64,000 nucleotides of DNA, from the NCBI RefSeq assembly GCF_000585375.1, contig NZ_KK073874.1, positions 1,426,001 to 1,490,000 of the forward strand. The letters run 5' to 3'. Position numbers and translations under genes: made by a program. The DNA comes from Cryptosporangium arvum DSM 44712 (lineage in GTDB: Bacteria > Actinomycetota > Actinomycetes > Mycobacteriales > Cryptosporangiaceae). The notes beneath the pieces are model-generated. The model was not told the origin of the DNA, did no database searches, and was given only the letters and a program-made list of their open reading frames with translations. Positions 1 through 64,000 of the stretch are shown here, piece after piece (position 1 is the stretch's first letter; each line of letters begins with the position of its first letter).

Positions 1-1
1 C

Positions 2-1027
2 CGGCCTCAAGCGGTCGGCGCGGGCGCGTCGATGGAGTACCTGGGCGGTCGGTGGCGGCCGATCCCGAACGGCTTCGTCGTGGTCGGCCGGCTGCTGGAT
101 GGTCAGACACCGGTCGACTACGCGAAGGTCTCCGAGCCACTCGCGGAGTCCTGGCAAGTGGCGCGGGTGGCGGTCGACTCTCCGGCGCGGGGATGGGTGC
201 GGCTCAAAGCGTTGTGGTCCGATCCACTGGCCACACCGCTGCGGGCACCGCTACCGAATCCGCGGCCCGACCTGCGGGCGCTGTTGCTGGGCCAGCGGGA
301 AGACGGGCTGGCCTGGACGGAGCGGCTAATCGGCCGTCACCTCTTGGTCGCGGGCGCCACGGGTGCGGGTAAGGGCTCGGTGCAGTGGTCGGTGATCCGG
401 GCGCTGGCTCCGCTGATCCGGTGGCGGGTCGTGGAGGTGTGGACGCTCGATCCGAAACGAATCGAGTTCGCGTCGGGCGGCCGGCTGTTCGCCCGGTACG
501 CGGCCGAACCTGTCGACATGGTCGAGCTGGTCGAGGCGGCGGCACAGTTGGTCGCTGATCGCGCACGGCGGATGGCTGGTCACGCCCGAACCCACGTGGC
601 GCGGCGCGGTGATCCGTTCGTGCTCCTCAACATCGATGAGTTGGCGTTCCTGACCGCGTACCTGACCGATCGGAAGCTCAAGGACCGGTTCGCTGGCGCG
701 CTGGCGACCGTGCTCACCCAGGGGCGGGCGCTCGGCGTGGCGGTACTGGCAGCAGTGCAGGATCCGCGCAAGGAGACCGTTCCGCTGCGGCAGCTGTTCA
801 CCACCCGGATCGCGCTGCGGCTCGACGAACCGTCGCAAGTGGATCTGGTGCTCGGTGACGGCGCGGCCGATCGGGGTGCAGCGGCGCACCTGATCCCACG
901 GGACGAGGCGACCGGCGCCGGCATCGCCTACGTGATCACCGATGGCGACGCCACGCCTCGGCGGGTGCGTGCCGGCTACCTCTCCGACCGGGACATTGCT
1001 TGGACCGTCGCGACCTTCGCCCGATGA
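2..1027 (+). CDS. FtsK/SpoIIIE (TraB-like) DNA translocase, 5' end outside window
   Basis: ATPase that pumps double-stranded plasmid DNA between mycelial cells during AICE conjugation. The Walker A motif GATGAGKGS lies about 107 residues after the first in-window ATG (32), and the Walker B segment FVLLNIDELAFL is clear. The C-terminal half has the conserved GRALGVAVLAAVQDP strand and arginine region of FtsK motors. The reading frame is open to the window edge and the protein lacks the two N-terminal membrane helices usual in the family, so the true start is probably upstream. A 100-bp gap separates it from the replication initiator downstream. A housekeeping FtsK is unlikely because of the small size and the Rep neighbour. 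Confidence 0.85.
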   Translation, partial: RPQAVGAGASMEYLGGRWRPIPNGFVVVGRLLDGQTPVDYAKVSEPLAESWQVARVAVDSPARGWVRLKALWSDPLATPLRAPLPNPRPDLRALLLGQREDGLAWTERLIGRHLLVAGATGAGKGSVQWSVIRALAPLIRWRVVEVWTLDPKRIEFASGGRLFARYAAEPVDMVELVEAAAQLVADRARRMAGHARTHVARRGDPFVLLNIDELAFLTAYLTDRKLKDRFAGALATVLTQGRALGVAVLAAVQDPRKETVPLRQLFTTRIALRLDEPSQVDLVLGDGAADRGAAAHLIPRDEATGAGIAYVITDGDATPRRVRAGYLSDRDIAWTVATFAR

Positions 1028-1127
1028 ACGGCCGACCCAGGACCGGTCCGGGCTCCTGCGGACGGGCAGCTAATGCGGCGGCTGCCCGTCCGCGCTCCAT
1101 TCACCGCGCCTCGGAAAGGGGGCGAGC

Positions 1128-2510
1128 ATGACCAAAGACTCAGGTGCGTTGGCCGGGCTCCTCGACTCCGCTGGGCTCACTCCGGACGTCCTCGCCGGTC
1201 TGATTGACATCGTCGGCGCCGGCGACCTGTCGGAGTTGCGGCGGCAACTGCGGACCGTCGGTGGCTGCTCCCGGCCGATCCAGCTGTCCGGAACCGTCTT
1301 CCGCCTCGACCCGGCCTCCGGCGTAATTGCGCCGTCCTGGTATTCGACGGAGGAGGCGACCGGAACTCTGCTTGTTCCATGCGGCTCCCGGCACGGCGTG
1401 CTGTGCCAAGCCTGCGCCCGGCGATATGCCGGTGACACCTGGTTCCTGATCTATGCCGGACTCGCGGGCGGTAAAGGTCGGGCGCCGTCGGTGCGGACAC
1501 ATCCGCGGCTGTTCGTCACGCTGACCGCACCCGGCTTTGGTCCGGTCCATTCCTCGAACGTCGGCTCGGACGGGAATCCTGCGCTCTGTCGTCCTCGGCG
1601 GGACCGGCCGATCTGCCCGCACGGCCTTCCGGCCTGGTGCCCGGCTCGGCATCCGGCGACCGATCCGCTGGTCGGTGCTCCGCTGTGTCATGGCTGCTAC
1701 GACTGGCCCGGCCTCGTCCTGTTCAACGCGCACGCCTCGGCGCTCTGGCACCGCTGGCGTATCCAACTCGGCCGTGAAGTGGCTCGGCTCGCCGGTCGGA
1801 CCGTGCGGGACGTCGCTGCGTTGGTGCGGGTCGCCTGCATGCGAGTCGCCGAGATGCAAGCGAGGGGCGCGGTCCACCTGCACGCGATCATCCGGGCCGA
1901 CGCTGCGACCGATCCCGACCGGGCGCCTCCGGCCTGGCTGACTGCCGACCTGCTCGCAGAGGCGGCGATCGAGGCGGCCGGCCGCGTGTGGATGGCGGCT
2001 CCGCTGAATCGGGTGGGGGAGTGGGAGTTCGCCTGGGGCCGGCAGGTGACCGCTGATCCGATCCCGCCCGGCAACGATGACGAGACTGAGCGGCGGCTAG
2101 CGGCCTACCTCGCCAAGTACGTCACCAAGTCCCTCGGCGTCGGTCTGGCACGGCGGATTGGCGCACCGGCGGAGATACCGATCCTCGACGTCCCATCACA
2201 CATCCGGGCCGTGATCGGTGTCGCCTGGCGGCTCGGCGCACTGCCAGAGCTCCAGTCGCTGCGGCTCCGGGCGTGGGCACATCAGAACGGATTCCGCGGC
2301 ACCGTCGCTGCGCGGACACGGACGTACTCCACCACTCTGACCGCGCTCCACCAGCAGCGGCGTGACTACCGGGCCGCTCAATCGGACGACGACCGGTTCG
2401 GCGACGACGTCGCTGGGCCCACTCGCTTCCGCTACGCCCGGAACGGCCTCGATGCGGCCGGCGCCTGGCTCGCCGCTACCGAACACGACACCAACCCGGA
2501 AGGAGACTGA
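1128..2510 (+). CDS. RepSA-like rolling-circle replication initiator
   Basis: Predicted 460-residue initiator that nicks the element's double-strand origin to start rolling-circle replication. The sequence shows the HUH metal-binding motif in VHLHAIIRAD and, about 80 residues later, the YLAKYVTKS segment holding the likely catalytic tyrosine. Cys pairs near residues 85-97 and 160-190 (CQACARRY, CPHG, CHGCYDW) look like a zinc-binding region common to actinobacterial Rep proteins. The ATG is preceded by GAAAGGGGGCGAGC, a purine-rich ribosome site. It follows the translocase, as in pSAM2-type elements, and the stop is two bases before the next gene's ATG. Confidence 0.85.
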   Translation: MTKDSGALAGLLDSAGLTPDVLAGLIDIVGAGDLSELRRQLRTVGGCSRPIQLSGTVFRLDPASGVIAPSWYSTEEATGTLLVPCGSRHGVLCQACARRYAGDTWFLIYAGLAGGKGRAPSVRTHPRLFVTLTAPGFGPVHSSNVGSDGNPALCRPRRDRPICPHGLPAWCPARHPATDPLVGAPLCHGCYDWPGLVLFNAHASALWHRWRIQLGREVARLAGRTVRDVAALVRVACMRVAEMQARGAVHLHAIIRADAATDPDRAPPAWLTADLLAEAAIEAAGRVWMAAPLNRVGEWEFAWGRQVTADPIPPGNDDETERRLAAYLAKYVTKSLGVGLARRIGAPAEIPILDVPSHIRAVIGVAWRLGALPELQSLRLRAWAHQNGFRGTVAARTRTYSTTLTALHQQRRDYRAAQSDDDRFGDDVAGPTRFRYARNGLDAAGAWLAATEHDTNPEGD

Positions 2511-2512
2511 CC

Positions 2513-3130
2513 ATGACACGGAATCGGCCACCCGGGCGCCTAGTCGCTGCCAGATCTCGTAGCTGGCTCCTGCCGGGTATCCCGCCACCACGCACCATCA
2601 ACGCGCGTGCCCCGACCGACGATGACGAACTCCTAGAGATGGGCCGGCGGCGTCCGGTCCTGGCGCTGGCAGCAACCGGTGTGGTGCTGGTGCTCGGACT
2701 GGTCGCCTGCACGGTCGGCATCGGCTTCTCGGTCGTGGACGACACCCCGAACGATCCCGAAGTCCGCGTGATGTGGTTCCTCAGCTGGGCGTTCCCGGAC
2801 GTCGGCGAGAAGGGTCCGTGGCGGCGGAACGTCTGCGGCGACGCTACCGACCGAATCGGGGCGGTCATAGACACAGAAGATCGGCGGCTACACGACCAGT
2901 TCGCGCCCGACTGGATCGCCAGCCACGCATGGAATCCGGACTACCGCTCGACGGAGAACAAGAAGCGCGCGACGGTGACGGTCGAGGGCCGGCTAGAGAT
3001 TCATCGGGCTGACGAGAGCGGCTTCAACCCGTACTCGGTTCCCGACCGGACGTGGACGTTCACGCTGCGGCGCAACTGGATGCGGGAGTGGGTCTGGTGC
3101 ATCGATCATCTGGAGACTCGGCCAGCGTGA
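2513..3130 (+). CDS. Small membrane protein of the element, unknown function
   Basis: 205-residue protein starting two bases after the rep stop codon, with GGAAGGAGAC as the ribosome site, so probably cotranscribed and coupled to rep. A basic N-terminus is followed by one hydrophobic helix at about residues 49-71 (VLALAATGVVLVLGLVAC and following). The rest is predicted extracytoplasmic, with several Trp residues, which is common for small conjugation-accessory proteins of AICEs. I do not recognise a family. It may help mating-pair or spread functions, by position only. Transcription probably ends at the hairpin at 3196-3239. Confidence 0.7.
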   Translation: MTRNRPPGRLVAARSRSWLLPGIPPPRTINARAPTDDDELLEMGRRRPVLALAATGVVLVLGLVACTVGIGFSVVDDTPNDPEVRVMWFLSWAFPDVGEKGPWRRNVCGDATDRIGAVIDTEDRRLHDQFAPDWIASHAWNPDYRSTENKKRATVTVEGRLEIHRADESGFNPYSVPDRTWTFTLRRNWMREWVWCIDHLETRPA

Positions 3131-3195
3131 GTGTCGCCGACGTCCTGTCCCCGTACCCGCCAAGCGTCCGGTACGGGGACCGTACGGCGTCCTTC

Positions 3196-3239
3196 GGCCA
3201 GCGCCGCTCCTGGAACTCTCTTCGGGAGCGGCGCTGGCC
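3196..3239. terminator. Bidirectional terminator, perfect 15-bp stem
   Basis: GGCCAGCGCCGCTCC (3196-3210) and its exact reverse complement (3225-3239) flank a 14-base loop. It lies between the convergent genes ending at 3130 (+) and 3261 (-), the right position for a shared terminator. No long T-run follows, as is usual in high-GC actinobacteria. Confidence 0.7.
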
Positions 3240-3260
3240 TGAACTGCTCCTCGCCGGTGG

Positions 3261-3728
3261 TCATGACCGCTCGGCGAGCGCCCGGACTGCTCGGCGGTGC
3301 TCCGGTTCGAGTCCGAATCGAAGACCGGTCGGTGTCGGGCCGCTGTCCCACAATGCGGCCTGAGCGTTGACCCAGTGCAGGAACTCGGCTCGCGCCTCTG
3401 CCGTCGTGTTGCCGCGAGCGATGGCTACGTCAGTCCACTTCGCTCCACCTTCGATCGCCTCGCGCACGTCCGCCTGTGAACCCCAGCTGAGGGCACGGCT
3501 GATCGCGGTGCGAAGGGCCAGCAGATAGAGGAAGTCCTCGGCCACCAACTCGTCCGGAAGGTAGCCCGCCCGCGTCGCGTGTGCGCGCTGACTGAGGTCC
3601 AGTTCGTTCGCCAGAAGCGAGCTGAGCGGAACGTCGAGCAAGTCGCTCGGATTCGGCGCGACAGGGCGCTCTCTGTCTAGCCCTGTGGCCGCGAGCGGGC
3701 TGCCGTAGCGAGCTAAGCCGTGCATCAT
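3261..3728 (-). CDS. Helical cytoplasmic protein, unknown; divergent from XRE regulator
   Basis: 155-residue protein without signal peptide or membrane helix, rich in Ala, Leu, Arg and Glu and predicted largely helical. The middle (LVAEDFLYLLALRTAISRALS) and the C-terminal part (TAEARAEFLHWVNAQAALW) look like helix-forming segments. It is divergently transcribed from the XRE-DUF5753 gene across a 134-bp gap filled with inverted repeats, so the XRE protein may control it. Similar small proteins often sit beside XRE/DUF397 genes in actinobacteria, but I know no function. The start chosen is the first of two consecutive ATGs; the second is equally possible. Confidence 0.6.
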   Translation of the reverse strand: MMHGLARYGSPLAATGLDRERPVAPNPSDLLDVPLSSLLANELDLSQRAHATRAGYLPDELVAEDFLYLLALRTAISRALSWGSQADVREAIEGGAKWTDVAIARGNTTAEARAEFLHWVNAQAALWDSGPTPTGLRFGLEPEHRRAVRALAERS

Positions 3729-3762
3729 CAGCGTGCCTCTCGATAGCGATTACCAGCTCAAC

Positions 3763-3785
3763 GAGACTCTCTTAGTGAGAGTCTC
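3763..3785. promoter_or_regulatory. Operator-like palindrome, perfect 9-bp arms
   Basis: GAGACTCTC (3763-3771), spacer TTAGT, GAGAGTCTC (3777-3785). It lies in the divergent gap between the 3261-3728 gene and the XRE regulator, 35 bases upstream of the former's start. A binding site for the XRE protein encoded next door is the simplest explanation. Confidence 0.55.
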
Positions 3786-3814
3786 ATAACCAGACCGCGA
3801 GGCTTCTTTCGCGC

Positions 3815-3829
3815 GTCTCACGGGGAGAC
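3815..3829. promoter_or_regulatory. Second GTCTC/GAGAC inverted repeat upstream of XRE gene
   Basis: GTCTC (3815-3819), spacer ACGGG, GAGAC (3825-3829). The half-site matches the outer five bases of the palindrome at 3763-3785, which suggests a two-site operator for one regulator. It sits 34 bases before the preferred ATG of the XRE gene. Confidence 0.45.
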
Positions 3830-3862
3830 AGACAGAATGAGTGCGTGACGGGAGATGGGCCG

Positions 3863-4702
3863 ATGTCCGGAGCGGCAACGCCTACAGTCGTACGTCGCCA
3901 GCTCGGCCGGCGGTTGCGCTTACTTCGTGAAGCGGCCGGTGTCTCGGTGGAGAGCGTCGTCGCTGACCGTCGTCTCGGGATCTCGCGAGCGAAGCTCTAC
4001 AAGCTCGAAGCCGGCAAGCATCCGGCTAAGCCTCAAGACGTCGCGGCCCTCTGCCGTCACTACCGGGCGTCGAATGAGGAAATCGAAGCCCTGACGACGC
4101 TCGCGCTGGCGACGCAAGGCAGCAGCTGGTGGCACATTTTCGGTGAAGACACGGTTCCGGCGTGGTTCAGCCTCTACGTCGATCTCGAGCCTGCCGCAGC
4201 GTCGATCCGGTCGTACGAAGCTGAGCTGGTGCCTGGCCTGCTCCAGACACCTGAGTACGCGCTGGCGGTCTACCAGGCGCGCAACCCGACCGACGATGTG
4301 AACGACCTGCGGCGGCGCGTCGCAGTGCGGATGGAACGGCAAGCCATTCTCGATCGGCCGACACCGCCAGCCTTCCACGCCATCCTCAACGAAGCGGTCC
4401 TGCTTCGGGAGGTCGGCGGGCCGGCGGTCATGGCGGCTCAAATCGACAAGCTGCGCGGGGCTGCGGATCGTCCGTCGACCATGATCGACGTGCTTCCGTT
4501 CAAGGCTGGCGCGCACGCTGCCATGGAAAGCTCGTTCGGGATCCTCGACTTCCCCGACGCGGAGGAAGACCCGTCCGTGGTCTACCTCGACTCGCCCAGC
4601 TCGGCCGCCTACCTCCAGCAGCGTGCAGAGTTGGAGCGGTACACAACGATCTTCGAGACCGTCCGGACCGGCACCATTCCCCTCCAGGAGTACCTGACAT
4701 GA
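3863..4702 (+). CDS. XRE-family regulator with DUF5753 domain
   Basis: 279-residue DNA-binding regulator. A helix-turn-helix lies at about residues 10-65 (LGRRLRLLREAAGVSVE, then SRAKLYKLEAGKHPAK). The rest is the DUF5753 domain typical of actinobacterial XRE proteins, including AASIRSYEAELVPGLLQTPEYA. The partner DUF397 gene overlaps its stop by four bases (ATGA), the standard arrangement of this widespread pair; related pairs affect antibiotic production and development in Streptomyces. An in-frame GTG at 3845 is an alternative start; ATG 3863 is preferred because GGGAGAT lies just upstream. The GAGAC/GTCTC palindromes upstream suggest autoregulation. Confidence 0.88.
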   Translation: MSGAATPTVVRRQLGRRLRLLREAAGVSVESVVADRRLGISRAKLYKLEAGKHPAKPQDVAALCRHYRASNEEIEALTTLALATQGSSWWHIFGEDTVPAWFSLYVDLEPAAASIRSYEAELVPGLLQTPEYALAVYQARNPTDDVNDLRRRVAVRMERQAILDRPTPPAFHAILNEAVLLREVGGPAVMAAQIDKLRGAADRPSTMIDVLPFKAGAHAAMESSFGILDFPDAEEDPSVVYLDSPSSAAYLQQRAELERYTTIFETVRTGTIPLQEYLT

Positions 4703-4896
4703 GCGACCCGCGGTTCTTCAAGAGCAGCTACTCCGGCGGTAGCGGGGGCAACTGCGTCGAGTGCGCGTATGGCTCCGACTCCGTGTTTGTCCGCGATAGC
4801 AAGGACACTGACGGAACTGTGCTCTCGTTCGGTCGGCCGGCCTGGGCGACCTTCATCGATGACGCTCGGCGTGGACTCTTCGATCAGCCGCGTTAG
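4699..4896 (+). CDS. DUF397 domain protein
   Basis: 65-residue protein with the hallmark DUF397 pattern: FFKSSYSGGSGGNCVECAY near the start, VFVRDSKD in the middle and a FGRPAWATFIDDAR end. Its ATG overlaps the stop of the XRE-DUF5753 gene (ATGA), so the two are translationally coupled. DUF397 proteins such as WhiJ-associated partners act with the cognate XRE regulator, probably as antagonist or co-regulator. Its length is normal for the family. Confidence 0.9.
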   Translation: MSDPRFFKSSYSGGSGGNCVECAYGSDSVFVRDSKDTDGTVLSFGRPAWATFIDDARRGLFDQPR

Positions 4897-4969
4897 CGAT
4901 GCATCTCCTGCGGGCCGCTAGCATCTGATCGCTTCCCGCGATGGGACTGCCGGTGACTTCGGAGGAGAT

Positions 4970-5662
4970 GTGACGGGACACCTTCGTGTGTGGCTAGCTA
5001 TTTTGCTCAGCGCGGCTGGCACGCTTCTTCTCATCGCCCGGCTCGTGCCGGAGGTGGACCTCCTCGAGCTCGCCCTCCGGTGGTGGCCGATTGTACTGAT
5101 AGGTCTCGGTGTAATCGGCATCCTGAACTTAGTGCGGGCCCATGTTTCACTGGTGGCGCCGTTAGGTGTAATCGGGCTCGGCGGGATACTGCTCGTGTTT
5201 ACTCTAGACCCCCTCCCTGACGACTATAAGCCGATTTTCGTTCCCCTGCTTTTGCTGCTGTCGGGCCTCGCGCTACTCGCTCAGGGTGCCTTGAGTCCAA
5301 GAGTTAAGAACTCTGGCGTCAAACGGAAAACGTTTGCATTTTCCGGTAAGTTCATTCAGTGGAATCCGGGTGATGAGCCCCTCGCAATCGTGCAGTCGCT
5401 GTTCAGCGGATGCATTATTGAAGTAAGCTCGACCTCCGGGGATTTAAAGGATGCTCGCCTCGAAGTCACTGCGCTGGCTGGTAGCGTAGAGATTAGATTT
5501 TCGGACATGTGGACGGTGGATCTGGCAACACGCAATTCCGGTCAGTCTATTGAACAAAGTTTCGCAAGTAGTCCGCCTGGCGGACCACGTTTGAAGGTGG
5601 TTGCGCTCTCGCTAGGGGCTGCGATTAGGACCGCTCGACTCAACGGACAAGTGCTTGATTAG
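4970..5662 (+). CDS. LiaI/LiaF-like membrane protein
   Basis: 230-residue protein with a GTG start behind GGAGGAG. The N-terminal third holds about four hydrophobic helices; LRWWPIVLIGLGVIGIL matches the WP-containing helix typical of LiaI-LiaF/DUF5668 membrane modules. The C-terminal half (about 120-230) is a soluble, beta-rich domain resembling the LiaF C-terminal domain, with SLFSGCIIEVSS and LAGSVEIRF strands. LiaF proteins modulate envelope-stress signalling, but no LiaRS-type pair is adjacent. Codon use is clearly more AT-rich than in the surrounding chromosome, which fits acquired cargo. Function here is inferred from fold only. Confidence 0.6.
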   Translation: MTGHLRVWLAILLSAAGTLLLIARLVPEVDLLELALRWWPIVLIGLGVIGILNLVRAHVSLVAPLGVIGLGGILLVFTLDPLPDDYKPIFVPLLLLLSGLALLAQGALSPRVKNSGVKRKTFAFSGKFIQWNPGDEPLAIVQSLFSGCIIEVSSTSGDLKDARLEVTALAGSVEIRFSDMWTVDLATRNSGQSIEQSFASSPPGGPRLKVVALSLGAAIRTARLNGQVLD

Positions 5663-5678
5663 ATAAATTCGCGGCTAG

Positions 5679-6659
5679 CTAGGCTGGATCCTCGTCAGAA
5701 GTGCTTGCTTGACGATGATCAACGCGAATGCCGAAATCTTGATCAGTAATGGCGTTGGTCAGCTTAATTTTCTTGCTGTTTAGTCCGCCACTCCACAGCT
5801 GTGTCAGATTTTCGTGTATCGAACGCTCGGCGTCCGTATCCACGGGGAGGGCGAGGCCCATTTCTTTAATCAGCCGGAGCCGGAAAACATCGATGGCAGA
5901 TGTTACTACGACCCCGTAGTTCGCCGCGGCAGCCAGGCTTGCTCTGTAGGCCGCCCATGAGCCAGCCGCGAACAGCGCCGGAACGAGCATCCATATAGGA
6001 TATTGCAGTAGAAGTGCGAGGGAACTGCAAGAACAGAGTGCGAGTGCCATACATATCCGACATGCAAAGTCCAACTGGTCGCGGTGCGAATCTATGATCT
6101 TTAGGGCGGGCTCTGGAAGTACGTAATATAGTCGACTCCAGAACGCAATTGCTTCGATCCCCAAGCCAAAGCCTGCTTTTGATTCGAATGCGAGCATTCG
6201 GTTGCCTAAAGCTGTTGGCCGGACCTCGCCTGAGAAAGGCCAATCTTCTCGTAAGCGCTGTCTTGAATCTTCCACCATGCCGGGCGGCAGCGTGGATCGG
6301 GAGATCCACTTGTGCCGTCCGCGTCGACGTCTCTGAATCCACGACCCAAGTTCGGCCGCTCCGCCCATGAATCCAGACCGTGACCAGTATCCCTCCATAA
6401 ATCGAACTGAGGCGAACTCAAGAGGTTGTAGAAGCAGTGAAGCAATGGCTATGAAGATCGTCGCCCCGACCGCACCAACCCAGCCGTAGTTTCGCGCTCT
6501 GTCGAGTAGTAGATCCAATGATGGTGACTGGGTGGGGGCGCCAGATAGCAGTAAGCATGCCGGGGTGATCGTTACGAGCGTTGCGGGCAGAACATTTACG
6601 ATACGGAAATGGAGCGGAAAATCAGATTCGCTCAATCCGATGCTTCCGAGGTTCGTCAT
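5679..6659 (-). CDS. Multi-helix membrane protein, unknown (AT-rich cargo)
   Basis: 326-residue protein with hydrophobic segments near residues 18-40, 54-75 and 205-245, separated by a long soluble stretch with RRRRGRHKW and several Trp residues, and a soluble C-terminal tail. I recognise no family. The topology, helices flanking a cytoplasmic domain, recalls proteins of putative phage-defence or stress-response membrane pairs, but no catalytic motif is visible. Its ATG overlaps the stop of the upstream gene (6656-6943) as ATGA, so the two form a coupled two-gene operon. Base composition is markedly lower in GC than in core genes. Confidence 0.6.
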   Translation of the reverse strand: MTNLGSIGLSESDFPLHFRIVNVLPATLVTITPACLLLSGAPTQSPSLDLLLDRARNYGWVGAVGATIFIAIASLLLQPLEFASVRFMEGYWSRSGFMGGAAELGSWIQRRRRGRHKWISRSTLPPGMVEDSRQRLREDWPFSGEVRPTALGNRMLAFESKAGFGLGIEAIAFWSRLYYVLPEPALKIIDSHRDQLDFACRICMALALCSCSSLALLLQYPIWMLVPALFAAGSWAAYRASLAAAANYGVVVTSAIDVFRLRLIKEMGLALPVDTDAERSIHENLTQLWSGGLNSKKIKLTNAITDQDFGIRVDHRQASTSDEDPA

Positions 6660-6943
6660 AACTCTGCCCTGCGGTGTATCGAGCAGTAAAAATCGATATA
6701 CGTATGAAGTCCGGGGTCATAAATGGTTTCCAGAGACATTTCCTCGCATTGCTCAAAGAAGCACGACACTGCAACTTGCTCTCCTGGTCGTATGAATTCG
6801 ACCGAAAATGCGCCGTGCACTAAACAGTGATTGACGGCTTCATCGCCTAAAACCATGAAATCGCGCCATCGGCATTGATCGCCTGGAGGGCGGCATACGG
6901 CGAGCCGCTGTCGCGGCCCGCCCGCCAGTCTGCTGTAGGTCAT
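6656..6943 (-). CDS. Small soluble protein, unknown, coupled to the membrane protein
   Basis: About 95 residues with five Cys, including CFFEQCEE near the middle and a Cys close to the C-terminus, and no membrane helix or signal peptide. It ends in an ATGA overlap with the membrane-protein gene. The ATG at 6943 is chosen because the frame upstream of it looks non-coding; no strong ribosome site is visible, and the ATG encoding MVLGDEAVN further in is a fallback. I do not recognise a family. The conserved coupling suggests that it acts with the membrane protein. Confidence 0.42.
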   Translation of the reverse strand: MTYSRLAGGPRQRLAVCRPPGDQCRWRDFMVLGDEAVNHCLVHGAFSVEFIRPGEQVAVSCFFEQCEEMSLETIYDPGLHTYIDFYCSIHRRAEL

Positions 6944-7228
6944 ATTGTGATGCCGGAGTAATCGGATATGACCACGACCGGACGACACGAACGGATACCT
7001 GAGCCGGATGTGACAGGCTCTAGGTAAAGAAGGCTGACCATGCGACCACCCCACCGAACGCGTCGCGTCCCCATCAGTGTTCCGTGGGTCGCCGTACTTG
7101 CGCAGGCAATCCAGCTAAGTAGCCACACGGCGGACCTGGAAGGCAGCAGAGACCAGGACCAGGTGGTAACCGCTGAGACCTAGGTCGTTCTTGCGTGCTG
7201 AGGCGGGCGTCCTCGTGCGAGGAGGCGG

Positions 7229-7588
7229 CTACTGCCAACAGGTGGCATAGAAGATGCCTGCCACCCCGTTGTTCAAGCTGGCGAGCATGATCAAGCCGGG
7301 CAGCCCGAGCGAACCCGTGACCACCCCGGCGAGGGCGAGACCGGATCCGCGGCGGCGTTCTCGCTCGCAGCGTCGCAGCGCGATGGCCCCTATCGCTACT
7401 GCGGCGGCCGAGCATGCCGCCAGCAGAAACGAGCCCGCAGTCGACGGTGCGGCAAGTGAGGCGTTCATCCCGTAGATCGGGAGATACGGCGCCCCACCGA
7501 TGAATCCCAGAACTCCGAGCACGACCGCTACGACCGCGAGCCGATCACGTCCGGCACCCGGCGACGTCGGCATGGATGCATCTGTCAT
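7229..7588 (-). CDS. DUF4190-like small membrane protein
   Basis: 119-residue protein with a short hydrophilic N-terminus followed by a helix (LAVVAVVLGVLGFIGG), further helices near residues 50-65 and 80-100, and a basic RRCERERRRGSG loop between them. The pattern of a leading Val/Gly-rich helix, a GAIALRR loop and a GLALAGVVTGSLGL helix is that of DUF4190, common in actinobacteria and of unknown role. GGGGG lies about five bases before the ATG at 7588. It is the last gene of the putative element before tRNA-Lys. Confidence 0.65.
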   Translation of the reverse strand: MTDASMPTSPGAGRDRLAVVAVVLGVLGFIGGAPYLPIYGMNASLAAPSTAGSFLLAACSAAAVAIGAIALRRCERERRRGSGLALAGVVTGSLGLPGLIMLASLNNGVAGIFYATCWQ

Positions 7589-7910
7589 CTGGCACCCCCG
7601 CCCGACCGATCGACCCATAACCGCACGACCTGAGCCGCATCCCGTCTGCCGTCGACCCACCCCCTGGGGAGCGGGCCGGCGGCGGGGCCGCCACATGTCA
7701 TCACGCCGGACGGCAGCCAAGAGACGATGGCGGTCCCGCTGTTGGTCTGCTCGGCTTGCCCTGGGTCGCCGGCAGACGGGATGCCCCATCCCCGGAGCCC
7801 GAGCGCCCCCGACGGAGTCAAAGCGTGGGGTAAACGTGGGGCCGGTAACCGTGGGGTCAACCGCAGCCAGGGGCCGTAGCCCGCTGACCTGCGGTGATGA
7901 GAAGAAAGAG
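7589..7910. other. Gene-free junction between element and tRNA-Lys; candidate att region
   Basis: No convincing gene is seen in these 322 bases. Three copies of CGTGGGG lie at 7824-7830, 7835-7841 and 7850-7856 in the same orientation, two of them next to GTAAAC/GTAACC sequences, within 90 bp of the tRNA 3' end. Repeats in this position would suit arm-type integrase binding sites. Right attachment site is an inference; no duplicated tRNA segment is present in the window to prove it. Confidence 0.4.
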
Positions 7911-7983
<73 letters not shown>

Positions 7984-8099
7984 TAGCCATCCCCGGACCG
8001 TTTGACCGCCCCGGTGACGAGAACCAACGATAGCAGCCCGCTCTCGAACGCTGAAATCGCGCCTCTAGCTGAACCGCCCCCCTAGTTCACGCGTAGGGG

Positions 8100-8128
8100 T
8101 TGACAACGTCATGTACAGGTGATTCACA
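8100..8128 (+). promoter_or_regulatory. Possible promoter of the L,D-transpeptidase gene
   Basis: TTGACA at 8100-8105 is an exact -35 hexamer 50 bases before the start codon. The -10 is weak: TTCACA at 8123-8128 gives 17-base spacing. Housekeeping-sigma use is likely but unproven. Confidence 0.35.
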
Positions 8129-8154
8129 GTGTTGTGTAGGTATACGGCAGGCGG

Positions 8155-9384
8155 ATGAGCGGGGTGACGATGCGGGCGGTCCGCACCTCTAGGCAGCACC
8201 TGGTTGAGCGGGTCGGCGTCGCCGCGCTCGCGCTCGGGTTACTGGCGGCGTGCAGCAGCGGACAGGAAGTGGCGACCGGCAAGTTCAGTCCGGCGGCGAA
8301 CGCGGTCAAGAGCCCGGCGGCGGCGCCGACGACGTTGGCGCTCTCCAAGCCGGCGAACAAGGCCACGAAGGTGCTCACCAGTTCGGTGCTCACGTTCGCC
8401 ACGAACGGCACCGTCGACGCGGTGACGCTCACGGGCCCCGACGGGAAGCCGGTCGCCGGCAACGTCGCGAGCGACAAGAAGTCCTGGGTGCCGGCCCGGC
8501 AGCTCGCGTACAGCACCACGTACAAGGTCACGGCCACGGCGTCCCAGAAAGGTCAGACCGCCACCACCACCAGCACGTTCTCGACGATGGCCAAGCCGGG
8601 TTCGATCACCGGCGCGGATCTGTACGTCAACGACGGCGACACGGTGGGCATCGGCCTGCCGATCGTCGTCGAGTTCACGAACAGCATCCCGAAGGCGCAG
8701 CGTGCGGCGGTGGAACGCCGGCTCTTCGTCACCAGCACCCCGGCGGTCGAGGGCTCCTGGCACTGGTTCGGCGGCAGCGAGATCCACTACCGCCCCCGGG
8801 AGTACTGGCCCACCGGCACGAAGGTGTCGGTGCGGCTCGGGATCGGTGGCCTGCCGATGGGCAACGGCAACTACGGCAAGCGTGACCGGTTCGCCACGTT
8901 CACCGTGGGGCGCGCGATCACCAGCAAGGTCGTCAACAAAGACAAGACGATGTACGTCTACAAGGACGGCAAGCTGATCCGTAAGTTCCCGATCAGCCTC
9001 GGTAAGCGGAGCACGCCGACGTCGTCCGGCAAGATGGTCGCGATGGAGAAGGCGTACGAGAAGACGTTCGACTCCGGCACGTTCGGCCTCCCGGCGGACT
9101 CGCCCGGCGGCTACCGCCAGAAGGTGTACTACGACGTCCGGTTCACCTGGGGCGGCGAGTTCGTGCACGCCGCTCCCTGGTCGACCGGCTCGCAGGGCAA
9201 CACGAATGTCTCGCATGGATGTGTCAATGCGTCGACGGCCAACGCGAGCTGGTTCTACGAGCTGACGCTCAAGGGCGACCCGATCGAGGTCGTCGGCACC
9301 GAGACCCACGTCGACAAGGGCAACGGCTGGACCGACTGGGAGATGACCTGGGAGCAGTACAAGGCCGGTAGCGCGATCAAGTAA
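8155..9384 (+). CDS. L,D-transpeptidase lipoprotein (Ig-like + YkuD)
   Basis: Cell-wall enzyme that forms 3-3 peptidoglycan cross-links. A basic start and hydrophobic stretch end in the lipobox LLAACSSG, so it is a lipoprotein. Two Ig-like modules (about 60-245, with LTGPDGKPVAGN) are followed by a YkuD domain with the catalytic signature SHGCVN; the nucleophile is about Cys356 and His about 354. Architecture and length (409 residues) match mycobacterial LdtMt2/LppS-type enzymes. An ATG at 8170 is an alternative start giving five fewer residues. It is monocistronic and ends at a strong terminator. Trp/Lys-rich ends such as WTDWEMTWEQYK are usual in the family. Confidence 0.93.
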   Translation: MSGVTMRAVRTSRQHLVERVGVAALALGLLAACSSGQEVATGKFSPAANAVKSPAAAPTTLALSKPANKATKVLTSSVLTFATNGTVDAVTLTGPDGKPVAGNVASDKKSWVPARQLAYSTTYKVTATASQKGQTATTTSTFSTMAKPGSITGADLYVNDGDTVGIGLPIVVEFTNSIPKAQRAAVERRLFVTSTPAVEGSWHWFGGSEIHYRPREYWPTGTKVSVRLGIGGLPMGNGNYGKRDRFATFTVGRAITSKVVNKDKTMYVYKDGKLIRKFPISLGKRSTPTSSGKMVAMEKAYEKTFDSGTFGLPADSPGGYRQKVYYDVRFTWGGEFVHAAPWSTGSQGNTNVSHGCVNASTANASWFYELTLKGDPIEVVGTETHVDKGNGWTDWEMTWEQYKAGSAIK

Positions 9385-9388
9385 GACC

Positions 9389-9424
9389 GAGAAAGGGCCG
9401 GTCCGTGAGGACCGGCCCTTTCTC
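9389..9424 (+). terminator. Terminator after the L,D-transpeptidase gene
   Basis: A perfect 16-bp stem: GAGAAAGGGCCGGTCC (9389-9404), loop GTGA, and the complement at 9409-9424. It lies four bases after the transpeptidase stop and just before the tRNA-His gene read from the other strand, so it may serve both. Confidence 0.85.
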
Positions 9425-9429
9425 GTTGG

Positions 9430-9503
9430 GGTGACTGATGGGATTTGAACCCACGACACCCGGGACCACAACCCGGTGCTCTGCCAACTGAGCTACAGCC
9501 ACC
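9430..9503 (-). tRNA. tRNA-His (anticodon GTG)
   Basis: Cloverleaf with acceptor GTGGCTG pairing with CAGTCAC, discriminator C, anticodon loop TTGTGGT (GTG) and T-loop GTTCAAATC. Base 9503 supplies the G at position -1 that is characteristic of tRNA-His, facing C73. CCA is not encoded. Confidence 0.95.
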
Positions 9504-9584
9504 ATGCGCGCGTCGACTACCCGCGAGGCTCATTCATCATAGCGGTCCCGCGCGGACGCCCTCGACCTCGGGATCGGATGTACG

Positions 9585-10187
9585 TCACTTCAGGCCGGGC
9601 AGCCCCGCCGCGATCGCCCGGGCCTGCTCGACGTCCGGACCGGGCGGCGGGACGAAGATCGCCTGCCGGTAGTACTGGAGCTCCCGGATGCTCTCCTTGA
9701 TGTCGGCGAGCGCCCGGTGGGCGAGCCCCTTCGCCGGCTGCCCGAAGTACACCCGCGGGTACCAGCGGCGGCACAGCTCCTTGATCGAGGAGACGTCGAC
9801 CATCCGGTAGTGCAGGTAGTTGTCGAGCGTCGGCATGTCCCGGGCGAGGAAGCCCCGGTCGGTCGCGATCGAGTTCCCGCACAGCGGCGCCGACTTCGGG
9901 TCGGGCACGTGCTCCTTGATGTAGTTCAGCACCAGGGTCTCGGCCTCGGCCATGGTCACGGTCGACTCACGCACCTCGGTGGTCAGCCCCGATTTCGCGT
10001 GCATCTCGCGGACGACGTCGAGCATCCCGTCCAGCGTCGCGTCGGGCGCGTTGATCACCACGTCGACGCCGTCACCCAGGATGTTCAAGTCGGAGTCGGT
10101 GACGAGCGCGGCGACCTCGATCAGGGCGTCATGGCCCAGTTCCAGCCCGGTCATCTCGCAGTCGACCCACACCAAACGCTCAGTCAC
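9585..10187 (-). CDS. orn: Oligoribonuclease
   Basis: 3'-5' exoribonuclease of the DEDDh family that degrades 2-5-nt RNAs, including the pGpG left from cyclic-di-GMP turnover, and is often essential. The first acidic motif is in [10 protein letters not shown] at the N-terminus, the second in [13 protein letters not shown], and the last His/Asp in [11 protein letters not shown]. The length is 200 residues, normal for Orn. The GTG at 10187 is chosen because homologues begin just before [10 protein letters not shown] and the open frame upstream does not look coding. A diguanylate cyclase is encoded elsewhere in the window, so Orn may finish c-di-GMP breakdown. Confidence 0.95.
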
Positions 10188-10233
10188 GAACGGCAGCCTA
10201 TCCACCTCGCTGGTCAACCGTGTCGAGCGCTGC

Positions 10234-10860
10234 CTAACTATCCCGCACAGTCCGAAATGCGAGCAGGCCCCCGAACGCCACCAGACCGGCACCGGCGATC
10301 GAGTCCACGGCCTGCAGAAGCCGGGTACCGACCCGCTGCCGGGCCAGAAACACGACGAAAGCCAAACCCGTGAACCAGCCGACGCTACCCAGGCCGACGC
10401 CGGTGAGCAGCGAAGCCGCCGCCCCGAACGAGGACATGAGGGCCGCCGTGGACGCCGCCGCGAAGATCGACGCCCAGGACACGATCGTCAGCGGGTTCGA
10501 CGCGGTGGCGAGCACGGACGTACGCAGCGCGGCCGCCACCGAAGCGACCTCACCCGAGGTCTCCAGCCCCAGCCGCACCCGATGAGCGGTCCAGAGCGTC
10601 CGAGCGCCCATCCACACCAGCACCAGCGCCCCGACGAACCCCAGTGACCACCGCACGACGTCCGAACGGATCAGCTGCGCGACCCCGAGCATGCCCAGGA
10701 ACGCGTAGAAGACGTCGACGAGCGCGGCGCCGAGCCCCACGGCCAGGCCGGGAGCCAGCCCGTGACGCAGCACGGTCCGCACGCACAACAGGGACACCGG
10801 CCCGACCTGGGCCGCGACGAACAGGCCGAGACCCAGTCCGGCCAGGGCAGCGGTGAACAT
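10234..10860 (-). CDS. LysE/RhtB-family amino-acid exporter
   Basis: 208-residue inner-membrane protein with about six hydrophobic helices. The N-terminal segment [22 protein letters not shown] carries the G-P-x-x-L-x-x-x-R signature of LysE transporters, and [19 protein letters not shown] matches the second conserved block. Members export basic or neutral amino acids or similar metabolites; the substrate is not predictable here. The ATG at 10860 is preferred over upstream codons because the frame before it runs through the divergent promoter region. A 40-bp gap with a near-palindrome separates it from the GH15 gene. Confidence 0.85.
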
Positions 10861-10877
10861 GTGCTGAATTCGAGCAC
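10861..10877. promoter_or_regulatory. Near-palindrome in the lysE-GH15 divergent gap
   Basis: GTGCTGAATTCGAGCAC has GTGCT/AGCAC arms around a GAATTC core. It directly abuts the exporter's ATG within a 40-bp divergent gap, so a bound regulator would affect both genes. No adjacent regulator gene points to the binder. Confidence 0.3.
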
Positions 10878-10900
10878 GGTGGACCAACTAATTTCTGGGC

Positions 10901-12676
10901 ATGAGAAGCAACGTGAACGGGAGTATTGAGGACTACGCCGTCATCGGCGACCTGCACACCGCCGCGCTCGTCGGGCGCGACGGCTCGATCGACTGGCTCT
11001 GCCTACCCCGTTTCGACTCCGCGGCCTGCTTCGCGAAACTGCTCGGCGACGAGGAGAACGGCCACTGGCAGATCGCCCCGGCCGGCGAGGCCACCTGCAC
11101 CAGCCGGAAGTACCGCGACGACACCCTCATCCTGGAGACGATCTGGGAGACCCCGGAGGGCAAGGTCCGTGTCATCGACCTGATGCCGCCGCGCGACGAC
11201 GCGGTCGACGTCGTCCGGGTCGTCGAGGGCCTGGAAGGTCAGGTCTCGATGCGCAGCGTCCTGCGGCTCCGGTTCGACTACGGCCGGATCGTGCCCTGGG
11301 TCCGGCACATCAACGGCGAGTTCGCCGCGGTCGCCGGCCCGGACGCGGTCTGGCTGCGCAGCAGCGTGCCGCTGCACGGCGAGAACCTCTCGACCGTGGG
11401 CGAGTTCACGGTCAGCCCGGGGGAGTACGTCCCGTTCGTGCTCACCTGGCGCGAATCCTGGCAGGAGAACGACCGCGACGTCGACGCGATCGAGCAGGTC
11501 AACAACACCGAGGCATACTGGCGCGGATGGGTCCAGCAGTGCCGCTACGAGGGCCGCTGGGCCGACGCGGTCACGCGGTCGCTGATCACGCTCAAAGCGC
11601 TGACCTACGACCCGACCGGCGGCATCGTCGCGGCCGCCACCACGTCCCTCCCGGAGCAGATCGGCGGTCCCCGCAACTGGGACTACCGCTACTGCTGGCT
11701 GCGTGACGCCTCGTTCACTCTTCAGGCGCTGGTGTCCAACGGCTACGACCAGGAGGCGGTCGCCTGGCGCGACTGGCTGCTGCGTGCGGTGGCCGGCGAC
11801 CCCGCCGATCTGCAGATCATGTACTCGATCAAGGGCCGCCGACGCATCGACGAATGGGACGTTCCGTGGCTGTCGGGCTACGAGAACTCCGCGCCGGTGC
11901 GGATCGGCAACGCGGCGAGCGAACAGCTCCAGCTCGACGTCATCGGTGAAGTTCTGGATTCCTTGCACTTCGCCCGGGAATCCGGGATCAGCAGCAGCGA
12001 GGACGCCTGGAGCCTGCAGAAGCGTCTGATCCAGCACCTGGAGACCACGTGGCGGGAGCCGGACAACGGGCTCTGGGAGGTACGCGGCGAACGACAGCAT
12101 TTTGTGCACTCGAAGGTGCTGTGCTGGGTGGCGTTCGACCGGATGGTGAAGGGCGCCGAGGCGTTCGGGCAGCACGACGACGCCGAACGCTGGCGGGTGA
12201 TCCGGGACACGATCCACGCCGAGGTGTGCGCCCGCGGTTTCGACCGCACCCGGAACTCGTTCACGCAGTACTACGGCTCCGCCGGTCTCGACGCGTCGCT
12301 GCTGCTCATCCCACGCCTGGGGTTCCTGCCGGCCGACGACCCACGGGTCATCGGCACCGTCGAGGCCGTGCAGCGCGAGCTGGTGGCCGACGGGTTCGTG
12401 CTGCGGTACCGCCCGGAGCAGGAGGCCGTCGATGGGCTACCCGGCCAGGAGGGTGCGTTCCTGGCGTGCAGTTTCTGGCTCGCCGACGCGCTCTACCTGA
12501 TCGGACGCAAGGACGAGGCCGTGGCGCTCGTCGACCGGCTGGTGGGCCTGGCCAACGACACCGGACTGCTGGCCGAGGAGTACGACCCGATCGCCCGGCG
12601 CCACCTGGGCAACACACCCCAGGCGTTCAGCCACGTGGCGCTGGTGAACTCGGCCGTACTCCTCGGAGGCGCCTAG
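10901..12676 (+). CDS. Glycoside hydrolase family 15 (glucoamylase/trehalase-like)
   Basis: 591-residue cytoplasmic enzyme predicted to hydrolyse alpha-glucosidic links, either trehalose or terminal glucans. The N-terminal GH15 module begins IEDYAVIGDLHTAALVGRDG and SIDWLCLPRFDS. The (alpha/alpha)6 barrel follows, with GPRNWDYRYCWLRDASFTL (catalytic region) and, near the end, LLAEEYDP holding the second catalytic Glu, followed by GNTPQAFSHVALVNSA. This layout matches actinobacterial trehalase-like GH15 proteins such as mycobacterial trehalase. OtsA/OtsB and a sugar importer are encoded later in the window, so a trehalose role is plausible. No signal peptide is present. Confidence 0.9.
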   Translation: MRSNVNGSIEDYAVIGDLHTAALVGRDGSIDWLCLPRFDSAACFAKLLGDEENGHWQIAPAGEATCTSRKYRDDTLILETIWETPEGKVRVIDLMPPRDDAVDVVRVVEGLEGQVSMRSVLRLRFDYGRIVPWVRHINGEFAAVAGPDAVWLRSSVPLHGENLSTVGEFTVSPGEYVPFVLTWRESWQENDRDVDAIEQVNNTEAYWRGWVQQCRYEGRWADAVTRSLITLKALTYDPTGGIVAAATTSLPEQIGGPRNWDYRYCWLRDASFTLQALVSNGYDQEAVAWRDWLLRAVAGDPADLQIMYSIKGRRRIDEWDVPWLSGYENSAPVRIGNAASEQLQLDVIGEVLDSLHFARESGISSSEDAWSLQKRLIQHLETTWREPDNGLWEVRGERQHFVHSKVLCWVAFDRMVKGAEAFGQHDDAERWRVIRDTIHAEVCARGFDRTRNSFTQYYGSAGLDASLLLIPRLGFLPADDPRVIGTVEAVQRELVADGFVLRYRPEQEAVDGLPGQEGAFLACSFWLADALYLIGRKDEAVALVDRLVGLANDTGLLAEEYDPIARRHLGNTPQAFSHVALVNSAVLLGGA

Positions 12677-13080
12677 AACCGCTGCTCTTCGTGGCCCAGA
12701 CCCAGGGCCTGCGCGATCGAGCCCGCGTTCTCGTACTGCGCGTCGGCTGGTAGGTCGCGCACGACCGTCACCAGGCGCGTGGGAGCGTTGTTCTCGACCA
12801 GCCGGTCGATGATCTGGTCGCGGTACGCGGGGTAGACGGCCCGACCGAGGTACGAGGCGAGTTCCGAGCGCTCGGCGACGCCCTCCGGCGTGAGCCCCTC
12901 GGGGATGCCGCCGACGAGGGTGGCGTCGGGCGCGAAGTCGGCCTCGGGCTGGTCCTCGCCGGGCGCTTCCGGGTCGAGCCACTCCTCGGCGCGTCCCGAG
13001 CGTCCCCCTTGAACGAGCCCACGCGTCTCGCGGGCCATCGCGTCGTCCTGCCGTGGTCCGTGTTTGTCGCTGCGTTCCAT
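12673..13080 (-). CDS. DUF2795 protein
   Basis: 135-residue protein. The N-terminal half is charged and probably disordered (SGRAEEWLDPEAPGEDQPEA). The C-terminal half is the small helical DUF2795 domain, with SELASYLGRAVYPAYRDQI then RDLPADAQYENAGSIAQAL. DUF2795 proteins are common in actinobacteria and have no established function. The gene converges on the GH15 gene and overlaps its end by four bases. The ATG at 13080 is chosen; ATG 13038 is also possible. Confidence 0.8.
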   Translation of the reverse strand: MERSDKHGPRQDDAMARETRGLVQGGRSGRAEEWLDPEAPGEDQPEADFAPDATLVGGIPEGLTPEGVAERSELASYLGRAVYPAYRDQIIDRLVENNAPTRLVTVVRDLPADAQYENAGSIAQALGLGHEEQRF

Positions 13081-13109
13081 GCGCCAGCAGTTACCCGGCG
13101 GCCCGGACC

Positions 13110-13685
13110 TCAATCACGGCGCGTGAGCTGACGGTACGCGCGGTCATACCTGACCAGCGGATCCTTCGTTCCGATCGCGGCGCCCACCACCGCGGCGGTC
13201 ACCAGCAGGTGATCGCCGACCTCGCGGTGGGAGTCGGTGACGCACTCGAGCGTGGCGCCGGCCCGGTCCAGCAGCAGCGCTCCGGTGAGCGCGCCCCGGT
13301 GGTGCTCCTCCGACGCCAGCAACAGGCGCGCGCTCGGCCGCCCGGCGGCGGAGAAACGACCGGCCAGGGCGGCCTGCGACGACCCCAGCACCGACAGCCC
13401 CCAATGCCCCCGGCGCTGCAGAACCTCGGCCAGGTAACTCGAAAGATCTACCGAGATCGCAACGATCGGCGGGAACAAAGAGACCGGCATGAACGCTGTC
13501 AGAGTGGCGGCGATGTCGTCGGCGGGGTCGTCGAAGTCCTCGTCGGGGTCAACGTCGAAGGCCCCGGGCGGTGCCCCCACAGGGGGTTTGCCGTCCCGGA
13601 TGCTGAGCACCACGACACCGGTTGCGAACCGGCCAAGTGCAGATTTGACCTGGTCAGGCGTGATTTGGGGCGAGGCGTTCGTCAC
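13110..13685 (-). CDS. Flavin reductase-like (FMN-binding split-barrel) protein
   Basis: 191-residue member of the flavin reductase-like family, which supply reduced FMN to monooxygenases or act alone. KSALGRFATGVVVLSIRDG is the typical N-terminal strand/helix and TAFMPVSLFPPIVAIS the second conserved block; the C-terminal part has CVTDSHREVGDHLLVTAAV with the conserved His. Between the first two blocks sits an unusual 30-residue acidic, Pro-rich insertion (about residues 32-62, with DVDPDEDFDDPADD). No partner monooxygenase is adjacent. Confidence 0.82.
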   Translation of the reverse strand: MTNASPQITPDQVKSALGRFATGVVVLSIRDGKPPVGAPPGAFDVDPDEDFDDPADDIAATLTAFMPVSLFPPIVAISVDLSSYLAEVLQRRGHWGLSVLGSSQAALAGRFSAAGRPSARLLLASEEHHRGALTGALLLDRAGATLECVTDSHREVGDHLLVTAAVVGAAIGTKDPLVRYDRAYRQLTRRD

Positions 13686-13862
13686 AGAGCCGTCCAGAAG
13701 CTCACCCGTTCAGGTTACCCGGCCGATCCCGGGGGCAATCCCTGACGGATAGCCGCTGGGACGCGACGTTGCGCGGATCACCCAACGAAACCGGAATCTC
13801 CGTCGGGTGAACGCCGTTGAGGGTTACGTACGTGTGAGGCGCAAAGAGGGATTGGGGAGACG

Positions 13863-14825
13863 ATGACGACGGACGTTGTGGAGCCGAGTACCAGGGTCGT
13901 CGAGGCGGACGACTCCGCGGTGCCGGACCGCGACCTCGTCGGCACATACCTGCACGAGATCAGCCGCACTCCGCTGCTGAACGCCGAGCAGGAGGTGGAG
14001 CTGGCGAAGCAGGTCGAGGCCGGCCTCCTCGCCGAGCACTGGCTCGACGAAGGAACCTTCCCCGAATACATCACGCGTTCTGAGCTTACCCGGCTGGTTG
14101 CGGAAGGCCGCCGGGCGAAGGACGCCTTCATTCTGGCCAACCTCCGGCTGGTGGTTTCGATCGCGCGGCGCTACACGCGCTCCGCGATGCCGCTGCTGGA
14201 CCTGGTGCAGGAGGGTAACTCCGGCCTGGTCCGCGCGGTCGAGAAGTTCGACTACCAGCGTGGATACAAGTTCTCCACGTACGCGACCTGGTGGATCCGG
14301 CAGGCGATCAGCCGGGCCATCGCGCAGCAGGCCCGGACGGTGCGGCTTCCCGTCCACCTGGTGGAGGAGATCAACCGGATGCGTAACGTCCGGCGTGATC
14401 TGACCCGTGAGCTGGGCCGCGATCCCGAGATCCCGGAGCTCGCCAAGTCGTTGGACATCGAGCCGACGCGTGTCGAGGAGCTCATTCGCTGGGCCCGCGA
14501 GACCGTCTCGCTCGACACCCCGGTCGGTGAGGACGGCGAGACCTCGTTGTCCGATCTGGTCGCCGATGGTGACGAGCCGTCGCCCGAGGACGTCGTGATC
14601 GCGGCGATCCAGCGTGACGGGCTCGGTCAGATGATCGAGCGGCTCGACCCGCGGTCGGCCCGGATCGTCCGCGCCCGGTACGGGCTCGAGGACGGTCGGC
14701 AGCAGTCGCTCACCGAGATCGCCGGCACGCTCGGCCTCTCCCGCGAGCGGGTGCGCCAGCTCGAGAACGCCGCACTGCACCAGCTCCGCGAGCTCGCCGC
14801 GTCGGAAGGCGTGGTCGCAGCCTGA
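13863..14825 (+). CDS. Group-2 sigma-70 factor (SigB/HrdD-like)
   Basis: 320-residue RNA polymerase sigma factor. Region 1.2 starts at [17 protein letters not shown]. Region 2 has [34 protein letters not shown] and [20 protein letters not shown], which identify it as close to the primary sigma. Region 3 lies around [12 protein letters not shown], and region 4 ends with [20 protein letters not shown]. It lacks the long acidic region 1.1 of the primary factor. Compared with canonical group-2 factors it has small changes, such as GNSGL for GNLGL. GGGGAGACG precedes the ATG. It is monocistronic with a strong terminator; likely roles are stationary phase or stress. Confidence 0.93.
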
Positions 14826-14832
14826 GTGGTTC

Positions 14833-14861
14833 AAAGCCCCGGCCCGATGGGCCGGGGCTTT
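14833..14861 (+). terminator. Rho-independent-like terminator after the sigma factor gene
   Basis: AAAGCCCCGGCCC (14833-14845), loop GAT, GGGCCGGGGCTTT (14849-14861): a perfect 13-bp stem ending in TTTG. It lies eight bases after the sigma stop. Confidence 0.85.
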
Positions 14862-14912
14862 GTCGTGTCCGGCGCAGTACGGTCGGGACCGACGCTTTCG
14901 AGGAGGAATCAC

Positions 14913-15161
14913 GTGTCGTCGGAAAAGCAGATCATCGGACGGGTCGACGAGCTCGTCGCCGAGGAGCACTCGCTGCGCCAGCGGCTGAGTGCCGGCGAGC
15001 TCACCGCCGCCGAGGAGCACGAGCGGCTCAAGCAGGTCGAAGAAGAGCTCGACCAGTGCTGGGACCTGCTGCGACAGCGCCGGGCCCGGCGTGACGCCGG
15101 CCAGAACCCGGAGGACGCGACCGCACGCCCGGTCAGCGAGGTCGAGGGATACCTGCAGTAA
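14913..15161 (+). CDS. DUF2630 protein
   Basis: 82-residue acidic, highly helical protein: IIGRVDELVAEEHSLRQR, then HERLKQVEEELDQCWDLLRQ and RRARRDAGQNPEDA. These segments define DUF2630, a small coiled-coil family widespread in actinobacteria with no known function. The GTG at 14913 follows a strong GAGGAGG site. It stands alone between two hairpins. Confidence 0.92.
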   Translation: MSSEKQIIGRVDELVAEEHSLRQRLSAGELTAAEEHERLKQVEEELDQCWDLLRQRRARRDAGQNPEDATARPVSEVEGYLQ

Positions 15162-15219
15162 CGCTTCACACCCCATTCAGTCTGGTTTCACCAGTAATCT
15201 GACTGGCTCCGCTGGGCTG

Positions 15220-15257
15220 CTCGAGGCGGGGCGACATCCACGTCGCCGCGCCTCGAG
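15220..15257 (+). terminator. 16-bp stem-loop abutting the next gene's ribosome site
   Basis: CTCGAGGCGGGGCGAC (15220-15235), loop ATCCAC, GTCGCCGCGCCTCGAG (15242-15257), with one G-G mismatch. It could terminate the DUF2630 transcript. Because the final G begins the AGGAGGA ribosome site of the phosphodiesterase gene, it could also restrict that gene's translation. Confidence 0.6.
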
Positions 15258-15265
15258 GAGGAGTC

Positions 15266-16330
15266 ATGCGGATTTCCCGACCGGGGGCATGCTCAGCGCT
15301 CGCCCTGACCGTGGCCGCCACCGTCGTCGCCGGGTTCCCCGCCGCGGCCATCGCACAGCCGAGGCACGGCACGTCGTCGACGCCGGCGGTCATCGCGCAC
15401 CGCGGTGCCAGCGGATACCGGCCGGAGCACACGCTCGCGGCGTACGAGCTCGCGATCGAACAGGGCGCGGACTACGTCGAACCGGACCTGGTGATCACCA
15501 AGGACGGCGTCCTGGTGGCCCGCCACGAGAACGAGATCGGTGGCACCACCGACGTTTCCGGACACCCCGAGTACGCCGGCCGCAAGACCACGAAGACGAT
15601 CGACGGCAAGGCCGTCACCGGCTGGTTCACCGAGGACTTCACGCTGCGTGAGCTGAAGACGCTGCGCGCGATCGAGCGCCTGCCCGCCGTCCGCCCGGCC
15701 AATACCGCCTACGACGGCACGTTCGCGGTGCCGACGCTCCAGGAGATCATCGACCTGGTGAAGCGGCAGCACCGCACGGTCGGCATCTACCCCGAGACCA
15801 AGCACCCGACGTACTTCCGGTCGATCGGCAAGCCGCTCGAGGAACCGCTGGTGAAGATCCTGAAGCGGACGCACCCGCGGAAGGTGGTCATCCAGTCGTT
15901 CGAGACCGGCAACCTCCGTCGCCTCAACCGGATGATCGACGTGCCGCTGGCCCAGCTCGTCGACGCCACCGGGGGCCCGTTCGGCGAACCCCGTACCTAC
16001 GACGACCTGGTGACGCCGGCCGGTCTCCGAACCGTCTCCACCTACGCCGACGGCATCGGGCTGAACACCGCCCGGGTGATCACCGCGAGCGGAACCCCCA
16101 CCACGATCGTCGCCGACGCCCACCGGAGGGGCCTGGTCGTCCACGTCTGGACCGTCCGGGCCGAGAACCAGTTCCTCCCGGCCTCGTTCCGCGACGGCAC
16201 CGACCCGAACGCCCACGGTGACGTCGAGGGATGGATCGCACTGCTGCTGGCTCAGCGGGTCGACGGCTTCTTCACCGACCTCCCCGACGTCGGCCGCGCC
16301 GCGGTGGACGTCGGGGCCGCCGCGGCCTGA
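15266..16330 (+). CDS. Secreted glycerophosphodiester phosphodiesterase
   Basis: 354-residue exported enzyme that cleaves glycerophosphodiesters to glycerol-3-phosphate and an alcohol. The N-terminus has a signal peptide ending around AAAIAQ. The GDPD domain starts VIAHRGASGYRPEHTLAAYE (HRGA with the catalytic His), then GADYVEPDLVITKDGVLVARHE, with the metal-binding E-x-D and the second His. Length and motifs match GlpQ-type periplasmic enzymes such as Bacillus GlpQ, including GIYPETKHPTYF. GAGGAGG precedes the ATG and itself follows the stem-loop at 15220-15257. Confidence 0.93.
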   Translation: MRISRPGACSALALTVAATVVAGFPAAAIAQPRHGTSSTPAVIAHRGASGYRPEHTLAAYELAIEQGADYVEPDLVITKDGVLVARHENEIGGTTDVSGHPEYAGRKTTKTIDGKAVTGWFTEDFTLRELKTLRAIERLPAVRPANTAYDGTFAVPTLQEIIDLVKRQHRTVGIYPETKHPTYFRSIGKPLEEPLVKILKRTHPRKVVIQSFETGNLRRLNRMIDVPLAQLVDATGGPFGEPRTYDDLVTPAGLRTVSTYADGIGLNTARVITASGTPTTIVADAHRRGLVVHVWTVRAENQFLPASFRDGTDPNAHGDVEGWIALLLAQRVDGFFTDLPDVGRAAVDVGAAAA

Positions 16331-16442
16331 CCGCGGTACGAGCGGGCGACGCCCCCTCACCAGGCGGACCGGGTGTGACCGTCGCATACTGGGGATATCA
16401 GAAGGACGTCACCCGCTCGCCGGTCAGGAGGAGAACGCGCCG

Positions 16443-18476
16443 ATGGAATCCCCGGAGTCAGCGGGGCTTCCGACGGAGCGCTCCCCGGACCTCCTGCTCG
16501 GGCGGTTGGAACTCGCCCTCGACGCGTCCGGCATCGGCTCGTTCGACTGGCACCTCGCCACCGACGAACTGATCTGGGACGACCGGCTGTGCCGTCTCTT
16601 CGGCGTCGACCCGGACACGTTCGGCCGACGCATCGCGTCCTTCTACGACGGGCTGCACCCGGCTGATCGCATCCGGGTCCGGGCGCTCATCGAGCGTGCG
16701 ATCGACGAGGTCGGCGAGTACCGGGCCGAGTACCGGGTGCTCCGCCCGGACGGCGAGACCCGCTGGGTCGAGGCCAGGGGGCGCGTGTTCGCCGACGCCG
16801 ACGGGCGGCCCGAGCGTCTGATCGGCGTCGCCACCGACTTCACCGACCGCCACCAGGCCTGGCAGCGCCAGCAGGACGCCGCCCGGGCCGAGTGGGAGCG
16901 CGCCGCGCTGATGACCGCGGTGACCCGCGCGCTGGCCGAGGCGCTGACGCTCAAGGACGTCACCCAGGTCCTCACCGGGACGCTGCGCGGCGCGATCGGC
17001 GCGTCCGCGCTCGGCGTCGTGCTGATGGAGGCCGACCGCCTGCGGGTCGTCGACGCGGTCGGATACGACCCGCTGGTGGTCGCGGACTTCGACGGCGTCG
17101 CACTGACCGACCCGCGCCCGCTCGCCGAGGCGGTGCGTACCCGTGCGCCGCTGTTCGCCGGAGACGCCGAGCAGTTCGCCGCCCGCTGGCCGGGCGCCGC
17201 CGAGGTCGGCGGCTCGGCCTGGGCGTACCTGCCGATGATCGCCAGTGGCCGGCCGGTCGGCGGGTTCGCGGTGCGCTGGGACAAGCCCCAGCCGTTCACC
17301 TCCGACGACCGGACGCTGCTCGTGGCGCTCGGGGGCCTGGCCGCCCAGTCGTTCGAGCGTGCGCGCCTCTACGACGCCGAGCACGAACTCGCCGCCGGCC
17401 TGCAGCGGGTCATGCTGCCCCGCCGCACCGACGGCATCCGTGGCGTCTCCACCGCCTGTCGCTACCTGCCCAGCACCGACGGTCTGCAGGTCGGCGGCGA
17501 CTGGTACGACGTGATCGCGCTGCCGTCCGGCCACATCGGGCTGGTGGTCGGCGATGTCGAGGGGCACACGGCGCACGCCGCCGCGGTGATGGGCCAGCTC
17601 CGGATCGGGGTCCGCGCGTACGCGGCCGAGGGGCACCGCCCCGAAGAGGTGATGGCGCGGACCAACCGGCTCCTGGTCGACCTGGAAACCCGCCTCCTCG
17701 CGACGTGCTGCTACGTCACTCTCGACCCGGCCACCGGCGACGGCGTCGTCGTGCGGGCCGGGCACCCGCCGCCGCTCGTCGTCCGCGCGAACGGTGGGGT
17801 GGAGCTGGTCGAGTCCGCCGGCGGCCTGATCCTCGGCGTACAGGACGCCGAGTACCGGACCATGGCGATCCACATCGGGCCGGGCGACGCGCTGGTCCTG
17901 GTCACCGACGGCCTGATCGAGACACCGGGGCTCACCATCGACGCCGGGCTGCGGTCGCTCGCCGAGCTGGCCGCGGCCGGTGCCGGGGAGAGCGCCGAGC
18001 ACCTCGCCGATCGCATCGTCGCGCCGGTGGGACCGGCCGGGCACCGCTTCGACGACGTCGCGGTCGTCGTCGCCCGCCGCGATCTCGGCGACGAGAGCCG
18101 GATCGACGAGGCGCGGCACGCGATCGTCCGCGGTGCGCAGGGCGCGATCGGCCGGTCGCGTGCGTTCGTCGGCCGGACGCTCACCAGGTGGGGCTTCGGC
18201 GAGATCGTCGTCGAGCAGGCGGTGCTGTGCGCGTCCGAGCTGGTCACGAACGCGATCCGGCACGGCGAAGGGCTGGTGGAGCTCGCGTTGATCCGCTACC
18301 CCGACCGCGTCCGCCTGGTGGTCGAGGACGACTCCCCGCGCCCGCCGCGGGTCGTGAAGGCGCCGGCCACCAGCACCGGGGGTCGAGGGCTCGACGTCGT
18401 CGAACGCCTCTCGGTGGCCTGGGGCTCGGAGGCGCGCGGGACCGGCAAGATCGTCTGGGCCGAGTTCACGATGTGA
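16443..18476 (+). CDS. PAS-GAF-PP2C (SpoIIE/RsbU) phosphatase with HATPase anti-sigma module
   Basis: 677-residue cytoplasmic regulator combining sensing, phosphatase and kinase modules. A PAS/PAC domain (about 20-135: GIGSFDWHLATDELIWDD, then VEARGRVFADADGRPE) is followed by GAF (about 150-300), a PP2C SpoIIE domain (about 315-520: GGDWYDVIALPSGHIGLVVG with metal-binding Asp, GHPPPLVV, LVTDGLIE) and a C-terminal RsbW-like HATPase (about 560-677: CASELVTNAIRHGEG, then GGRGLDVVERLS). Such proteins dephosphorylate anti-anti-sigma factors and may phosphorylate them in turn. ATG 16443 has AGGAGGAGAA upstream, although the frame is open further. It overlaps the convergent DUF429 gene by 11 bases. 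Confidence 0.92.
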   Translation: MESPESAGLPTERSPDLLLGRLELALDASGIGSFDWHLATDELIWDDRLCRLFGVDPDTFGRRIASFYDGLHPADRIRVRALIERAIDEVGEYRAEYRVLRPDGETRWVEARGRVFADADGRPERLIGVATDFTDRHQAWQRQQDAARAEWERAALMTAVTRALAEALTLKDVTQVLTGTLRGAIGASALGVVLMEADRLRVVDAVGYDPLVVADFDGVALTDPRPLAEAVRTRAPLFAGDAEQFAARWPGAAEVGGSAWAYLPMIASGRPVGGFAVRWDKPQPFTSDDRTLLVALGGLAAQSFERARLYDAEHELAAGLQRVMLPRRTDGIRGVSTACRYLPSTDGLQVGGDWYDVIALPSGHIGLVVGDVEGHTAHAAAVMGQLRIGVRAYAAEGHRPEEVMARTNRLLVDLETRLLATCCYVTLDPATGDGVVVRAGHPPPLVVRANGGVELVESAGGLILGVQDAEYRTMAIHIGPGDALVLVTDGLIETPGLTIDAGLRSLAELAAAGAGESAEHLADRIVAPVGPAGHRFDDVAVVVARRDLGDESRIDEARHAIVRGAQGAIGRSRAFVGRTLTRWGFGEIVVEQAVLCASELVTNAIRHGEGLVELALIRYPDRVRLVVEDDSPRPPRVVKAPATSTGGRGLDVVERLSVAWGSEARGTGKIVWAEFTM

Positions 18477-19206
18477 TCGGGTCCAGCTCGTCGAGCGGAC
18501 CGGTGGGGAGGGCGATCCAGCCCTCCTTGGCCGCTGCTGCGGCGTCCTCGGGCAGCGGCGGGTGGGTGAGGCCCAGGGCGGCTGCGCGGGCGGTGAGGCC
18601 GGCCAGGACGGCGTCCAGGGCGTGGTCGGAGGCTCGGCACAGCGGTTCGTGCGGTCCGAGGTCCAGCCAGGGCGCCCGGGCAAGGAGCTCGTCGACCAAG
18701 GCATGCCGCGCCGGGGCGTTCGCGGTGCCCTTGTAGCGGCGGTGCGGCAGGCCCCAGCACTTCAGCGAACCGGCCGGGTACGCCTCGACCACGACCCGGT
18801 CCACCCGGACCCCGTCCGCGGCGAGCCGCGCGAGGATCCCGGCGCACCGCAGCGCCGGGTGCGCGATCCGGTCGGCCGCGACGCTCAGCGGCACCAGGCC
18901 CAGGCGTTCACGCACGACCTCGTCGGTGCGGCGGTACGCGAGCCGCCGCCGCCAGGCCTTGTCGGTGCGGACCGGCGGCTCGAACGTTCCGGCCGACCAG
19001 GCCACCAGGAACCGCACGAACTCCGTCGGCCAGCCCAGCGGGCAGTCGATGCCGGTTCGGGTCGCGCCGCGTACGGCGTCCACCAGGACGTCGTCGGTAA
19101 TCGAGACCTGAACGTGATGCACCCGCGCGCCGGACGGCGCCCAATCGATCGTGGCGAGCGCCGTAGTGGCGGCCTCGGCCGCCAGATCCACCCCGAGAGT
19201 CCGCAC
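18466..19206 (-). CDS. DUF429 protein
   Basis: 246-residue protein of the DUF429 family, predicted RNase H-like fold. LGVDLAAEAATTALATIDW forms the first strand with its Asp, GIDCPLGWPTEFVRFL the second conserved segment, and VVEAYPAGSLKCWG then ASDHALDAVLAGLTA the later acidic positions. The family is widespread in bacteria without an assigned reaction. It converges on, and overlaps by 11 bases, the SpoIIE gene. No partner gene is evident. Confidence 0.85.
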   Translation of the reverse strand: MRTLGVDLAAEAATTALATIDWAPSGARVHHVQVSITDDVLVDAVRGATRTGIDCPLGWPTEFVRFLVAWSAGTFEPPVRTDKAWRRRLAYRRTDEVVRERLGLVPLSVAADRIAHPALRCAGILARLAADGVRVDRVVVEAYPAGSLKCWGLPHRRYKGTANAPARHALVDELLARAPWLDLGPHEPLCRASDHALDAVLAGLTARAAALGLTHPPLPEDAAAAAKEGWIALPTGPLDELDPITS

Positions 19207-19304
19207 CGCACCACCGTACGGACGGCGGCGGGGATGCAGCGGGGCTGCTACGGAGAGTATTCAGATCGTGCCTTCTGCGCGCTAAGCTGTTCGCTCGGGC
19301 GCGG

Positions 19305-19377
19305 TGCCCTCGGCAGGACTCGAACCTGCGACCAAGTGCTTAGAAGGCACCTGCTCTATCCACTGAGCTACGAGGGC
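19305..19377 (-). tRNA. tRNA-Arg (anticodon TCT)
   Basis: A 73-base cloverleaf reads from 19377 to 19305: acceptor GCCCTCG with CGAGGGC, discriminator A, anticodon loop CTTCTAA (TCT, reading AGA), T-loop GTTCGAGTC. CCA is not encoded. Confidence 0.95.
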
Positions 19378-19516
19378 ATGGCGCGGGAGCAGGATCAGTC
19401 GACGGCCCCCGCCGTGCCCCACCGGTCCCCGCTATCTCGGAGAGCAGAGTAACCCGCAGGTCAGAGCAGTGCTCGGGGATCTGGAGGGACACACCCGACG
19501 CGTCTCCTGCCATCCG

Positions 19517-19534
19517 CGTCAGTTGATACTGACG
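19517..19534. promoter_or_regulatory. Inverted repeat CGTCAGT/ACTGACG
   Basis: CGTCAGT (19517-19523), TGAT, ACTGACG (19528-19534). It lies in the 243-base gene-free stretch between tRNA-Arg and the 28-residue peptide gene. Either an operator or a small terminator for that peptide's transcript is possible. Confidence 0.35.
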
Positions 19535-19620
19535 GACAGCCCGGGTCGTGCTTTTCCATCAGGTTACTAACCCATTTGTCCCGGGCGCCGATCCCCGCGC
19601 TTTTCGACACGTGACTACTG

Positions 19621-19707
19621 TCAGTGTGCGGAAGCGTTGATAACGGTGATGGTCAGGATCCAGGCCAGCATGAGGACGGCAGCGAACGGAACGGTGACCT
19701 TGCTCAT
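19621..19707 (-). CDS. 28-residue single-helix membrane peptide
   Basis: A very short gene: MSKVTVPFAAVLMLAWILTI and an eight-residue tail. A Lys near the N-terminus is followed by one hydrophobic helix of about 21 residues, so it should insert in the membrane. AGGGGG lies six bases before the ATG, good spacing for a ribosome site, and the flanking DNA has no longer plausible gene. Function is unknown; such peptides often bind and tune a larger membrane protein. The diguanylate cyclase gene on the same strand ends 326 bases upstream, too far to assume one operon. Confidence 0.5.
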   Translation of the reverse strand: MSKVTVPFAAVLMLAWILTITVINASAH

Positions 19708-20033
19708 GGGGAACCCCCTGCGCGGATCGAGAACGAACGATGGCTCGTCGACCCGGCACTGCGCACTGCGGCACTGACGTTCGAAGTCAGGGAGGGAAGT
19801 CAACACCTCAGCCGCGGATCGCGTGCCGGGTATGACTACTGGAGGGATCGTTCGATGACACGACGACCACCTCCTCGACCTCGGCGTTTGACCCGCGGCG
19901 AAGGCTACACGCTTTGCGCTGCGAGCGCACATCGATGCTGGTCAGGGTCAGAATCCGTGCCGTGTCGACGGTCACCATGTCCTTTGTGGATAGTACGAGT
20001 GACCCCTCGGCCGGACGGGGGAACAACCCATGG
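19708..20033. other. Gene-free stretch between diguanylate cyclase and membrane-peptide genes
   Basis: 326 bases with only short open frames of atypical codon use. It should hold the terminator of the diguanylate cyclase gene and the promoter of the 28-residue peptide, but I can point to neither with confidence. Confidence 0.4.
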
Positions 20034-21464
20034 TCAGCGGGTGAAGAGACCCGACGGCGTCGCGACGCGATTCCGGCCCGCTTCCTTACAGGTGTAAAGA
20101 AGTTTGTCGGCCAGCAGAACGAGATCCGACGACGTGCTCACGTTCGCCGGCAGCGTCGCGACACCCACCGAAACCGTGGTCGTGATCGACGTGTCGCCCG
20201 GGACCGCGATCGGGGTGGCCTCCACCGCCGCCCGGATCCGTTCCGCGATCATCGACGCGTCGACCGGGGAGGCCCCGGGCAGCAGCACCGCGAACTCCTC
20301 GCCGCCGTAGCGGGCCACGACGTCGCCGGTACGGACACACTTCCGGAGCCGCTCGGCGATCTCCACCAGGACCAGATCGCCGACGCCGTGGCCGTAGCGG
20401 TCGTTGATCCGCTTGAAGTGGTCGACGTCGAGCAGCAGCAGCGCGACCGGCCGGGCGTCCCGCTCCGCTCGGCCGACCTCGATGTCCAGCGTCTCGTCGA
20501 AGAAGCGGCGGGTGCGCAACCGGGTGAGCCCGTCGGTGATCGCCAACTGCCGCTGCACGTCCACCTGGTGCCCGAGCCGGGCCACGACCAGCAGGAACAG
20601 CACCGCGCAGGTGCTCGCGACGAGATAGACGTGGAGCGGGGCTTCGCGGACGTGCTGGACGACGAGCGTGGCCGGCGCCAGCACCGACGCGCCCGCGAGC
20701 AGCGCCAACCGGGGGCTGCTGACCAGGGGCGGAGCGGCCGGGGCCTGGACGTCCACGGTGCGCATCGACGGGTGGAGCGCGGAGGCGGCCAGCAGGGTCG
20801 AGGACGCCATCCAGATCAGGTCGAGCCGGCCGCCCGCCTGGTAGGTACCGGCGTTCACCTGGAGCGCGTAGAGGGCGTCGGCCGTGAACAACGCGGCCAG
20901 GTAGCCGGCGAGCAGACGCAGAGCGACCGGCCGGTCGCCGGCGCCGAGCAGGAGCCGGGCGGCGACGACGAGCATCAGCAGGTCGCTCGCCGGGTAGCTC
21001 GCCGCGACCACGGAACCGGCGAGCGTCGTGCCGGACGCGGCCGCCGGTGTGATCAGGAACACCCAGGACAGGAGCGCCGCGGAGGCGGTCACGATGGCGG
21101 CGTCGACGATGCTCGGGATGTCCCAGCCGGGGGTGCGCGACCGCACGAGCAGGAGCAACCCGGCCGCGGAGAGCGGGTACTGCGCGAGGTAGAAAGCATC
21201 GGCGACGCTCGGGAACGGGAGCGGGGCGACCAGCGCCGGCCAGCCGAAGAAGATGCCGTCCGCGCACGTCGCGGCGGCCTGACCGGCTCCCAGCAGCCAC
21301 CAGCCGAGGCGGACGCGTGGCCGGTGGAGGCGCACGGCCACGAACACCGTCACCGCCGCCGCCGCGCTCACCGCGGTGTACAGGGCGGCGTGTACGAGAT
21401 CGGGCAGGTCGAACGCGTAGACGCCGATGATGGCGGCGCCGACGAGAAGCGCGGTCACCCACAT
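20034..21464 (-). CDS. Membrane diguanylate cyclase (GGDEF)
   Basis: 476-residue enzyme making cyclic-di-GMP from two GTP. The first 300 residues form about eight to nine hydrophobic helices, a membrane sensor of unknown ligand. The GGDEF domain (about 305-470) has LAITDGLTRLRTRRFFDE, LLLLDVDHFKRINDRYGHGVGD and the active signature RYGGEEF, so it is predicted catalytically active. An inhibitory RxxD motif four residues before GGEEF is not evident. No EAL domain is present. Its ATG overlaps, on the opposite strand, an alternative upstream start of the coiled-coil gene, so the two promoters are back to back. Confidence 0.93.
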   Translation of the reverse strand: MWVTALLVGAAIIGVYAFDLPDLVHAALYTAVSAAAAVTVFVAVRLHRPRVRLGWWLLGAGQAAATCADGIFFGWPALVAPLPFPSVADAFYLAQYPLSAAGLLLLVRSRTPGWDIPSIVDAAIVTASAALLSWVFLITPAAASGTTLAGSVVAASYPASDLLMLVVAARLLLGAGDRPVALRLLAGYLAALFTADALYALQVNAGTYQAGGRLDLIWMASSTLLAASALHPSMRTVDVQAPAAPPLVSSPRLALLAGASVLAPATLVVQHVREAPLHVYLVASTCAVLFLLVVARLGHQVDVQRQLAITDGLTRLRTRRFFDETLDIEVGRAERDARPVALLLLDVDHFKRINDRYGHGVGDLVLVEIAERLRKCVRTGDVVARYGGEEFAVLLPGASPVDASMIAERIRAAVEATPIAVPGDTSITTTVSVGVATLPANVSTSSDLVLLADKLLYTCKEAGRNRVATPSGLFTR

Positions 21465-21510
21465 GCTTTATTCGTCGGCGGGCGTTGCCCTGGGTGGCAT
21501 TGTTCTTGGC

Positions 21511-22383
21511 GTGTCTTTGGATGACATCGCTGACGAGCTGTACGGGCTCGATCCCGCCTCGTTCACCGCCGCGCGTCTCGCGCGTGAGAAGGAGGCCAGG
21601 GCGGCCGGTGACCGCGACCTCGCGGCGCAGATCAAAGGCCTGCGGAAACCGTCGATGTCGGCCTGGCTGACCAACCAGCTCATGCGGGAGCGGCGAGAGC
21701 AGATCGAGCCGCTGCTGGCGCTGGGGGAGCAGCTGCGTGAACTCCAGGCGTCGGTGAGCGCCGAGCAACTGCGTGCGCTGACCCAGCAGCGCCACCGGCT
21801 GGTGTACGCGGTGGCCCAGGAAGCGCGGTCGCTGGGGCACGAGCGCGGGCAGCAGATCACCGACGCGGTGGCCCGCGAGCTGGAGCAGACGCTGCACGCG
21901 GCGCTGGGGGACCCGGCCGCGGCCGAGGCGGTGCGCAGCGGTCGGCTGGTCAGCGGGTTGCAGTACGCGGGGTTCGGGCCGGTGGGGTCGGCGCAGGCGG
22001 CTCCGGCCCCCCGGCCGGCGGCTCCGGCCCGCCAGGACGACCTCGCCGCGAAGCGCAAGGAGCGGTCCGAGCAGCTGCAGAAGGCGCGAGCCGAGGCGCA
22101 GGAGGTGCTCGACCGGGCCCGGGCCTCACTCGTGGACGCGGAGGCGTCCCGGGACGAGGCGGCCTCCGCCGCGGCCGAGGCCGAGGAGCGGTTCACCGAG
22201 GCGCGGGACCGCGTCGACCAGCTCAAGCTCGACCTGGACGACGCGGAAGAGGCCGCGAACGCGGCCGACCACGAGCTGAAGGCCGCGCGCCGGACCGCCG
22301 AGCACGCGCGGAAGGCGGCGCAGCTGGCCGCCCAGCGCGTGACCGGCGCCGAGTACCGCCTGAACGAGCTGCCGGAGCCGTGA
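21511..22383 (+). CDS. Coiled-coil protein of an actinobacterial hypothetical family
   Basis: About 290 residues. The N-terminal domain starts SLDDIADELYGLDPASFTAA, with EARAAGDRDLAAQIKGLRKP next, a block I recall from many actinobacterial hypothetical proteins. From about residue 185 on it is a long Ala/Glu/Arg coiled coil (SEQLQKARAEAQEVLDRARA and similar heptads). No enzyme motif or membrane helix is seen. The GTG at 21511 matches where homologues begin; ATG 21463 is an upstream alternative. DNA binding or a structural role is possible but unsupported. Confidence 0.72.
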   Translation: MSLDDIADELYGLDPASFTAARLAREKEARAAGDRDLAAQIKGLRKPSMSAWLTNQLMRERREQIEPLLALGEQLRELQASVSAEQLRALTQQRHRLVYAVAQEARSLGHERGQQITDAVARELEQTLHAALGDPAAAEAVRSGRLVSGLQYAGFGPVGSAQAAPAPRPAAPARQDDLAAKRKERSEQLQKARAEAQEVLDRARASLVDAEASRDEAASAAAEAEERFTEARDRVDQLKLDLDDAEEAANAADHELKAARRTAEHARKAAQLAAQRVTGAEYRLNELPEP

Positions 22384-22384
22384 A

Positions 22385-23500
22385 TCAGACGACGGCCGCC
22401 GCCTGGGACGCGATCTCGGATTCCTCGTCGGTGGGGATCACCAGCACCTGGATCGGGCCGGTGCCGATGCTCGTCGGTTCGCCGACCCCCACGGCGGCCC
22501 GGTTGGCGTCCTCGTCGAGCTCGATCCCGAGGTGGGAGAGCGGTCCGCAGACCTCGGCCCGCAACCGCCAGTCGTTCTCGCCGACCCCGGCGGTGAACAC
22601 CAGCGCCTGCACCCCGGGCACCACCGCGAGGAACGCACCGATGTACTTCCGGATGCGGTACGCGTAGACGTCGAGGGCTCGCTCGGCGTCCTCGTCGCCG
22701 TTCGCCGCCTTCTCGCGCACCGCACGCATGTCGGACGCTCCGGCGAGCCCCCGCAGCCCGCTCTTCTTCGTGAGGATGTCCTCGATCGCCGCCGGATCGA
22801 GACCGGCCCGGATCAGGTGGAACGGCACCGCCGGGTCGAGATCCCCGCTGCGGGTGCCCATCACCAGGCCCTCCAGCGGCGAGAGCCCCATCGAGGTGTC
22901 GACGCTGCGCCCGTCGCGCACCGCGGTGGCCGAGGCGCCGTTTCCGAGGTGGCAGATGATGAGGTTGTCGAGGTTCGCACGCCGGGTCACGTACTGGCAG
23001 CTGGTGCCGTGGAAGCCGTAGCGGCGAATCCCGTGCGTCTCCGCCAGGTCGAGCGGCAACGCGTACGTCGCCGCGACCGCCGGGATCGTCGCGTGGAAGG
23101 CGGTGTCGAACACCGCGACCTGCGGGACGTCCGGCAGCAGCTTGCGCAGCGCCCGGATGCCGGCCAGGTTGACCGGGTTGTGCAGCGGCGCGAGCGGCGA
23201 GAGCTCCTCGATGCCGGCTTCCACCTCGTCGTCGACGATCGTCGGTCCGGTGTACTTCGTGCCGCCGTGCACGACGCGGTGCCCGACCGCCAGCAGTTCG
23301 TCGAACTCGAGCTTCTCGAGCATCCAGGCCAGGGCGTCGTCGTGGTCCTTCGCCGCGCGCGTCTCCTCGTGCCCGTCGTGGCGGAGCCGGGCGTGATCGG
23401 AGCCGATCTCCTCGATCAGCCCCTTGATCGTCCGGTTCTCCGAGATCAGCTGGTACTTCAGCGACGACGAGCCCGAGTTGACGACGAGTACCGGTTTCAC
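22385..23500 (-). CDS. ackA: Acetate kinase
   Basis: 371-residue enzyme interconverting acetyl phosphate + ADP and acetate + ATP. The start LVVNSGSSSLKYQLI is the ASKHA phosphate-binding motif; GHRVVHGGTKYTGP, YGFHGTSCQYVTRRA and LIICHLGNGASATAV are all family signatures, and FTAGVGEN lies near the end. Length is slightly below the usual 400. It starts with GTG, overlapping the pta stop by four bases (GTGA), so it is translationally coupled in a pta-ackA operon for acetate overflow or uptake. Confidence 0.97.
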   Translation of the reverse strand: MKPVLVVNSGSSSLKYQLISENRTIKGLIEEIGSDHARLRHDGHEETRAAKDHDDALAWMLEKLEFDELLAVGHRVVHGGTKYTGPTIVDDEVEAGIEELSPLAPLHNPVNLAGIRALRKLLPDVPQVAVFDTAFHATIPAVAATYALPLDLAETHGIRRYGFHGTSCQYVTRRANLDNLIICHLGNGASATAVRDGRSVDTSMGLSPLEGLVMGTRSGDLDPAVPFHLIRAGLDPAAIEDILTKKSGLRGLAGASDMRAVREKAANGDEDAERALDVYAYRIRKYIGAFLAVVPGVQALVFTAGVGENDWRLRAEVCGPLSHLGIELDEDANRAAVGVGEPTSIGTGPIQVLVIPTDEESEIASQAAAVV

Positions 23501-25557
23501 CGCATTGCTCCCTGCGCCTGGACGGCCGTGATGGCGACCGTGTTCACGATGTCGGCGACCGTGCACCCGCGGGACAGGTCGTTCACCGGCCGACGCAGCC
23601 CCTGCAGCACCGGGCCCACCGCGATCGCCGACGCGGCGCGCTGCACGGCCTTGTACGTGGTGTTCCCGGTGTTCAGGTCGGGGAAGATCAGCACGGTCGC
23701 GTGCCCGGCGACCGGGTTGCCGGGCAGCTTCGCGGCCCCGACGGCCGGGTCGACGGCGGCGTCGTACTGGATCGGGCCGGCCAGGGGGAGGTCGGGGTGT
23801 TTCGCGCCGACCAGTTCGGTCGCGGCACGCACCTTGTCGACGTCGACTCCCGTTCCGGACTGACCGGTCGAGTACGACACCATCGCGACCTTCGGCTCCA
23901 CCCCGAACTTGACCGCGGTCTCGGCCGCGCAGACCGCGATGTCGGCGAGCTGGGCGGCGTCCGGATCCGGCACCACCGCGCAGTCGGCGAACACCAGCAC
24001 CTTCGTGGGCAGGCACATCAGGAACGCGCTGGAGACGAGCGAGACGTCGGGCAGCGTGCGGATCACCTCGAGCGCCGGCCGGATCGTGTGCGCGGTGGTG
24101 TGCGCGGCACCCGAGACCATGCCGTCGACCTCGCCCGCGTGCACGAGCATCGTGCCGAAGTACGACACGTCACCGACCACGTCGTACGCCATCGCCGGGG
24201 TGACGCCCTTGTGCGCGCGCAGCTCGGCGTAGGTCGTGGCGAACGCGTCGCGCAGGGGTGACGTCAGCGGATCGATGATCCGGACGTTCGTGACGTCGGT
24301 GCCGAGTTGGGTGGCTTTCGCGGTGATCTGCTCGACGTTGCCGAGGAGGACGAGGTCGGCGACCCCGCGCTGGGTGAGTTCCTCGGCGGCGAGCAGGATG
24401 CGGTCGTCGTCGCCCTCGGGGAGCACGATCGTCCGCTTGTCGGCGCGGGCACGGGCGATCAGCTGGGCGGAGAACATGTGCGGCGTGACGACGTCGGGCT
24501 TCGCCAGCTGGATGCGTGTGCGCAGCACTTCGGTGTCGACGTGGTCGGCGAACGCTCCGAGCGCGGCGGCGACCTTGCGCGCGCTGTCCGCCCGGAGCTG
24601 GCCGGTGAGGCCTTCGAGGCGGTGCAGGGTGGTGTACGTGTCGGCTTTCACCGCGATGACCGGCAGGCCCGAGGGTTCGAGCAGCTTCAGGCTGCGCTCG
24701 TCCGGGACGTGGCCGACGGTCAGGACGATGCCGGCCGGCGTCGGCAGGTCGGGACTCACCGCGGCGGCGGCCACCCCCACCGCCAGGTCGATGCGGTCAC
24801 CCGACGAGACGAGCAGCGTGCCGTCCTTGAGCAGCGGCAACACGGTCTGCAAGTAGGCCGAACCGGCCAGGTACGAGTCGACCTCCCGCTGCAGCGCCGG
24901 TCCGTCGCCGCTGAGCAACGTGCCGTCCAGCGCGGCGACGACCTCGGCGACCGTGAGCGCGGCCAGCACCGGCAGGTCGGGCACGACGTAGACCGGCGGG
25001 GTCGCGCAGGCCAGGTTCCCGTGCTCGGGGCCGGCGCGGTTGACGATCGTGGCGAGCACTTCGCAGCCGTGCGTCTTGAGCACCGCCGCGCCCTCGCGGA
25101 GCGCGGTGCTCACCGCGTCCGCGGTGCGGCTGTGCCCGGAGAGCACCTGGATGACCGGTGCTCCGAGGTTCGCGGCCAGGTCGGCGTTGAGGTCCAGCTC
25201 GACCGCCGGCGACGGACCGGTGAAGTCGGTGCCCACGCACAGCACGAAGTCGTAGCGCTCACGCAGGCGGGCGACGTGGTCGACGATCGCTTCGATCAGC
25301 TTCTGCGGGCCGCCCGCCTCGATCAGCTCCGCCGCCGTCGAATAGGTGAATGCGACCGCGTCGTCCTCGGCGATCTCGAGGTCGTAGCGCTGGCGGGCCA
25401 GCTCGACGATCGGATCGGGCCGGCTGTGATCGGGCACGACCGGGCGGAAGACCGCCAGCCTCCGCACGTCGGCGGCCAGCAGGTCGAGGAGGCCGAGCGC
25501 CACCGCTGACTTGCCCGAGCGTGGCTCCATCGACGTGAGATAGAGGATATCGGACAT
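23497..25557 (-). CDS. pta: Phosphate acetyltransferase, long form
   Basis: 686-residue enzyme transferring acetyl between CoA and phosphate. It is the long form: an N-terminal P-loop/DRTGG regulatory region (about 1-340; SMEPRSGKSAVALGLLDLLA) followed by the catalytic PTA_PTB domain (about 365-686; TIVLPEGDDDRILLAAEEL, SYSTGQSGTGVDVDKV, TVLIFPDLNTGNTTYKAV). GGAAGGA precedes the ATG. It is first in the two-gene operon with ackA. The N-terminal region suggests allosteric control, as in enterobacterial Pta. Confidence 0.96.
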   Translation of the reverse strand: MSDILYLTSMEPRSGKSAVALGLLDLLAADVRRLAVFRPVVPDHSRPDPIVELARQRYDLEIAEDDAVAFTYSTAAELIEAGGPQKLIEAIVDHVARLRERYDFVLCVGTDFTGPSPAVELDLNADLAANLGAPVIQVLSGHSRTADAVSTALREGAAVLKTHGCEVLATIVNRAGPEHGNLACATPPVYVVPDLPVLAALTVAEVVAALDGTLLSGDGPALQREVDSYLAGSAYLQTVLPLLKDGTLLVSSGDRIDLAVGVAAAAVSPDLPTPAGIVLTVGHVPDERSLKLLEPSGLPVIAVKADTYTTLHRLEGLTGQLRADSARKVAAALGAFADHVDTEVLRTRIQLAKPDVVTPHMFSAQLIARARADKRTIVLPEGDDDRILLAAEELTQRGVADLVLLGNVEQITAKATQLGTDVTNVRIIDPLTSPLRDAFATTYAELRAHKGVTPAMAYDVVGDVSYFGTMLVHAGEVDGMVSGAAHTTAHTIRPALEVIRTLPDVSLVSSAFLMCLPTKVLVFADCAVVPDPDAAQLADIAVCAAETAVKFGVEPKVAMVSYSTGQSGTGVDVDKVRAATELVGAKHPDLPLAGPIQYDAAVDPAVGAAKLPGNPVAGHATVLIFPDLNTGNTTYKAVQRAASAIAVGPVLQGLRRPVNDLSRGCTVADIVNTVAITAVQAQGAMR

Positions 25558-25832
25558 CTCGGTCCTTCCGGGTCGGTCTGATCGCAGCTTACGTTTCGGG
25601 CCGGGCCCGGGCCGAGTCGGCCCGGTGAACAGTTGGGTCAAGCGGTATTTCTTTCGGCGTAACCGCTTTCGGCGAAATTGCTCTGAGCGAACATTTGGTG
25701 GTGGGGGTCGGGTTGGCATTTAGCGTCTTACCCATGCCGAAAAATTCTGTTTCGACGTCGCGTCCCCGCGTTTCCGGCCGCGCGACGGACACCGTCCCGT
25801 ACTGGTCGACGCTGCCGGTGGTACGAGCATCC

Positions 25833-26429
25833 ATGCCGTTCTCGTCGGCGCCGGTGCCGAGCGGGGGAGGGTTGGACGAGCAGGTCTATTCACGCTTGCT
25901 ACGTGACCGAATCGTTTTTCTGGGCAGCGAGGTGAACGATTCGGTAGCGAATGCCATTTGCGCACAGCTCTTGTTGCTGAACGCGGAAGATCCGGAGCGG
26001 GACATCTGGCTGTACATCAATTCGCCGGGCGGATCGGTGACCGCCGGAATGGGGATCTACGACACGATGCAGTGGGTCAGTAACGACGTCAGCACGGTGG
26101 CACTGGGTTTCGCCGCCTCGATGGGGCAGTTCCTGCTCTGCGCCGGGACGCGGGGCAAGCGGTATGCGCTGCCGCACTCACGGATCGTGATGCACCAGCC
26201 GCACGGAGGATTCGGCGGTACGGAGACCGAGATCCGCATCCAGGCCGAGCAGATGCTGCACACGAAGAAGACGATGGCGGAGTTGATCGCGCAGCACACG
26301 GGACAGCCGCTGGAGCGGATCGAGGAGGACTCGGACCGGGACCGCTGGTTCACGGCGCCGGAGGCGCAGGAGTACGGGTTCGTGGACCAGGTGGTCCGCA
26401 CGCTGACACCGGCCGGTGTGCCGGGGTGA
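25833..26429 (+). CDS. clpP: ATP-dependent Clp protease proteolytic subunit
   Basis: 198-residue serine protease subunit forming the ClpP chamber. All catalytic parts are visible: Ser in [11 protein letters not shown], His in [12 protein letters not shown] and Asp in [28 protein letters not shown] is the standard strand/helix. ATG 25833 gives a normal-length protein; an in-frame ATG at 25734 would add 33 residues of low-complexity sequence. It stands alone, with no second clpP and no clpX beside it, so it is likely an additional paralogue like Streptomyces clpP3/clpP4. The stop lies inside a short 30-bp tandem repeat, and a larger repeat array follows. Confidence 0.9.
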
Positions 26430-26503
26430 GGGCGGACGTCGGCAGGCGTGGCGGGGTGAGGGCGATGTCGGCGGGTGTGGCGGGGTGAGATCGGGGCGTC
26501 GGC
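26415..26503. repeat. Three ~30-bp tandem repeats spanning the clpP stop codon
   Basis: Imperfect copies begin near 26415, 26445 and 26474, each with a G(G/C)CGGGGTGAG core followed by a G-rich segment ending in GTCGGC. The first copy contains the clpP stop codon (GGGGTGA), so the repeat looks like local duplication of the 3' end of clpP. Confidence 0.6.
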
Positions 26504-26700
26504 TGAGCGCGTGTCGCGGTGATCGTGGGTCGGGCTGGGTGCTGTAGTGCGGTCGTGCGCATGGTGCGGTTGTGCGCGGCGGGGAGTCGGTGTCGCGGTG
26601 CGGGTGCTGCATGCGGGCGCGGCGATGTTCGGGCGGCGCGGTGGTGCATCGCTCCCGGCGCGGTGACACCGTGCAACGCGGCGCGCCTGGACAGCGATTT

Positions 26701-27025
26701 TGCGCCGCGTGGTGCATGGCTGTGTTGCGCCGCGTGGTGCATGGCTGTGTTGTGCCGCGTGGTGCATGGCTGTGTTGCGCCGCGTGGTGCACGGCTGTGT
26801 TGTGCCGCGTGGTGCATGGCTGTGTTGTGCCGCGTGGTGCATGGCTGTGTTGCGTCGCGTGGTGCATGGCTGTGTTGCGCCGCGTGGTGCACGGCTGTGT
26901 TGCGCCGCGTGGTGCACGGCTGTGTTGCGCCGCGTGGTGCACGGCTGTGTTGCGCCGCGTGGTGCACGGCTGTGTTGCGCCGCGTGGTGCACGGCCGCGG
27001 CGCGTCGCGTGGCGCACGGCCGCAC
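26701..27025. repeat. 25-bp minisatellite, 12 copies plus one degenerate
   Basis: Units of exactly 25 bp start at 26701 and every 25 bases to 26976; a thirteenth at 27001 is degenerate. Each holds TGCGCCGCGTGGTGCA or a close variant, followed by (C/T)GGCTGTGT. Because 25 is not a multiple of three and the unit lacks stops in all phases, all six reading frames are open across the array. This gives misleading His/Arg-rich or Cys/Trp-rich ORFs in both directions. I regard it as non-coding. Confidence 0.92.
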
Positions 27026-27073
27026 GGCCGCGCGGCTGATGGGGCCGTGGCCGTGCGGCGAGGGCGCGGGGGG

Positions 27074-27247
27074 CTACGCGGCGGTGCCTCGGCGGGGGGA
27101 GGTGCCGGCGGTGTGGCAGCGCGGGGTGGTGGGTGGGTGATTCGCGGCCTGCTGGTGGGTCGCGGCGTCGGCCAGCAAGCGGATCCGGAGCAGATCGAGC
27201 GCGCGGCCGACCGCGTCGCCGGTCTCGCCGGACAGGGGCGGAATCAT
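27074..27247 (-). CDS. Possible 57-residue small protein (weak)
   Basis: ATG 27247 opens a frame beginning MIPPLSGETGDAVGRALDLL, an amphipathic start, ending in a His/Pro/Arg-rich tail. No family is recognised and the ribosome site is poor (AGGACG, about 15 bases upstream). A perfect TCTAC/GTAGA inverted repeat lies just upstream of the start, which is the main reason to list it. It could equally be non-coding. Confidence 0.25.
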   Translation of the reverse strand: MIPPLSGETGDAVGRALDLLRIRLLADAATHQQAANHPPTTPRCHTAGTSPRRGTAA

Positions 27248-27255
27248 GGGCAAAT

Positions 27256-27270
27256 TCTACGTCCTGTAGA
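27256..27270. promoter_or_regulatory. Inverted repeat TCTAC-GTCCT-GTAGA
   Basis: Perfect 5-bp arms in a locally AT-richer stretch, nine bases upstream of the small minus-strand ORF. Possible operator; the binder is unknown. Confidence 0.3.
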
Positions 27271-27425
27271 CGACAAAATCCACGCACTGACTGGGGCGCC
27301 AGCGCCTTCCGTGAAGTGTCGTTACTCCGTGAGCCAGTAGCAATGACACGAGGCGGTTTTCTCGTGAAGTGAACACTGTGAACGTGCGCACCCGGTCGCA
27401 TTTCGGGACATCGCGAAAGCCTGTA

Positions 27426-27457
27426 CGGAAGCAATGAACTCTGGTTCACTGCTTCCG
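27426..27457. promoter_or_regulatory. TetR operator overlapping the tetR start codon
   Basis: CGGAAGCAATGAAC (27426-27439), TCTG, GTTCACTGCTTCCG (27444-27457): 13 of 14 positions pair. The last base is the first base of the tetR GTG, so repressor binding would block the gene's own expression. No ribosome site precedes the GTG, which suggests a leaderless transcript. Confidence 0.7.
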
Positions 27458-28095
27458 TGCCGTACCGCCAGCCTCCGCGGGTCGCGCACCGTCGAGCGGC
27501 GGTGCGAGAACGGCTCGTGGCCGAGGCGACGAGCATCATCGCGGTACAGGGGTGGTCCGGCGCCACGGTCGCCGCAGTGGCCACCGCGACCGGCATCTCG
27601 ACCGGCGCCGTGTACCAGCATTTCCCGAACAAGGGCGCGCTGGCCGCCGAGGTGTTCCGGCGCGCCACCCAGCGGGAGCTCGAGGTGCTCGCGACCGTGC
27701 TCACCGCGGCCGAGCCGGTGTCCACCGCCGAGCGGCTCGCGCAGGGCGTCGGGCTGTTCGCGCAGCGGGCCATTCTCGGGCGGCAGCTGGCGTACGCGCT
27801 CATCGCCGAACCCGCCGATCCGCCGGTGCTGATCGAGCGGCTGACGTACCGGCGGCGGTACAACGACGTGTTCGCGGCGCTCATCGCCGAAGGGGTCGGC
27901 AAGGGCGAGATGGTGCCGCAGGACGCCGCGGTCACCGCCGCGGCGCTCACCGGCGGCGTCGCAGAAGTACTGATCGGCCAGCTCTCCGAACCGGTGGACG
28001 GGCCCGGCGCCCGCTCGCTGGTGTCGGAGCTCACCGCGCTGGCGCTCCGGTGCGCCGGCGTGCACGTCCGGGAGGCGACATGTCCGAGGCTGTGA
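27457..28095 (+). CDS. TetR-family repressor
   Basis: 212-residue regulator. The N-terminal helix-turn-helix is at about residues 15-62: RLVAEATSIIAVQGWSGATV then GISTGAVYQHFPNKGALAAE, the standard TetR recognition helix. The ligand domain is all-helical and unassigned. It is followed by an acyl-CoA dehydrogenase gene that overlaps its end by 16 bases, so the effector may be an acyl-CoA. The GTG at 27457 coincides with the edge of a near-perfect operator palindrome, strongly suggesting autoregulation of the operon. Confidence 0.92.
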   Translation: MPYRQPPRVAHRRAAVRERLVAEATSIIAVQGWSGATVAAVATATGISTGAVYQHFPNKGALAAEVFRRATQRELEVLATVLTAAEPVSTAERLAQGVGLFAQRAILGRQLAYALIAEPADPPVLIERLTYRRRYNDVFAALIAEGVGKGEMVPQDAAVTAAALTGGVAEVLIGQLSEPVDGPGARSLVSELTALALRCAGVHVREATCPRL

Positions 28096-29741
28096 CAGAT
28101 TCTTCGGTCTCCACCGCCACGCACGGCGTCACGAATCAACCGCCGCCGCTGGTCGGCCACGACGTCGCGGACGACGCGGCGCTGCTCGCGGGCGTGGTGC
28201 GTGAGGGCGCGTCCTGGTTCCTCCCGGAGCTGCACGAGCTCGGTGTCTGGGCGAGCAGCGCGGAGGCCCAGACCTGGGCCGACGAAGCGAACCGGTACGA
28301 GCCCGTCCTGCGCACCCACGACCGGTACGGCCACCGCGTCGACGAGGTCGAGTTCCACCCCTCCTGGCACCGGCTGATGGAGGTGTCGGTCGGCGCCGGC
28401 CTCGGCGCCACGCCCTGGGCCGACGATCGGGTCGGTGCGCACGTCGCGCGGGCCGCGGGTGTGTTCGTCGCCGGTCAGGTGGAGGCGGGGCACCTCTGCC
28501 CGCTGGTGATGACCTATGCGGCCGTACCCGCGCTGCGCGCCGCACCCGACCTGGCGGACGTGTACGAACCGCTGCTCGCGAGTCGGGTCTACGACTTCGG
28601 GCTGCGGGTGCCGACGACCAAGCGCGGGCTGCTCGCCGGCATGGGCATGACCGAGAAGCAGGGCGGTTCCGACGTCCGGTCGAACACGACGGTGGCCCGG
28701 GACGCCGGCGACGGAACCTGGCGTCTGCGCGGGCACAAGTGGTTCACCAGCGCGCCGATGAACGACGTCTTCCTGGTGCTGGCGCAGGCGCCGGGAGGCT
28801 TGTCGTGCTTCCTCGTGCCGCGGGTGCTGCCGGACGGCACCCGGAACACCTTCCGTATCCAACGGCTGAAGGACAAGCTCGGCAACCGCAGCAACGCCAG
28901 CTCCGAGCCGGAGTTCGACGACACGGTGGCCTGGCTGGTCGGCCCGGAAGGACGCGGTGTCCGGACGATCATCGAGATGGTGTCGTTGACGCGTCTGGAC
29001 AACGTCATCGGCTCGGCGGCGGGTATGCGTGCGGCGCTCGTGCAGGCCGTGCACCACACGCGGCACCGGGCGGCGTTCGGCCGGCTGCTGATCGACCAGC
29101 CCCTCATGGGCAACGTGCTCGCGGACCTCGCGCTGGAGTCGGAGGCCGCGACCACGCTGGCACTGCGTCTGGCCGGAGCGGTGGACCGGGCCCAGTTCGG
29201 GAACGACCAGGAGAAGGCGTTCGGACGGCTGGCCACCGCGATCGGCAAGTACTGGGTGTGCAAGCGTCAGCCGGCGTTCGTGGCCGAGGCGCTGGAGTGC
29301 CTCGGTGGCAACGGGTACGTCGAGGAGAGCGGAATGCCCCGGCTCTACCGGGAGGCGCCGCTCAACGGCATCTGGGAGGGCTCGGGCAACGTCAACGCCC
29401 TGGACGTCCTGCGGGCGCTGGGCCGTTCGCCGGAGGCGTTCGCGGCGTACTCGGAGGAGGTCGAGGGGTCGCTCGGGGCCGACAGCCGGTTGGACGCGGC
29501 GTGGACGTCGCTCCAGCGGGAGCTGGCCGACACCCACGAGTGGGAGTACCGCGCACGCCGGCTGGTCGAGCGGTTCGCGCTGGTGCTGCAAGGTGCGCTG
29601 CTGGTGCGTCACGCACCGGAGGACGTGGCGAGCGCGTTCTGTGGTTCGCGGCTCGGGGGCGAGAGCGGATACGCGTTCGGAACCTTGCCGCGCGGCACCG
29701 CGATCGACACCCTCCTGGACCGCGCCGCCCCGCCTCACTAG
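28080..29741 (+). CDS. AidB-like acyl-CoA dehydrogenase
   Basis: 553-residue FAD enzyme oxidising acyl-CoA, or an AidB-type relative. MGMTEKQGGSDVRSNTT carries the FAD/substrate loop with the extra Gly-Ser-Asp typical of AidB; GHKWFTSAPMNDVFLVLAQA and LTRLDNVIGSAAGMRAALVQ follow; CLGGNGYVEESGMPRLYREA and NGIWEGSGNVNALDVLRA are the C-terminal signature. It starts inside the tetR 3' end with GGGAGGCGAC as ribosome site, so it is cotranscribed and probably repressed by that TetR. The native substrate is unknown; AidB of E. coli is linked to alkylation damage. Confidence 0.92.
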   Translation: MSEAVTDSSVSTATHGVTNQPPPLVGHDVADDAALLAGVVREGASWFLPELHELGVWASSAEAQTWADEANRYEPVLRTHDRYGHRVDEVEFHPSWHRLMEVSVGAGLGATPWADDRVGAHVARAAGVFVAGQVEAGHLCPLVMTYAAVPALRAAPDLADVYEPLLASRVYDFGLRVPTTKRGLLAGMGMTEKQGGSDVRSNTTVARDAGDGTWRLRGHKWFTSAPMNDVFLVLAQAPGGLSCFLVPRVLPDGTRNTFRIQRLKDKLGNRSNASSEPEFDDTVAWLVGPEGRGVRTIIEMVSLTRLDNVIGSAAGMRAALVQAVHHTRHRAAFGRLLIDQPLMGNVLADLALESEAATTLALRLAGAVDRAQFGNDQEKAFGRLATAIGKYWVCKRQPAFVAEALECLGGNGYVEESGMPRLYREAPLNGIWEGSGNVNALDVLRALGRSPEAFAAYSEEVEGSLGADSRLDAAWTSLQRELADTHEWEYRARRLVERFALVLQGALLVRHAPEDVASAFCGSRLGGESGYAFGTLPRGTAIDTLLDRAAPPH

Positions 29742-29843
29742 CCCGCCGAAGCGCCGAATCAGACTTATCACCCTCATGTGACGCCCCGGAAACAGTGGCC
29801 GAGCACGCTTGCCCCAACCGCAAGCAACGCGGAGGTGAAGCGG

Positions 29844-30641
29844 GTGGGGAACAGCGGGGCCGAACGGCCGCCGGGAGGCTGGCTCGTGACCACGCCCGCG
29901 ACCGCGTCGACTCCGGCCGGCCCGAATGTGGTCGGTCCGGCCCCAGCCGGCCCGGACGTAGCCAGTCCGGCCCCAGCCGGCCCGGACGTAGCCGGCCCGC
30001 TCACATCGCCCGCGAAGGCGTCGGTGGCCGAACCGTCGGCGATCCAGGTGTTGACCCCCGCGGTGGTCCATGCCGCGCTGGTAGGCGGAACCGTGGTCGC
30101 CATCCGCCCGGCCCGGCCGCGCGACGCCGCGGCGGTGGCCGACCTGCACCGCCGATCGGCGCCCGCGTCGCTACGCGACCGGTACCCGGGCACACCACCC
30201 CCGGCGCTGACGGATCCGGAACAGTGCCTCGCGGCGGTGCCCGGTAGCTGCACGCTCGTGGCGTTCAACGGATTCCGGCTCGTCGGGATCGCCCAGATCA
30301 CCGGGCACGTCCCCGTCGCCGACTTCGGGGTTCTCGTGCGCGAGGACCACCGGCGTCGTGGACTCGGCGCGATCCTCGCCAAGCACGCGCTGCACGTCGC
30401 ATACGAGTTGGGACACCGTGAGGCGGTGTCGTTCGGCGGCCCGGAGAACCGGGCGCTCCGCGCGATGCTGCACCGACTCGGTCTGGAAGGACGGACGCGG
30501 TACACGGGGGACCTCCTCGTTACCCGAATTGCTTTGCCGTACGAACCCGAACCCGCGGATCCCGAGGCCTCCGATCGCACGGAGCCGGCCGTCCGCATGC
30601 CCTACCCGGTGATCAATCGCCGCCCGATCGCCACCGCCTGA
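29844..30641 (+). CDS. GNAT acetyltransferase with low-complexity N-terminus
   Basis: 265-residue protein. The first 80 residues are Pro/Ala/Gly-rich and contain a direct duplication of a PAPAGPDVA segment from a 28-bp repeat near 29941-29998. The GNAT domain spans about 85-235: VVAIRPARPRDAAAVADLHR, then FGVLVREDHRRRGLGAILAK with the acetyl-CoA Q/RxxGxG/A loop, and AVSFGGPENRALRAMLHRLG. The fold resembles the GNAT halves of Pat-type lysine acetyltransferases. GTG 29844 is chosen because GGAGGTG lies six bases upstream; GTG 29778 has no such site. The substrate is unknown. Confidence 0.8.
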   Translation: MGNSGAERPPGGWLVTTPATASTPAGPNVVGPAPAGPDVASPAPAGPDVAGPLTSPAKASVAEPSAIQVLTPAVVHAALVGGTVVAIRPARPRDAAAVADLHRRSAPASLRDRYPGTPPPALTDPEQCLAAVPGSCTLVAFNGFRLVGIAQITGHVPVADFGVLVREDHRRRGLGAILAKHALHVAYELGHREAVSFGGPENRALRAMLHRLGLEGRTRYTGDLLVTRIALPYEPEPADPEASDRTEPAVRMPYPVINRRPIATA

Positions 30642-30660
30642 TCCAGCGAAAACGCCCACC

Positions 30661-30720
30661 CGGGTCGGGCCGGAGCCCGGCCGACGGCAGCGCGTCGGCC
30701 GGGCCGGTCGGCCCGACCCG
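30661..30720. terminator. Nested bidirectional terminator between GNAT and ssb
   Basis: Outer arms CGGGTCGGGC (30661-30670) and GCCCGACCCG (30711-30720) pair perfectly and enclose inner arms CCCGGCCGAC (30676-30685) and GTCGGCCGGG (30694-30703). It lies between two convergent genes. Confidence 0.75.
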
Positions 30721-30751
30721 TGGGGCCGGCTTCGAGCCGGACCGACCGCTC

Positions 30752-31669
30752 TCAGGCCGGAACCGGAGCCGCTCCCCGACGACGAGCCGGCGGCCGGGGA
30801 GTCGGCACCGGCGCCGCTCCGCTCGCCGCCGACTTCTCCTTCCGCGCCCCGCCCGACTCCTCCGCCGGCGCTCCCGCGGCTCCACCGCTCGAGCCGGCTC
30901 CACCACTCGAGCCGGTCTCCGCGGCTCCGCCGCTAGAGCCGGTCTCCGCGGCTCCGCCGCTAGAGCCGGTCTCCGCGGCTCCACCACTCGAGCCGGTCTC
31001 CGCGGCTCCGCCGCTAGAGCCGGTCTCCGCGGCTCCGCCGCTAGAGCCGGTCTCCGCGGCTCCACCACTCGAGCCGGTCTCCGCGCCCCCGCTCTCGTCG
31101 CCACCCGAGACCGAGGACTCCGGGCGGACCGGGGAGGCGTTCTCGAACGCCTCCCCGGCGTCGACGTCCGGCTCGTCGAAAGCGTCGTCCGGCGAGCCCT
31201 CGGATGCCGCACCGTCGGCGGTGACCGCGCCGCTCGAGATGTGCGCGTCGATCGAGCTGCCGGTCGGCATGCGGTCGGGGCCCACGTCGTCGACGGTGAC
31301 CGCCCGGGTGGCGGACACCCGCTTGAAGTCGCCCCGGCCGCGGTTGAGGTCGAAGCCGATGGCGGTGGCTTCGATCTCGTAGGAGGCCCGCTTCCCGTCG
31401 ACCACCTCGTAGGTGCGGCTGAACAGGCGCCCGGTGACGATGACCGGGTCACCCTTGACCACACAGGCCGAGGTGTTCTCCGACAGCGCGCGCCAGCACG
31501 TCACCTTGAGGAAGAGCGAGTCGCCATCGGTCCAGCGGTTGGTCACCCGGTCGAACCGCCGGGCGGTGGAGGCCACTCGGAACGACGTGACGCTGACGCC
31601 GGATTCGAGGGTCCGTTTAGTCGGAGCGTCGACGACGTTCCCCACGATCGTGGTGATCGTCTCGTTCAT
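30752..31669 (-). CDS. ssb: Single-stranded DNA-binding protein paralogue with repeat tail
   Basis: 305-residue SSB. The OB-fold (about 1-115) starts NETITTIVGNVVDAPTKRTL and includes SLFLKVTCWRALSENTSACV and KGDPVIVTGRLFSRTYEV. After residue 150 comes an acidic linker and then about seven 9-residue repeats of A-E-T-G-S-S-G-G-A, then a basic Pro/Arg-rich end. The acidic DDxPF-type tip used by replicative SSBs to recruit partners is absent, so this is a secondary paralogue (SsbB-like in Streptomyces). It is not in the rpsF-ssb-rpsR operon. The ATG is at 31669. Confidence 0.9.
   Translation of the reverse strand: MNETITTIVGNVVDAPTKRTLESGVSVTSFRVASTARRFDRVTNRWTDGDSLFLKVTCWRALSENTSACVVKGDPVIVTGRLFSRTYEVVDGKRASYEIEATAIGFDLNRGRGDFKRVSATRAVTVDDVGPDRMPTGSSIDAHISSGAVTADGAASEGSPDDAFDEPDVDAGEAFENASPVRPESSVSGGDESGGAETGSSGGAAETGSSGGAAETGSSGGAAETGSSGGAAETGSSGGAAETGSSGGAAETGSSGGAGSSGGAAGAPAEESGGARKEKSAASGAAPVPTPRPPARRRGAAPVPA
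30909..31085. repeat. 27-bp in-frame tandem repeat inside ssb, AAB higher order
   Basis: Units start at 30909, 30936, 30963, 30990, 31017, 31044 and 31071 (last partial). Two variants, ending CCGCCGCTA or CCACCACTC, alternate A-A-B-A-A-B, so an 81-bp triplet was itself duplicated. Confidence 0.93.
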
Positions 31670-31853
31670 CTGGAGTTCCCTGCTTCCGCGAATGGTCTGC
31701 CCGGACACCCGGGCGCGGTCCCACGGTCCCCGCGCCACCCGCCCCGCGTCAGAGCCCTCGCCCGGCCCTGGGGACAACCGGCCCGGCTGTGGATATCCGC
31801 ACACGGAAGCCCGCCCTGCTATGGCCGCCCACCGGCGAACGTAGGCTCGAGCG

Positions 31854-32855
31854 GTGTCCGCCCCGTCCCGCTCCGACCTGCTCGCCACGGCCACCGGCCT
31901 CGCCCTCGGCGCACTGCTCGACCACGTCGTTCCCGACCCGCGTCGCGGCCACCCGGTCGCCGTCTTCGGCCGTTTCGCCGGAGCGCTCGAACGACGTCTC
32001 TACGCCCCGACCCGTGCGCGGGGAGCCCTCTTCGCGGCGCTGGCGGTGGGGGCTCCGGTGGTGGCCGGTGTCGCGGTCGACCGGCTCACCCGCCGGCGCC
32101 CGGTCCTCCGTGCCGCGGCCACGGCGGTCACCACCTGGGCGGTGGTCGGGGGTACGTCGCTGCGTCGCGAGGCGGCCGCGATGGACCGCCTGCTCGCCGC
32201 CGACGACCTGCCCGGAGCCCGCGCGCGCCTCTCCCACCTGTGCGGACGCGACCCGTCCGGTCTCGAGCCGCCGGCGGTTGCCCGCGCGGTCGTCGAATCG
32301 GTCGCGGAGAACACCGCGGACGCGGTCGTGGCCCCCTATTTCTGGGGCGCGGTAGCGGGTCTGCCCGGTCTGGTGGGGTATCGGGCGGCCAACACGCTCG
32401 ACGCGATGGTCGGGCATCGTTCGCCGCGTTACGCCGAGTTCGGCTGGGCATCCGCCCGCTTCGACGACCTGCTCAACCTCGCGCCGTCCCGGCTGACCGC
32501 CCTGCTCACCATCGGCGCGGCCCCGGCGGTCCGGCGCGACTCCGCCGCTGACGCCTGGCGCACCTGGCGGCGCGACGGCAACGCGCACCCCAGCCCCAAC
32601 GCCGGCCAGTGCGAAGCCGCCACCGCGGGCGCGCTGGGCATCCGGCTCGGCGGGCGCAACACCTACGGCGGAACCGTGGACGAGCGTCCCGTGCTCGGCG
32701 ACGGGCGGGCCGCGGAACCGGCCGACATCACTCCCGCCGCCCGTCTCTCCTTCCTCGTCGGGGCCACCGCCGCCGCCCTCGGCGCGATCGCGCTGTCCCT
32801 CCGCGCCGCGATGACATCGCGCTCCGGCCCGCGCCGCGCGAGGGCCACCGCGTGA
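31854..32855 (+). CDS. cobD: Adenosylcobinamide-phosphate synthase CobD/CbiB
   Basis: 333-residue membrane enzyme attaching aminopropanol (phosphate) to adenosylcobyric acid. Several hydrophobic helices flank the signatures [39 protein letters not shown] and [20 protein letters not shown], all diagnostic of CbiB/CobD. It begins with GTG and overlaps cobQ by four bases (GTGA). This two-gene unit lies about 14 kb from the main cob operon in the window and has no riboswitch immediately upstream. Confidence 0.95.
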
Positions 32856-34390
32856 AGGGTGCTCTGCTGGTCGCCGGGGCCACGTCCGATGCCGGTAAGA
32901 GCTTGCTCACCGCAGGCATCTGCCGATGGCTCGCTCGCCAGGGCGTCCGCGTAGCGCCTTTCAAAGCGCAGAACATGAGCAACAACGCGGTCGTGACGCC
33001 CGACGGCGGCGAGATCGGTCGGGCGCAGGCTCTTCAGGCCGAGGCGTGCGGGCTCGCTCCGAGTGTCCGGTTCAACCCGGTGCTCCTCAAGCCGGGCAGT
33101 GATCGCAGGTCGCACCTGGTCGTGCAGGGTCGCGCCGCCGGTGAGGTGAGCGCGATGTCCTATCGCGACGTCAAGCCCAGGCTCCTCGAGCTGGTGCTCG
33201 GTGCACTCGACGACCTGCGCCGCGACTTCGACGTCGTCATCTGCGAAGGAGCGGGAAGCCCGACGGAGATCAACCTCCGCGCGACCGACATCGCCAACAT
33301 GGGCCTGGCGCGCCCGGCGAACCTCCCGACGATCGTCGTGGGTGACATCGACCGCGGTGGGGTTTTCGCCTCGTTGTTCGGCACGCTGGCTCTGCTGAGC
33401 GAAGAGGATCAGCAGCTGGTCAGCGGTTTCGTCATCAACAAGTTCCGCGGTGACGCCCGCCTGCTCTCGCCGGGGATCGACCAGCTCACCGCGATCACCG
33501 GACGTCCGGTTCTCGGCACCCTTCCGTGGGTGGACGGTCTCTGGCTCGACGCCGAGGACTCGCTGTCGTACAGCCCCGACGGGGTGATCGGGCGCGGAGC
33601 ACCGCCGCTCGGTAGCTCCTGGCTGCGAATCGCCGTGCCGCGGCTGCCGCGGATGTCGAACGTCACGGATCTCGACGCGCTCGCGGCGGAGCCGGGCGTC
33701 CAGGTGCGCCTCGTACGGCATCCGGCCGCGCTTGCCGACGCCGATCTGGTGGTCGTCCCCGGCACCCGCGAGACCGTCGACGACCTGGCCTGGCTGCGCC
33801 GCACCGGTCTCGCCGACGCGATCGTCGCCCACCACGCCGCCGGCCGCCCGATCGTCGGCATCTGCGGAGGGTTCCAGATGCTCGCACGGACGATCGCGGA
33901 CGACGTCGAAAGTAAAAAAGGGACAGTCGACGGCCTGGGACTCGCACCGGTCGAAATCACCTTCGCGGCGGAGAAAACGCTCGGTCGGCCGACGGGGCGC
34001 AGCTCCGGTGAGGTCGTGACCGGGTATGAGATCCACCACGGCCAGGTGACCGATCGCGCGCCGAATGTGCCGGCCTGGATCACATCCGATTCCGGAGGCG
34101 CCGAGGGGGTCCGGTACACCGAGGGTGCTGGGGTGGTGTACGGCACGCACTGGCACGGGGCGCTGGAGTCCGACGGCTTCCGCAGGCGCCTGCTGGCCGA
34201 AATATCCGACCAACGGTCATTGGTCGGGTTCGTGGTTCCGCCCGATACTGCATATCAGCAGGTCAGAGCCGAGGCTTTGGACGCGCTGGCTAATCTCGTC
34301 GAGCGACACCTGGACACGAACGCACTGATCAGACTGATCGACGAGGGCGCCCCAGCCGGGCAGCCATTCATTTTGCCGGGAGCACCATGA
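32852..34390 (+). CDS. cobQ: Cobyric acid synthase
   Basis: About 512 residues. It amidates the b, d, e and g side chains of adenosylcobyrinic a,c-diamide using glutamine and [23 protein letters not shown] is the ATP-binding start and [14 protein letters not shown] the classic CobQ motif. The GATase domain has the Cys nucleophile in GICGGFQML and His in [13 protein letters not shown] 32852 overlaps the cobD stop. This enzyme acts directly before CobD in the pathway, which explains the coupling. Confidence 0.96.
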
Positions 34391-34589
34391 TCACCACGAG
34401 TGTGGCAGGCTGCGAAAGCGGCCTTTAGCGGAACAGGTCGCCGGGTAACGACCCGAACACAGATGTCCGGGGCTACCAGCGGTCTTCCGGCGTACCTCGT
34501 CGGGTGACTCACGACCCGGATGCGGTGCGGCGCGACGACTGAACCGGGCGGATCGTCGGTGTCGAACCGATGTAGGAGGTTAGGACTTC

Positions 34590-37500
34590 ATGCCGCTCTT
34601 CGAGGTCGGGCCCGACGGCCTGGTCCCGCTTCAGCGACTGGACCAAGCGGTCGGAGACTTCGACCGGCAGATCGAGGACGCGTTATGGCGTGACCCTGAT
34701 CCCGTCTACGGCACCCGATTACTTCGCATCCAGCAGCGCCCGACGCTCAGCGCAGGCGGCAACCCCACGCTCATCGCCGTGGACAGCGAGGGCCGCCTCG
34801 TTGTTATACACGCACGGCAGCGCGTCGACCGCAACGAGTTAGCGGAGTGTCTCGAGTATTTCGGTTGGGCCCGCGCGGCCACTCTGGAGGAACTCGCGTC
34901 GCTGTACTGGCGCGGCGAGGACATCTTCTGGAGCGACTGGCAGCGGTTCTCCGAGGACGAAGGCATCAGCAAGCTCGCGGGCAACCCCAAGCTGGTGCTG
35001 GTCGCCGGTGAGCTGGCCGATCGCACCACCGCCACGTTCCAGCTGCTGGTGGAGAATGGTCTTCCGCTGACCGTGTCCACATTGGGCGTCTGGCGCTCCT
35101 CGGTGGGCACGCTTTTGTTGGACATCGGCGACCAAGGACATGGTTTCGGTCGGTCGTCCGGTTTCGGCCGTGTTGATACCGACGTCGAGCAGAGCGACGC
35201 CACGCAGAGCCGGCCTTACTCGTCGGTGCCGTACCCGAGCGGGTTGGGGGCGGAGCCGCGTCCCGGGCCGAAGCCTCCGGTGACCGCGGCTCCCGATGGT
35301 GCTGTTCCTACGCCCTTGGCTGCGCCGGACACCGGGGCGGCCGCGCTCGGTGGGCCCAGTCCGTTGTCCGAGCTCATCTCCGAGCTCAGTTCGCGTGGTA
35401 AGTCCGGGCCGGGTACTCGGGACGGAGCGGGTCGTCCGCAGGGTGCGGGCGGGACTCCGACGGGACGGGAGCCGTTGCCTCCGGTGACGGACGGCCCGGC
35501 GGAACCCCACCCCCCTGCGACGTCGTCCCCCGAGCCGAGCGGGGCTGCCGGTGACGAGCCGGGGCGGTCTGCGGTCGTGCGCGGTGGCCGCGCGGCGCGT
35601 CGGATCGGTGCGGAGCCGGTGAGTCCCGCTCGGGGGCCGGGCCTGACCGTGGTCGGCAGCGGGGCGGGAACGAGTAGCTCCGACGCGCCGACCCAGGACG
35701 GCTCCTCGGGCCGTACCGACGAGCCGGGACCGGGCCGCGGCCCTGGCGACACGCCGGATCGTGCTGACGCCGTCGGCAGCGGTTCGGCTCGTCCGGGGGA
35801 CGACGACCTGGGTCGTGCCGATGGTCCGGCGCGGCCGGTTTCGCCGGTGAGCGGGCTGAGTGTCGTGTCCACGGGCGGCGATCGGCGGCCGGAGCCGGTG
35901 CGGCCGGATGGCCCCGCGCGAGGGGACGAGCCCGTCCGCCCGGGGACCGCCGCGCGCTTCGACGATCCCGCACGTGCGGGCGGCGCTGTTCGTCCGGAGA
36001 CGATCGGTGCGTCGGGCGACCGGCCCGATGCGGGGCGTCACGGCGCCGCGGACACTCCGACGGTGCGACGGCTCGGACCACCGACCTCACACGCGGCCGT
36101 GGACGAACCGACCGACCGGACCGCAGAGATCCGCCCCGTCGACCCGCTGAACGACCCGATCGCAACCCTCACCGGTGGCCTGGACGAGGATCCGTTCTCG
36201 TCGCAGCCGTCGGGAGGTCGCCACGGACAACCATCGACGCCGGATGCGCCGCCCAGCGAGACAGGGGTGCGCCTCACCCAGCCGCGCCGTCCGATGCCGT
36301 CGGGTGACCGCGGTGGACGCCCGGGTCCGGAGAAGCCCCGGCGCGGCCCGTACCCGGTGAGCGGTCCGATTCCGCCGAGCGGCCCGTCGAAGCCGGGTCG
36401 CCCGGAGCCGGACGCGGTTGCCGCACGCTCGAACGGTGACGCCGGACCAGGGCTCGGCGAGCCTCCCGTGGTCGCCGGTCCGCCTCCGACCACGGTGCTC
36501 GGTGCACCCCCGGAGTTCGGCCCGCCGTCCGGCACCCGCGCGCCCGACCCACGTGACGGGGCTCCCCGCGACGCCGGCGCGGTTGCCGGAGGTCCGCGCG
36601 ATCTCGGGCCGCGTGCTGATGGGCTTCGCGATTCCGGTCCGCGTGTCGAAGGGCTCCGCGAGCCTGGCCCGCGTGTCGGCGGCCCTCGCGATGGTGGGCC
36701 AGGTGCTGGCGGTCCGCGTGATGGTGGGCCGGGCGCTGGTGGGCCTCGTGACGGTGATCCGCGTGCTGGCGGTCCTCTCGACGTCGGCCCGACTGCCGGC
36801 GGGCCCCGTGATGGTGCTCCGCGCGGCGGTGGGCTCCGCGATGCTGCCCCGAATATTGGCGGCCCTCGTGCTGGTGGTCCCCGTGATGGTGGGCTTCGTG
36901 ACGGTGGTCCTCGTGATCCAGGGCTGCGTGAGGTGGGCGGCCGGGAGGGTCGCGAGTCGGCTGGGCGTGAGCCCGAGCCGATTGGTCGCGAGTCGGGTTC
37001 CGGTCCGCGCGATCCGGGTCTTCGGGACGCCGGCGATCGCGGGCCCGCCTTCCGCGAACCCGGCCTGCGTGCCGGTGCTCCTGGCGACGGATTCCCGGGC
37101 GAGGGCGGTCCGCGTGAGCGTGGCCCCCTGGAGGGTTTCCCGAGCGATCGTGGCCCTCTCGAGAGCTTTCCGATGGACCGTGGTCCACTCGACGGTTTCC
37201 CGAATGACGGTGGTCCGCGTGAGCGAGGTCCTCTGGAGGGCTTCCCGAGTTCCCGGGGTCCGCTAGAGGGTTTCCCGGCTGCTCGTGGCCCTTTGGAGGG
37301 CTTCCCGCGTGACGGTGGCCCGCGTGATGGTGGCCCGCGTGATGGTGGCCCGCGTGACGGTGGTCCTCGTGACGGTGGCCCGCGTGACGCTGGTCCTCGG
37401 GAAGGGTTCCCGCGTGATGGGGGGCCGCTCGAGCCGGGCCTCCGTGAGATCGGGCGTGACGGTCGTGACCAGGGGCGGCGTGAGGCGATCGGCCGCGAGG

Positions 37501-39761
37501 CAGGTTCGAATTCGCGTGAGCCGGGGCTTCGGGAGGTCGGGCGGGACGATGCCGGGCGTCGAGGGCCCGGGGGTGAGCCTGGCGCTCGGCCGGACCAGTT
37601 CCGAGGCTTCCCGGACGAGTTCTCCGACGGTGGACGTCCCAGTCGAGGGCGTGACCCGCGTGATCCTCGTGACCTGCGTGATCCTCGTGAGCAGGGCGAC
37701 CAGCCGCCGGTGCCGGATCCGCGGTTCAGCCGGGACCGCGATGTGCTGTCGTTCGAGCGGCCGACCGGAGAGTTGCCGGGGCTGGGCGGGCCGGTCAGCG
37801 CTCCGCCGGTGAGCCCGCGGTCCGGTCCGCCGTTGCCGCGACCGCCGTACGACGATGCCGAGGACGACACCAGCGAGATTCCGGTGGCTCGGTCGCCGCG
37901 GTCCGGGCGTCCGGCTGGTCCCGGCCGGGTCAGCGTGACCGGTACGCACCCGGTGCCGTCGTTCCCGCCGGGCGGTGCGCCGTTCGGTGGTCCGGCTGGG
38001 CCCGTTCCGGACGGCCCCGGCCCGAACCAGTTCGGTCGCCCCGATGCTGACGGATCCGCGTTCGGTCGGCCCAATGCGGACGGACCCGCGTTTGATCGAC
38101 CCGCCCCGGACGGACCCGCGTTCGGTCGACCCGGTCCCGGTCCCGGCCCCGACCGTTCGGACGGACCCGCGTTCGGTCGACCTGGCCCCGGCCCCGACCG
38201 TCCGGATGGTCCTGTGTTCGGCCGTCCCGGTCCTGATGGTCCGGATGGTCCGGCGTTTGGTCGCCCCGGGCCCGACGGCCCCGGTCCGAACGGGTTCGGG
38301 CGTCCTGGTCCTGATGGGCCGGACGGGTCGTTCTTCGGTCGGGGGCCGAGCTCGGATGGGTCGGAACCGCCGTTCGGGCGGGGTGGACCCGGCGGCGACG
38401 GTCCGAACGGGTTCGGGCCGGCTGGGCCTGGGCCGCTCGGTGTTGTGCCTTCGGGGCCGGACTCGAGTGGACCGGTGCCACGGCAGGCGGACTTCGGTGG
38501 GCCGAACCGGTCCAGTGGGCCGATTCCTCGTCCCGCTGACTTCGGTGCTCCCACCGGGATGGGAGCCCCGCCGCCGCGGCCGACCGAGATCGGGGTTCCG
38601 CCGGAAGCGGCGGATGCTCAGTTCCGGCGTCCGGATGGCTTCGGGGGTAGCGAGTGGGAGGTGCCGCCGCCCCCGCCCAGCGATTGGGACCGGGGCGATC
38701 GGCGCCGGGGATCCGACGAGCGGCGGCCGGCTGGGCCCACGTCCGGCGGCCCGGCGTTCGGCGGCCCTCAAGCGCGCGGCCCCCAAGCCGGCGGCGCGCA
38801 GTTCGGCGATCTGGGTCCGGACGGGCCCGCGTTTGCTGGTCCGGGTCCGGACGGACCCGCGTTCGGTGGTCCGCGGCCGGACGGACCCGCGTTCGGTGGT
38901 CCGCGGCCGGACGGACCCGCGTTCGGTGGTCAGCGACCGGACGGACCCGCCTTCGGTGGTCCGCGGCCGGACGGTGCGTTCGGCGGACCTGGTCCGGACG
39001 ACGGCGCCTTCGGTGGTCCCGGGCCCGAGAGCCCCTTCGGAGGCCCGCCGGTTTCGGGTGGGCCCGTGTTCGGCGGTCCGCCCACCGGTGGGCCGGATGG
39101 TCGGTTCGGCGGTCCGCAAGGAGGGCCCGTTTTCGGGGGCCCGCCGGGACCGGACGGCTCGTTCGGAGGGCCGCCCGTGGGCGGGCCTGACGGTTCGTTC
39201 GGAGGGCCGCGGCCCGGTCGACCCGTGCCCGGCGGACCGCGGGGCGATGGCGCCTTCGGCGGTCCGAGCCCGGACGGACCGGCCTTCGGTGGCCCGCCCC
39301 CGAGCGGCCCGGTGTTCGGTGGTCCGCCGTCGGACGGTCCCGCCTTTGGCGGCCCGCCGTCGGACGGTCCCGCCTTCGGTGGTCCGCCGTCGGACCGGCC
39401 GGCCTTCGGTGGTCCGCCTCCGGGCGGTCCGCCCCTGGGTGGTCCCCCCGCGGGTGGTCCGCCCGCGAGTGGTCCCGGTCAGTTCGGGCCCCCGTCGGCC
39501 GGTGGATGGCCCGGTACTCCGGAGTGGCCGGCTGGACCCGGCGACGACAATCGCGAATTCCGCGACCGCGCACCCCGCGACCGCGACCCCCGAGGCCAAA
39601 ACCCCCGCGACCCACGGGACCGCGATCCCCGCGACCAAAACCGTCGCGAACGCCGGGACGACGACGATCAACCGACCGCGCTCCGTAGCGGCCCGACCCT
39701 CGTCTGGGACGCCCGCACCCACGGCGAAATGATGCACGAAAACGGCAACAGCGGCCGCTGA
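34590..39761 (+). CDS. Giant Gly/Pro-rich repeat protein with degenerate NucS-like N-terminus
   Basis: 1723 residues. Residues 1-190 resemble the PD-(D/E)XK nuclease domain seen in actinobacterial NucS/DUF91-like proteins (NPTLIAVDSEGRLVVI, then LAECLEYFGWARAATLEELA, DWQRFSEDE, LVENGLPLTV). The usual catalytic positions appear lost: Thr60 for Asp, His74 for Glu and Arg76 for Lys. The remaining 1500 residues are low-complexity and probably disordered: Gly-Pro-Arg-Asp repeats (about 655-960), F-G-R-P-G-P-D-G repeats (about 1150-1285) and F-G-G-P repeats (about 1390-1640), then a basic/acidic end with TLVWDARTHGEMMHENG. TAGGAGGT precedes the ATG. No signal peptide or membrane helix is seen. Function is unknown; a scaffold is possible. 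Confidence 0.8.
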   Translation: MPLFEVGPDGLVPLQRLDQAVGDFDRQIEDALWRDPDPVYGTRLLRIQQRPTLSAGGNPTLIAVDSEGRLVVIHARQRVDRNELAECLEYFGWARAATLEELASLYWRGEDIFWSDWQRFSEDEGISKLAGNPKLVLVAGELADRTTATFQLLVENGLPLTVSTLGVWRSSVGTLLLDIGDQGHGFGRSSGFGRVDTDVEQSDATQSRPYSSVPYPSGLGAEPRPGPKPPVTAAPDGAVPTPLAAPDTGAAALGGPSPLSELISELSSRGKSGPGTRDGAGRPQGAGGTPTGREPLPPVTDGPAEPHPPATSSPEPSGAAGDEPGRSAVVRGGRAARRIGAEPVSPARGPGLTVVGSGAGTSSSDAPTQDGSSGRTDEPGPGRGPGDTPDRADAVGSGSARPGDDDLGRADGPARPVSPVSGLSVVSTGGDRRPEPVRPDGPARGDEPVRPGTAARFDDPARAGGAVRPETIGASGDRPDAGRHGAADTPTVRRLGPPTSHAAVDEPTDRTAEIRPVDPLNDPIATLTGGLDEDPFSSQPSGGRHGQPSTPDAPPSETGVRLTQPRRPMPSGDRGGRPGPEKPRRGPYPVSGPIPPSGPSKPGRPEPDAVAARSNGDAGPGLGEPPVVAGPPPTTVLGAPPEFGPPSGTRAPDPRDGAPRDAGAVAGGPRDLGPRADGLRDSGPRVEGLREPGPRVGGPRDGGPGAGGPRDGGPGAGGPRDGDPRAGGPLDVGPTAGGPRDGAPRGGGLRDAAPNIGGPRAGGPRDGGLRDGGPRDPGLREVGGREGRESAGREPEPIGRESGSGPRDPGLRDAGDRGPAFREPGLRAGAPGDGFPGEGGPRERGPLEGFPSDRGPLESFPMDRGPLDGFPNDGGPRERGPLEGFPSSRGPLEGFPAARGPLEGFPRDGGPRDGGPRDGGPRDGGPRDGGPRDAGPREGFPRDGGPLEPGLREIGRDGRDQGRREAIGREAGSNSREPGLREVGRDDAGRRGPGGEPGARPDQFRGFPDEFSDGGRPSRGRDPRDPRDLRDPREQGDQPPVPDPRFSRDRDVLSFERPTGELPGLGGPVSAPPVSPRSGPPLPRPPYDDAEDDTSEIPVARSPRSGRPAGPGRVSVTGTHPVPSFPPGGAPFGGPAGPVPDGPGPNQFGRPDADGSAFGRPNADGPAFDRPAPDGPAFGRPGPGPGPDRSDGPAFGRPGPGPDRPDGPVFGRPGPDGPDGPAFGRPGPDGPGPNGFGRPGPDGPDGSFFGRGPSSDGSEPPFGRGGPGGDGPNGFGPAGPGPLGVVPSGPDSSGPVPRQADFGGPNRSSGPIPRPADFGAPTGMGAPPPRPTEIGVPPEAADAQFRRPDGFGGSEWEVPPPPPSDWDRGDRRRGSDERRPAGPTSGGPAFGGPQARGPQAGGAQFGDLGPDGPAFAGPGPDGPAFGGPRPDGPAFGGPRPDGPAFGGQRPDGPAFGGPRPDGAFGGPGPDDGAFGGPGPESPFGGPPVSGGPVFGGPPTGGPDGRFGGPQGGPVFGGPPGPDGSFGGPPVGGPDGSFGGPRPGRPVPGGPRGDGAFGGPSPDGPAFGGPPPSGPVFGGPPSDGPAFGGPPSDGPAFGGPPSDRPAFGGPPPGGPPLGGPPAGGPPASGPGQFGPPSAGGWPGTPEWPAGPGDDNREFRDRAPRDRDPRGQNPRDPRDRDPRDQNRRERRDDDDQPTALRSGPTLVWDARTHGEMMHENGNSGR
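36555..37470 (+). repeat. GGPRDGG / GPLEGFP codon-repeat block in the giant gene
   Basis: Tandem and dispersed short repeats encode Gly-Gly-Pro-Arg-Asp-Gly and Gly-Pro-Leu-Glu-Gly-Phe-Pro motifs. At 37310-37395 about six 15-bp copies of a CGTGA(C/T)GGTGGCC(C/T)G unit run in a row. Confidence 0.8.
38040..39480 (+). repeat. FGRP and FGGP repeat blocks in the giant gene
   Basis: From 38040 to about 38440 Phe-Gly-Arg-Pro units recur. From 38755 to 39480 Phe-Gly-Gly-Pro units recur, several with near-identical codons (GGACGGACCCGCGTTCGGTG repeated at 38850-38950). Near-identity at DNA level points to recent expansion. Confidence 0.85.
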
Positions 39762-39770
39762 CCAGCACCG

Positions 39771-39808
39771 GGAGGGGCGCTCACCGCACGAACGGTGAGC
39801 GCCCCTCC
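39771..39808. terminator. Bidirectional terminator between giant gene and hydrolase
   Basis: GGAGGGGCGCTCACCG (39771-39786), loop CACGAA, perfect complement at 39793-39808. It lies ten bases after the giant gene's stop and 11 bases before the convergent hydrolase's stop. Confidence 0.88.
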
Positions 39809-39819
39809 GGCATCACAGA

Positions 39820-40602
39820 TCACACCAGCAGCCGATCCCGGAACAACTGCAGCACCTGCTCCAGCGCCTCGTGCGTCGGATGCCCGGGCTCGTCCACCAG
39901 ATCCTCGGTCAGCACCGAGTGGGCTTTCGGCCCGGCCGGCACGGTCGACGACGGGATCTCCACGCCGACGAAACCGTCGCCCAGTTCTCGCCGTAGCCGG
40001 TCGAAGCGCTCGGGGGGCGAGATGCCGTCGCCGGTGAAGCGGAGCCCGAGCACGCACAGTCCCTCGTCGGCGCAGCGTTCCTTCACCCGGGCCAGCGACG
40101 CGGTGTCCAGCCCGACGTCGGACTTGCGGGCCGCGCCCAGCGGGAACGGCAGCGACGGCTGGGCCAGCACCGGTGCGAGCATCCGCCGGTCGACGGCCAT
40201 CGCCAGCGCGAACCCGCCGGTGAAGCACATGCCGACCGCGCCGACGCCGGGGCCGCCCGACTCCTCGTGGGCCTGCTTGGCCAGCGCACGCAGCCACACG
40301 GTCACCGGGGACGCCTTGCGGAGCGCCAAGCGCGTGAACTCCCGGGAGACGCAGACGTGACGCAGCGCCGTCGCCATGGCCTTGCCGTCCGGCGCGCGCC
40401 CGGGGATCCCGAACAGTGATGGCAAGTAGACGGTGAGCCCGAGCGCGGCCACCCGCTGGGCGAACTCGATCACCCGCGGCGTGATGCCCGGGATCTCCGC
40501 GATCACGATCACCGCGGGGCCGTTGCCGGCCCGGTACACCGGATGGGTCACGCCGTGGTGCGTGAAGTCGAATCGGTCGAAGCCTTCGAGCATCGGCGCC
40601 AT
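39820..40602 (-). CDS. Dienelactone hydrolase-family protein
   Basis: 260-residue alpha/beta hydrolase. The nucleophile is Cys in GVGAVGMCFTGGFALAMA, the mark of the dienelactone hydrolase family; the start has PAVIVIAEIPGITPRVIEFA with the family's conserved E. The His lies in PGHPTHEALEQVLQLF near the end. Such enzymes open dienelactones in chlorocatechol breakdown, but most actinobacterial members have no known substrate, and no catechol genes are adjacent. It lies nine bases from the SURF1 gene and is probably cotranscribed with it. Confidence 0.88.
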   Translation of the reverse strand: MAPMLEGFDRFDFTHHGVTHPVYRAGNGPAVIVIAEIPGITPRVIEFAQRVAALGLTVYLPSLFGIPGRAPDGKAMATALRHVCVSREFTRLALRKASPVTVWLRALAKQAHEESGGPGVGAVGMCFTGGFALAMAVDRRMLAPVLAQPSLPFPLGAARKSDVGLDTASLARVKERCADEGLCVLGLRFTGDGISPPERFDRLRRELGDGFVGVEIPSSTVPAGPKAHSVLTEDLVDEPGHPTHEALEQVLQLFRDRLLV

Positions 40603-40611
40603 GCAGGCACT

Positions 40612-41388
40612 CTAGGGGGCTTCGACCGCCACGGTCTCCGGCTCGGCGACGGTGGCGCGCGGGTCGTCGTCGCGATGGGCGTAGTTCCGCGCGAAAATGC
40701 CGTAGCCGACGATGAACATGACCGCGAACAGGTACCACTGGACGGCGTACGCCAGGTGGGGGCCTTCGTCGAGATCGTCCGGTGCCGGGAGCGCCTCCAA
40801 CGACGGGTCGGCGGGCGAGACGAGCTCGACGAACGCGTCGTAGGCGGAGCCACCACCGGCCGTCAAGGCGTCCGGCGTGATTCGGGTGATCAGGTTCCGG
40901 CCGCTGACCTGCACCGAGCCGGTGGACCCGCTCTCGGGCTTGCGGACCCGCCCGATGATCGTCACGGTTCCGCCGGGCGCCGGATCGGTCGTCGGGATCT
41001 GGGTCGCGCCGCCGGAACCGGCCTCGACCCAGCCCCGCACCACCCACAGCACCGGGCCGTCGGTCGTGCGCAGCGGCGTCAGGACGTAGTAGCCCAGGGT
41101 GGCGTTCAAGGTCCGGTTGCGGACCAACACCTCACGCTCGGCGTCGTACTGGCCGGAGACCTGCACCCGGCTGTACTCCTGCCGCTTCCCCGGCGCCGAC
41201 GACGTGCTCAGCACCGCCGCGGGCGGCATCGGGGACGCGTTGCGCGCCGCGGTGATCGACGCGTTGATCGCCCGCTTCTGGTCGAGCCGGTCGAGCTGCC
41301 AGTGCGCGAGCCGTACGCAGACCAGGGCGGCCAGGACGCACAGCAGGAACGCGGCAACCCACTTCGGGCTCAGCAGGAAGCGGTACAC
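40612..41388 (-). CDS. SURF1-family protein
   Basis: 258-residue membrane protein for cytochrome c oxidase assembly (haem a insertion). It has the typical two helices at the ends, WVAAFLLCVLAALVCVRLAHWQ (about 10-31, with the conserved W-Q-x-x-R) and YLFAVMFIVGYGIFA (about 222-236), around an extracytoplasmic domain with GYYVLTPLRTTDGPVLWVVR. It starts with GTG. The upstream alpha/beta hydrolase gene ends 19 bases before it, so one transcript is likely. Confidence 0.92.
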   Translation of the reverse strand: MYRFLLSPKWVAAFLLCVLAALVCVRLAHWQLDRLDQKRAINASITAARNASPMPPAAVLSTSSAPGKRQEYSRVQVSGQYDAEREVLVRNRTLNATLGYYVLTPLRTTDGPVLWVVRGWVEAGSGGATQIPTTDPAPGGTVTIIGRVRKPESGSTGSVQVSGRNLITRITPDALTAGGGSAYDAFVELVSPADPSLEALPAPDDLDEGPHLAYAVQWYLFAVMFIVGYGIFARNYAHRDDDPRATVAEPETVAVEAP

Positions 41389-41407
41389 GGTCTGACGCTA
41401 CTCCCGC

Positions 41408-42376
41408 TCAAACGTAGGCCTCTACCCAGCGTAGAAGTTCTTCGAGATAGCGGTCACGCACCGGAGCGGCGGACAACGCGAGGTCGTGCACACCGTTCTC
41501 GATGCGTACCAGCGTGACCTGGCGGCCGAGCCGGTGCGCGCGGCTCGCGATGTGTTCGACGTCGAGCACCGCGTCCGTCCGCAGCACCGATTCGTCCCAC
41601 CGCGACGACCGGAACGTGGCCGTGGAGCACGCTACGAAGACCGGCACCTCGATCGCGAGGCCGGCCTCGATCCGGCGGTGTCCGTTCCGTATCGCGCGTA
41701 GCCACCCGGCGTGGATCTGCACGCCGGACATCGGCTTCCAGGCGAGGTCGTAGTCCCACTCGCCGTTGTGGTCGCGGTGCAGGCTGCGCCCGTAGTAGTT
41801 CGACGAGGGCGCCGGCATCACCTGGTACGGGCGGAACGTGCCGAGGGGCGCGGCGAAGTAGTCGATCGCGTTGCGCAGCATCCGCGGCTGGTTCATGTCG
41901 AAGAACGGGCTGTTCAACGCGATGCCGTCGACAAGCGACTCGGTGCGGTGCCGGTGCGCCCACAGCGGCGCGATCAGACCGCCGGTGGAGTGGGCGTGGA
42001 CCAGCACGGTCTCGTGCGCGTCCTCACCGCGGATGATGTCGACCGCCGCATCGAGGTCGGCGAAGTACTCGGTGAGGCTTCGGCAGAAGTACGGCGTCTG
42101 GTGCGGACGCAGGCTCCGGCCGTATTTGCGCAGGTCGATGGCGTAGAAGTCGAAGCCCTCCTCGACCAGGCGGTCGGCGAGGTGGGTCTGGAAGAAGTAG
42201 TCGACGAATCCGTGGACGTGCAGCACGGCGCGTCCGGTGGGCTGCTCCGCGCGGCGGCGGATCAGCGTCGCCACGACCTCGCCCTGGTCGTCGCGACCGA
42301 GCGGGATCGTGCGCTGTTCGTACGGCTCACCGAGTACGTCGGTGGTCCAGGCTTGCGCCTCCGTGGAGATCGCCAT
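41408..42376 (-). CDS. Alpha/beta hydrolase (serine)
   Basis: 322-residue hydrolase resembling monoacylglycerol lipase/lysophospholipase-type proteins. The oxyanion region is AVLHVHGFVDYFFQTHLADR; the nucleophile Ser lies in LVHAHSTGGLIAP, where the first Gly of GxSxG is replaced by His; the catalytic His is in ENGVHDLALSA. No signal peptide or membrane helix is seen. It lies upstream of, and close to, the SURF1 and dienelactone hydrolase genes. The substrate is unknown. Confidence 0.88.
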   Translation of the reverse strand: MAISTEAQAWTTDVLGEPYEQRTIPLGRDDQGEVVATLIRRRAEQPTGRAVLHVHGFVDYFFQTHLADRLVEEGFDFYAIDLRKYGRSLRPHQTPYFCRSLTEYFADLDAAVDIIRGEDAHETVLVHAHSTGGLIAPLWAHRHRTESLVDGIALNSPFFDMNQPRMLRNAIDYFAAPLGTFRPYQVMPAPSSNYYGRSLHRDHNGEWDYDLAWKPMSGVQIHAGWLRAIRNGHRRIEAGLAIEVPVFVACSTATFRSSRWDESVLRTDAVLDVEHIASRAHRLGRQVTLVRIENGVHDLALSAAPVRDRYLEELLRWVEAYV

Positions 42377-42484
42377 GAACAGAGGTTAACCGGCCAGTAG
42401 GGGAGCCCGGGAAGTCGGGCTCGGCGCCCTCGAACTCGGGACGCCGGGCGTCGCACGGTGTTCCCAACCGAAGGAGAACCCCCG

Positions 42485-43171
42485 ATGACCACCACGTATA
42501 CCGCCACCCCCACTCGCGAGCAGAACAAGTCCGCCACCCGCACCTGGGCCGCGATCGGCGTCGCCGCCGGCGTCACCGGGGTCGCGAGCATCCAGACCAG
42601 CCTGACCATCGACGCCGGCTACGCCCCCGACACCATCGGTGACCCGGAGAAGGTGGTCGAGCGGCTGGCCGACCAGACGGTCGCGATCCTCGTCACCCAC
42701 ACGCTGACGATCGTCACCGCGCTCCTGCTCGTGGTGTTCGCGGCCGGCCTCAAGCGCCGGCTGGAGGCGCAGGCCCCGGTGGGGAGCCTGCTGCCGTCCG
42801 TCGCCGCGTCCGGCCTCGGGCTCGTGTCGGTGGCCGGGCTGCTGGGCAGCGGCCTGACCACTGAGTTCGTGTTCGGGGCCAACGCGCCCAAGGGTGAGCT
42901 GGTGGCCGAGTCCGGCGACTTCTACGCCCACTGGATCGCGACGATCCCGTGGCTGTGGGTCGGGGCCGGGCTCGCGGGCGTCGCGGTGGCCGCGGCCGCG
43001 CTCAAGCACTCGGCCGCGCCGCGCTGGATCGGCTGGGTGGGCGTCGTGCTCGGCGGCCTGACGCTGGTGGCCGGCATCTCGCCGCTGCAGTACATGGCCG
43101 GCTTCACCGGCCCGGTGTGGCTGCTCGTCACCGCGCTGGGCTTCCTGTTCGCCGACCGGCGTCACGTCTGA
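42485..43171 (+). CDS. Four- to six-helix membrane protein, unknown
   Basis: 228-residue protein with a hydrophilic Thr-rich start and hydrophobic helices near residues 20-38, 68-90, 102-122, 145-165, 175-195 and 205-222. AAIGVAAGVTGVASIQTSL and the final WLLVTALGFLFADRR are characteristic-looking, but I cannot name a family. AAGGAGAACC precedes the ATG. It lies 44 bases upstream of the histidine kinase and could be part of that transcript, perhaps a sensed or regulated partner. Confidence 0.7.
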   Translation: MTTTYTATPTREQNKSATRTWAAIGVAAGVTGVASIQTSLTIDAGYAPDTIGDPEKVVERLADQTVAILVTHTLTIVTALLLVVFAAGLKRRLEAQAPVGSLLPSVAASGLGLVSVAGLLGSGLTTEFVFGANAPKGELVAESGDFYAHWIATIPWLWVGAGLAGVAVAAAALKHSAAPRWIGWVGVVLGGLTLVAGISPLQYMAGFTGPVWLLVTALGFLFADRRHV

Positions 43172-43215
43172 TTCCCGACCGGAAATGTCGTACGCCGACG
43201 GTACGGTCATCGACC

Positions 43216-45189
43216 GTGACCACCGCCACTGTCAGCGCCCTGGCCAGCGAGAACGCCGGCCCGGGCACTGACGGCACGCCCCGGGTGGCGGCCGCGGTCA
43301 CGGCGCTGGCCTGGCTGCTGGCGGTCGGCTCGGCGGTACTGCTGCTCGCGGCCCGGCCACCGGTGAACGAACTGCTCTGGTTCTTCACCGTCGACGCCAC
43401 GGTGGCCGCCGTGTACGGAACGGTCGCCGGGCTGACGCTCTCCCGCCGCCGGCACCCGGTGCCGTGGCTGGTCGCGCTGATGGCCCTGGGCGGTGGCGTC
43501 TCGGCGCTCGCGATGGCCTACGCCGCGCTCGGAGCGCAGCGGTCACTGCCCGGCACCGGCCTGGCCGCGAACCTGATCAGCGTCGGCTGGGTGCCCGGCA
43601 CGATGGCGATCTTCCTGGTCGTGCCCTGGCTCGTGCGTGATCATCCGCTCGACCGCATCGGCCGGGCCGGCGTCAGCCTGGGCGGTGCGGTGAGCGTCGG
43701 CTTCCTCGGCGTGAACCTGACGCAGCCCGAATCCCCGAGCCCCGTCGTCGTCCTGGCCACCGCGTCCGTCGCCGTCGGTCTACTGGCGGCGGCCGACGTC
43801 ACCCGGCGCCGGTTCCGCGGCCCCGCCGGCGAACGCGTCGGCCTCGGCTGGCTCGCCGCCGGCACCGCGCTCATGGCACTCTCGTTCCTACCGTTGGCCC
43901 TGGTCGGAGTCGTCGCGGCCCCGATCTGGTTCACCCCGGTGCTGCACCTCGCCGCCCAAGCGGTGTTTCCGGCGGCGATCCTGGTCGCGGTGCTGCGTCA
44001 GCGGATGTGGGGGCTGGACCTGGCGATCAGCCGGGCCGTGCTGGGCGGGTTGCTCACCGTCGGTCTGGTGATCGTCTACGTCGCGGTCACCGCCGTGCTC
44101 ACCCGGCTGCTCCCCGGCGACGGCATCGCCCAGATCGTGGCCGCCGCGGTCGTCGCGGTCGCGGTGCAACCGTCCCGGCTCTGGCTGCAGGGCCGGGTCC
44201 GGCGACTGGTCTACGGCGACGCGGCCGAGCCCGAACGGGCCGTGCGTCGTCTCGGCCGGCACCTCGGCGGCGCGCAGAGCCCCGAGGAGCTGCTCGACGG
44301 GCTGGTCGAGAGCGTCGGGCACGCGCTGCGCCTGGAGTCGGTGGCGCTCGAGGTCGAGGGCGTGCCCGCGGCGTCCTGGGGCTCGCCGACCGCGTCGCCG
44401 CTGCTGGTGCCGCTGCGTCACCGCGGCTCCGAGGTCGGCGTCCTGCGCCTCACCGCTCCGCCCGGTGAGGCGCTCGATGCTCGCGCGCTGCGCTCGCTCG
44501 ACGAGCTCGCGTCGGTCGTGGCGGCGGGCGTCGTGCTCGCCCGAGCGTCCCAGGATCTGGCCGACGCCAGAGCGCGGCTGACCTCCGTGCGGCTGGAGGA
44601 GCGGCGGGTCATCCGGCGCGAGCTGCACGACGGTCTCGGGCCGTCGCTCGCCGGCATCCGGCTCGGTCTGCAGGGGGCACGAAACCTGATCGGGAGCGAC
44701 CCGAAAGCCGCGGGCACGCTGCTCGCCGCCCTCCAGGACGAGCTCGACGGACGCGTCGAAGACGTGCGCGCGCTCTCCCACAACCTGCTGCCACCGATCC
44801 TCGACGAGCTGGGACTGGAGGCGGCGCTGGCCGAGCTCGCGTCCCGGCACGCGGAGGGCGGCCTCGACGTGCGGGTGCGCTGCGCGGGCACCGAAGCGCT
44901 CGAACCGACGCCGGCCGGCGCCGCGTACGGCATCGTCGCGGAGGCGGTGATGAACGTCGCCCGGCACGCCGACGCGTCCGGCTGCTCGGTCGAGGTCGTG
45001 GCGGCCGCGGACGAGCTCCGGATCGAGGTCGAGGACGACGGCACGGGGGTGCGGCCCGACGCCGTGCCCGGTGTCGGGACCCGCTCCATGCGCGAACGTG
45101 CGGAGGAACAGGGCGGCACGTTCGAGGTCGGGCCAGCCCCGACCGGTGGCACCCGGATCACTGCCGTGCTGCCGCTGGCCGCGCCGTGA
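43216..45189 (+). CDS. NarL-type sensor histidine kinase
   Basis: 657-residue membrane kinase. About ten N-terminal hydrophobic helices (to residue ~330) form the sensor, followed by a GAF-like segment (about 350-445), a HisKA_3 domain with the phospho-acceptor about His471 in VIRRELHDGLGPSLAGIRL, and a HATPase domain (IVAEAVMNVARHADASG, VEDDGTGVRPDAVPG, GTRSMRERAEEQGGTFEVG). GTG 43216 is chosen at the first plausible codon before the first helix; no clear ribosome site is seen, so it may be leaderless. Its stop overlaps the response-regulator GTG (GTGA), a coupled two-component pair. Confidence 0.93.
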   Translation: MTTATVSALASENAGPGTDGTPRVAAAVTALAWLLAVGSAVLLLAARPPVNELLWFFTVDATVAAVYGTVAGLTLSRRRHPVPWLVALMALGGGVSALAMAYAALGAQRSLPGTGLAANLISVGWVPGTMAIFLVVPWLVRDHPLDRIGRAGVSLGGAVSVGFLGVNLTQPESPSPVVVLATASVAVGLLAAADVTRRRFRGPAGERVGLGWLAAGTALMALSFLPLALVGVVAAPIWFTPVLHLAAQAVFPAAILVAVLRQRMWGLDLAISRAVLGGLLTVGLVIVYVAVTAVLTRLLPGDGIAQIVAAAVVAVAVQPSRLWLQGRVRRLVYGDAAEPERAVRRLGRHLGGAQSPEELLDGLVESVGHALRLESVALEVEGVPAASWGSPTASPLLVPLRHRGSEVGVLRLTAPPGEALDARALRSLDELASVVAAGVVLARASQDLADARARLTSVRLEERRVIRRELHDGLGPSLAGIRLGLQGARNLIGSDPKAAGTLLAALQDELDGRVEDVRALSHNLLPPILDELGLEAALAELASRHAEGGLDVRVRCAGTEALEPTPAGAAYGIVAEAVMNVARHADASGCSVEVVAAADELRIEVEDDGTGVRPDAVPGVGTRSMRERAEEQGGTFEVGPAPTGGTRITAVLPLAAP

Positions 45190-46106
45190 CGCGCCCCGGC
45201 GAGGTCATCCGGGTGGCGGTCGTAGACGACCACCCGGTGTTCCGGCTCGGGATGGCAGCCCTGCTGAGCAGCCTCGACGGCATCCAGGTGGTGGCGCAGG
45301 CAGCCTCCCGAGCCGAGGCCCTAGCCGCGATCAGCCCCGGCACCAGCCCCGCCCCCGGCCCTCGCACCAGCTCCGGCCCTGGCGTCAGCTCCGGCCCTGG
45401 CGTCAGCTCCGGCCCTGGCGTCAGCTCCGGCTCCGGCCCCGGCCCTGGCGTCAGCCCCGGCCCTGGCGTCAGCTCCGACCCTGGCGTCAGCCCCGGCCCC
45501 GGCCCCGGCCCCGGCTCCGGCTCGGGCACCAGCCCCGGCCCTGGTGTCGGCTCCGGCCCCACGCCCGACCTCGGCTCCGGCTCGGGTACGGACCCCGGCC
45601 CTGGCGTCGACGTGGTGATCATGGATCTGCATCTGGGTGGCGACTCCGGCGTCGAGACCACCCGGGAACTGATCCGGCGGTGGCCCGACCTGCGTGTCCT
45701 CGTCGTCACGATGCTCGAGGACGACGAGTCGGTCGTCGCGTCGGTCCGCGCCGGTGCTCGTGGCTACCTGCTCAAAGGAGCGACGCCGGCCGAGGTCGAG
45801 CGGGCCGTTCGGGCGGTCGCGAACGGCGAGGTCATTCTCGGTCCGCAGGTCGCCGCGCGGGCGATCAGCTACCTGTCCGGCGCCCGCACCGCCGGGCCGG
45901 TGCCGTTCCCCGAACTCACCGACCGTGAGCGCGAGGTGCTCGACCTGGTGGCCCGGGGGTACGACAACACGACGATCTCGCGGCGGCTGGTCCTGAGTCC
46001 GAAAACCGTGCGGAACCACGTCGCCAACATGCTGACGAAGCTCGGGGTGCCAAGCCGGGCGGAGGCGTTGCTCCTGGCTCGGGAACGTGGTCTCGGAGGC
46101 GTGTGA
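45186..46106 (+). CDS. NarL/FixJ response regulator with Gly/Pro/Ser insertion in the receiver
   Basis: 306-residue regulator, partner of the upstream kinase (GTGA overlap). The receiver begins VIRVAVVDDHPVFRLGMAAL with the acidic pair Asp14-Asp15. The phospho-acceptor is Asp147 in VDVVIMDLHLGG, followed by Thr175 and Lys197. Between helix 2 (ends about Ile49) and strand 3 (starts about Val141) sits a roughly 91-residue Gly/Pro/Ser/Val repeat; without it the protein would be 215 residues, the normal length. The LuxR-type HTH is intact (LTDREREVLDLVARGYDN, then LSPKTVRNHVANMLTKLGV). Binding targets are unknown; an intact active-site set suggests function is kept. Confidence 0.93.
   Translation: MTRPGEVIRVAVVDDHPVFRLGMAALLSSLDGIQVVAQAASRAEALAAISPGTSPAPGPRTSSGPGVSSGPGVSSGPGVSSGSGPGPGVSPGPGVSSDPGVSPGPGPGPGSGSGTSPGPGVGSGPTPDLGSGSGTDPGPGVDVVIMDLHLGGDSGVETTRELIRRWPDLRVLVVTMLEDDESVVASVRAGARGYLLKGATPAEVERAVRAVANGEVILGPQVAARAISYLSGARTAGPVPFPELTDREREVLDLVARGYDNTTISRRLVLSPKTVRNHVANMLTKLGVPSRAEALLLARERGLGGV
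45333..45605 (+). repeat. 18-bp in-frame repeats inside the response regulator
   Basis: Near-perfect copies of AGCTCCGGCCCTGGCGTC (Ser-Ser-Gly-Pro-Gly-Val) run from about 45370 to 45430, with diverged copies to 45605 using CCC or TCC variants. All units are multiples of three and keep the frame. Confidence 0.9.
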
Positions 46107-46147
46107 CCTGGGGAAGCCGGGTAATCACCGGTATCCGGAGGTGTCAT

Positions 46148-46816
46148 ATGTCGGACTACTTCGCTGATCGGGCCGAGGCGGGCCGTGCGCTGGCGGTCGC
46201 CGTGGCCGACCATCTCAAGGAGCACGAGGTGCCACTCGTGCTGGGGCTGCCGCGCGGTGGTGTTCCGATCGCACGCACCGTGGCCGCCGCGGTCCACGGC
46301 GAGTTGGACGTCGTCGTCGCGCGGAAGATCGGGGTGCCGTGGCACCGCGAGCTGGCCGTCGGGGCGGTCACCGTGGACGGGCCGGCGCTCTTCGACCGGG
46401 GACTGCTCGGTCAGGTGGGCCTCACGCTGGAGGAACTCGAGCCCGACGTGGAGCGCGAGCGCGCCGAGGCGGTGCGTCGCACCGAGCGGTACCGCGACGG
46501 ACGGCCGGCGCCGGTGGTGACGGGGCGCACCGTGGTCGTGGTGGACGACGGGCTCGCGACCGGGGCCACCGCGCGGGCCGCGCTGCGGTCACTGCGCGTG
46601 CTGCGGCCCGGCCACCTGGTGTTCGCGGCACCGGTGTGCGCGCCGCAGGCGGTGGCGATGCTCGGCGCCGAGGCCGACGCGGTGGTGTGCGTCGCCGCGC
46701 CGCCGGAGTTCCGGGCCGTCGGGTACCACTACCGTTCGTTCCCGCAGCTCACCGACGAGGAGGTGGAAGCGGAGCTGGCCGCGGCCCGGCGTGAGTCCGC
46801 GTCGCTGCGGCTCTGA
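46148..46816 (+). CDS. Phosphoribosyltransferase-family protein
   Basis: 222-residue protein with the type-I PRT fold. The PRPP loop is VVVVDDGLATGATARAALR, a full match to the DDGxATGxT pattern; LVLGLPRGGVPIARTVAAAV and LDVVVARKIGVPWHRELAVG are the other conserved blocks. Such stand-alone proteins, often called predicted PRTs, have no settled substrate. GGAGGTG lies just upstream of the ATG. It follows the response regulator by 41 bases. It does not resemble apt, hpt or pyrE closely enough to name. Confidence 0.88.
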   Translation: MSDYFADRAEAGRALAVAVADHLKEHEVPLVLGLPRGGVPIARTVAAAVHGELDVVVARKIGVPWHRELAVGAVTVDGPALFDRGLLGQVGLTLEELEPDVERERAEAVRRTERYRDGRPAPVVTGRTVVVVDDGLATGATARAALRSLRVLRPGHLVFAAPVCAPQAVAMLGAEADAVVCVAAPPEFRAVGYHYRSFPQLTDEEVEAELAAARRESASLRL

Positions 46817-46822
46817 GGCGGT

Positions 46823-47016
46823 GACGCACGTCTCGCGCCTTTGACGGCGGGCGCGTGGTGAGTCAGAGTTACCGCGAGCGGAGGGCAGGAAGACCGGTGA
46901 GAATCCGGCGCGGTCCCGCCACTGTCACCGGGGAGCCGACCTCACTCAACGGTCACGGCCGGTAACGGCTGGAAGGCCGAGGACACGCTTCGATCCGGGA
47001 GCCAGGACACTGCGTC
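46823..47016 (+). ncRNA. Cobalamin (B12) riboswitch
   Basis: The core matches the class well: GGCAGGAAGACCGG, then TGAGAATCCGG, GTCCCGCCACTGT, GGAGCCGACC, CTGGAAGGCCGAGGACACG and the B12 box GGGAGCCAGGACAC. GACGCA (46823-46828) can pair with TGCGTC (47011-47016) as P1. It precedes the cobaltochelatase gene and should shut off the whole cob operon when adenosylcobalamin is plentiful. Confidence 0.9.
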
Positions 47017-47022
47017 CGCTCC

Positions 47023-47040
47023 CTGCGAGCCTGCTCGCAG
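47023..47040 (+). promoter_or_regulatory. Expression-platform hairpin of the B12 riboswitch
   Basis: CTGCGAGC (47023-47030), CT, GCTCGCAG (47033-47040): a perfect 8-bp stem directly after the aptamer. It lies about 50 bases upstream of the start codon. No T-run follows, so control of translation or Rho access is more likely than intrinsic termination. Confidence 0.5.
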
Positions 47041-47093
47041 GCCATCGCACACGCGGGCGCGGACACCCGCGGGAAGGATCCTGGCATGCCCTC

Positions 47094-49241
47094 GTGCGTG
47101 ATCGGCGGGTGACTCCGCCCTATCCGTTCTCCGCGGTCGTCGGGCTGGACGACCTGCGCTTGGCGTTGACGCTCAACGCCGTTTCGCCGGCAATCGGCGG
47201 TGTGCTCGCCCGGGGCGAGAAGGGCACCGCGAAGTCGACGGTGGTCCGGGCGCTGCACGCCCTGCTCCCACCGGTCACGGTGGTGGCCGGCTGCCGCTTC
47301 GCCTGCGACCCCGCCTCTCCGGACCCCCAGTGCCCGGATGGCCCCCACGCCGACGTGACCGCCGAGAGCCGGCCCGCCCGGCTGGTGGAGTTGCCGGTGG
47401 GTGCCACCGAGGACCGGCTGGTGGGTGCGCTCGACCTCGAGCGGGCGCTCACCGAAGGCGTGCGGGCCTACCAGCCCGGGCTGCTCGCGGCCGCGCACCG
47501 GGGCGTGCTCTACGTCGACGAGGTCAACCTGCTCGCCGACCACCTGGTCGACACGCTGCTCGACGCGGCCGGCATGGGCCGCGCGTACGTCGAGCGCGAC
47601 GGCGTCTCGGTGCGGCACGCGGCCCGGTTCCTGCTGGTCGGCACGATGAACCCGGAGGAGGGCGAGCTCCGCCCGCAGTTGCTCGACCGGTTCGGGCTCA
47701 CGGTGGAGGTCACCGCCAGCCGCGACCCCGCGGAACGGGCCGAGGTCGTGCGCCGCCGGCTGGCCTACGAGGCCGACCCGGAGGGCTTCGCGGCCCGGTG
47801 GGCCGAGCACGACGCGGAACTGGCGGGCCACATCGTCGAGGCGCGCGCCCGGCTGGCCGACGTCGTGCTGAGCGACGCCGCCCTGCGCCGGATCAGTGCG
47901 GTGTGCGCCGCCTTCGACGTGGACGGGCTCCGGGCCGACCTCGTCACCGCGCGGACGGCCGTCGCGCTGGCCGCCTGGCACGCGCGTGACCACGTCACCG
48001 ACGACGACATCCGGAGCGCCGCCGAGCTGGCCCTGCCGCACCGCCGCCGGCGCAACCCGTTCGACGCTCCCGGCCTCGACCAGGACCAGCTCGACAAGGC
48101 CCTGCAGGAAGCCGCCGACAACGACCCGGACGACGACCCCGACGACGACCCGGGCCGCGGGCCGGACGACCCCGGCGGCCCGGACGACGGCGGCCCGGAC
48201 GACGACGACCCGGACCACGGTGGTCAAGCCGACGGCGACGCGACCGACAGCGACGCGACCGAGGCCGACGCGAACCAGGGCGGCCCCGACCGGCGTCAGC
48301 CCGACGCGGCCCCGAGCGCACCGCACGACGGCCCGCCTCCGTCCGGACCGCAAGCCCCGGCCGACCGGGCCGCCGACGACGACACCGACGATCGGCCGCG
48401 CCGGCTCGCCGCCGCCGAACAAGCCGCGGTCCGCGCCACCAACCCGTACCGCACCAAGCTGCTCACCGTGCCCGGCATCGGGCGCTCCCAGTCCGACGCC
48501 TCCGGCCGCCGCTCGCAGGCCGAGGCCCGCCGCGGCCGCGTGGTGCGCTCCACCCGCACCGACGGCCCGGTGACCGACGTCCACCTGATCGCGACGTTGC
48601 TGGCGGCGGCGCCGCACCAGAAAGCCCGCGGACGCACCGCCGGCCTCCGGCTCGAGAAGCAGGACCTGCGCGCCGCCGTCCGCCGCGGTCGGGAGAGCAA
48701 CACGATCCTGTTCTGCGTCGACGCGTCCGGTTCGATGGCCGCGCGGCAGCGGATGGCCGCGGTCAAGGGCGCGGTGCTGTCGTTACTGCTCGACGCCTAC
48801 CAGCGTCGCGACACCGTCGGCCTGGTGACGTTCCGGCGGGACACCGCGACGCTCGCGCTACCGCCCACCGGCAGCGTCGAAGTGGCCGCGCGCCGCCTCG
48901 AGGAGCTTCCGACCGGCGGCCGGACCCCGCTCGCCCAGGGGCTCGTCAAGTCGGCCGAGGTCCTGAAGATCGAGCGACGACGTAACCCGCACCGACGTCC
49001 GCTGCTCGTCGTGGTCACCGACGGCCGGGCCACCTACGGTCCGGACGCCAGAGCCGCCGCCCGCCGCGCCGCCGCGTACCTGGCCGCCGAGGGCACCGCG
49101 TCCGTCGTCGTCGACTGCGAGAACGGGCCGATCCGCTTGGGGCTCGCGCAGGAACTCGCCGTGCACCTCGGGGCCACCGCGTTCCGGCTCGAGGAACTGA
49201 ACGCCGACAACCTGGCCGGTGTCGCGAGGGGAGCAGCCTGA
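47094..49241 (+). CDS. Cobaltochelatase / Mg-chelatase-like subunit (ChlI-ChlD fusion)
   Basis: 715-residue AAA+/VWA fusion that, with CobN, inserts cobalt into hydrogenobyrinic a,c-diamide. The AAA+ half (about 1-340) has Walker A GEKGTAKST and Walker B GVLYVDEVNLLADHL. A very acidic linker of Asp/Gly/Pro (about 345-440) follows, as in other actinobacterial members but long. The VWA half has the MIDAS motif FCVDASGSM and VVTDGRATYG. It matches the Rv2850c-type gene next to cobO in Mycobacterium. GTG 47094 is used; GTG 47109 is also possible. It stands first behind the B12 riboswitch, and its stop overlaps cobO's ATG. Confidence 0.92.
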   Translation: MRDRRVTPPYPFSAVVGLDDLRLALTLNAVSPAIGGVLARGEKGTAKSTVVRALHALLPPVTVVAGCRFACDPASPDPQCPDGPHADVTAESRPARLVELPVGATEDRLVGALDLERALTEGVRAYQPGLLAAAHRGVLYVDEVNLLADHLVDTLLDAAGMGRAYVERDGVSVRHAARFLLVGTMNPEEGELRPQLLDRFGLTVEVTASRDPAERAEVVRRRLAYEADPEGFAARWAEHDAELAGHIVEARARLADVVLSDAALRRISAVCAAFDVDGLRADLVTARTAVALAAWHARDHVTDDDIRSAAELALPHRRRRNPFDAPGLDQDQLDKALQEAADNDPDDDPDDDPGRGPDDPGGPDDGGPDDDDPDHGGQADGDATDSDATEADANQGGPDRRQPDAAPSAPHDGPPPSGPQAPADRAADDDTDDRPRRLAAAEQAAVRATNPYRTKLLTVPGIGRSQSDASGRRSQAEARRGRVVRSTRTDGPVTDVHLIATLLAAAPHQKARGRTAGLRLEKQDLRAAVRRGRESNTILFCVDASGSMAARQRMAAVKGAVLSLLLDAYQRRDTVGLVTFRRDTATLALPPTGSVEVAARRLEELPTGGRTPLAQGLVKSAEVLKIERRRNPHRRPLLVVVTDGRATYGPDARAAARRAAAYLAAEGTASVVVDCENGPIRLGLAQELAVHLGATAFRLEELNADNLAGVARGAA

Positions 49242-49855
49242 TGCCGCAGGGCAAACCGACCACCGTCCCGAACGACGGCCTCACCACCCGCCAGCGCCGC
49301 CGCCGCCCGATCCTGGCCGTCCACACCGGCCCCGGGAAGGGCAAGTCCACGGCGGCGTTCGGGCTCGCGCTGCGGGCCTGGAACGCCGGCTGGCCGATCG
49401 GCGTCTTCCAGTTCGTGAAGAGTGCGAAGTGGCGGGTGGGGGAGGAGGACGCGCTCACCGCGCTCGGCGAGTACCACGCGCAGACCGGCACCGGCGCGCC
49501 CGTGACCTGGCACAAGATGGGCGAAGGCTGGTCCTGGATCCAGCGCGCGGGCACCGAGCAGGACCACGCGCGCGACGCGGCCGAAGGCTGGGAGCAGATC
49601 AAGCGTGATCTGGCTGCCGAAAATTACGGCCTGTATGTCCTGGATGAGTTCACTTATCCCATGAAGTGGGGTTGGGTCGACGTCGATGATGTGGTGGAGA
49701 CGCTGGGGAACCGCCCCGGCAGCCAACATGTCGTGATCACCGGCCGTGATGCCCATCCGTCCCTTCTCGAAGCTGCTGACCTGGTCACCGAGATGACGAA
49801 GGTCAAGCACCCGATGGACGCCGGGCAGAAGGGCCAGAAGGGAATCGAGTGGTGA
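49241..49855 (+). CDS. cobO: Corrinoid adenosyltransferase
   Basis: 204-residue enzyme adding the 5'-deoxyadenosyl ligand to cob(I)yrinic acid a,c-diamide. AVHTGPGKGKSTAAFGLALR is the P-loop; VFQFVKSAKWRVGEEDAL and VLDEFTYPMKWGWVDVDDVV are CobO/CobA_Ec signatures. Its ATG overlaps the chelatase stop by one base and its own stop overlaps cobB (GTGA). Length and context match Rv2849c-type CobO exactly. Confidence 0.97.
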   Translation: MPQGKPTTVPNDGLTTRQRRRRPILAVHTGPGKGKSTAAFGLALRAWNAGWPIGVFQFVKSAKWRVGEEDALTALGEYHAQTGTGAPVTWHKMGEGWSWIQRAGTEQDHARDAAEGWEQIKRDLAAENYGLYVLDEFTYPMKWGWVDVDDVVETLGNRPGSQHVVITGRDAHPSLLEAADLVTEMTKVKHPMDAGQKGQKGIEW

Positions 49856-51894
49856 CCGTCGTCCCCCGCCTCGTCATCGCCGCCCCGGCGTCCGGCCACG
49901 GCAAGACCACCGTCGCGACCGGGCTCCTCGCCGCGTACAAAGCGCGTGGCCTGCGGGTCAGTCCGCACAAGGTCGGCCCGGACTACATCGACCCCGGCTA
50001 CCACGCCCTGGCCTCCGGGCGGCCGGGTCGCAACCTGGACCCGTATCTCGTCGGCCCGCACCTGATGGGCCCGCTGTTCGCGCACGGTGCCGCCGGTGCC
50101 GACCTCGCGGTCGTCGAGGGCGTCATGGGCCTCTACGACGGCGCGGTCGGGCACGGTGACCTCGGCTCGACCGCGCAGGTCGCGGCCGCGCTCCGGGCGC
50201 CGGTCGTGCTCGTCGTGGACTCGTCGGCGCAGGGCCGGTCGGTCGCCGCGCTGGTGCACGGGTTCCGCACGTACGAGCCGAGCGTCTGGCTCGGCGGGGT
50301 GATCCTCAACCGGGTCGGCTCCGAGCGGCACGAGAAGATCCTGCGTGACGCGTGCGAGGAGATCGGCACGCCGGTGTTCGGGGCGTTGCGTCGGCGCGAC
50401 GCGATCTCGACGCCGTCGCGGCACCTGGGCCTGGTGCCGGTCGCGGAGCGCAGCCAGGAAGCGACCGAGGCCGTCGACGCGATGGGGCGGATCGTCGCCG
50501 AGAGCGTGGACCTGGACCGGCTGCTGTGGCTCGCGCGGTCGGCTCCGCCGGTGTCGGCCGACCCGTGGTCGCCGTCCGAAGCGGTCGGCGGCCGGGTGTC
50601 GGAGCGTCCGGTGATCGCGGTCGCCGCCGGAGCGGCGTTCACTTTCGGTTACGCCGAGACGGTCGAGCTGCTGGAAGCCACCGGGGCGGTCGTGGCGCGG
50701 TTCGACCCGCTGCACGACGAGTCGTTGCCGGAGGGTGCGGCCGGGCTGGTCGTCGGGGGTGGGTTCCCCGAGGTGCACGCCGAGGCGCTGAGCGCGAACG
50801 AGCCGTTGAAGAAGGCGGTGCGTGAGCTGGCGGCGTCCGGGGCGCCGATCGCCGCGGAGTGCGCCGGGCTGCTCTGGCTGACCAAGTCGCTGGACGGCAA
50901 GCCGATGTGCGGTGTGCTCGACGCCGAGGCGGGGATGACGCCCAACCTCACGCTCGGTTATCGGAGTGCGGTGGCGATCTCGGATTCGCAGCTGCTGCCG
51001 GAAGGGACGCGGGTGCACGGGCACGTGTTCCACCGCACGCAGGTGGAGCCGCGGGCCGGGGCGCGGCCGGCCTGGCAGTGGCAGGGGCGCCCGCCGGAGG
51101 GGTTCGTGCAGGACGGGATTCACGCGTCCTACCTGCACCTGCACTGGGCCGCGCATCCGGTGATCGCGCGCCGGCTGGTCGATGCGGCGGCGCGCCTGCA
51201 GCGTCGTGCGTTGCCCGCCGTCGCTGCCGGTCCGTCGAACACCCTGGTCGACGCTCCGCGCGCGCTACCGCCCGCGTCCGCCGACCCCGCCCCCACGAAG
51301 ATCGACACCCCCGCCGACCCGGCCTCGGCCGCCCCGACGGCCGTGGCCCCCGCCCCGACCGCGGTCGAGCCGGCCGTACCGACCCCGACCGCTATCGAGC
51401 CGCCGGCGGCGACCCCGACCGCGGTCGAGCCGACCCCGACCCCGACCGCTATCGAGCCGGCCGGCGACGAGACGCCCACGGCGGTGGTGCCGGCGGGTGG
51501 ATCCGGTGAGGACCGGGAAGCGGCGGACGCGGCTGCGGCCCGGGCCCGGGCGGAGGCCGACGCCGCCGCCGCCCGCACGCGTGCCGAGCAGGACGCCGTG
51601 GCAGCCGGCACGCGCGACGCCGTGAAGAGCGGCACGCGGGACGCCGTGAAGAACGGCGCCGGGTCCGACGATGCGGCGCACGAGGCCGCCGGGATCGGGC
51701 CCGACCGGAGGGCCGATGGCGACGAGGGCACCGACGAGGCGGTGGCACCAGGTGTGGCGTCGATGAAGGAGAACGGCACCACCGCTGACGGGAATGACAT
51801 CGCGACGGCCGACAAAAACGGCGATTCGGGAAGTTTGCCCCGCGTGTCGCGGAGCGACGGTCCGGCGTCTGCGCCGGATCGCGACGGATCATGA
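49852..51894 (+). CDS. cobB: Cobyrinate a,c-diamide synthase with long low-complexity tail
   Basis: 680 residues against a usual ~450. The enzyme part (1-455) amidates the a and c side chains: LVIAAPASGHGKTTVATGLL (ATP site), SPHKVGPDYIDPGYHALASG, and the GATase Cys in IAAECAGLLWLTKSLDGKPM with a final GIHASYLHLHWAAHP. From about residue 460 a 220-residue tail of Pro/Thr/Ala repeats (PTAVEP, PTAIEP) and Ala/Arg/Glu-rich coiled segments follows. The tail is probably disordered and looks like repeat expansion. GTG 49852 overlaps cobO. The next gene, cobI, starts 67 bases later. Confidence 0.95.
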   Translation: MTVVPRLVIAAPASGHGKTTVATGLLAAYKARGLRVSPHKVGPDYIDPGYHALASGRPGRNLDPYLVGPHLMGPLFAHGAAGADLAVVEGVMGLYDGAVGHGDLGSTAQVAAALRAPVVLVVDSSAQGRSVAALVHGFRTYEPSVWLGGVILNRVGSERHEKILRDACEEIGTPVFGALRRRDAISTPSRHLGLVPVAERSQEATEAVDAMGRIVAESVDLDRLLWLARSAPPVSADPWSPSEAVGGRVSERPVIAVAAGAAFTFGYAETVELLEATGAVVARFDPLHDESLPEGAAGLVVGGGFPEVHAEALSANEPLKKAVRELAASGAPIAAECAGLLWLTKSLDGKPMCGVLDAEAGMTPNLTLGYRSAVAISDSQLLPEGTRVHGHVFHRTQVEPRAGARPAWQWQGRPPEGFVQDGIHASYLHLHWAAHPVIARRLVDAAARLQRRALPAVAAGPSNTLVDAPRALPPASADPAPTKIDTPADPASAAPTAVAPAPTAVEPAVPTPTAIEPPAATPTAVEPTPTPTAIEPAGDETPTAVVPAGGSGEDREAADAAAARARAEADAAAARTRAEQDAVAAGTRDAVKSGTRDAVKNGAGSDDAAHEAAGIGPDRRADGDEGTDEAVAPGVASMKENGTTADGNDIATADKNGDSGSLPRVSRSDGPASAPDRDGS

Positions 51895-51961
51895 GTTCTC
51901 ACGGCGGGTGGTCGAGCCGGGCCGGGTGGGACGGCCCCGACCACCGGCGGAGGAGCGTCGC

Positions 51962-52666
51962 ATGAAGCTGATCGGCGTCGGTGTGGGCCCGGGCGATCCC
52001 GAGCTGGTCACCGTGAAGGCCGTGCGGGTGATGCGCGCGGCCGACCGGGTCTACGTGCCGGTGCTCTCCGCCGACGAGACCGGCTACGCCGAGCTCACCG
52101 TGCGTACGCACGTGGACCACGATCGGCTCGAGCGGCTCGTGTTCACGGCCGGTGATCCCGACGGGGCCGCCGACGTCGTCGCCCGTTTCCTGCAGTCGGT
52201 CGGTCCCGGCGGCTCGGCGGTGTTCGCGACGATCGGCGACCCGAACGTGTACTCGGCGTTCACCCAGCTCGCACAGGCGATCCGGCGGCTGCTGCCGGAG
52301 GTCGCGGTCGAGACGGTCCCGGGGGTCACCGCCGCGCAGGACCTGGCGAGCCGCTGCCGGGTCCCGCTCGTCGAGCACGGCGAGTCGCTCACGCTGCTGC
52401 CGCTCGGCACCGGCGTCGGCGGTCTCTCCGACGTGCTCGACCGCCCGGGCAGCGTCGTCGTCTACAAGAGCGGGCGGCACCTGATCGGCGTGAAGGAAGC
52501 GGTCCGGCGCGCCGGACGCCTGCACGGCGCGCTCTACGGAGCGCGGCTCGGCCTGCCGGGCGAGGAGGTGCGGCCGCTGGCCTCCGCCGACGGCAGCACC
52601 GCGCCGTACCTGTCATCGGTGCTGGTCCCCGCGCGGCGGACCGGCGTTCGGAGTGGAGCACAGTGA
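51962..52666 (+). CDS. cobI: Precorrin-2 C(20)-methyltransferase
   Basis: 234-residue SAM-dependent tetrapyrrole methylase. KLIGVGVGPGDPELVTVKAV is the glycine-rich SAM loop; ATIGDPNVYSAFTQLAQAI and VPGVTAAQDLASRCRVPLVE are typical of CobI/CbiL. GGAGGAGCG precedes the ATG. Its stop overlaps cobE (GTGA). It acts directly after CobA in the aerobic corrin path. Confidence 0.94.
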   Translation: MKLIGVGVGPGDPELVTVKAVRVMRAADRVYVPVLSADETGYAELTVRTHVDHDRLERLVFTAGDPDGAADVVARFLQSVGPGGSAVFATIGDPNVYSAFTQLAQAIRRLLPEVAVETVPGVTAAQDLASRCRVPLVEHGESLTLLPLGTGVGGLSDVLDRPGSVVVYKSGRHLIGVKEAVRRAGRLHGALYGARLGLPGEEVRPLASADGSTAPYLSSVLVPARRTGVRSGAQ

Positions 52667-53058
52667 AGCCGTTAGCGGTCTACGTGGTCGGCGTCGGTGC
52701 GCGGGCCGGGGTGTCCGCCGCGGAGGTCAGCGCGCTCGTCGACGAGGCGCTCGCGGCCGCACGCATCGGGGCGCACGAGGTGGCGCACCTCGCGACCGTG
52801 GAGGCGAAGGGGACGGAGGCGGGGATCCGCACCGTCGCCGCCGACCGGGGCTGGCGGCTGGTGACGTGGCCGGCCGCGCGGCTCGCGCAGGTATTGGTAC
52901 CGACGCCCTCCGCGCTGGTCGGCGAGGTGGCCGGCACGGCGAGCGTGGCCGAGGCCTCGGCGCTGCTCGACTCGACCGGCCGGCCGACCGGCGCACTCGT
53001 CGTGCCGAAGCGCACGTCGCCGACCGTGACGGTGGCGATCGCCCGACACAGTGGTTGA
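52663..53058 (+). CDS. cobE: CobE / CbiG C-terminal domain protein
   Basis: 131-residue protein with the CbiG C-terminal fold: AVYVVGVGARAGVSAAEVSA, THLATVEAK-like segment AHLATVEAKGTEAGIRTVAA, and TPSALVGEVAGTASVAEASA. CobE is required for cobalamin synthesis in Pseudomonas, where its exact step is unsettled. GTG start overlaps cobI by four bases and its end overlaps cobC by eight. The full CbiG N-terminal domain is absent, which fits an aerobic pathway. Confidence 0.88.
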   Translation: MKPLAVYVVGVGARAGVSAAEVSALVDEALAAARIGAHEVAHLATVEAKGTEAGIRTVAADRGWRLVTWPAARLAQVLVPTPSALVGEVAGTASVAEASALLDSTGRPTGALVVPKRTSPTVTVAIARHSG

Positions 53059-54073
53059 TCTCCGGCACCACGGCGACGCCGAGGTACGCGAGGCCGGGCT
53101 CGTCGATCTCGCGGTGAACGTGCGGCAGGGGGCGATGCCGGGCTGGCTGGCGGGGCCGGTGCGGGAGTCGCTCGAGGACCTGGCGGCCTACCCGGATCAG
53201 ACCGGAGCACGGGCGGCGGTGGCGGCCCGGCACGGTCGGCCACCGGAGGAGGTGCTGCTGACCGCCGGGGCCGCGGAGGCATTCGTGCTGCTGGCGCGGG
53301 TACTGCGACCCCGCAGGGCGGTGGTGGTGCACCCCCAGTTCACCGAGCCGGAGGCGGCGCTGCTGGCCGCGGGGCACGCCGTGACACGAACCGTGCTGCG
53401 GGCCGCGGACGGGTTCGTGCTCGATCCGGCCCTGGTGCCCGACGACGCCGATCTGGTCGTCATCGGCAACCCGACGAACCCGACGTCGGTCCTCCATCCG
53501 GCGGTTTCGCTCGCCGCGTTGGCGCGACCGGGGCGGACGCTCGTCGTGGACGAGGCGTTCGCGGACACGATCGCGGGCGAGCCGGAGTCGGTGGCGGGGC
53601 GGCGGGAGCTCCCCGGGCTCGTCGTCGTCCGGAGCCTGACCAAGACCTGGCAGCTGGCCGGGCTGCGGGTCGGGTACGTGCTTGCGCCGGCCGGGCTGGT
53701 CGGCGCACTGGGGGAGGCGCAGCCGCTGTGGGGGGTGTCGACGCCGGCTCTGGCGGCCGCGGTGGCGTGCAGTTCGGCGCGGGCGGTGGCCGCCGCCGAC
53801 GAGTTCGCGGCCGCGCTCGCCGACGAGCGGGAGTACCTGCTGGCGGGGCTGCGCGCGGTGACGGGGGTGCGGGTGCACGGGGTGCCGGCGTCGTCGTTCG
53901 TGCTGATCGAGACCCCGGGGGCGGCGGCGCTGCGGGAGCGGCTGCGCCGGTCGGGGTGGGCGGTGCGCCGGGGCGATACGTTCCCCGGGCTGGGGCCGGA
54001 CTGGCTCCGGGTCGCGGTCCGGGACCGGGTCACCACCGACCGGTTCCTGAGCGCGCTCGCGGCGGCGCGCTGA
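53051..54073 (+). CDS. cobC: PLP-dependent aminotransferase-like CobC (Rv2231c type)
   Basis: 340-residue fold-type-I PLP protein. The Schiff-base Lys is in VVVRSLTKTWQLAGLRVGYV; VVIGNPTNPTSVLHPAV and TLVVDEAFADTI carry the conserved Asn and Asp. Homologues named CobC or CobD_Salmonella make (R)-1-amino-2-propanol phosphate from threonine phosphate, the lower-ligand linker. It starts with GTG inside the cobE end. A 100-bp gap separates it from cobT. Confidence 0.9.
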   Translation: MVDLRHHGDAEVREAGLVDLAVNVRQGAMPGWLAGPVRESLEDLAAYPDQTGARAAVAARHGRPPEEVLLTAGAAEAFVLLARVLRPRRAVVVHPQFTEPEAALLAAGHAVTRTVLRAADGFVLDPALVPDDADLVVIGNPTNPTSVLHPAVSLAALARPGRTLVVDEAFADTIAGEPESVAGRRELPGLVVVRSLTKTWQLAGLRVGYVLAPAGLVGALGEAQPLWGVSTPALAAAVACSSARAVAAADEFAAALADEREYLLAGLRAVTGVRVHGVPASSFVLIETPGAAALRERLRRSGWAVRRGDTFPGLGPDWLRVAVRDRVTTDRFLSALAAAR

Positions 54074-54173
54074 GGGTTGCGCCACGTGCGTGCGCGCGGA
54101 GTGGGGAGGGCGGGCGCGGTTACGGAGTGGCGCGGTGCACGATTAAGGGAACGGCCCTGGGAGGAACCACCTG

Positions 54174-55232
54174 ATGAGCCTGTTGAGCTCCACCGTTGCG
54201 GCGATCGGTCCGGCGGATGCCGCGGCCGCCGCGCAGGCGCGTGACCGCCAGGCTCGGATGACGAAGCCGGCCGGTTCGCTGGGCGTGCTCGAGGACCTCT
54301 CGATCCGGCTCGCCGGGCTGGCCGGGCAGTGCCCGCCTCCGCTGCCCGAACCCGCGGCGGTAGCGGTGTTCGCCGGGGATCACGGCGTGCACGCCCAGGG
54401 CGTCACGCCGTGGCCGCAGGAGGTCACCGGCCAGATGGTGGCGAACTTCCTGGCCGGCGGTGCGGTCGTCAACGCGTTCGCGGCGCAGGTGGGGGCAGCG
54501 GTGACCGTCGTCGACGTGGGCGTGGCTGTCGCGCCCGCGGCCGGTGCCGGCCTGCTGGAGCGCAACGTGCGCCGGGGCACCCGGGACATGACGGTCGAGC
54601 CGGCGATGACGCGGGACGAGGCGATCGCCGCGATCGAGGTCGGGATCGCGGTGGCCGGGGAACTGGTGGACGCCGGGCACCGGGCTCTGCTCACCGGCGA
54701 CATGGGCATCGCGAACACGACCGCGTCGGCCGCGCTGGTGGCCGCGTTCACCGGCGCCGACGCCGCCGCGGTGACCGGCGCGGGCACCGGGATCGACGCG
54801 GAGACGCTGGCCCACAAGACGGAGGTCGTGCGCCGCGCACTCGCCCGCCACGACCTCGACGCCGACGACCCGATCGGCGTCCTGGCGGCGGTGGGTGGCC
54901 TCGAGCACGCGGCGATCGCCGGGTTGGTGCTGGGCGGGGCGGCCCGGCGGGTGCCGGTGATCCTCGACGGGGTGATCGCCGGGTCGGCCACGCTGGTGGC
55001 CGCCGCGCTCGCCCCCGACTGCCTGGACGCCGTCGTGGCCGGCCACCGGTCCACCGAGCCCGGCCACGGGGTGGCCCTCGACCACCTGGGCCTGACGCCG
55101 CTCGTCGACCTCTCGCTGCGGCTCGGCGAAGGCACCGGTGCGGTGCTCGCTCTGCCGCTCGTGCAGGCCGGCGTGCGCGCACTGCGTGACGTGGCGACGT
55201 TCGACTCGGCCGGTGTGACGGAGAAGCAGTGA
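54174..55232 (+). CDS. cobT: Nicotinate-nucleotide:DMB phosphoribosyltransferase
   Basis: 352-residue enzyme activating 5,6-dimethylbenzimidazole to alpha-ribazole phosphate. TKPAGSLGVLEDLSIRLAGL, VFAGDHGVHAQGVTPWPQEV and LTGDMGIANTTASAALVAAF are CobT signatures, and LRLGEGTGAVLALPLVQAG holds the catalytic Glu. GGGAGGAACCACC precedes the ATG. Its stop overlaps the cobA GTG by four bases. Confidence 0.97.
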   Translation: MSLLSSTVAAIGPADAAAAAQARDRQARMTKPAGSLGVLEDLSIRLAGLAGQCPPPLPEPAAVAVFAGDHGVHAQGVTPWPQEVTGQMVANFLAGGAVVNAFAAQVGAAVTVVDVGVAVAPAAGAGLLERNVRRGTRDMTVEPAMTRDEAIAAIEVGIAVAGELVDAGHRALLTGDMGIANTTASAALVAAFTGADAAAVTGAGTGIDAETLAHKTEVVRRALARHDLDADDPIGVLAAVGGLEHAAIAGLVLGGAARRVPVILDGVIAGSATLVAAALAPDCLDAVVAGHRSTEPGHGVALDHLGLTPLVDLSLRLGEGTGAVLALPLVQAGVRALRDVATFDSAGVTEKQ

Positions 55233-56476
55233 CGTATCCGGTCGGATTGCGGCTGACGGGACGGCGCGTCCTGGTCGTCGGCGGCGGCACGGTCGCGCAG
55301 CGGCGCGTGCCCGCCCTCCTCGACGCCGGTGCGCAGATCGTGCTCGTGGCGCCGGAGGTGACGCCGGCGCTGGACGCGCTGGCGGCGGCCGGGCGGCTGC
55401 GCTGGGAACCGCGCGAGTACACCGCGGGTGACGTCGACGGCGCCTGGTACGTGATGGCCGCGACCGACGTCCCGGCCGTCAACGCGGCGGTCGCCGAGGC
55501 GGCCGAGGCCGCGCACACGTTCTGCGCCCGCGCCGACGACGGCTCGGACGCCTCCGCGTGGACACCGGCGGTCGGGCGGCACGGAAACCTCACGGTCGCG
55601 GTGCACGCGGACCGCGACCCGCGGCGCGCGGCCCTGCTGCGTGACGCGCTCGTCGACCGCCTCAACGACGGTTCGCTGGACGCCGCTCCGCAGCGCGGCC
55701 GCGGCCCCGTGCCGGGTGTCGCGCTCGTCGGGGCCGGCCCCGGCGACCCGGAGCTGATCACGGTCCGCGGGCGGCGCCTGCTGTCCCAGGCCGAGGTCGT
55801 GGTGGCCGACCGTCTCGCGCCCCAGTTGCTGCTGGACGAGCTCCCGCCGCACGTCGAGGTCGTGGACGCGTCGAAGGTGCCGTACGGGCGGGCGATGGCG
55901 CAGGAGGCCATCAACGAGACGCTCGTGTCGCGGGCCAAGGCCGGGCGGTTCGTGGTGCGGCTCAAAGGCGGCGACCCGTTCGTGTTCGGCCGCGGCAGCG
56001 AGGAGCTCGAGGCGTGCCTCGCGGCCGGGGTGCCGGTCGAGGTGGTGCCGGGGGTGACCTCGGCGGTGGCGGTGCCCTCGTCGGCGTGGATCCCGGTCAC
56101 GCACCGGGGGGTCGCGCACGAGCTGGTCGTGGTGTCCGGGCACGTCGCTCCGGAGGACCCGCGGTCGCTCGTCGACTGGTCCGCGCTGGCGCGGCTCAAG
56201 GGCACGCTGGTGATCCTGATGGGCGTGGAGCGGTTGCCGGCGATCACCGCCGCGCTGATCGCCCACGGCCGGGCGGCGGACACTCCGGCCGCGGTGATCC
56301 AGGAGGGTACGACCGGGTCGCAGCGTCAGGTGCTGGCCACCCTCGGCACGGTCGCGTCGGACGCGCTCGCGGCCGGCCTGTCGCACCCGGCGATCTGTGT
56401 CGTGGGCGAGGTCGTGACGATCGGGGCGCGTCTGACGGCACTCGCCTCCGCCCTCCCGGCGAGCGTCCAGGGCTGA
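55229..56476 (+). CDS. cobA: Uroporphyrinogen-III C-methyltransferase with precorrin-2 dehydrogenase-like N-terminus
   Basis: 415-residue CysG-like fusion. Residues 1-150 have the NAD-binding GRRVLVVGGGTVAQRRVPAL fold of precorrin-2 dehydrogenase/ferrochelatase; residues 165-400 form the SUMT domain (VALVGAGPGDPELITVRGRR, VVRLKGGDPFVFGRGSEELE, VPGVTSAVAVPSSAWIPVTH). SUMT methylates uroporphyrinogen III at C2 and C7, the branch to cobalamin and sirohaem. The Rv2847c-type gene ends the mycobacterial chelatase-cobO-cobB cluster likewise. GTG overlaps cobT; last gene of the riboswitch-controlled operon. Confidence 0.95.
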   Translation: MTYPVGLRLTGRRVLVVGGGTVAQRRVPALLDAGAQIVLVAPEVTPALDALAAAGRLRWEPREYTAGDVDGAWYVMAATDVPAVNAAVAEAAEAAHTFCARADDGSDASAWTPAVGRHGNLTVAVHADRDPRRAALLRDALVDRLNDGSLDAAPQRGRGPVPGVALVGAGPGDPELITVRGRRLLSQAEVVVADRLAPQLLLDELPPHVEVVDASKVPYGRAMAQEAINETLVSRAKAGRFVVRLKGGDPFVFGRGSEELEACLAAGVPVEVVPGVTSAVAVPSSAWIPVTHRGVAHELVVVSGHVAPEDPRSLVDWSALARLKGTLVILMGVERLPAITAALIAHGRAADTPAAVIQEGTTGSQRQVLATLGTVASDALAAGLSHPAICVVGEVVTIGARLTALASALPASVQG

Positions 56477-56827
56477 CCGCTCAAGGTTTGGTTACCCTTA
56501 GTAACAAGGGATGCTCGCTTATGGCCGGTCGACCGGCGATCGTCGTCCGCTCCCGCGACGGCGTCGCACAGTGATACGTCCCATTTGTGGAGCCGATCAA
56601 GCGGCGTGAGGGCGAGTGCGTTTTGCGTTGCTTTGTCCCTTTCGGGAAGGCATACTCCTAAGGGCACGAACCCGGGGCCGCGCCGCCGTCCAGTGTGGTG
56701 GTGACCACCGGTGTGTATCGCTCGCACAGCACGGAATCCCAGGTCGAACGGTCAGTATTCGCCGTGTTCGCAACCGTTCCGTGCTGCTGCCGACATTCGC
56801 CATCCAGTCGAAAGGAGCTCTTTCGCC
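56477..56827. other. Leader region upstream of the secreted Tyr/His-rich gene
   Basis: 351 bases without a supported gene. It holds overlapping palindromes at 56490-56510 and the AAAGGAG ribosome site at 56812-56818. The 5' part should contain the end of the cob operon, but no clear terminator is seen before the palindromes. Confidence 0.45.
56490..56510. promoter_or_regulatory. Two overlapping palindromes after the cob operon
   Basis: GTTAC (56491-56495)-CCTTA-GTAAC (56501-56505) overlaps CCCTT (56495-56499)-AGTAAC-AAGGG (56506-56510). The AT-rich context suits a protein-binding site better than a terminator. Confidence 0.35.
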
Positions 56828-57160
56828 TTGTCTTCCAAGTTCATGCGCGGGCTCGTCCTCGCGGGCGTAGCGACCGCAAGCCTGGCCAGCGTGGCTGCCC
56901 CCGCGTCGGCCGCGACGCAGAGCACCGCTCCGGCCGCCAAGAAGGCCGCCATCGTCGTCATCTGTGACGGGTACGCACCCGTCTACGGATGCCAGTACCC
57001 GGACTACCTGGACTACCCCTGGGCCGGTGACTACTACCGCGGTGGCGATTACTACTACTACGGCCGTCCCGGCTTCTACTGGGGCCGTGGCGACAACTGG
57101 GGTTGGGGTGGCCGCCACCACCGTCACTGGCGTGGTCACCACCACCGCCGGTGGCGTTGA
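56828..57160 (+). CDS. Small secreted Tyr/Gly/Trp/His/Arg-rich protein
   Basis: 110 residues. A signal peptide (FMRGLVLAGVATASLASVAA, cleavage near ASA-A) is followed by a mature part that begins Lys/Ala-rich, has two Cys (VICDGYAPVYGCQYP, possibly one disulfide) and ends in a run of Gly/Tyr/Trp then His/Arg (DYYRGGDYYYYGRPGFYWG; final HHHRRWR). I know no family. AAAGGAG with ten-base spacing supports the TTG at 56828; ATG 56843 is an alternative. The aromatic and basic composition could suit binding to polysaccharide, metal or nucleic acid at the surface; this is inference. Confidence 0.72.
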   Translation: MSSKFMRGLVLAGVATASLASVAAPASAATQSTAPAAKKAAIVVICDGYAPVYGCQYPDYLDYPWAGDYYRGGDYYYYGRPGFYWGRGDNWGWGGRHHRHWRGHHHRRWR

Positions 57161-57200
57161 GAGGCTGACCGCCTCACGCACGGAAGCTTGACGCCGTCGT

Positions 57201-57237
57201 CGGGAGACTAGGCCGGGCCGCCACCCGGGCTCTCCCG
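57201..57237 (+). terminator. Terminator after the secreted protein gene
   Basis: Outer arms CGGGAGA (57201-57207) and TCTCCCG (57231-57237) enclose CCGGG/CCCGG inner arms around CCGCCA. It lies 40 bases after the stop. Confidence 0.7.
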
Positions 57238-57249
57238 ACCACGGCATGA

Positions 57250-57274
57250 GGCCGCCCGGTTCGTCCGGGCGGCC
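57250..57274. terminator. Terminator of the otsAB operon
   Basis: GGCCGCCCGG (57250-57259), loop TTCGT, CCGGGCGGCC (57265-57274). It starts three bases beyond the otsB stop codon, and converging transcription from the secreted-protein gene also meets it. Confidence 0.8.
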
Positions 57275-57277
57275 GAC

Positions 57278-58030
57278 CTATGTCCCGACGTGCAGCCGTC
57301 GCTCCTCGGAGAGCAGCGCGAACATCGCGACGATCGCCTCGGGATCGTCCACTCGGTACTCCGCGGCCGTCTCGCCCGGACCGACCTTGACCCCGACGTC
57401 ACCCGGGCGCAGCACCGCGAACGCCTTCTCGTCGGTCACGTCGTCGCCGGCGAACAGCACCGCGTCGGCGCCCGTGCGCTCGCGTAGGACGTCCAGCGCG
57501 GTGCCCTTGCTGGTCTCGACGACGGCCAGTTCGAGGACCTTCTTGCCCGCCGTGGAGTGGACACCCGGCCAGCTCCCCGGCCCGGCCGCCACGCCGGCGA
57601 GAAGCTTCTCCCCGGCGTCGGCATCGGCGTTGCGGACGTGCACCGCGACGCTGGCGATCTTCTCCTCCAGCGCCGCGCCCGGCACCGTTCCGACGAGCGA
57701 ACCCAGCTCGGCGAGCAGCCGCGCACGCAGGTCGGCGGCCTCCGACGGAATCGCGAACCCGTCGTCGAACTCGACGCCGTGGGTACCCACCAGCAGCGCC
57801 TCGCCGCCCAGCCCGGAAAGCCGGGCGAGGTCGACGAGCGCGCGCCCGGAGAGCAACGCCACCGACGTGCGGGGGAGCGTCACCAGCTCCTGCAGCGCGT
57901 CGATGCCCGCCGGCAGCGGGAACGCCTTCGCCGGGTCGCTGACGATCGGCGCGAGCACGCCGTCGTAGTCGGTGGCGACCAGCAGGGTCTCGACGGCGGA
58001 CAGGCGAGCGATCGCGTCCCGCAGCGTCAT
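57278..58030 (-). CDS. otsB: Trehalose-6-phosphate phosphatase
   Basis: 250-residue HAD-family enzyme dephosphorylating trehalose-6-phosphate. The nucleophile motif is [20 protein letters not shown] (DxDG); [14 protein letters not shown] and [18 protein letters not shown] are HAD motifs II and IV. Length is normal for OtsB. Its ATG overlaps the otsA stop (ATGA), so the two enzymes are made in step. Confidence 0.95.
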
Positions 58031-59418
58031 GCCTCGATCCCCATCGCCTGGAGGAAGTCGGCGGCCCAGCGCGACACGTCGTGCTCGGCGACCTGCCTGC
58101 GCATACGGCGCATCCGGCGGCGCGCGTCGGCCGGGTCGGCGTTGATGGCCTGCAGCACGCGCTCCTTGACGCCGTCGATGTCGTGCGGGTTGACCAGGTA
58201 GGCCTGCTTGAGCTCCGCGGCCGCGCCGGTGAACTCGCTCAGGATCAGCGTGCCGCCGTGGTCGACCCGGGACGCGACGTACTCCTTGGCGACCAGGTTC
58301 ATGCCGTCACGCAGCGGGGTGACGAGCATGACGTCGGCCGCGCGGTAGAACGCGGTGAGCTCCTCACGGCTGAACGACTGGTGCAGGTAGTGCACCGCGG
58401 GCGCGCCCACGTTGCCGTAGTCACCGTTGATGCGCCCGACCTGGAGCTCGATCTCGTCGCGCAGCACCTTGTAGTGCTCGACCCGCTCCCGGCTGGGCGT
58501 CGCGATCTGGATCAGCGCGACGTCCGGCACGCTCACCGAGCCGTCCTGGAGCAGCTCCGAGAACGTCTTGAGCCGGATGGCGATGCCCTTGGTGTAGTCC
58601 AACCGGTCGACGCCGAGCAGGATCGTCTTCGGGTGGCCGAGCTCGTCCCGGATCTCGGCCGAGCGCTTGGCGATGCGCTCCTCGCGCGCGATCGCGTCGA
58701 TGCTGGCGAAGTCGATCGAGATCGGGAACGACCGGGCGCGGACCGTGCGGCCCTCGAAGTCCACCTCGCTGCCGCGCGGCTTCAGGTCGATCAGCCGCCG
58801 GGCGAGGCGCAGGAAGTTCGCCGCCCCGCCGGGCAGCTGGAACCCGATCAGGTCGGCGCCCAGCAGCCCGCGGATCACCTGCGTGCGCCACGGCAGCTGC
58901 ATGAACAGCTCCTGCGGCGGGAACGGGATGTGCAGGAAGAACCCGATCCGCAGATCCGGCCTCCGCTCACGGAGCATCTGCGGCACCAGCTGGAGCTGGT
59001 AGTCCTGCACCCAGACCACGGCATTGTCCGGCGCGGCCTCGGCGGCGGCGTCGGCGAAGCGGCGGTTCACCGTGACGTAGTCGTCCCACCAGCTGCGGTG
59101 GTACTCGGGCTCGGCGATGACGTCGTGGTACAGCGGCCAGAGCGTGGCGTTCGAGAAGCCCTCGTAGTACGAGTCGACCTCGCGGTGCGAGAGCGGCACC
59201 GGATGGATCTGGATGCCGTCGGCCTCGAACGGCTCGGGCGCGTCGCCGGCGTCACCGGACCAGCCGACCCAGACGCCCTGCCGCTTGCGCATCACCGGCT
59301 CGAGCGCCGTGACCAGGCCTCCCGGGCTGGGACGCCAATGAACGGAACCGTCGGCTCTCACCTCGCGATCGACTGGCAATCGGTTGGCGACGACGACGAT
59401 CGAAGTGCGATCCGACAC
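58027..59418 (-). CDS. otsA: Trehalose-6-phosphate synthase
   Basis: 463-residue GT20 glycosyltransferase joining UDP-(or ADP-)glucose and glucose-6-phosphate. [54 protein letters not shown] and [20 protein letters not shown] are the family motifs, and [20 protein letters not shown] binds the nucleotide sugar. First gene of otsA-otsB. Its start lies 373 bp from the divergent sugar-importer operon, so osmoprotection and sugar uptake may share control. Confidence 0.97.
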
Positions 59419-59791
59419 GGGCGGAACCCCCTCGGGTTGTCCGTACGGCCGTCATCCTATCGGGCGTTCGCCGAGGCTAGACCACCGACTTGGGCTATCC
59501 GGACCGTTCGGGTCCGGTCGATCACCCGCTGTGCCCCGTAAGGAGGCCCATCATTCACGACCGGGCCAGCTCTATCGATTCAGTTTCCCGGCGTCGGAAC
59601 CTCGGTCTACCAGGGCCGGAGTTAGCTGCTTCCGGATCGTTACCTGTTTGAATCCCAGGGATGTTGCGCTGGAGTTAAGAAAGCGCTTTCATCGCCATAC
59701 CGCCCGGGGGATCGAGGCGTAGCTCACACGGTGACCGGTGGAGCGGTCATTGTGCGACACGCATCCCTCGTCAAGAAGGAGGTTGCAAACG
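59419..59791. other. Divergent promoter region otsA / sugar importer
   Basis: 373 gene-free bases. It contains an inverted repeat CCGGACC-GTTCG-GGTCCGG at 59499-59517, nearer to otsA, and the LacI-type operator at 59679-59690, nearer to the importer. Promoters for both directions must lie here, though I can assign no hexamers with confidence. Confidence 0.55.
59679..59690. promoter_or_regulatory. LacI-family operator GAAAGCGCTTTC
   Basis: Perfect 12-bp palindrome with the central CG that is typical of LacI/GalR-family operators. It lies 101 bases before the substrate-binding-protein ATG. The repressor gene is not in the window. Repression of the importer, relieved by a sugar, is the likely role. 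Confidence 0.65.
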
Positions 59792-61141
59792 ATGGTGTTT
59801 GGTGTGCCGCGCCGACGAGCCTTCACAGGGGCTGTGGCAGCGGTGGGGACGGTGATTCTCCTCGCGAGCTGCAGCACCAGCGGCTCCGGGGCGGACAAGG
59901 ACTCCGCCGAGTGTGAGCCCTACAAGAAGTGGGCCGTCGAGGAAGACGCCACGGTGACGGCGTACTCGTCGATCCGTGACGTCGAGGCCGACCGGCTCGA
60001 GGAATCCTGGAAGCAGTTCGAGGACTGCACGGGTATCACCATCGAGCACGAGGGCTCCGGTGAGTTCGAGGCCCAGCTCAACGTCCGTGTGGACGGTGGC
60101 AACGCTCCTGACCTCGCGTTCTTCCCCCAGCCGGGCCTGCTGGCCTCGCTGGCCAAGGAAGGAAAGGTGAAGCCGGCTCCGGCCGCCGTCAAGACCAGCG
60201 CCGACGCGAACTTCTCGCCGGACTGGATCAAGTACGGCACGGTCGACGGCAAGTTCTACGCCGCGCCGCTCGGTGCGAACGTGAAGTCGTTCGTCTGGTA
60301 CTCGCCGAAGACGTTCAAGGACAAGGGCTACCAGGTCCCCACCACGTGGGCCGAGCTGATCGCCCTCTCCGACAAGATCGCCGGAACCGGCGAGAAGCCG
60401 TGGTGCGCGGGCGTCGAGTCCGGTGACGCCACCGGCTGGCCGGCCACCGACTGGCTCGAGGACGTCCTCCTGCGCACCGGTACGCCGGAGGAGTACGACG
60501 CGTGGGTCAACCACACCACGCCGTTCAACTCCGCGCCGATCGTGGCGGGCCTCGACCAGGTCGGCAAGATCCTGAAGAACCCGAAGTACGTCAACGGTGG
60601 TTACGGCGACGTCAAGAGCATCGTGACCACGTCGTTCCAGGAGGGTGGCCTGCCCATCCTCGAGAACAAGTGCACGCTGCACCGTCAGGCGTCCTTCTAC
60701 GGCAACCAGTGGCCGGAAGGCACCACGGTGGCCGCTGACGGCGACGTGTTCGCGTTCTACCTGCCCCCGATCGACCCCGCCAAGGGCAAGCCGGTGCTCG
60801 GTGCCGGTGAGTTCGTCGGTGCGTTCGCGGACCGCAAGGAGGTCCAGGCCGTGCAGGAGTACCTCTCCACGCCGGAGTGGGCCAACAGCCGGGCCAAGAT
60901 CGGTGAGGGTGGCTGGATCAGCGCCAACAAGGGCCTGGACGCGAACAACCTGAAGAGCCCGATCGACAAGCTGTCGGTCGAGATCCTGCAGGACCCGAAG
61001 TCGGTCTTCCGCTTCGACGGTTCGGACCAGATGCCCGGTTCGGTGGGCGCCGGTTCGTTCTGGAAGGCCATGGTCGCCTGGCTGAACGGCGAGGCCACCA
61101 AGCCCGCGCTCGACTCGGTCGAGAAGAGCTGGCCGAAGTAG
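59792..61141 (+). CDS. ABC sugar-importer substrate-binding lipoprotein (AglE-like)
   Basis: 449-residue lipoprotein that captures an oligosaccharide outside the cell. A Tat-like start (VPRRRAF) and hydrophobic stretch end in the lipobox LLASCSTSG (Cys27). The mature part is a family-1 solute-binding protein (EDCTGITIEHEGSGEFEAQL, APDLAFFPQPGLLASLAKEG, VKSFVWYSPKTFKDKGYQVP, CAGVESGDATGWPATDWLED), closest in my memory to alpha-glucoside binding proteins AglE. AAGGAGG precedes the ATG. The operator upstream and two permease genes downstream complete the importer; the ATPase (perhaps a shared MsiK) is absent. Confidence 0.92.
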   Translation: MVFGVPRRRAFTGAVAAVGTVILLASCSTSGSGADKDSAECEPYKKWAVEEDATVTAYSSIRDVEADRLEESWKQFEDCTGITIEHEGSGEFEAQLNVRVDGGNAPDLAFFPQPGLLASLAKEGKVKPAPAAVKTSADANFSPDWIKYGTVDGKFYAAPLGANVKSFVWYSPKTFKDKGYQVPTTWAELIALSDKIAGTGEKPWCAGVESGDATGWPATDWLEDVLLRTGTPEEYDAWVNHTTPFNSAPIVAGLDQVGKILKNPKYVNGGYGDVKSIVTTSFQEGGLPILENKCTLHRQASFYGNQWPEGTTVAADGDVFAFYLPPIDPAKGKPVLGAGEFVGAFADRKEVQAVQEYLSTPEWANSRAKIGEGGWISANKGLDANNLKSPIDKLSVEILQDPKSVFRFDGSDQMPGSVGAGSFWKAMVAWLNGEATKPALDSVEKSWPK

Positions 61142-61167
61142 TTCCACGGGGTCGGCTCGTCCGACCG

Positions 61168-61197
61168 GCCCGGGCGGTGCTTCCGCACCGCCCGGGC
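61168..61197 (+). terminator. Hairpin after the binding-protein gene (attenuator or RNA stabiliser)
   Basis: GCCCGGGCGGTGC (61168-61180), TTCC, GCACCGCCCGGGC (61185-61197): a perfect 13-bp stem 27 bases after the stop. Between a binding-protein gene and its permeases such hairpins usually raise the ratio of binding-protein mRNA. Confidence 0.75.
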
Positions 61198-61450
61198 ACC
61201 TGCTTGCCCACCGTTCGGTGGCCGAGCGTTACGAATTTGCCGCCACGAGTTTCCGCTGATGCCCGGCCTGGTGCCGGGCGTCGGCGCAAGATGGTGAAAC
61301 TCGCGTGACGGCCGTGACGCGCCACGAACGAGAAGGCGTAATTCCACTGGCGTCACGGCCCGGACCACGGGCGTGCGCTGACGAAACCTGTGCGGGTCGG
61401 GTGCCCGGGGGCTGGACCCCCGGGCATTCCGGCATCGGAAGGAGTGGGCC
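61198..61450 (+). other. Gene-free spacer between binding protein and permeases
   Basis: The remainder of the 309-base gap. It contains a second hairpin at 61402-61426 just before the permease ribosome site. No ORF with coding character is seen; a secondary promoter is possible. Confidence 0.45.
61402..61426 (+). promoter_or_regulatory. Hairpin upstream of the first permease
   Basis: TGCCCGGGGG (61402-61411), CTGGA, CCCCCGGGCA (61417-61426): a perfect 10-bp stem ending 25 bases before the GTG. It could be a second termination point or a 5' stabiliser of the processed permease mRNA. Confidence 0.55.
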
Positions 61451-62422
61451 GTGGATTTTGTCGACTGGGGCCCGAAACTGTTCAACGCTCTGCTGGCCGT
61501 CGCCGTCTTCGGCGCGGTCGTGGGGCTCCTCCTGCTCGTGGTCGATCGCGCCCCCAAGCGCGGCCACGACAGGTACCAGCTGGCGGTGTTCCTGCTGCCC
61601 GCGGTCGTGCTGCTGGCGGTCGGGCTGCTGATACCGGCGGTCCGGACGACGATCCTGTCGTTCACCAACGCGGCCGGTGACTTCGTCGGGTTGGACAACT
61701 ACAAGTGGTTGTTCACCGAGGACGAAGCGCTGATCACGATCCGCAACACGATCATCTGGACCGTGCTGACGCCGATCCTGGCGACCGGCATCGGCCTGCT
61801 CTACGCGATCGTGATCGACAAGGCGCGCACCGAGGCGATCTCCAAGACGCTGGTGTTCATGCCGATGGCGATCTCGTTCGTCGGCGCCGGCATCATCTGG
61901 AAGTTCATGTACGCCTACCGGGGTGGCGGCAACGAGCAGATCGGCCTGATCAACCAGTTCATCGTCTGGTTCGGCGGCGAGCCCAAGCAGCTGCTGCTCG
62001 ACCCACCGCTGAACACGTTCCTGCTCCTCATCGTCATGGTGTGGATCCAGGCCGGTTTCGCGATGGTCGTGCTCTCGGCCGCGATCAAGGGCATCCCGGC
62101 CGACATCGTCGAGGCCGCGCGCATCGACGGCGTCAACCCTTGGAGCATGTTCTGGCAGGTCACTCTGCCGTCGATCCGCGGGGCGGTGATCGTCGTGCTG
62201 TCGACGATCACGATCGCGGTGTTGAAGGTCTTCGACATCGTCCGGACGATGACCGGCGGTAACTTCGACACCAGCGTCATCGCGAACGAGATGTACACGC
62301 AGGCGTTCCGGTTCCGGGAGCCCGGCCGCGGTGCCGCGCTCGCGCTCCTGCTGTTCGTCCTGGTGATCCCGCTGGTGCTCTACCAGATCCGGGTTCTTCG
62401 TCAGCGGGAGGAGACCCGATGA
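61451..62422 (+). CDS. ABC sugar-importer permease 1 (AglF-like)
   Basis: 323-residue inner-membrane permease with about seven helices (two in the first 70 residues). The cytoplasmic EAA loop is DIVEAARIDGVNPWSMFWQV, the contact point for the ATPase. FVGLDNYKWLFTEDEALI and FMPMAISFVGAGIIWKFMYA are typical of alpha-glucoside/maltose permeases of the MalF type. GGAAGGAGTGGGCC precedes the GTG. The stop overlaps the second permease (ATGA). Confidence 0.93.
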   Translation: MDFVDWGPKLFNALLAVAVFGAVVGLLLLVVDRAPKRGHDRYQLAVFLLPAVVLLAVGLLIPAVRTTILSFTNAAGDFVGLDNYKWLFTEDEALITIRNTIIWTVLTPILATGIGLLYAIVIDKARTEAISKTLVFMPMAISFVGAGIIWKFMYAYRGGGNEQIGLINQFIVWFGGEPKQLLLDPPLNTFLLLIVMVWIQAGFAMVVLSAAIKGIPADIVEAARIDGVNPWSMFWQVTLPSIRGAVIVVLSTITIAVLKVFDIVRTMTGGNFDTSVIANEMYTQAFRFREPGRGAALALLLFVLVIPLVLYQIRVLRQREETR

Positions 62423-63369
62423 GCACGGTCGCGGCCACCGCCGCCCAGACACCCCCGGTAGCGGTCACCGAACCGATGGCCAACCGGGTGAAGAAGCGGC
62501 TGACATCGCGGACGGCGTCGATCATCTCGCTGCTGATCGCGGTGGTCTGGACGATCCCGACGTTCGGGCTGCTGCTCTCGTCGTTCCGGCCGGAGCGCGA
62601 GATCAAGACGACCGGCTGGTGGACGGCGTTCACCAACCCGTCGTTCACGCTGGAGAACTACGAGACGGTTCTGTTCGGAACGTCCTCGACGCAGCTGGCC
62701 AGCTACTTCGTCAACTCGATCGTGATCGCCGTCCCGGCGACGATCTTCACGCTGACGCTCGCGGCGATGGCCGCGTACGCGCTGGCCTGGATCGATTTCA
62801 AGGGCCGCAGCTGGGTGTTCATCGGCATCTTCGCGCTGCAGATCGTGCCGCTGCAGATGGCGCTGATCCCGCTGCTGCAGCTCTTCTCCAACGGTGCTCA
62901 CATCGGCAGCATCACGATCGTCCCGGACTTCAACCTCACCGGCACGTTCGTGACGGTCTGGATCGCGCACGCCGCGTTCGGTCTGCCGCTCGGCACGTTC
63001 CTGCTGCACAACTTCATCTCCGAAATCCCTCGGGAGATGGTGGAGGCAGCTCGGGTCGACGGTGCCGGGCACGGCGCGATCTTCCGGAAGCTGATGCTCC
63101 CGCTGATCACGCCGGCGCTGGCCTCGTTCGGCATCTTCGAGTTCCTGTGGGTGTGGAACGACCTGCTGGTCGCGCTCACGTTCACCGGCGGCACGAAGGA
63201 CGTCGCACCGCTGACCGTGCGGCTGGCCGAGATGGCCGGCTCGCGCGGCGACCGGTGGGAACGATTGACCGCGGGCGCGTTCGTCTCGCTGATCGTTCCG
63301 CTGATCGTGTTCCTGTCCCTGCAGAAATACTTCGTGCGAGGTCTGCTGGCCGGTGGCCTGAAGGGCTGA
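62419..63369 (+). CDS. ABC sugar-importer permease 2 (AglG-like)
   Basis: 316-residue MalG-type permease with six helices. TIPTFGLLLSSFRPEREIKT follows the first helix, FIGIFALQIVPLQMALIPLL is the conserved middle, and the EAA loop is EMVEAARVDGAGHGAIFRKL. The C-terminus (LSLQKYFVRGLLAGGLKG) is the typical MalG end. It is coupled to permease 1 by a four-base overlap and ends the operon before a strong terminator. Confidence 0.94.
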   Translation: MSTVAATAAQTPPVAVTEPMANRVKKRLTSRTASIISLLIAVVWTIPTFGLLLSSFRPEREIKTTGWWTAFTNPSFTLENYETVLFGTSSTQLASYFVNSIVIAVPATIFTLTLAAMAAYALAWIDFKGRSWVFIGIFALQIVPLQMALIPLLQLFSNGAHIGSITIVPDFNLTGTFVTVWIAHAAFGLPLGTFLLHNFISEIPREMVEAARVDGAGHGAIFRKLMLPLITPALASFGIFEFLWVWNDLLVALTFTGGTKDVAPLTVRLAEMAGSRGDRWERLTAGAFVSLIVPLIVFLSLQKYFVRGLLAGGLKG

Positions 63370-63384
63370 CCGGTCGATCGAGCC

Positions 63385-63421
63385 GAAGCGCCGGGCCCAA
63401 CCCCTTCGGGCCCGGCGCTTC
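63385..63421. terminator. Bidirectional terminator after the importer operon
   Basis: GAAGCGCCGGGCCC (63385-63398) and GGGCCCGGCGCTTC (63408-63421) form a perfect 14-bp stem with a nine-base loop. It lies between the permease stop (63369) and the convergent hydrolase stop (63423). Confidence 0.88.
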
Positions 63422-63422
63422 G

Positions 63423-64000
63423 TCATGCCAGGAGTGTTTTCAGGTCCGCCGCGAGACGGTCGGGGTATTCGGCGTTGACGGCGTGTGAGGCGTCGTCGTA
63501 GACCTTCACGGTGCTGTTCGGCAGCAGTCGGCGCGCGTTCTCGGCGCCGGCATCCGGATCGTGCATCCGGGATTCGCCGCCGAAGATCACCAGCGTCGGT
63601 ATCCGCAGATTCCGGAGCTGCCCGTCGCTCGGGCGGGACGGCGCCGACAGCTTGATCACGTAGGACTGCATGCCCTGCTCGATCATCCGCGCGACCGGCT
63701 CGTCCTCGACCGGGGCGTCGTTGGCGGTCCAGCGCGCGAAGCCGTCCCGCCAGGACTTCGGGAACCACTTGACGCTCGCCGGCACCGAGCGGAGCACCGC
63801 CTGGGCGGAGAGGTTCCCGAACACGACGACCGGGTCGAACAGCGAGACGCTCGCGACCTTGGTCGGCTCGTGCACCGCCAGGTTCGCCGCCGTCCAGCCG
63901 CCGATCGACCAGCCGACCAGGTGGACCCGCGGCTCCGGCAACACCTCCAGGACCTCGTGCAGCCACCGGGCGTGATCGGCCGGCGTCGTGATCGGCCGCT
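63423..64000 (-). CDS. Alpha/beta hydrolase, 5' end beyond window
   Basis: Partial; at least 192 residues from the window edge to the stop. It begins in-window with PITTPADHARWLHEVLEVLP and then carries the nucleophile elbow VHLVGWSIGGWTAANLAVHE (GWSIGG), the acid-bearing strand PTLVIFGGESRMHDP and the His in VYDDASHAVNAEYPDRLAAD. These place it with lactonase/haloperoxidase-like alpha/beta hydrolases. The substrate is unknown. The reading frame is open to base 64000, so the start is outside. Confidence 0.9.
   Translation of the reverse strand, partial: RPITTPADHARWLHEVLEVLPEPRVHLVGWSIGGWTAANLAVHEPTKVASVSLFDPVVVFGNLSAQAVLRSVPASVKWFPKSWRDGFARWTANDAPVEDEPVARMIEQGMQSYVIKLSAPSRPSDGQLRNLRIPTLVIFGGESRMHDPDAGAENARRLLPNSTVKVYDDASHAVNAEYPDRLAADLKTLLA

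Follow-up and report, generated by a model that had tools for sequence, protein, structure and literature searches.

A NarL-type response regulator of Cryptosporangium arvum with a long Gly/Pro/Ser tandem repeat in a loop of its receiver domain

NarL/FixJ-type (LuxR-type) response regulators that are paired with HisKA_3 kinases, such as LiaR/VraR and DesR, combine a receiver with a GerE helix-turn-helix (HTH) output domain. The regulator described here shares this receiver and output domain, the catalytic residues and the operon arrangement, but differs from LiaR/VraR/DesR-type regulators by a 92-residue loop between helix 2 and strand 3 of the receiver. In the part of PMC8510515 drawn on here, bacterial receivers are described as having small length differences in their loops, and loop inserts predicted to be disordered are reported to be more prevalent in fungi than in bacteria. 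According to the same part of that paper, all Ssk1 receivers carry Pro/Ser-rich inserts in the α3-β4 loop (mean 38 ± 16 residues), and inserts of at least 10 residues, taken relative to E. coli CheY, occur in the α2-β3 and/or α3-β4 loops of 31% of the receivers of fungal hybrid kinases. Its authors hypothesise that the inserts bind targets, failing which another explanation is needed, and the Ssk1 inserts are proposed to be functional since they are stated to be present in all Ssk1 receivers. The legend of Fig. 2 in PMC8510515 places the loops that lead from a helix to the next strand on the side of the receiver that lies opposite its active site. Among the papers listed in searches of the open-access literature, none dealt with long inserts in receivers of bacteria.

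The window, a 64,000-nucleotide stretch of the C. arvum DSM 44712 genome, encodes a NarL/LuxR-type response regulator of 306 aa on the + strand (45186..46106). Its GTG start overlaps the stop of the partner histidine kinase ORF (42949..45189, + strand; Pfam HisKA_3 at 551-616 and HATPase_c at 661-744) by 4 bp (GTGA, 45186-45189), an overlap shared by two congeners, G001 and G002. The kinase lies upstream of the regulator in both congeners (identity 517/735 in G001 and 538/740 in G002). The phosphoribosyltransferase-like gene downstream (46148..46816, + strand; Pfam PF00156) is a conserved neighbour, with 185/220 identical residues in G001 and 182/220 in G002. The real start of the kinase ORF is possibly downstream of 42949.

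The receiver of the regulator is in two parts, and all of its features are on the + strand. Part 1 runs from strand 1 to helix 2 (residues 8-49, 45207..45332), was delimited by alignments and an AlphaFold2 (AF2) model, and contains the acidic pair D14/D15. It is followed by the expanded helix 2-strand 3 loop (residues 50-141, 45333..45608), recognised by TRF, alignment and AF2. Part 2 runs from strand 3 to helix 5 (residues 142-212, 45609..45821; Pfam, AF2 and VIA-align) and carries the phospho-acceptor D147 (codon 45624-45626), T175 and K197. The GerE LuxR-type HTH output domain covers residues 244-298 (45915..46079; PF00196, E 1.5e-18). The residues D14/D15, D147, T175 and K197 are all present and were invariant or nearly so in an alignment of 49 homologues. 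These catalytic residues, the C-terminal GerE HTH and the predicted (βα)5 fold are those of the NarL/LuxR type. An earlier note, made from the sequence of the window alone, had given the same coordinates, strand, length and catalytic residues. The Pfam Response_reg profile (E 4.7e-18) matched part 2 alone (residues 141-208, profile positions 43-110), since the insert separates part 1 from the rest.

Residues 51-141 are a low-complexity segment of 91 aa comprising 30 G, 22 P, 20 S and 8 V, which agrees with the Gly/Pro/Ser repeat counted in the earlier note. The dominant repeat unit is GPGV(S/P)S, equal to 18 bp. TRF gave a period of 18 with 8.6 copies (45355-45503), and the longest exact self-match in the insert DNA spans 46 bp, between 45368 and 45386 (18-bp shift). 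The resulting 64-bp perfect 18-bp repeat (45368..45431, + strand) is the youngest-looking part of the array. The self-match identity peaked at 0.72, and none of 500 codon shuffles went beyond 0.62. The top 14 listed shifts were all multiples of three, and the repeat looks like the in-frame tandem duplication that the earlier note had proposed. The last repeat unit (GPGV followed by DVVIM) aligns with the native loop of the orthologues (GPDV followed by DVVIM), and from this match the array probably grew out of the native loop by in-frame slippage. As is generally known for slippage in GC-rich coding repeats, there are in-frame 18-bp units, a low-complexity product and length differences among close relatives. 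Unlike the usual coding-repeat expansion, the array lies inside a compact catalytic domain and not in a linker or tail. Comparing the codons at an 18-bp shift showed 46 differences, of which 42 were non-synonymous; this comparison, which mixes register effects with substitutions, gave no sign of residue-level constraint on the insert. Two other origins were rejected: a mobile or dispersed element, as the insert DNA has just 9 weak matches in the genome (67–87%, 54–204 bases), and a folded extra domain, as composition and AF2 point to disorder.

The orthologues in G001 and G002, each with the same kinase upstream, are syntenic and 89% identical outside the insert, and neither carries the insert (0/2). 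Their loop reads IGPD[AV]DVVIMD, with 4 residues between helix 2 and strand 3 compared with 92 in the window gene, a net difference of +88 aa. The insert-free orthologues are 213–214 aa long, close to the 215 residues (306 − 91) that the earlier note had calculated for the regulator without its repeat and called the normal NarL length. In G003, no clear orthologue was found (best match 56%).

Outside the genus, 80 homologous loci were measured for the distance from the acidic pair to the phospho-Asp, which is 132 residues in the window gene. The distance was 44–45 residues in 72/80 loci, 50–54 in 5/80 (two from Cellulosimicrobium and one each from Puerhibacterium, a Brevibacterium MAG and a Frankia MAG) and 35 in 1/80, and 2/80 were unscored. 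By this measure, the helix 2-strand 3 loop shows modest variation outside the genus and an extreme length in the window gene. In the 49 aligned homologues, which are those of the 80 loci that come from named genomes, the loop had 4–5 residues in 44. A search of 101 genomes of the order gave a list, cut by rank, of 150 matches. Of these, 148 were continuous and at most 8 residues longer than the query; the other two were the window gene itself and a 141-codon frame that matched receiver part 2 only. No interruption by a long insert was found among these listed matches apart from the window gene, a count that is a lower bound, since the list did not reach a second such regulator (RR-B) in the same genome. 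The insert is unusual for bacteria within the sample examined. The view of the earlier note that receivers rarely tolerate long insertions holds for this listed bacterial sample but not for receivers generally, as many fungal ones have such loops in the part of PMC8510515 cited above.

The AF2 model was built with the 49 homologues, which offer no homologous residues for the insert. The predicted strands (E) and helices (H) of the receiver were E8-13, H17-28, E33-39 and H42-48, then the insert, then E143-146, H155-165, E170-175, H180-188, E193-196 and H201-212. This order places the insert between helix 2 and strand 3, where the earlier note had put it. Ten-residue blocks of the receiver (11-50 and 141-220) had a mean pLDDT of 95–98, and those of the HTH mostly reached 92–98; the linker block 231-240 had 67. 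The insert blocks had a pLDDT of 44–58 and nearly no secondary structure, and this low confidence is partly expected because the insert has no homologous residues. With VIA-align, the two parts of the model receiver were superposed together, spanning the insert, on DesR 4le0_B (Z 22.0, 133/133 residues, rmsd 1.6) and on 3cz5_C (Z 23.5, 142/142 residues, rmsd 1.3), and the top structural matches include LiaR 5hev, VraR 4gvp and DesR 4le0. According to the model, the receiver domain appears intact and normally folded, and the insert appears disordered on a surface loop. The gene has an unbroken reading frame and a receiver that is predicted to be still folded; a frameshifted gene whose receiver no longer folds had been the concern of the earlier note.

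The receiver dN/dS (NG86) was 0.073/0.676 with G001 (~0.11) and 0.063/0.631 with G002 (~0.10), compared with 0.069/0.471 (0.15) for the insert-free pair G001-G002. These pairwise values span the time before the insertion and do not isolate later purifying selection. With that pre-insertion time included, the coding sequences gave no sign of relaxed selection on the receiver.

The earlier note missed that such expansions recur in the same genus. Loop expansions occur in four regulators, namely the window gene (RR-A), RR-B in two genomes, RR-C in one and RR-D in two. RR-B is a NarL-type regulator of the same genome as the window gene (G000:C1:4800356-4801222; L043:1357-2223, − strand). Its helix 3-strand 4 loop has 72 residues with an 18-bp period, and the loops of its orthologues have 6 (G001), 17 (G002) and 6 (G003) residues. 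The receiver dN/dS of RR-B was 0.05, 0.08 and 0.09 in pairs with G000 vs 0.05, 0.05 and 0.13 in pairs without it. RR-C has an Ala/Ser-rich helix 3-strand 4 loop in G003, approximately 19 residues longer than in the G000 orthologue (240 vs 221 matched codons). In RR-D, the strand 3-helix 3 loop, which lies on the active-site face, is approximately 16 residues longer in G001 and G002, and G000 and G003 lack this extension. A modest loop insert of approximately 8 residues was seen at L152.

Profile searches of the four genomes gave 149, 146, 139 and 126 receiver matches, which are lower bounds for three of the four. Odd or partial matches were inspected in part, 8/10 regions in one set and 17/18 in another. 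Excluded from the insert count were loci whose contig has unread letters (L144, L146 and L156), loci with frameshift-like breaks (L045, L047 and L147) and loci that lack pieces instead of carrying inserts (L046, L048, L150, L151 and L155). The other partial receiver loci inspected had no long loop insert beyond those reported here.

Tandem arrays with a TRF score of at least 100 were counted in 400 kb of this genome, taken as 20 pieces of 20 kb at even spacing. There were 30 arrays (75/Mb, 1.17% of bases), and the period was a multiple of three in 26 of them. The controls were 34 GC-rich actinobacterial loci (of 69 long enough; 412 kb), which are neighbourhoods of regulator homologues and not random, and gave 12 arrays (29/Mb, 0.33% of bases), 8/12 with a period divisible by three. 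The congeners had 12 arrays in 160 kb (G001), 5 in 120 kb (G003) and 2 in 120 kb (G002, 17/Mb). Relative to the controls, the density was 2.6-fold in G000 and G001 and ~1.4-fold in G003, with no enrichment in G002. The array density of G002 is below that of the controls, yet receiver loop expansions are present in this genome. A strong genus-wide repeat enrichment (9- to 19-fold) was rejected, because the regions near the gene were biased and the spread samples gave far lower values. A Pfam scan of ten array-bearing ORFs from the G000 sample found a domain match in 7/10. In one of them (L172), the array lies inside the span of PPDK_N, with profile positions 3-51 before the array, in a weak match of 19.8 bits that is below the cut-off, and 117-214 after it. 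Judged from this ORF, domain interruption by repeats seems not to be confined to receivers, and an array within an unrelated enzyme domain favours a general mutational explanation.

We consider it probable that the window gene encodes a working NarL-family regulator with a slippage-expanded, disordered and nearly neutral loop. A native GPDV-like loop of 4 residues would have been enlarged by in-frame slippage or unequal exchange, and GC-rich 18-bp units would build a disordered chain of ~92 residues. Receiver loops between a helix and the following strand face away from the active site. The expanded loop would exit the receiver on the side facing away from the phosphorylation site, clear of the α4-β5-α5 output surface, so the domain would still fold, accept phosphate from the adjacent HisKA_3 kinase and drive the HTH. 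The insert would be nearly neutral, with hydrodynamic size as the main change. We infer this neutrality from the restriction of the insert to one genome and from weak tests. The earlier note had left the choice between a tuning role and a neutral expansion, and the evidence leans to a tolerated expansion.

Counting against neutrality, inserts of the genus recur in the two loops that hold disordered inserts in fungal receivers, for which target binding has been proposed. The loop may be functional, as a disordered tether or binding platform of quickly changing length that serves partner choice, dimer spacing or stability, but we regard this as unlikely. The analogy comes from the helix 2-strand 3 and helix 3-strand 4 loops, which hold the predicted-disordered fungal inserts, and from the Pro/Ser-rich composition shared with the helix 3-strand 4 loop of Ssk1 (both in the cited part of PMC8510515), and expansions in four regulators of one genus point the same way. 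However, the window insert is missing from both orthologues found, the RR-B insert is missing from its three orthologues (G002 having the shorter 17-residue loop), and the insert shows nothing beyond low complexity. The array inside the PPDK_N span also points to a general mutational process. In a broader form, which we speculate on as quite unlikely, receiver loops in the genus would be growth points at which slippage repeatedly yields fungal-like, disordered and fast-evolving modules of tunable length that serve activity or the choice of partner, and the window gene would be the longest of several cases.

It is very unlikely that the gene is decaying, with a receiver that the insert broke or is breaking, phosphorylation lost and the HTH constitutive or inactive. 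Insertions within compact domains are usually harmful, and the recognition of receiver part 2 only by Pfam would fit such decay. Against it, the catalytic residues are kept, the predicted fold is normal, dN/dS is low with no excess over the insert-free pair, and the kinase overlap and gene order are preserved. An assembly or sequencing artefact in the GC-rich repeat is highly improbable: tandem arrays are error-prone and the insert was seen in one genome only, but G000 was assembled as one 9.2-Mb contig, the array is in frame and every one of its 14 top self-match shifts is a multiple of three, its units differ at many positions, RR-B has a second in-frame array in another receiver, and 26/30 sampled arrays have such a period.

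The tolerated, slippage-expanded loop can be set beside the fungal inserts. Both inserts exceed the fungal threshold of at least 10 residues: relative to its orthologues, the window gene has +88 in α2-β3, and RR-B has 72 vs 6–17 residues in α3-β4. The window insert is not kept across orthologues (0/2 in congeners), and the gene gives no sign of a fungal phosphorelay ancestry or context: the nearest named relatives that the homologue search turned up are NarL-type regulators of actinobacteria (Nocardioides, 76%), and its partner is a HisKA_3 kinase. Compared with fungal Ssk1 and hybrid-kinase receivers, it is bacterial, NarL-type and lineage-restricted, with a Gly-rich tandem repeat. The likeness is one of architecture only, and no homology is claimed beyond the shared receiver fold. 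By analogy, the window gene is a bacterial variant of the loop architecture known from fungi.

The gene is an annotation trap, in that Pfam recognises only receiver part 2. It is also a natural experiment on how far a receiver domain can be interrupted, and the existence of close insert-free orthologues makes a comparison with and without the insert easy. It offers a bacterial counterpart of the fungal α2-β3 and α3-β4 inserts, whose role is left open in the part of PMC8510515 cited here. The inserts of the window gene and RR-B are lineage-restricted and repeat-derived, so slippage plus tolerance provides a concrete null model for the fungal loops; the analogy suggests that slippage products may collect in these two loops where they are tolerated.

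Enlarged receiver loops were also found in other regulators of Cryptosporangium arvum and its three congeners (G001, G002 and G003). The second insert-bearing regulator of the C. arvum genome (G000), the NarL-type RR-B (G000:C1:4800356-4801222, or L043:1357-2223, minus strand), has a receiver helix 3-strand 4 loop of 72 residues, which is composed of Gly/Pro/Ser/Ala with an 18-bp period, whereas the loop at this position in the congeners comprises 6–17 residues. The regulator RR-C (G003:C6:189675-190394, or L148:576-1295) has an Ala/Ser-rich helix 3-strand 4 loop approximately 19 residues longer than that of its G000 orthologue. The regulator RR-D (G001:C13:178973-179659 and G002:C51:14038-14730) has approximately 16 added Pro/Ala-rich residues in the strand 3-helix 3 loop, on the active-site face adjoining the phospho-Asp; this addition was not present in G000 and G003.

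Two receiver frames of G000, in L046 (G000:C1:5397920-5398522) and L048 (G000:C1:4858929-4859261), start near strand 3, and the first half of the receiver is apparently absent. The L046 partial receiver seems to be fused to kinase-like sequence. In a PPDK_N-domain protein (L172:12930-14576, or G000:C1:5162930-5164576), 6.9 copies of a 15-bp unit encoding VPVRS lie within the domain span.

The window contains further tandem arrays. The repeat at 26700-27020 (25-bp unit, 12.8 copies, 94% matches) has a period that is no multiple of three, yet all six frames are open throughout. Dense 15/30-bp arrays occupy 36597-39475; the two checked (37304-37428 and 38817-38974) lie inside a plus-strand open frame of 1725 codons, whose product contains Gly/Pro/Asp-rich repeats such as PDGPAFGGPR. 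Downstream of the window regulator (45186-46106), the region 47094-51894 holds a Mg-chelatase-like AAA/VWA gene followed by putative cobalamin biosynthesis genes, which appear to be CobO- and CobB-like.
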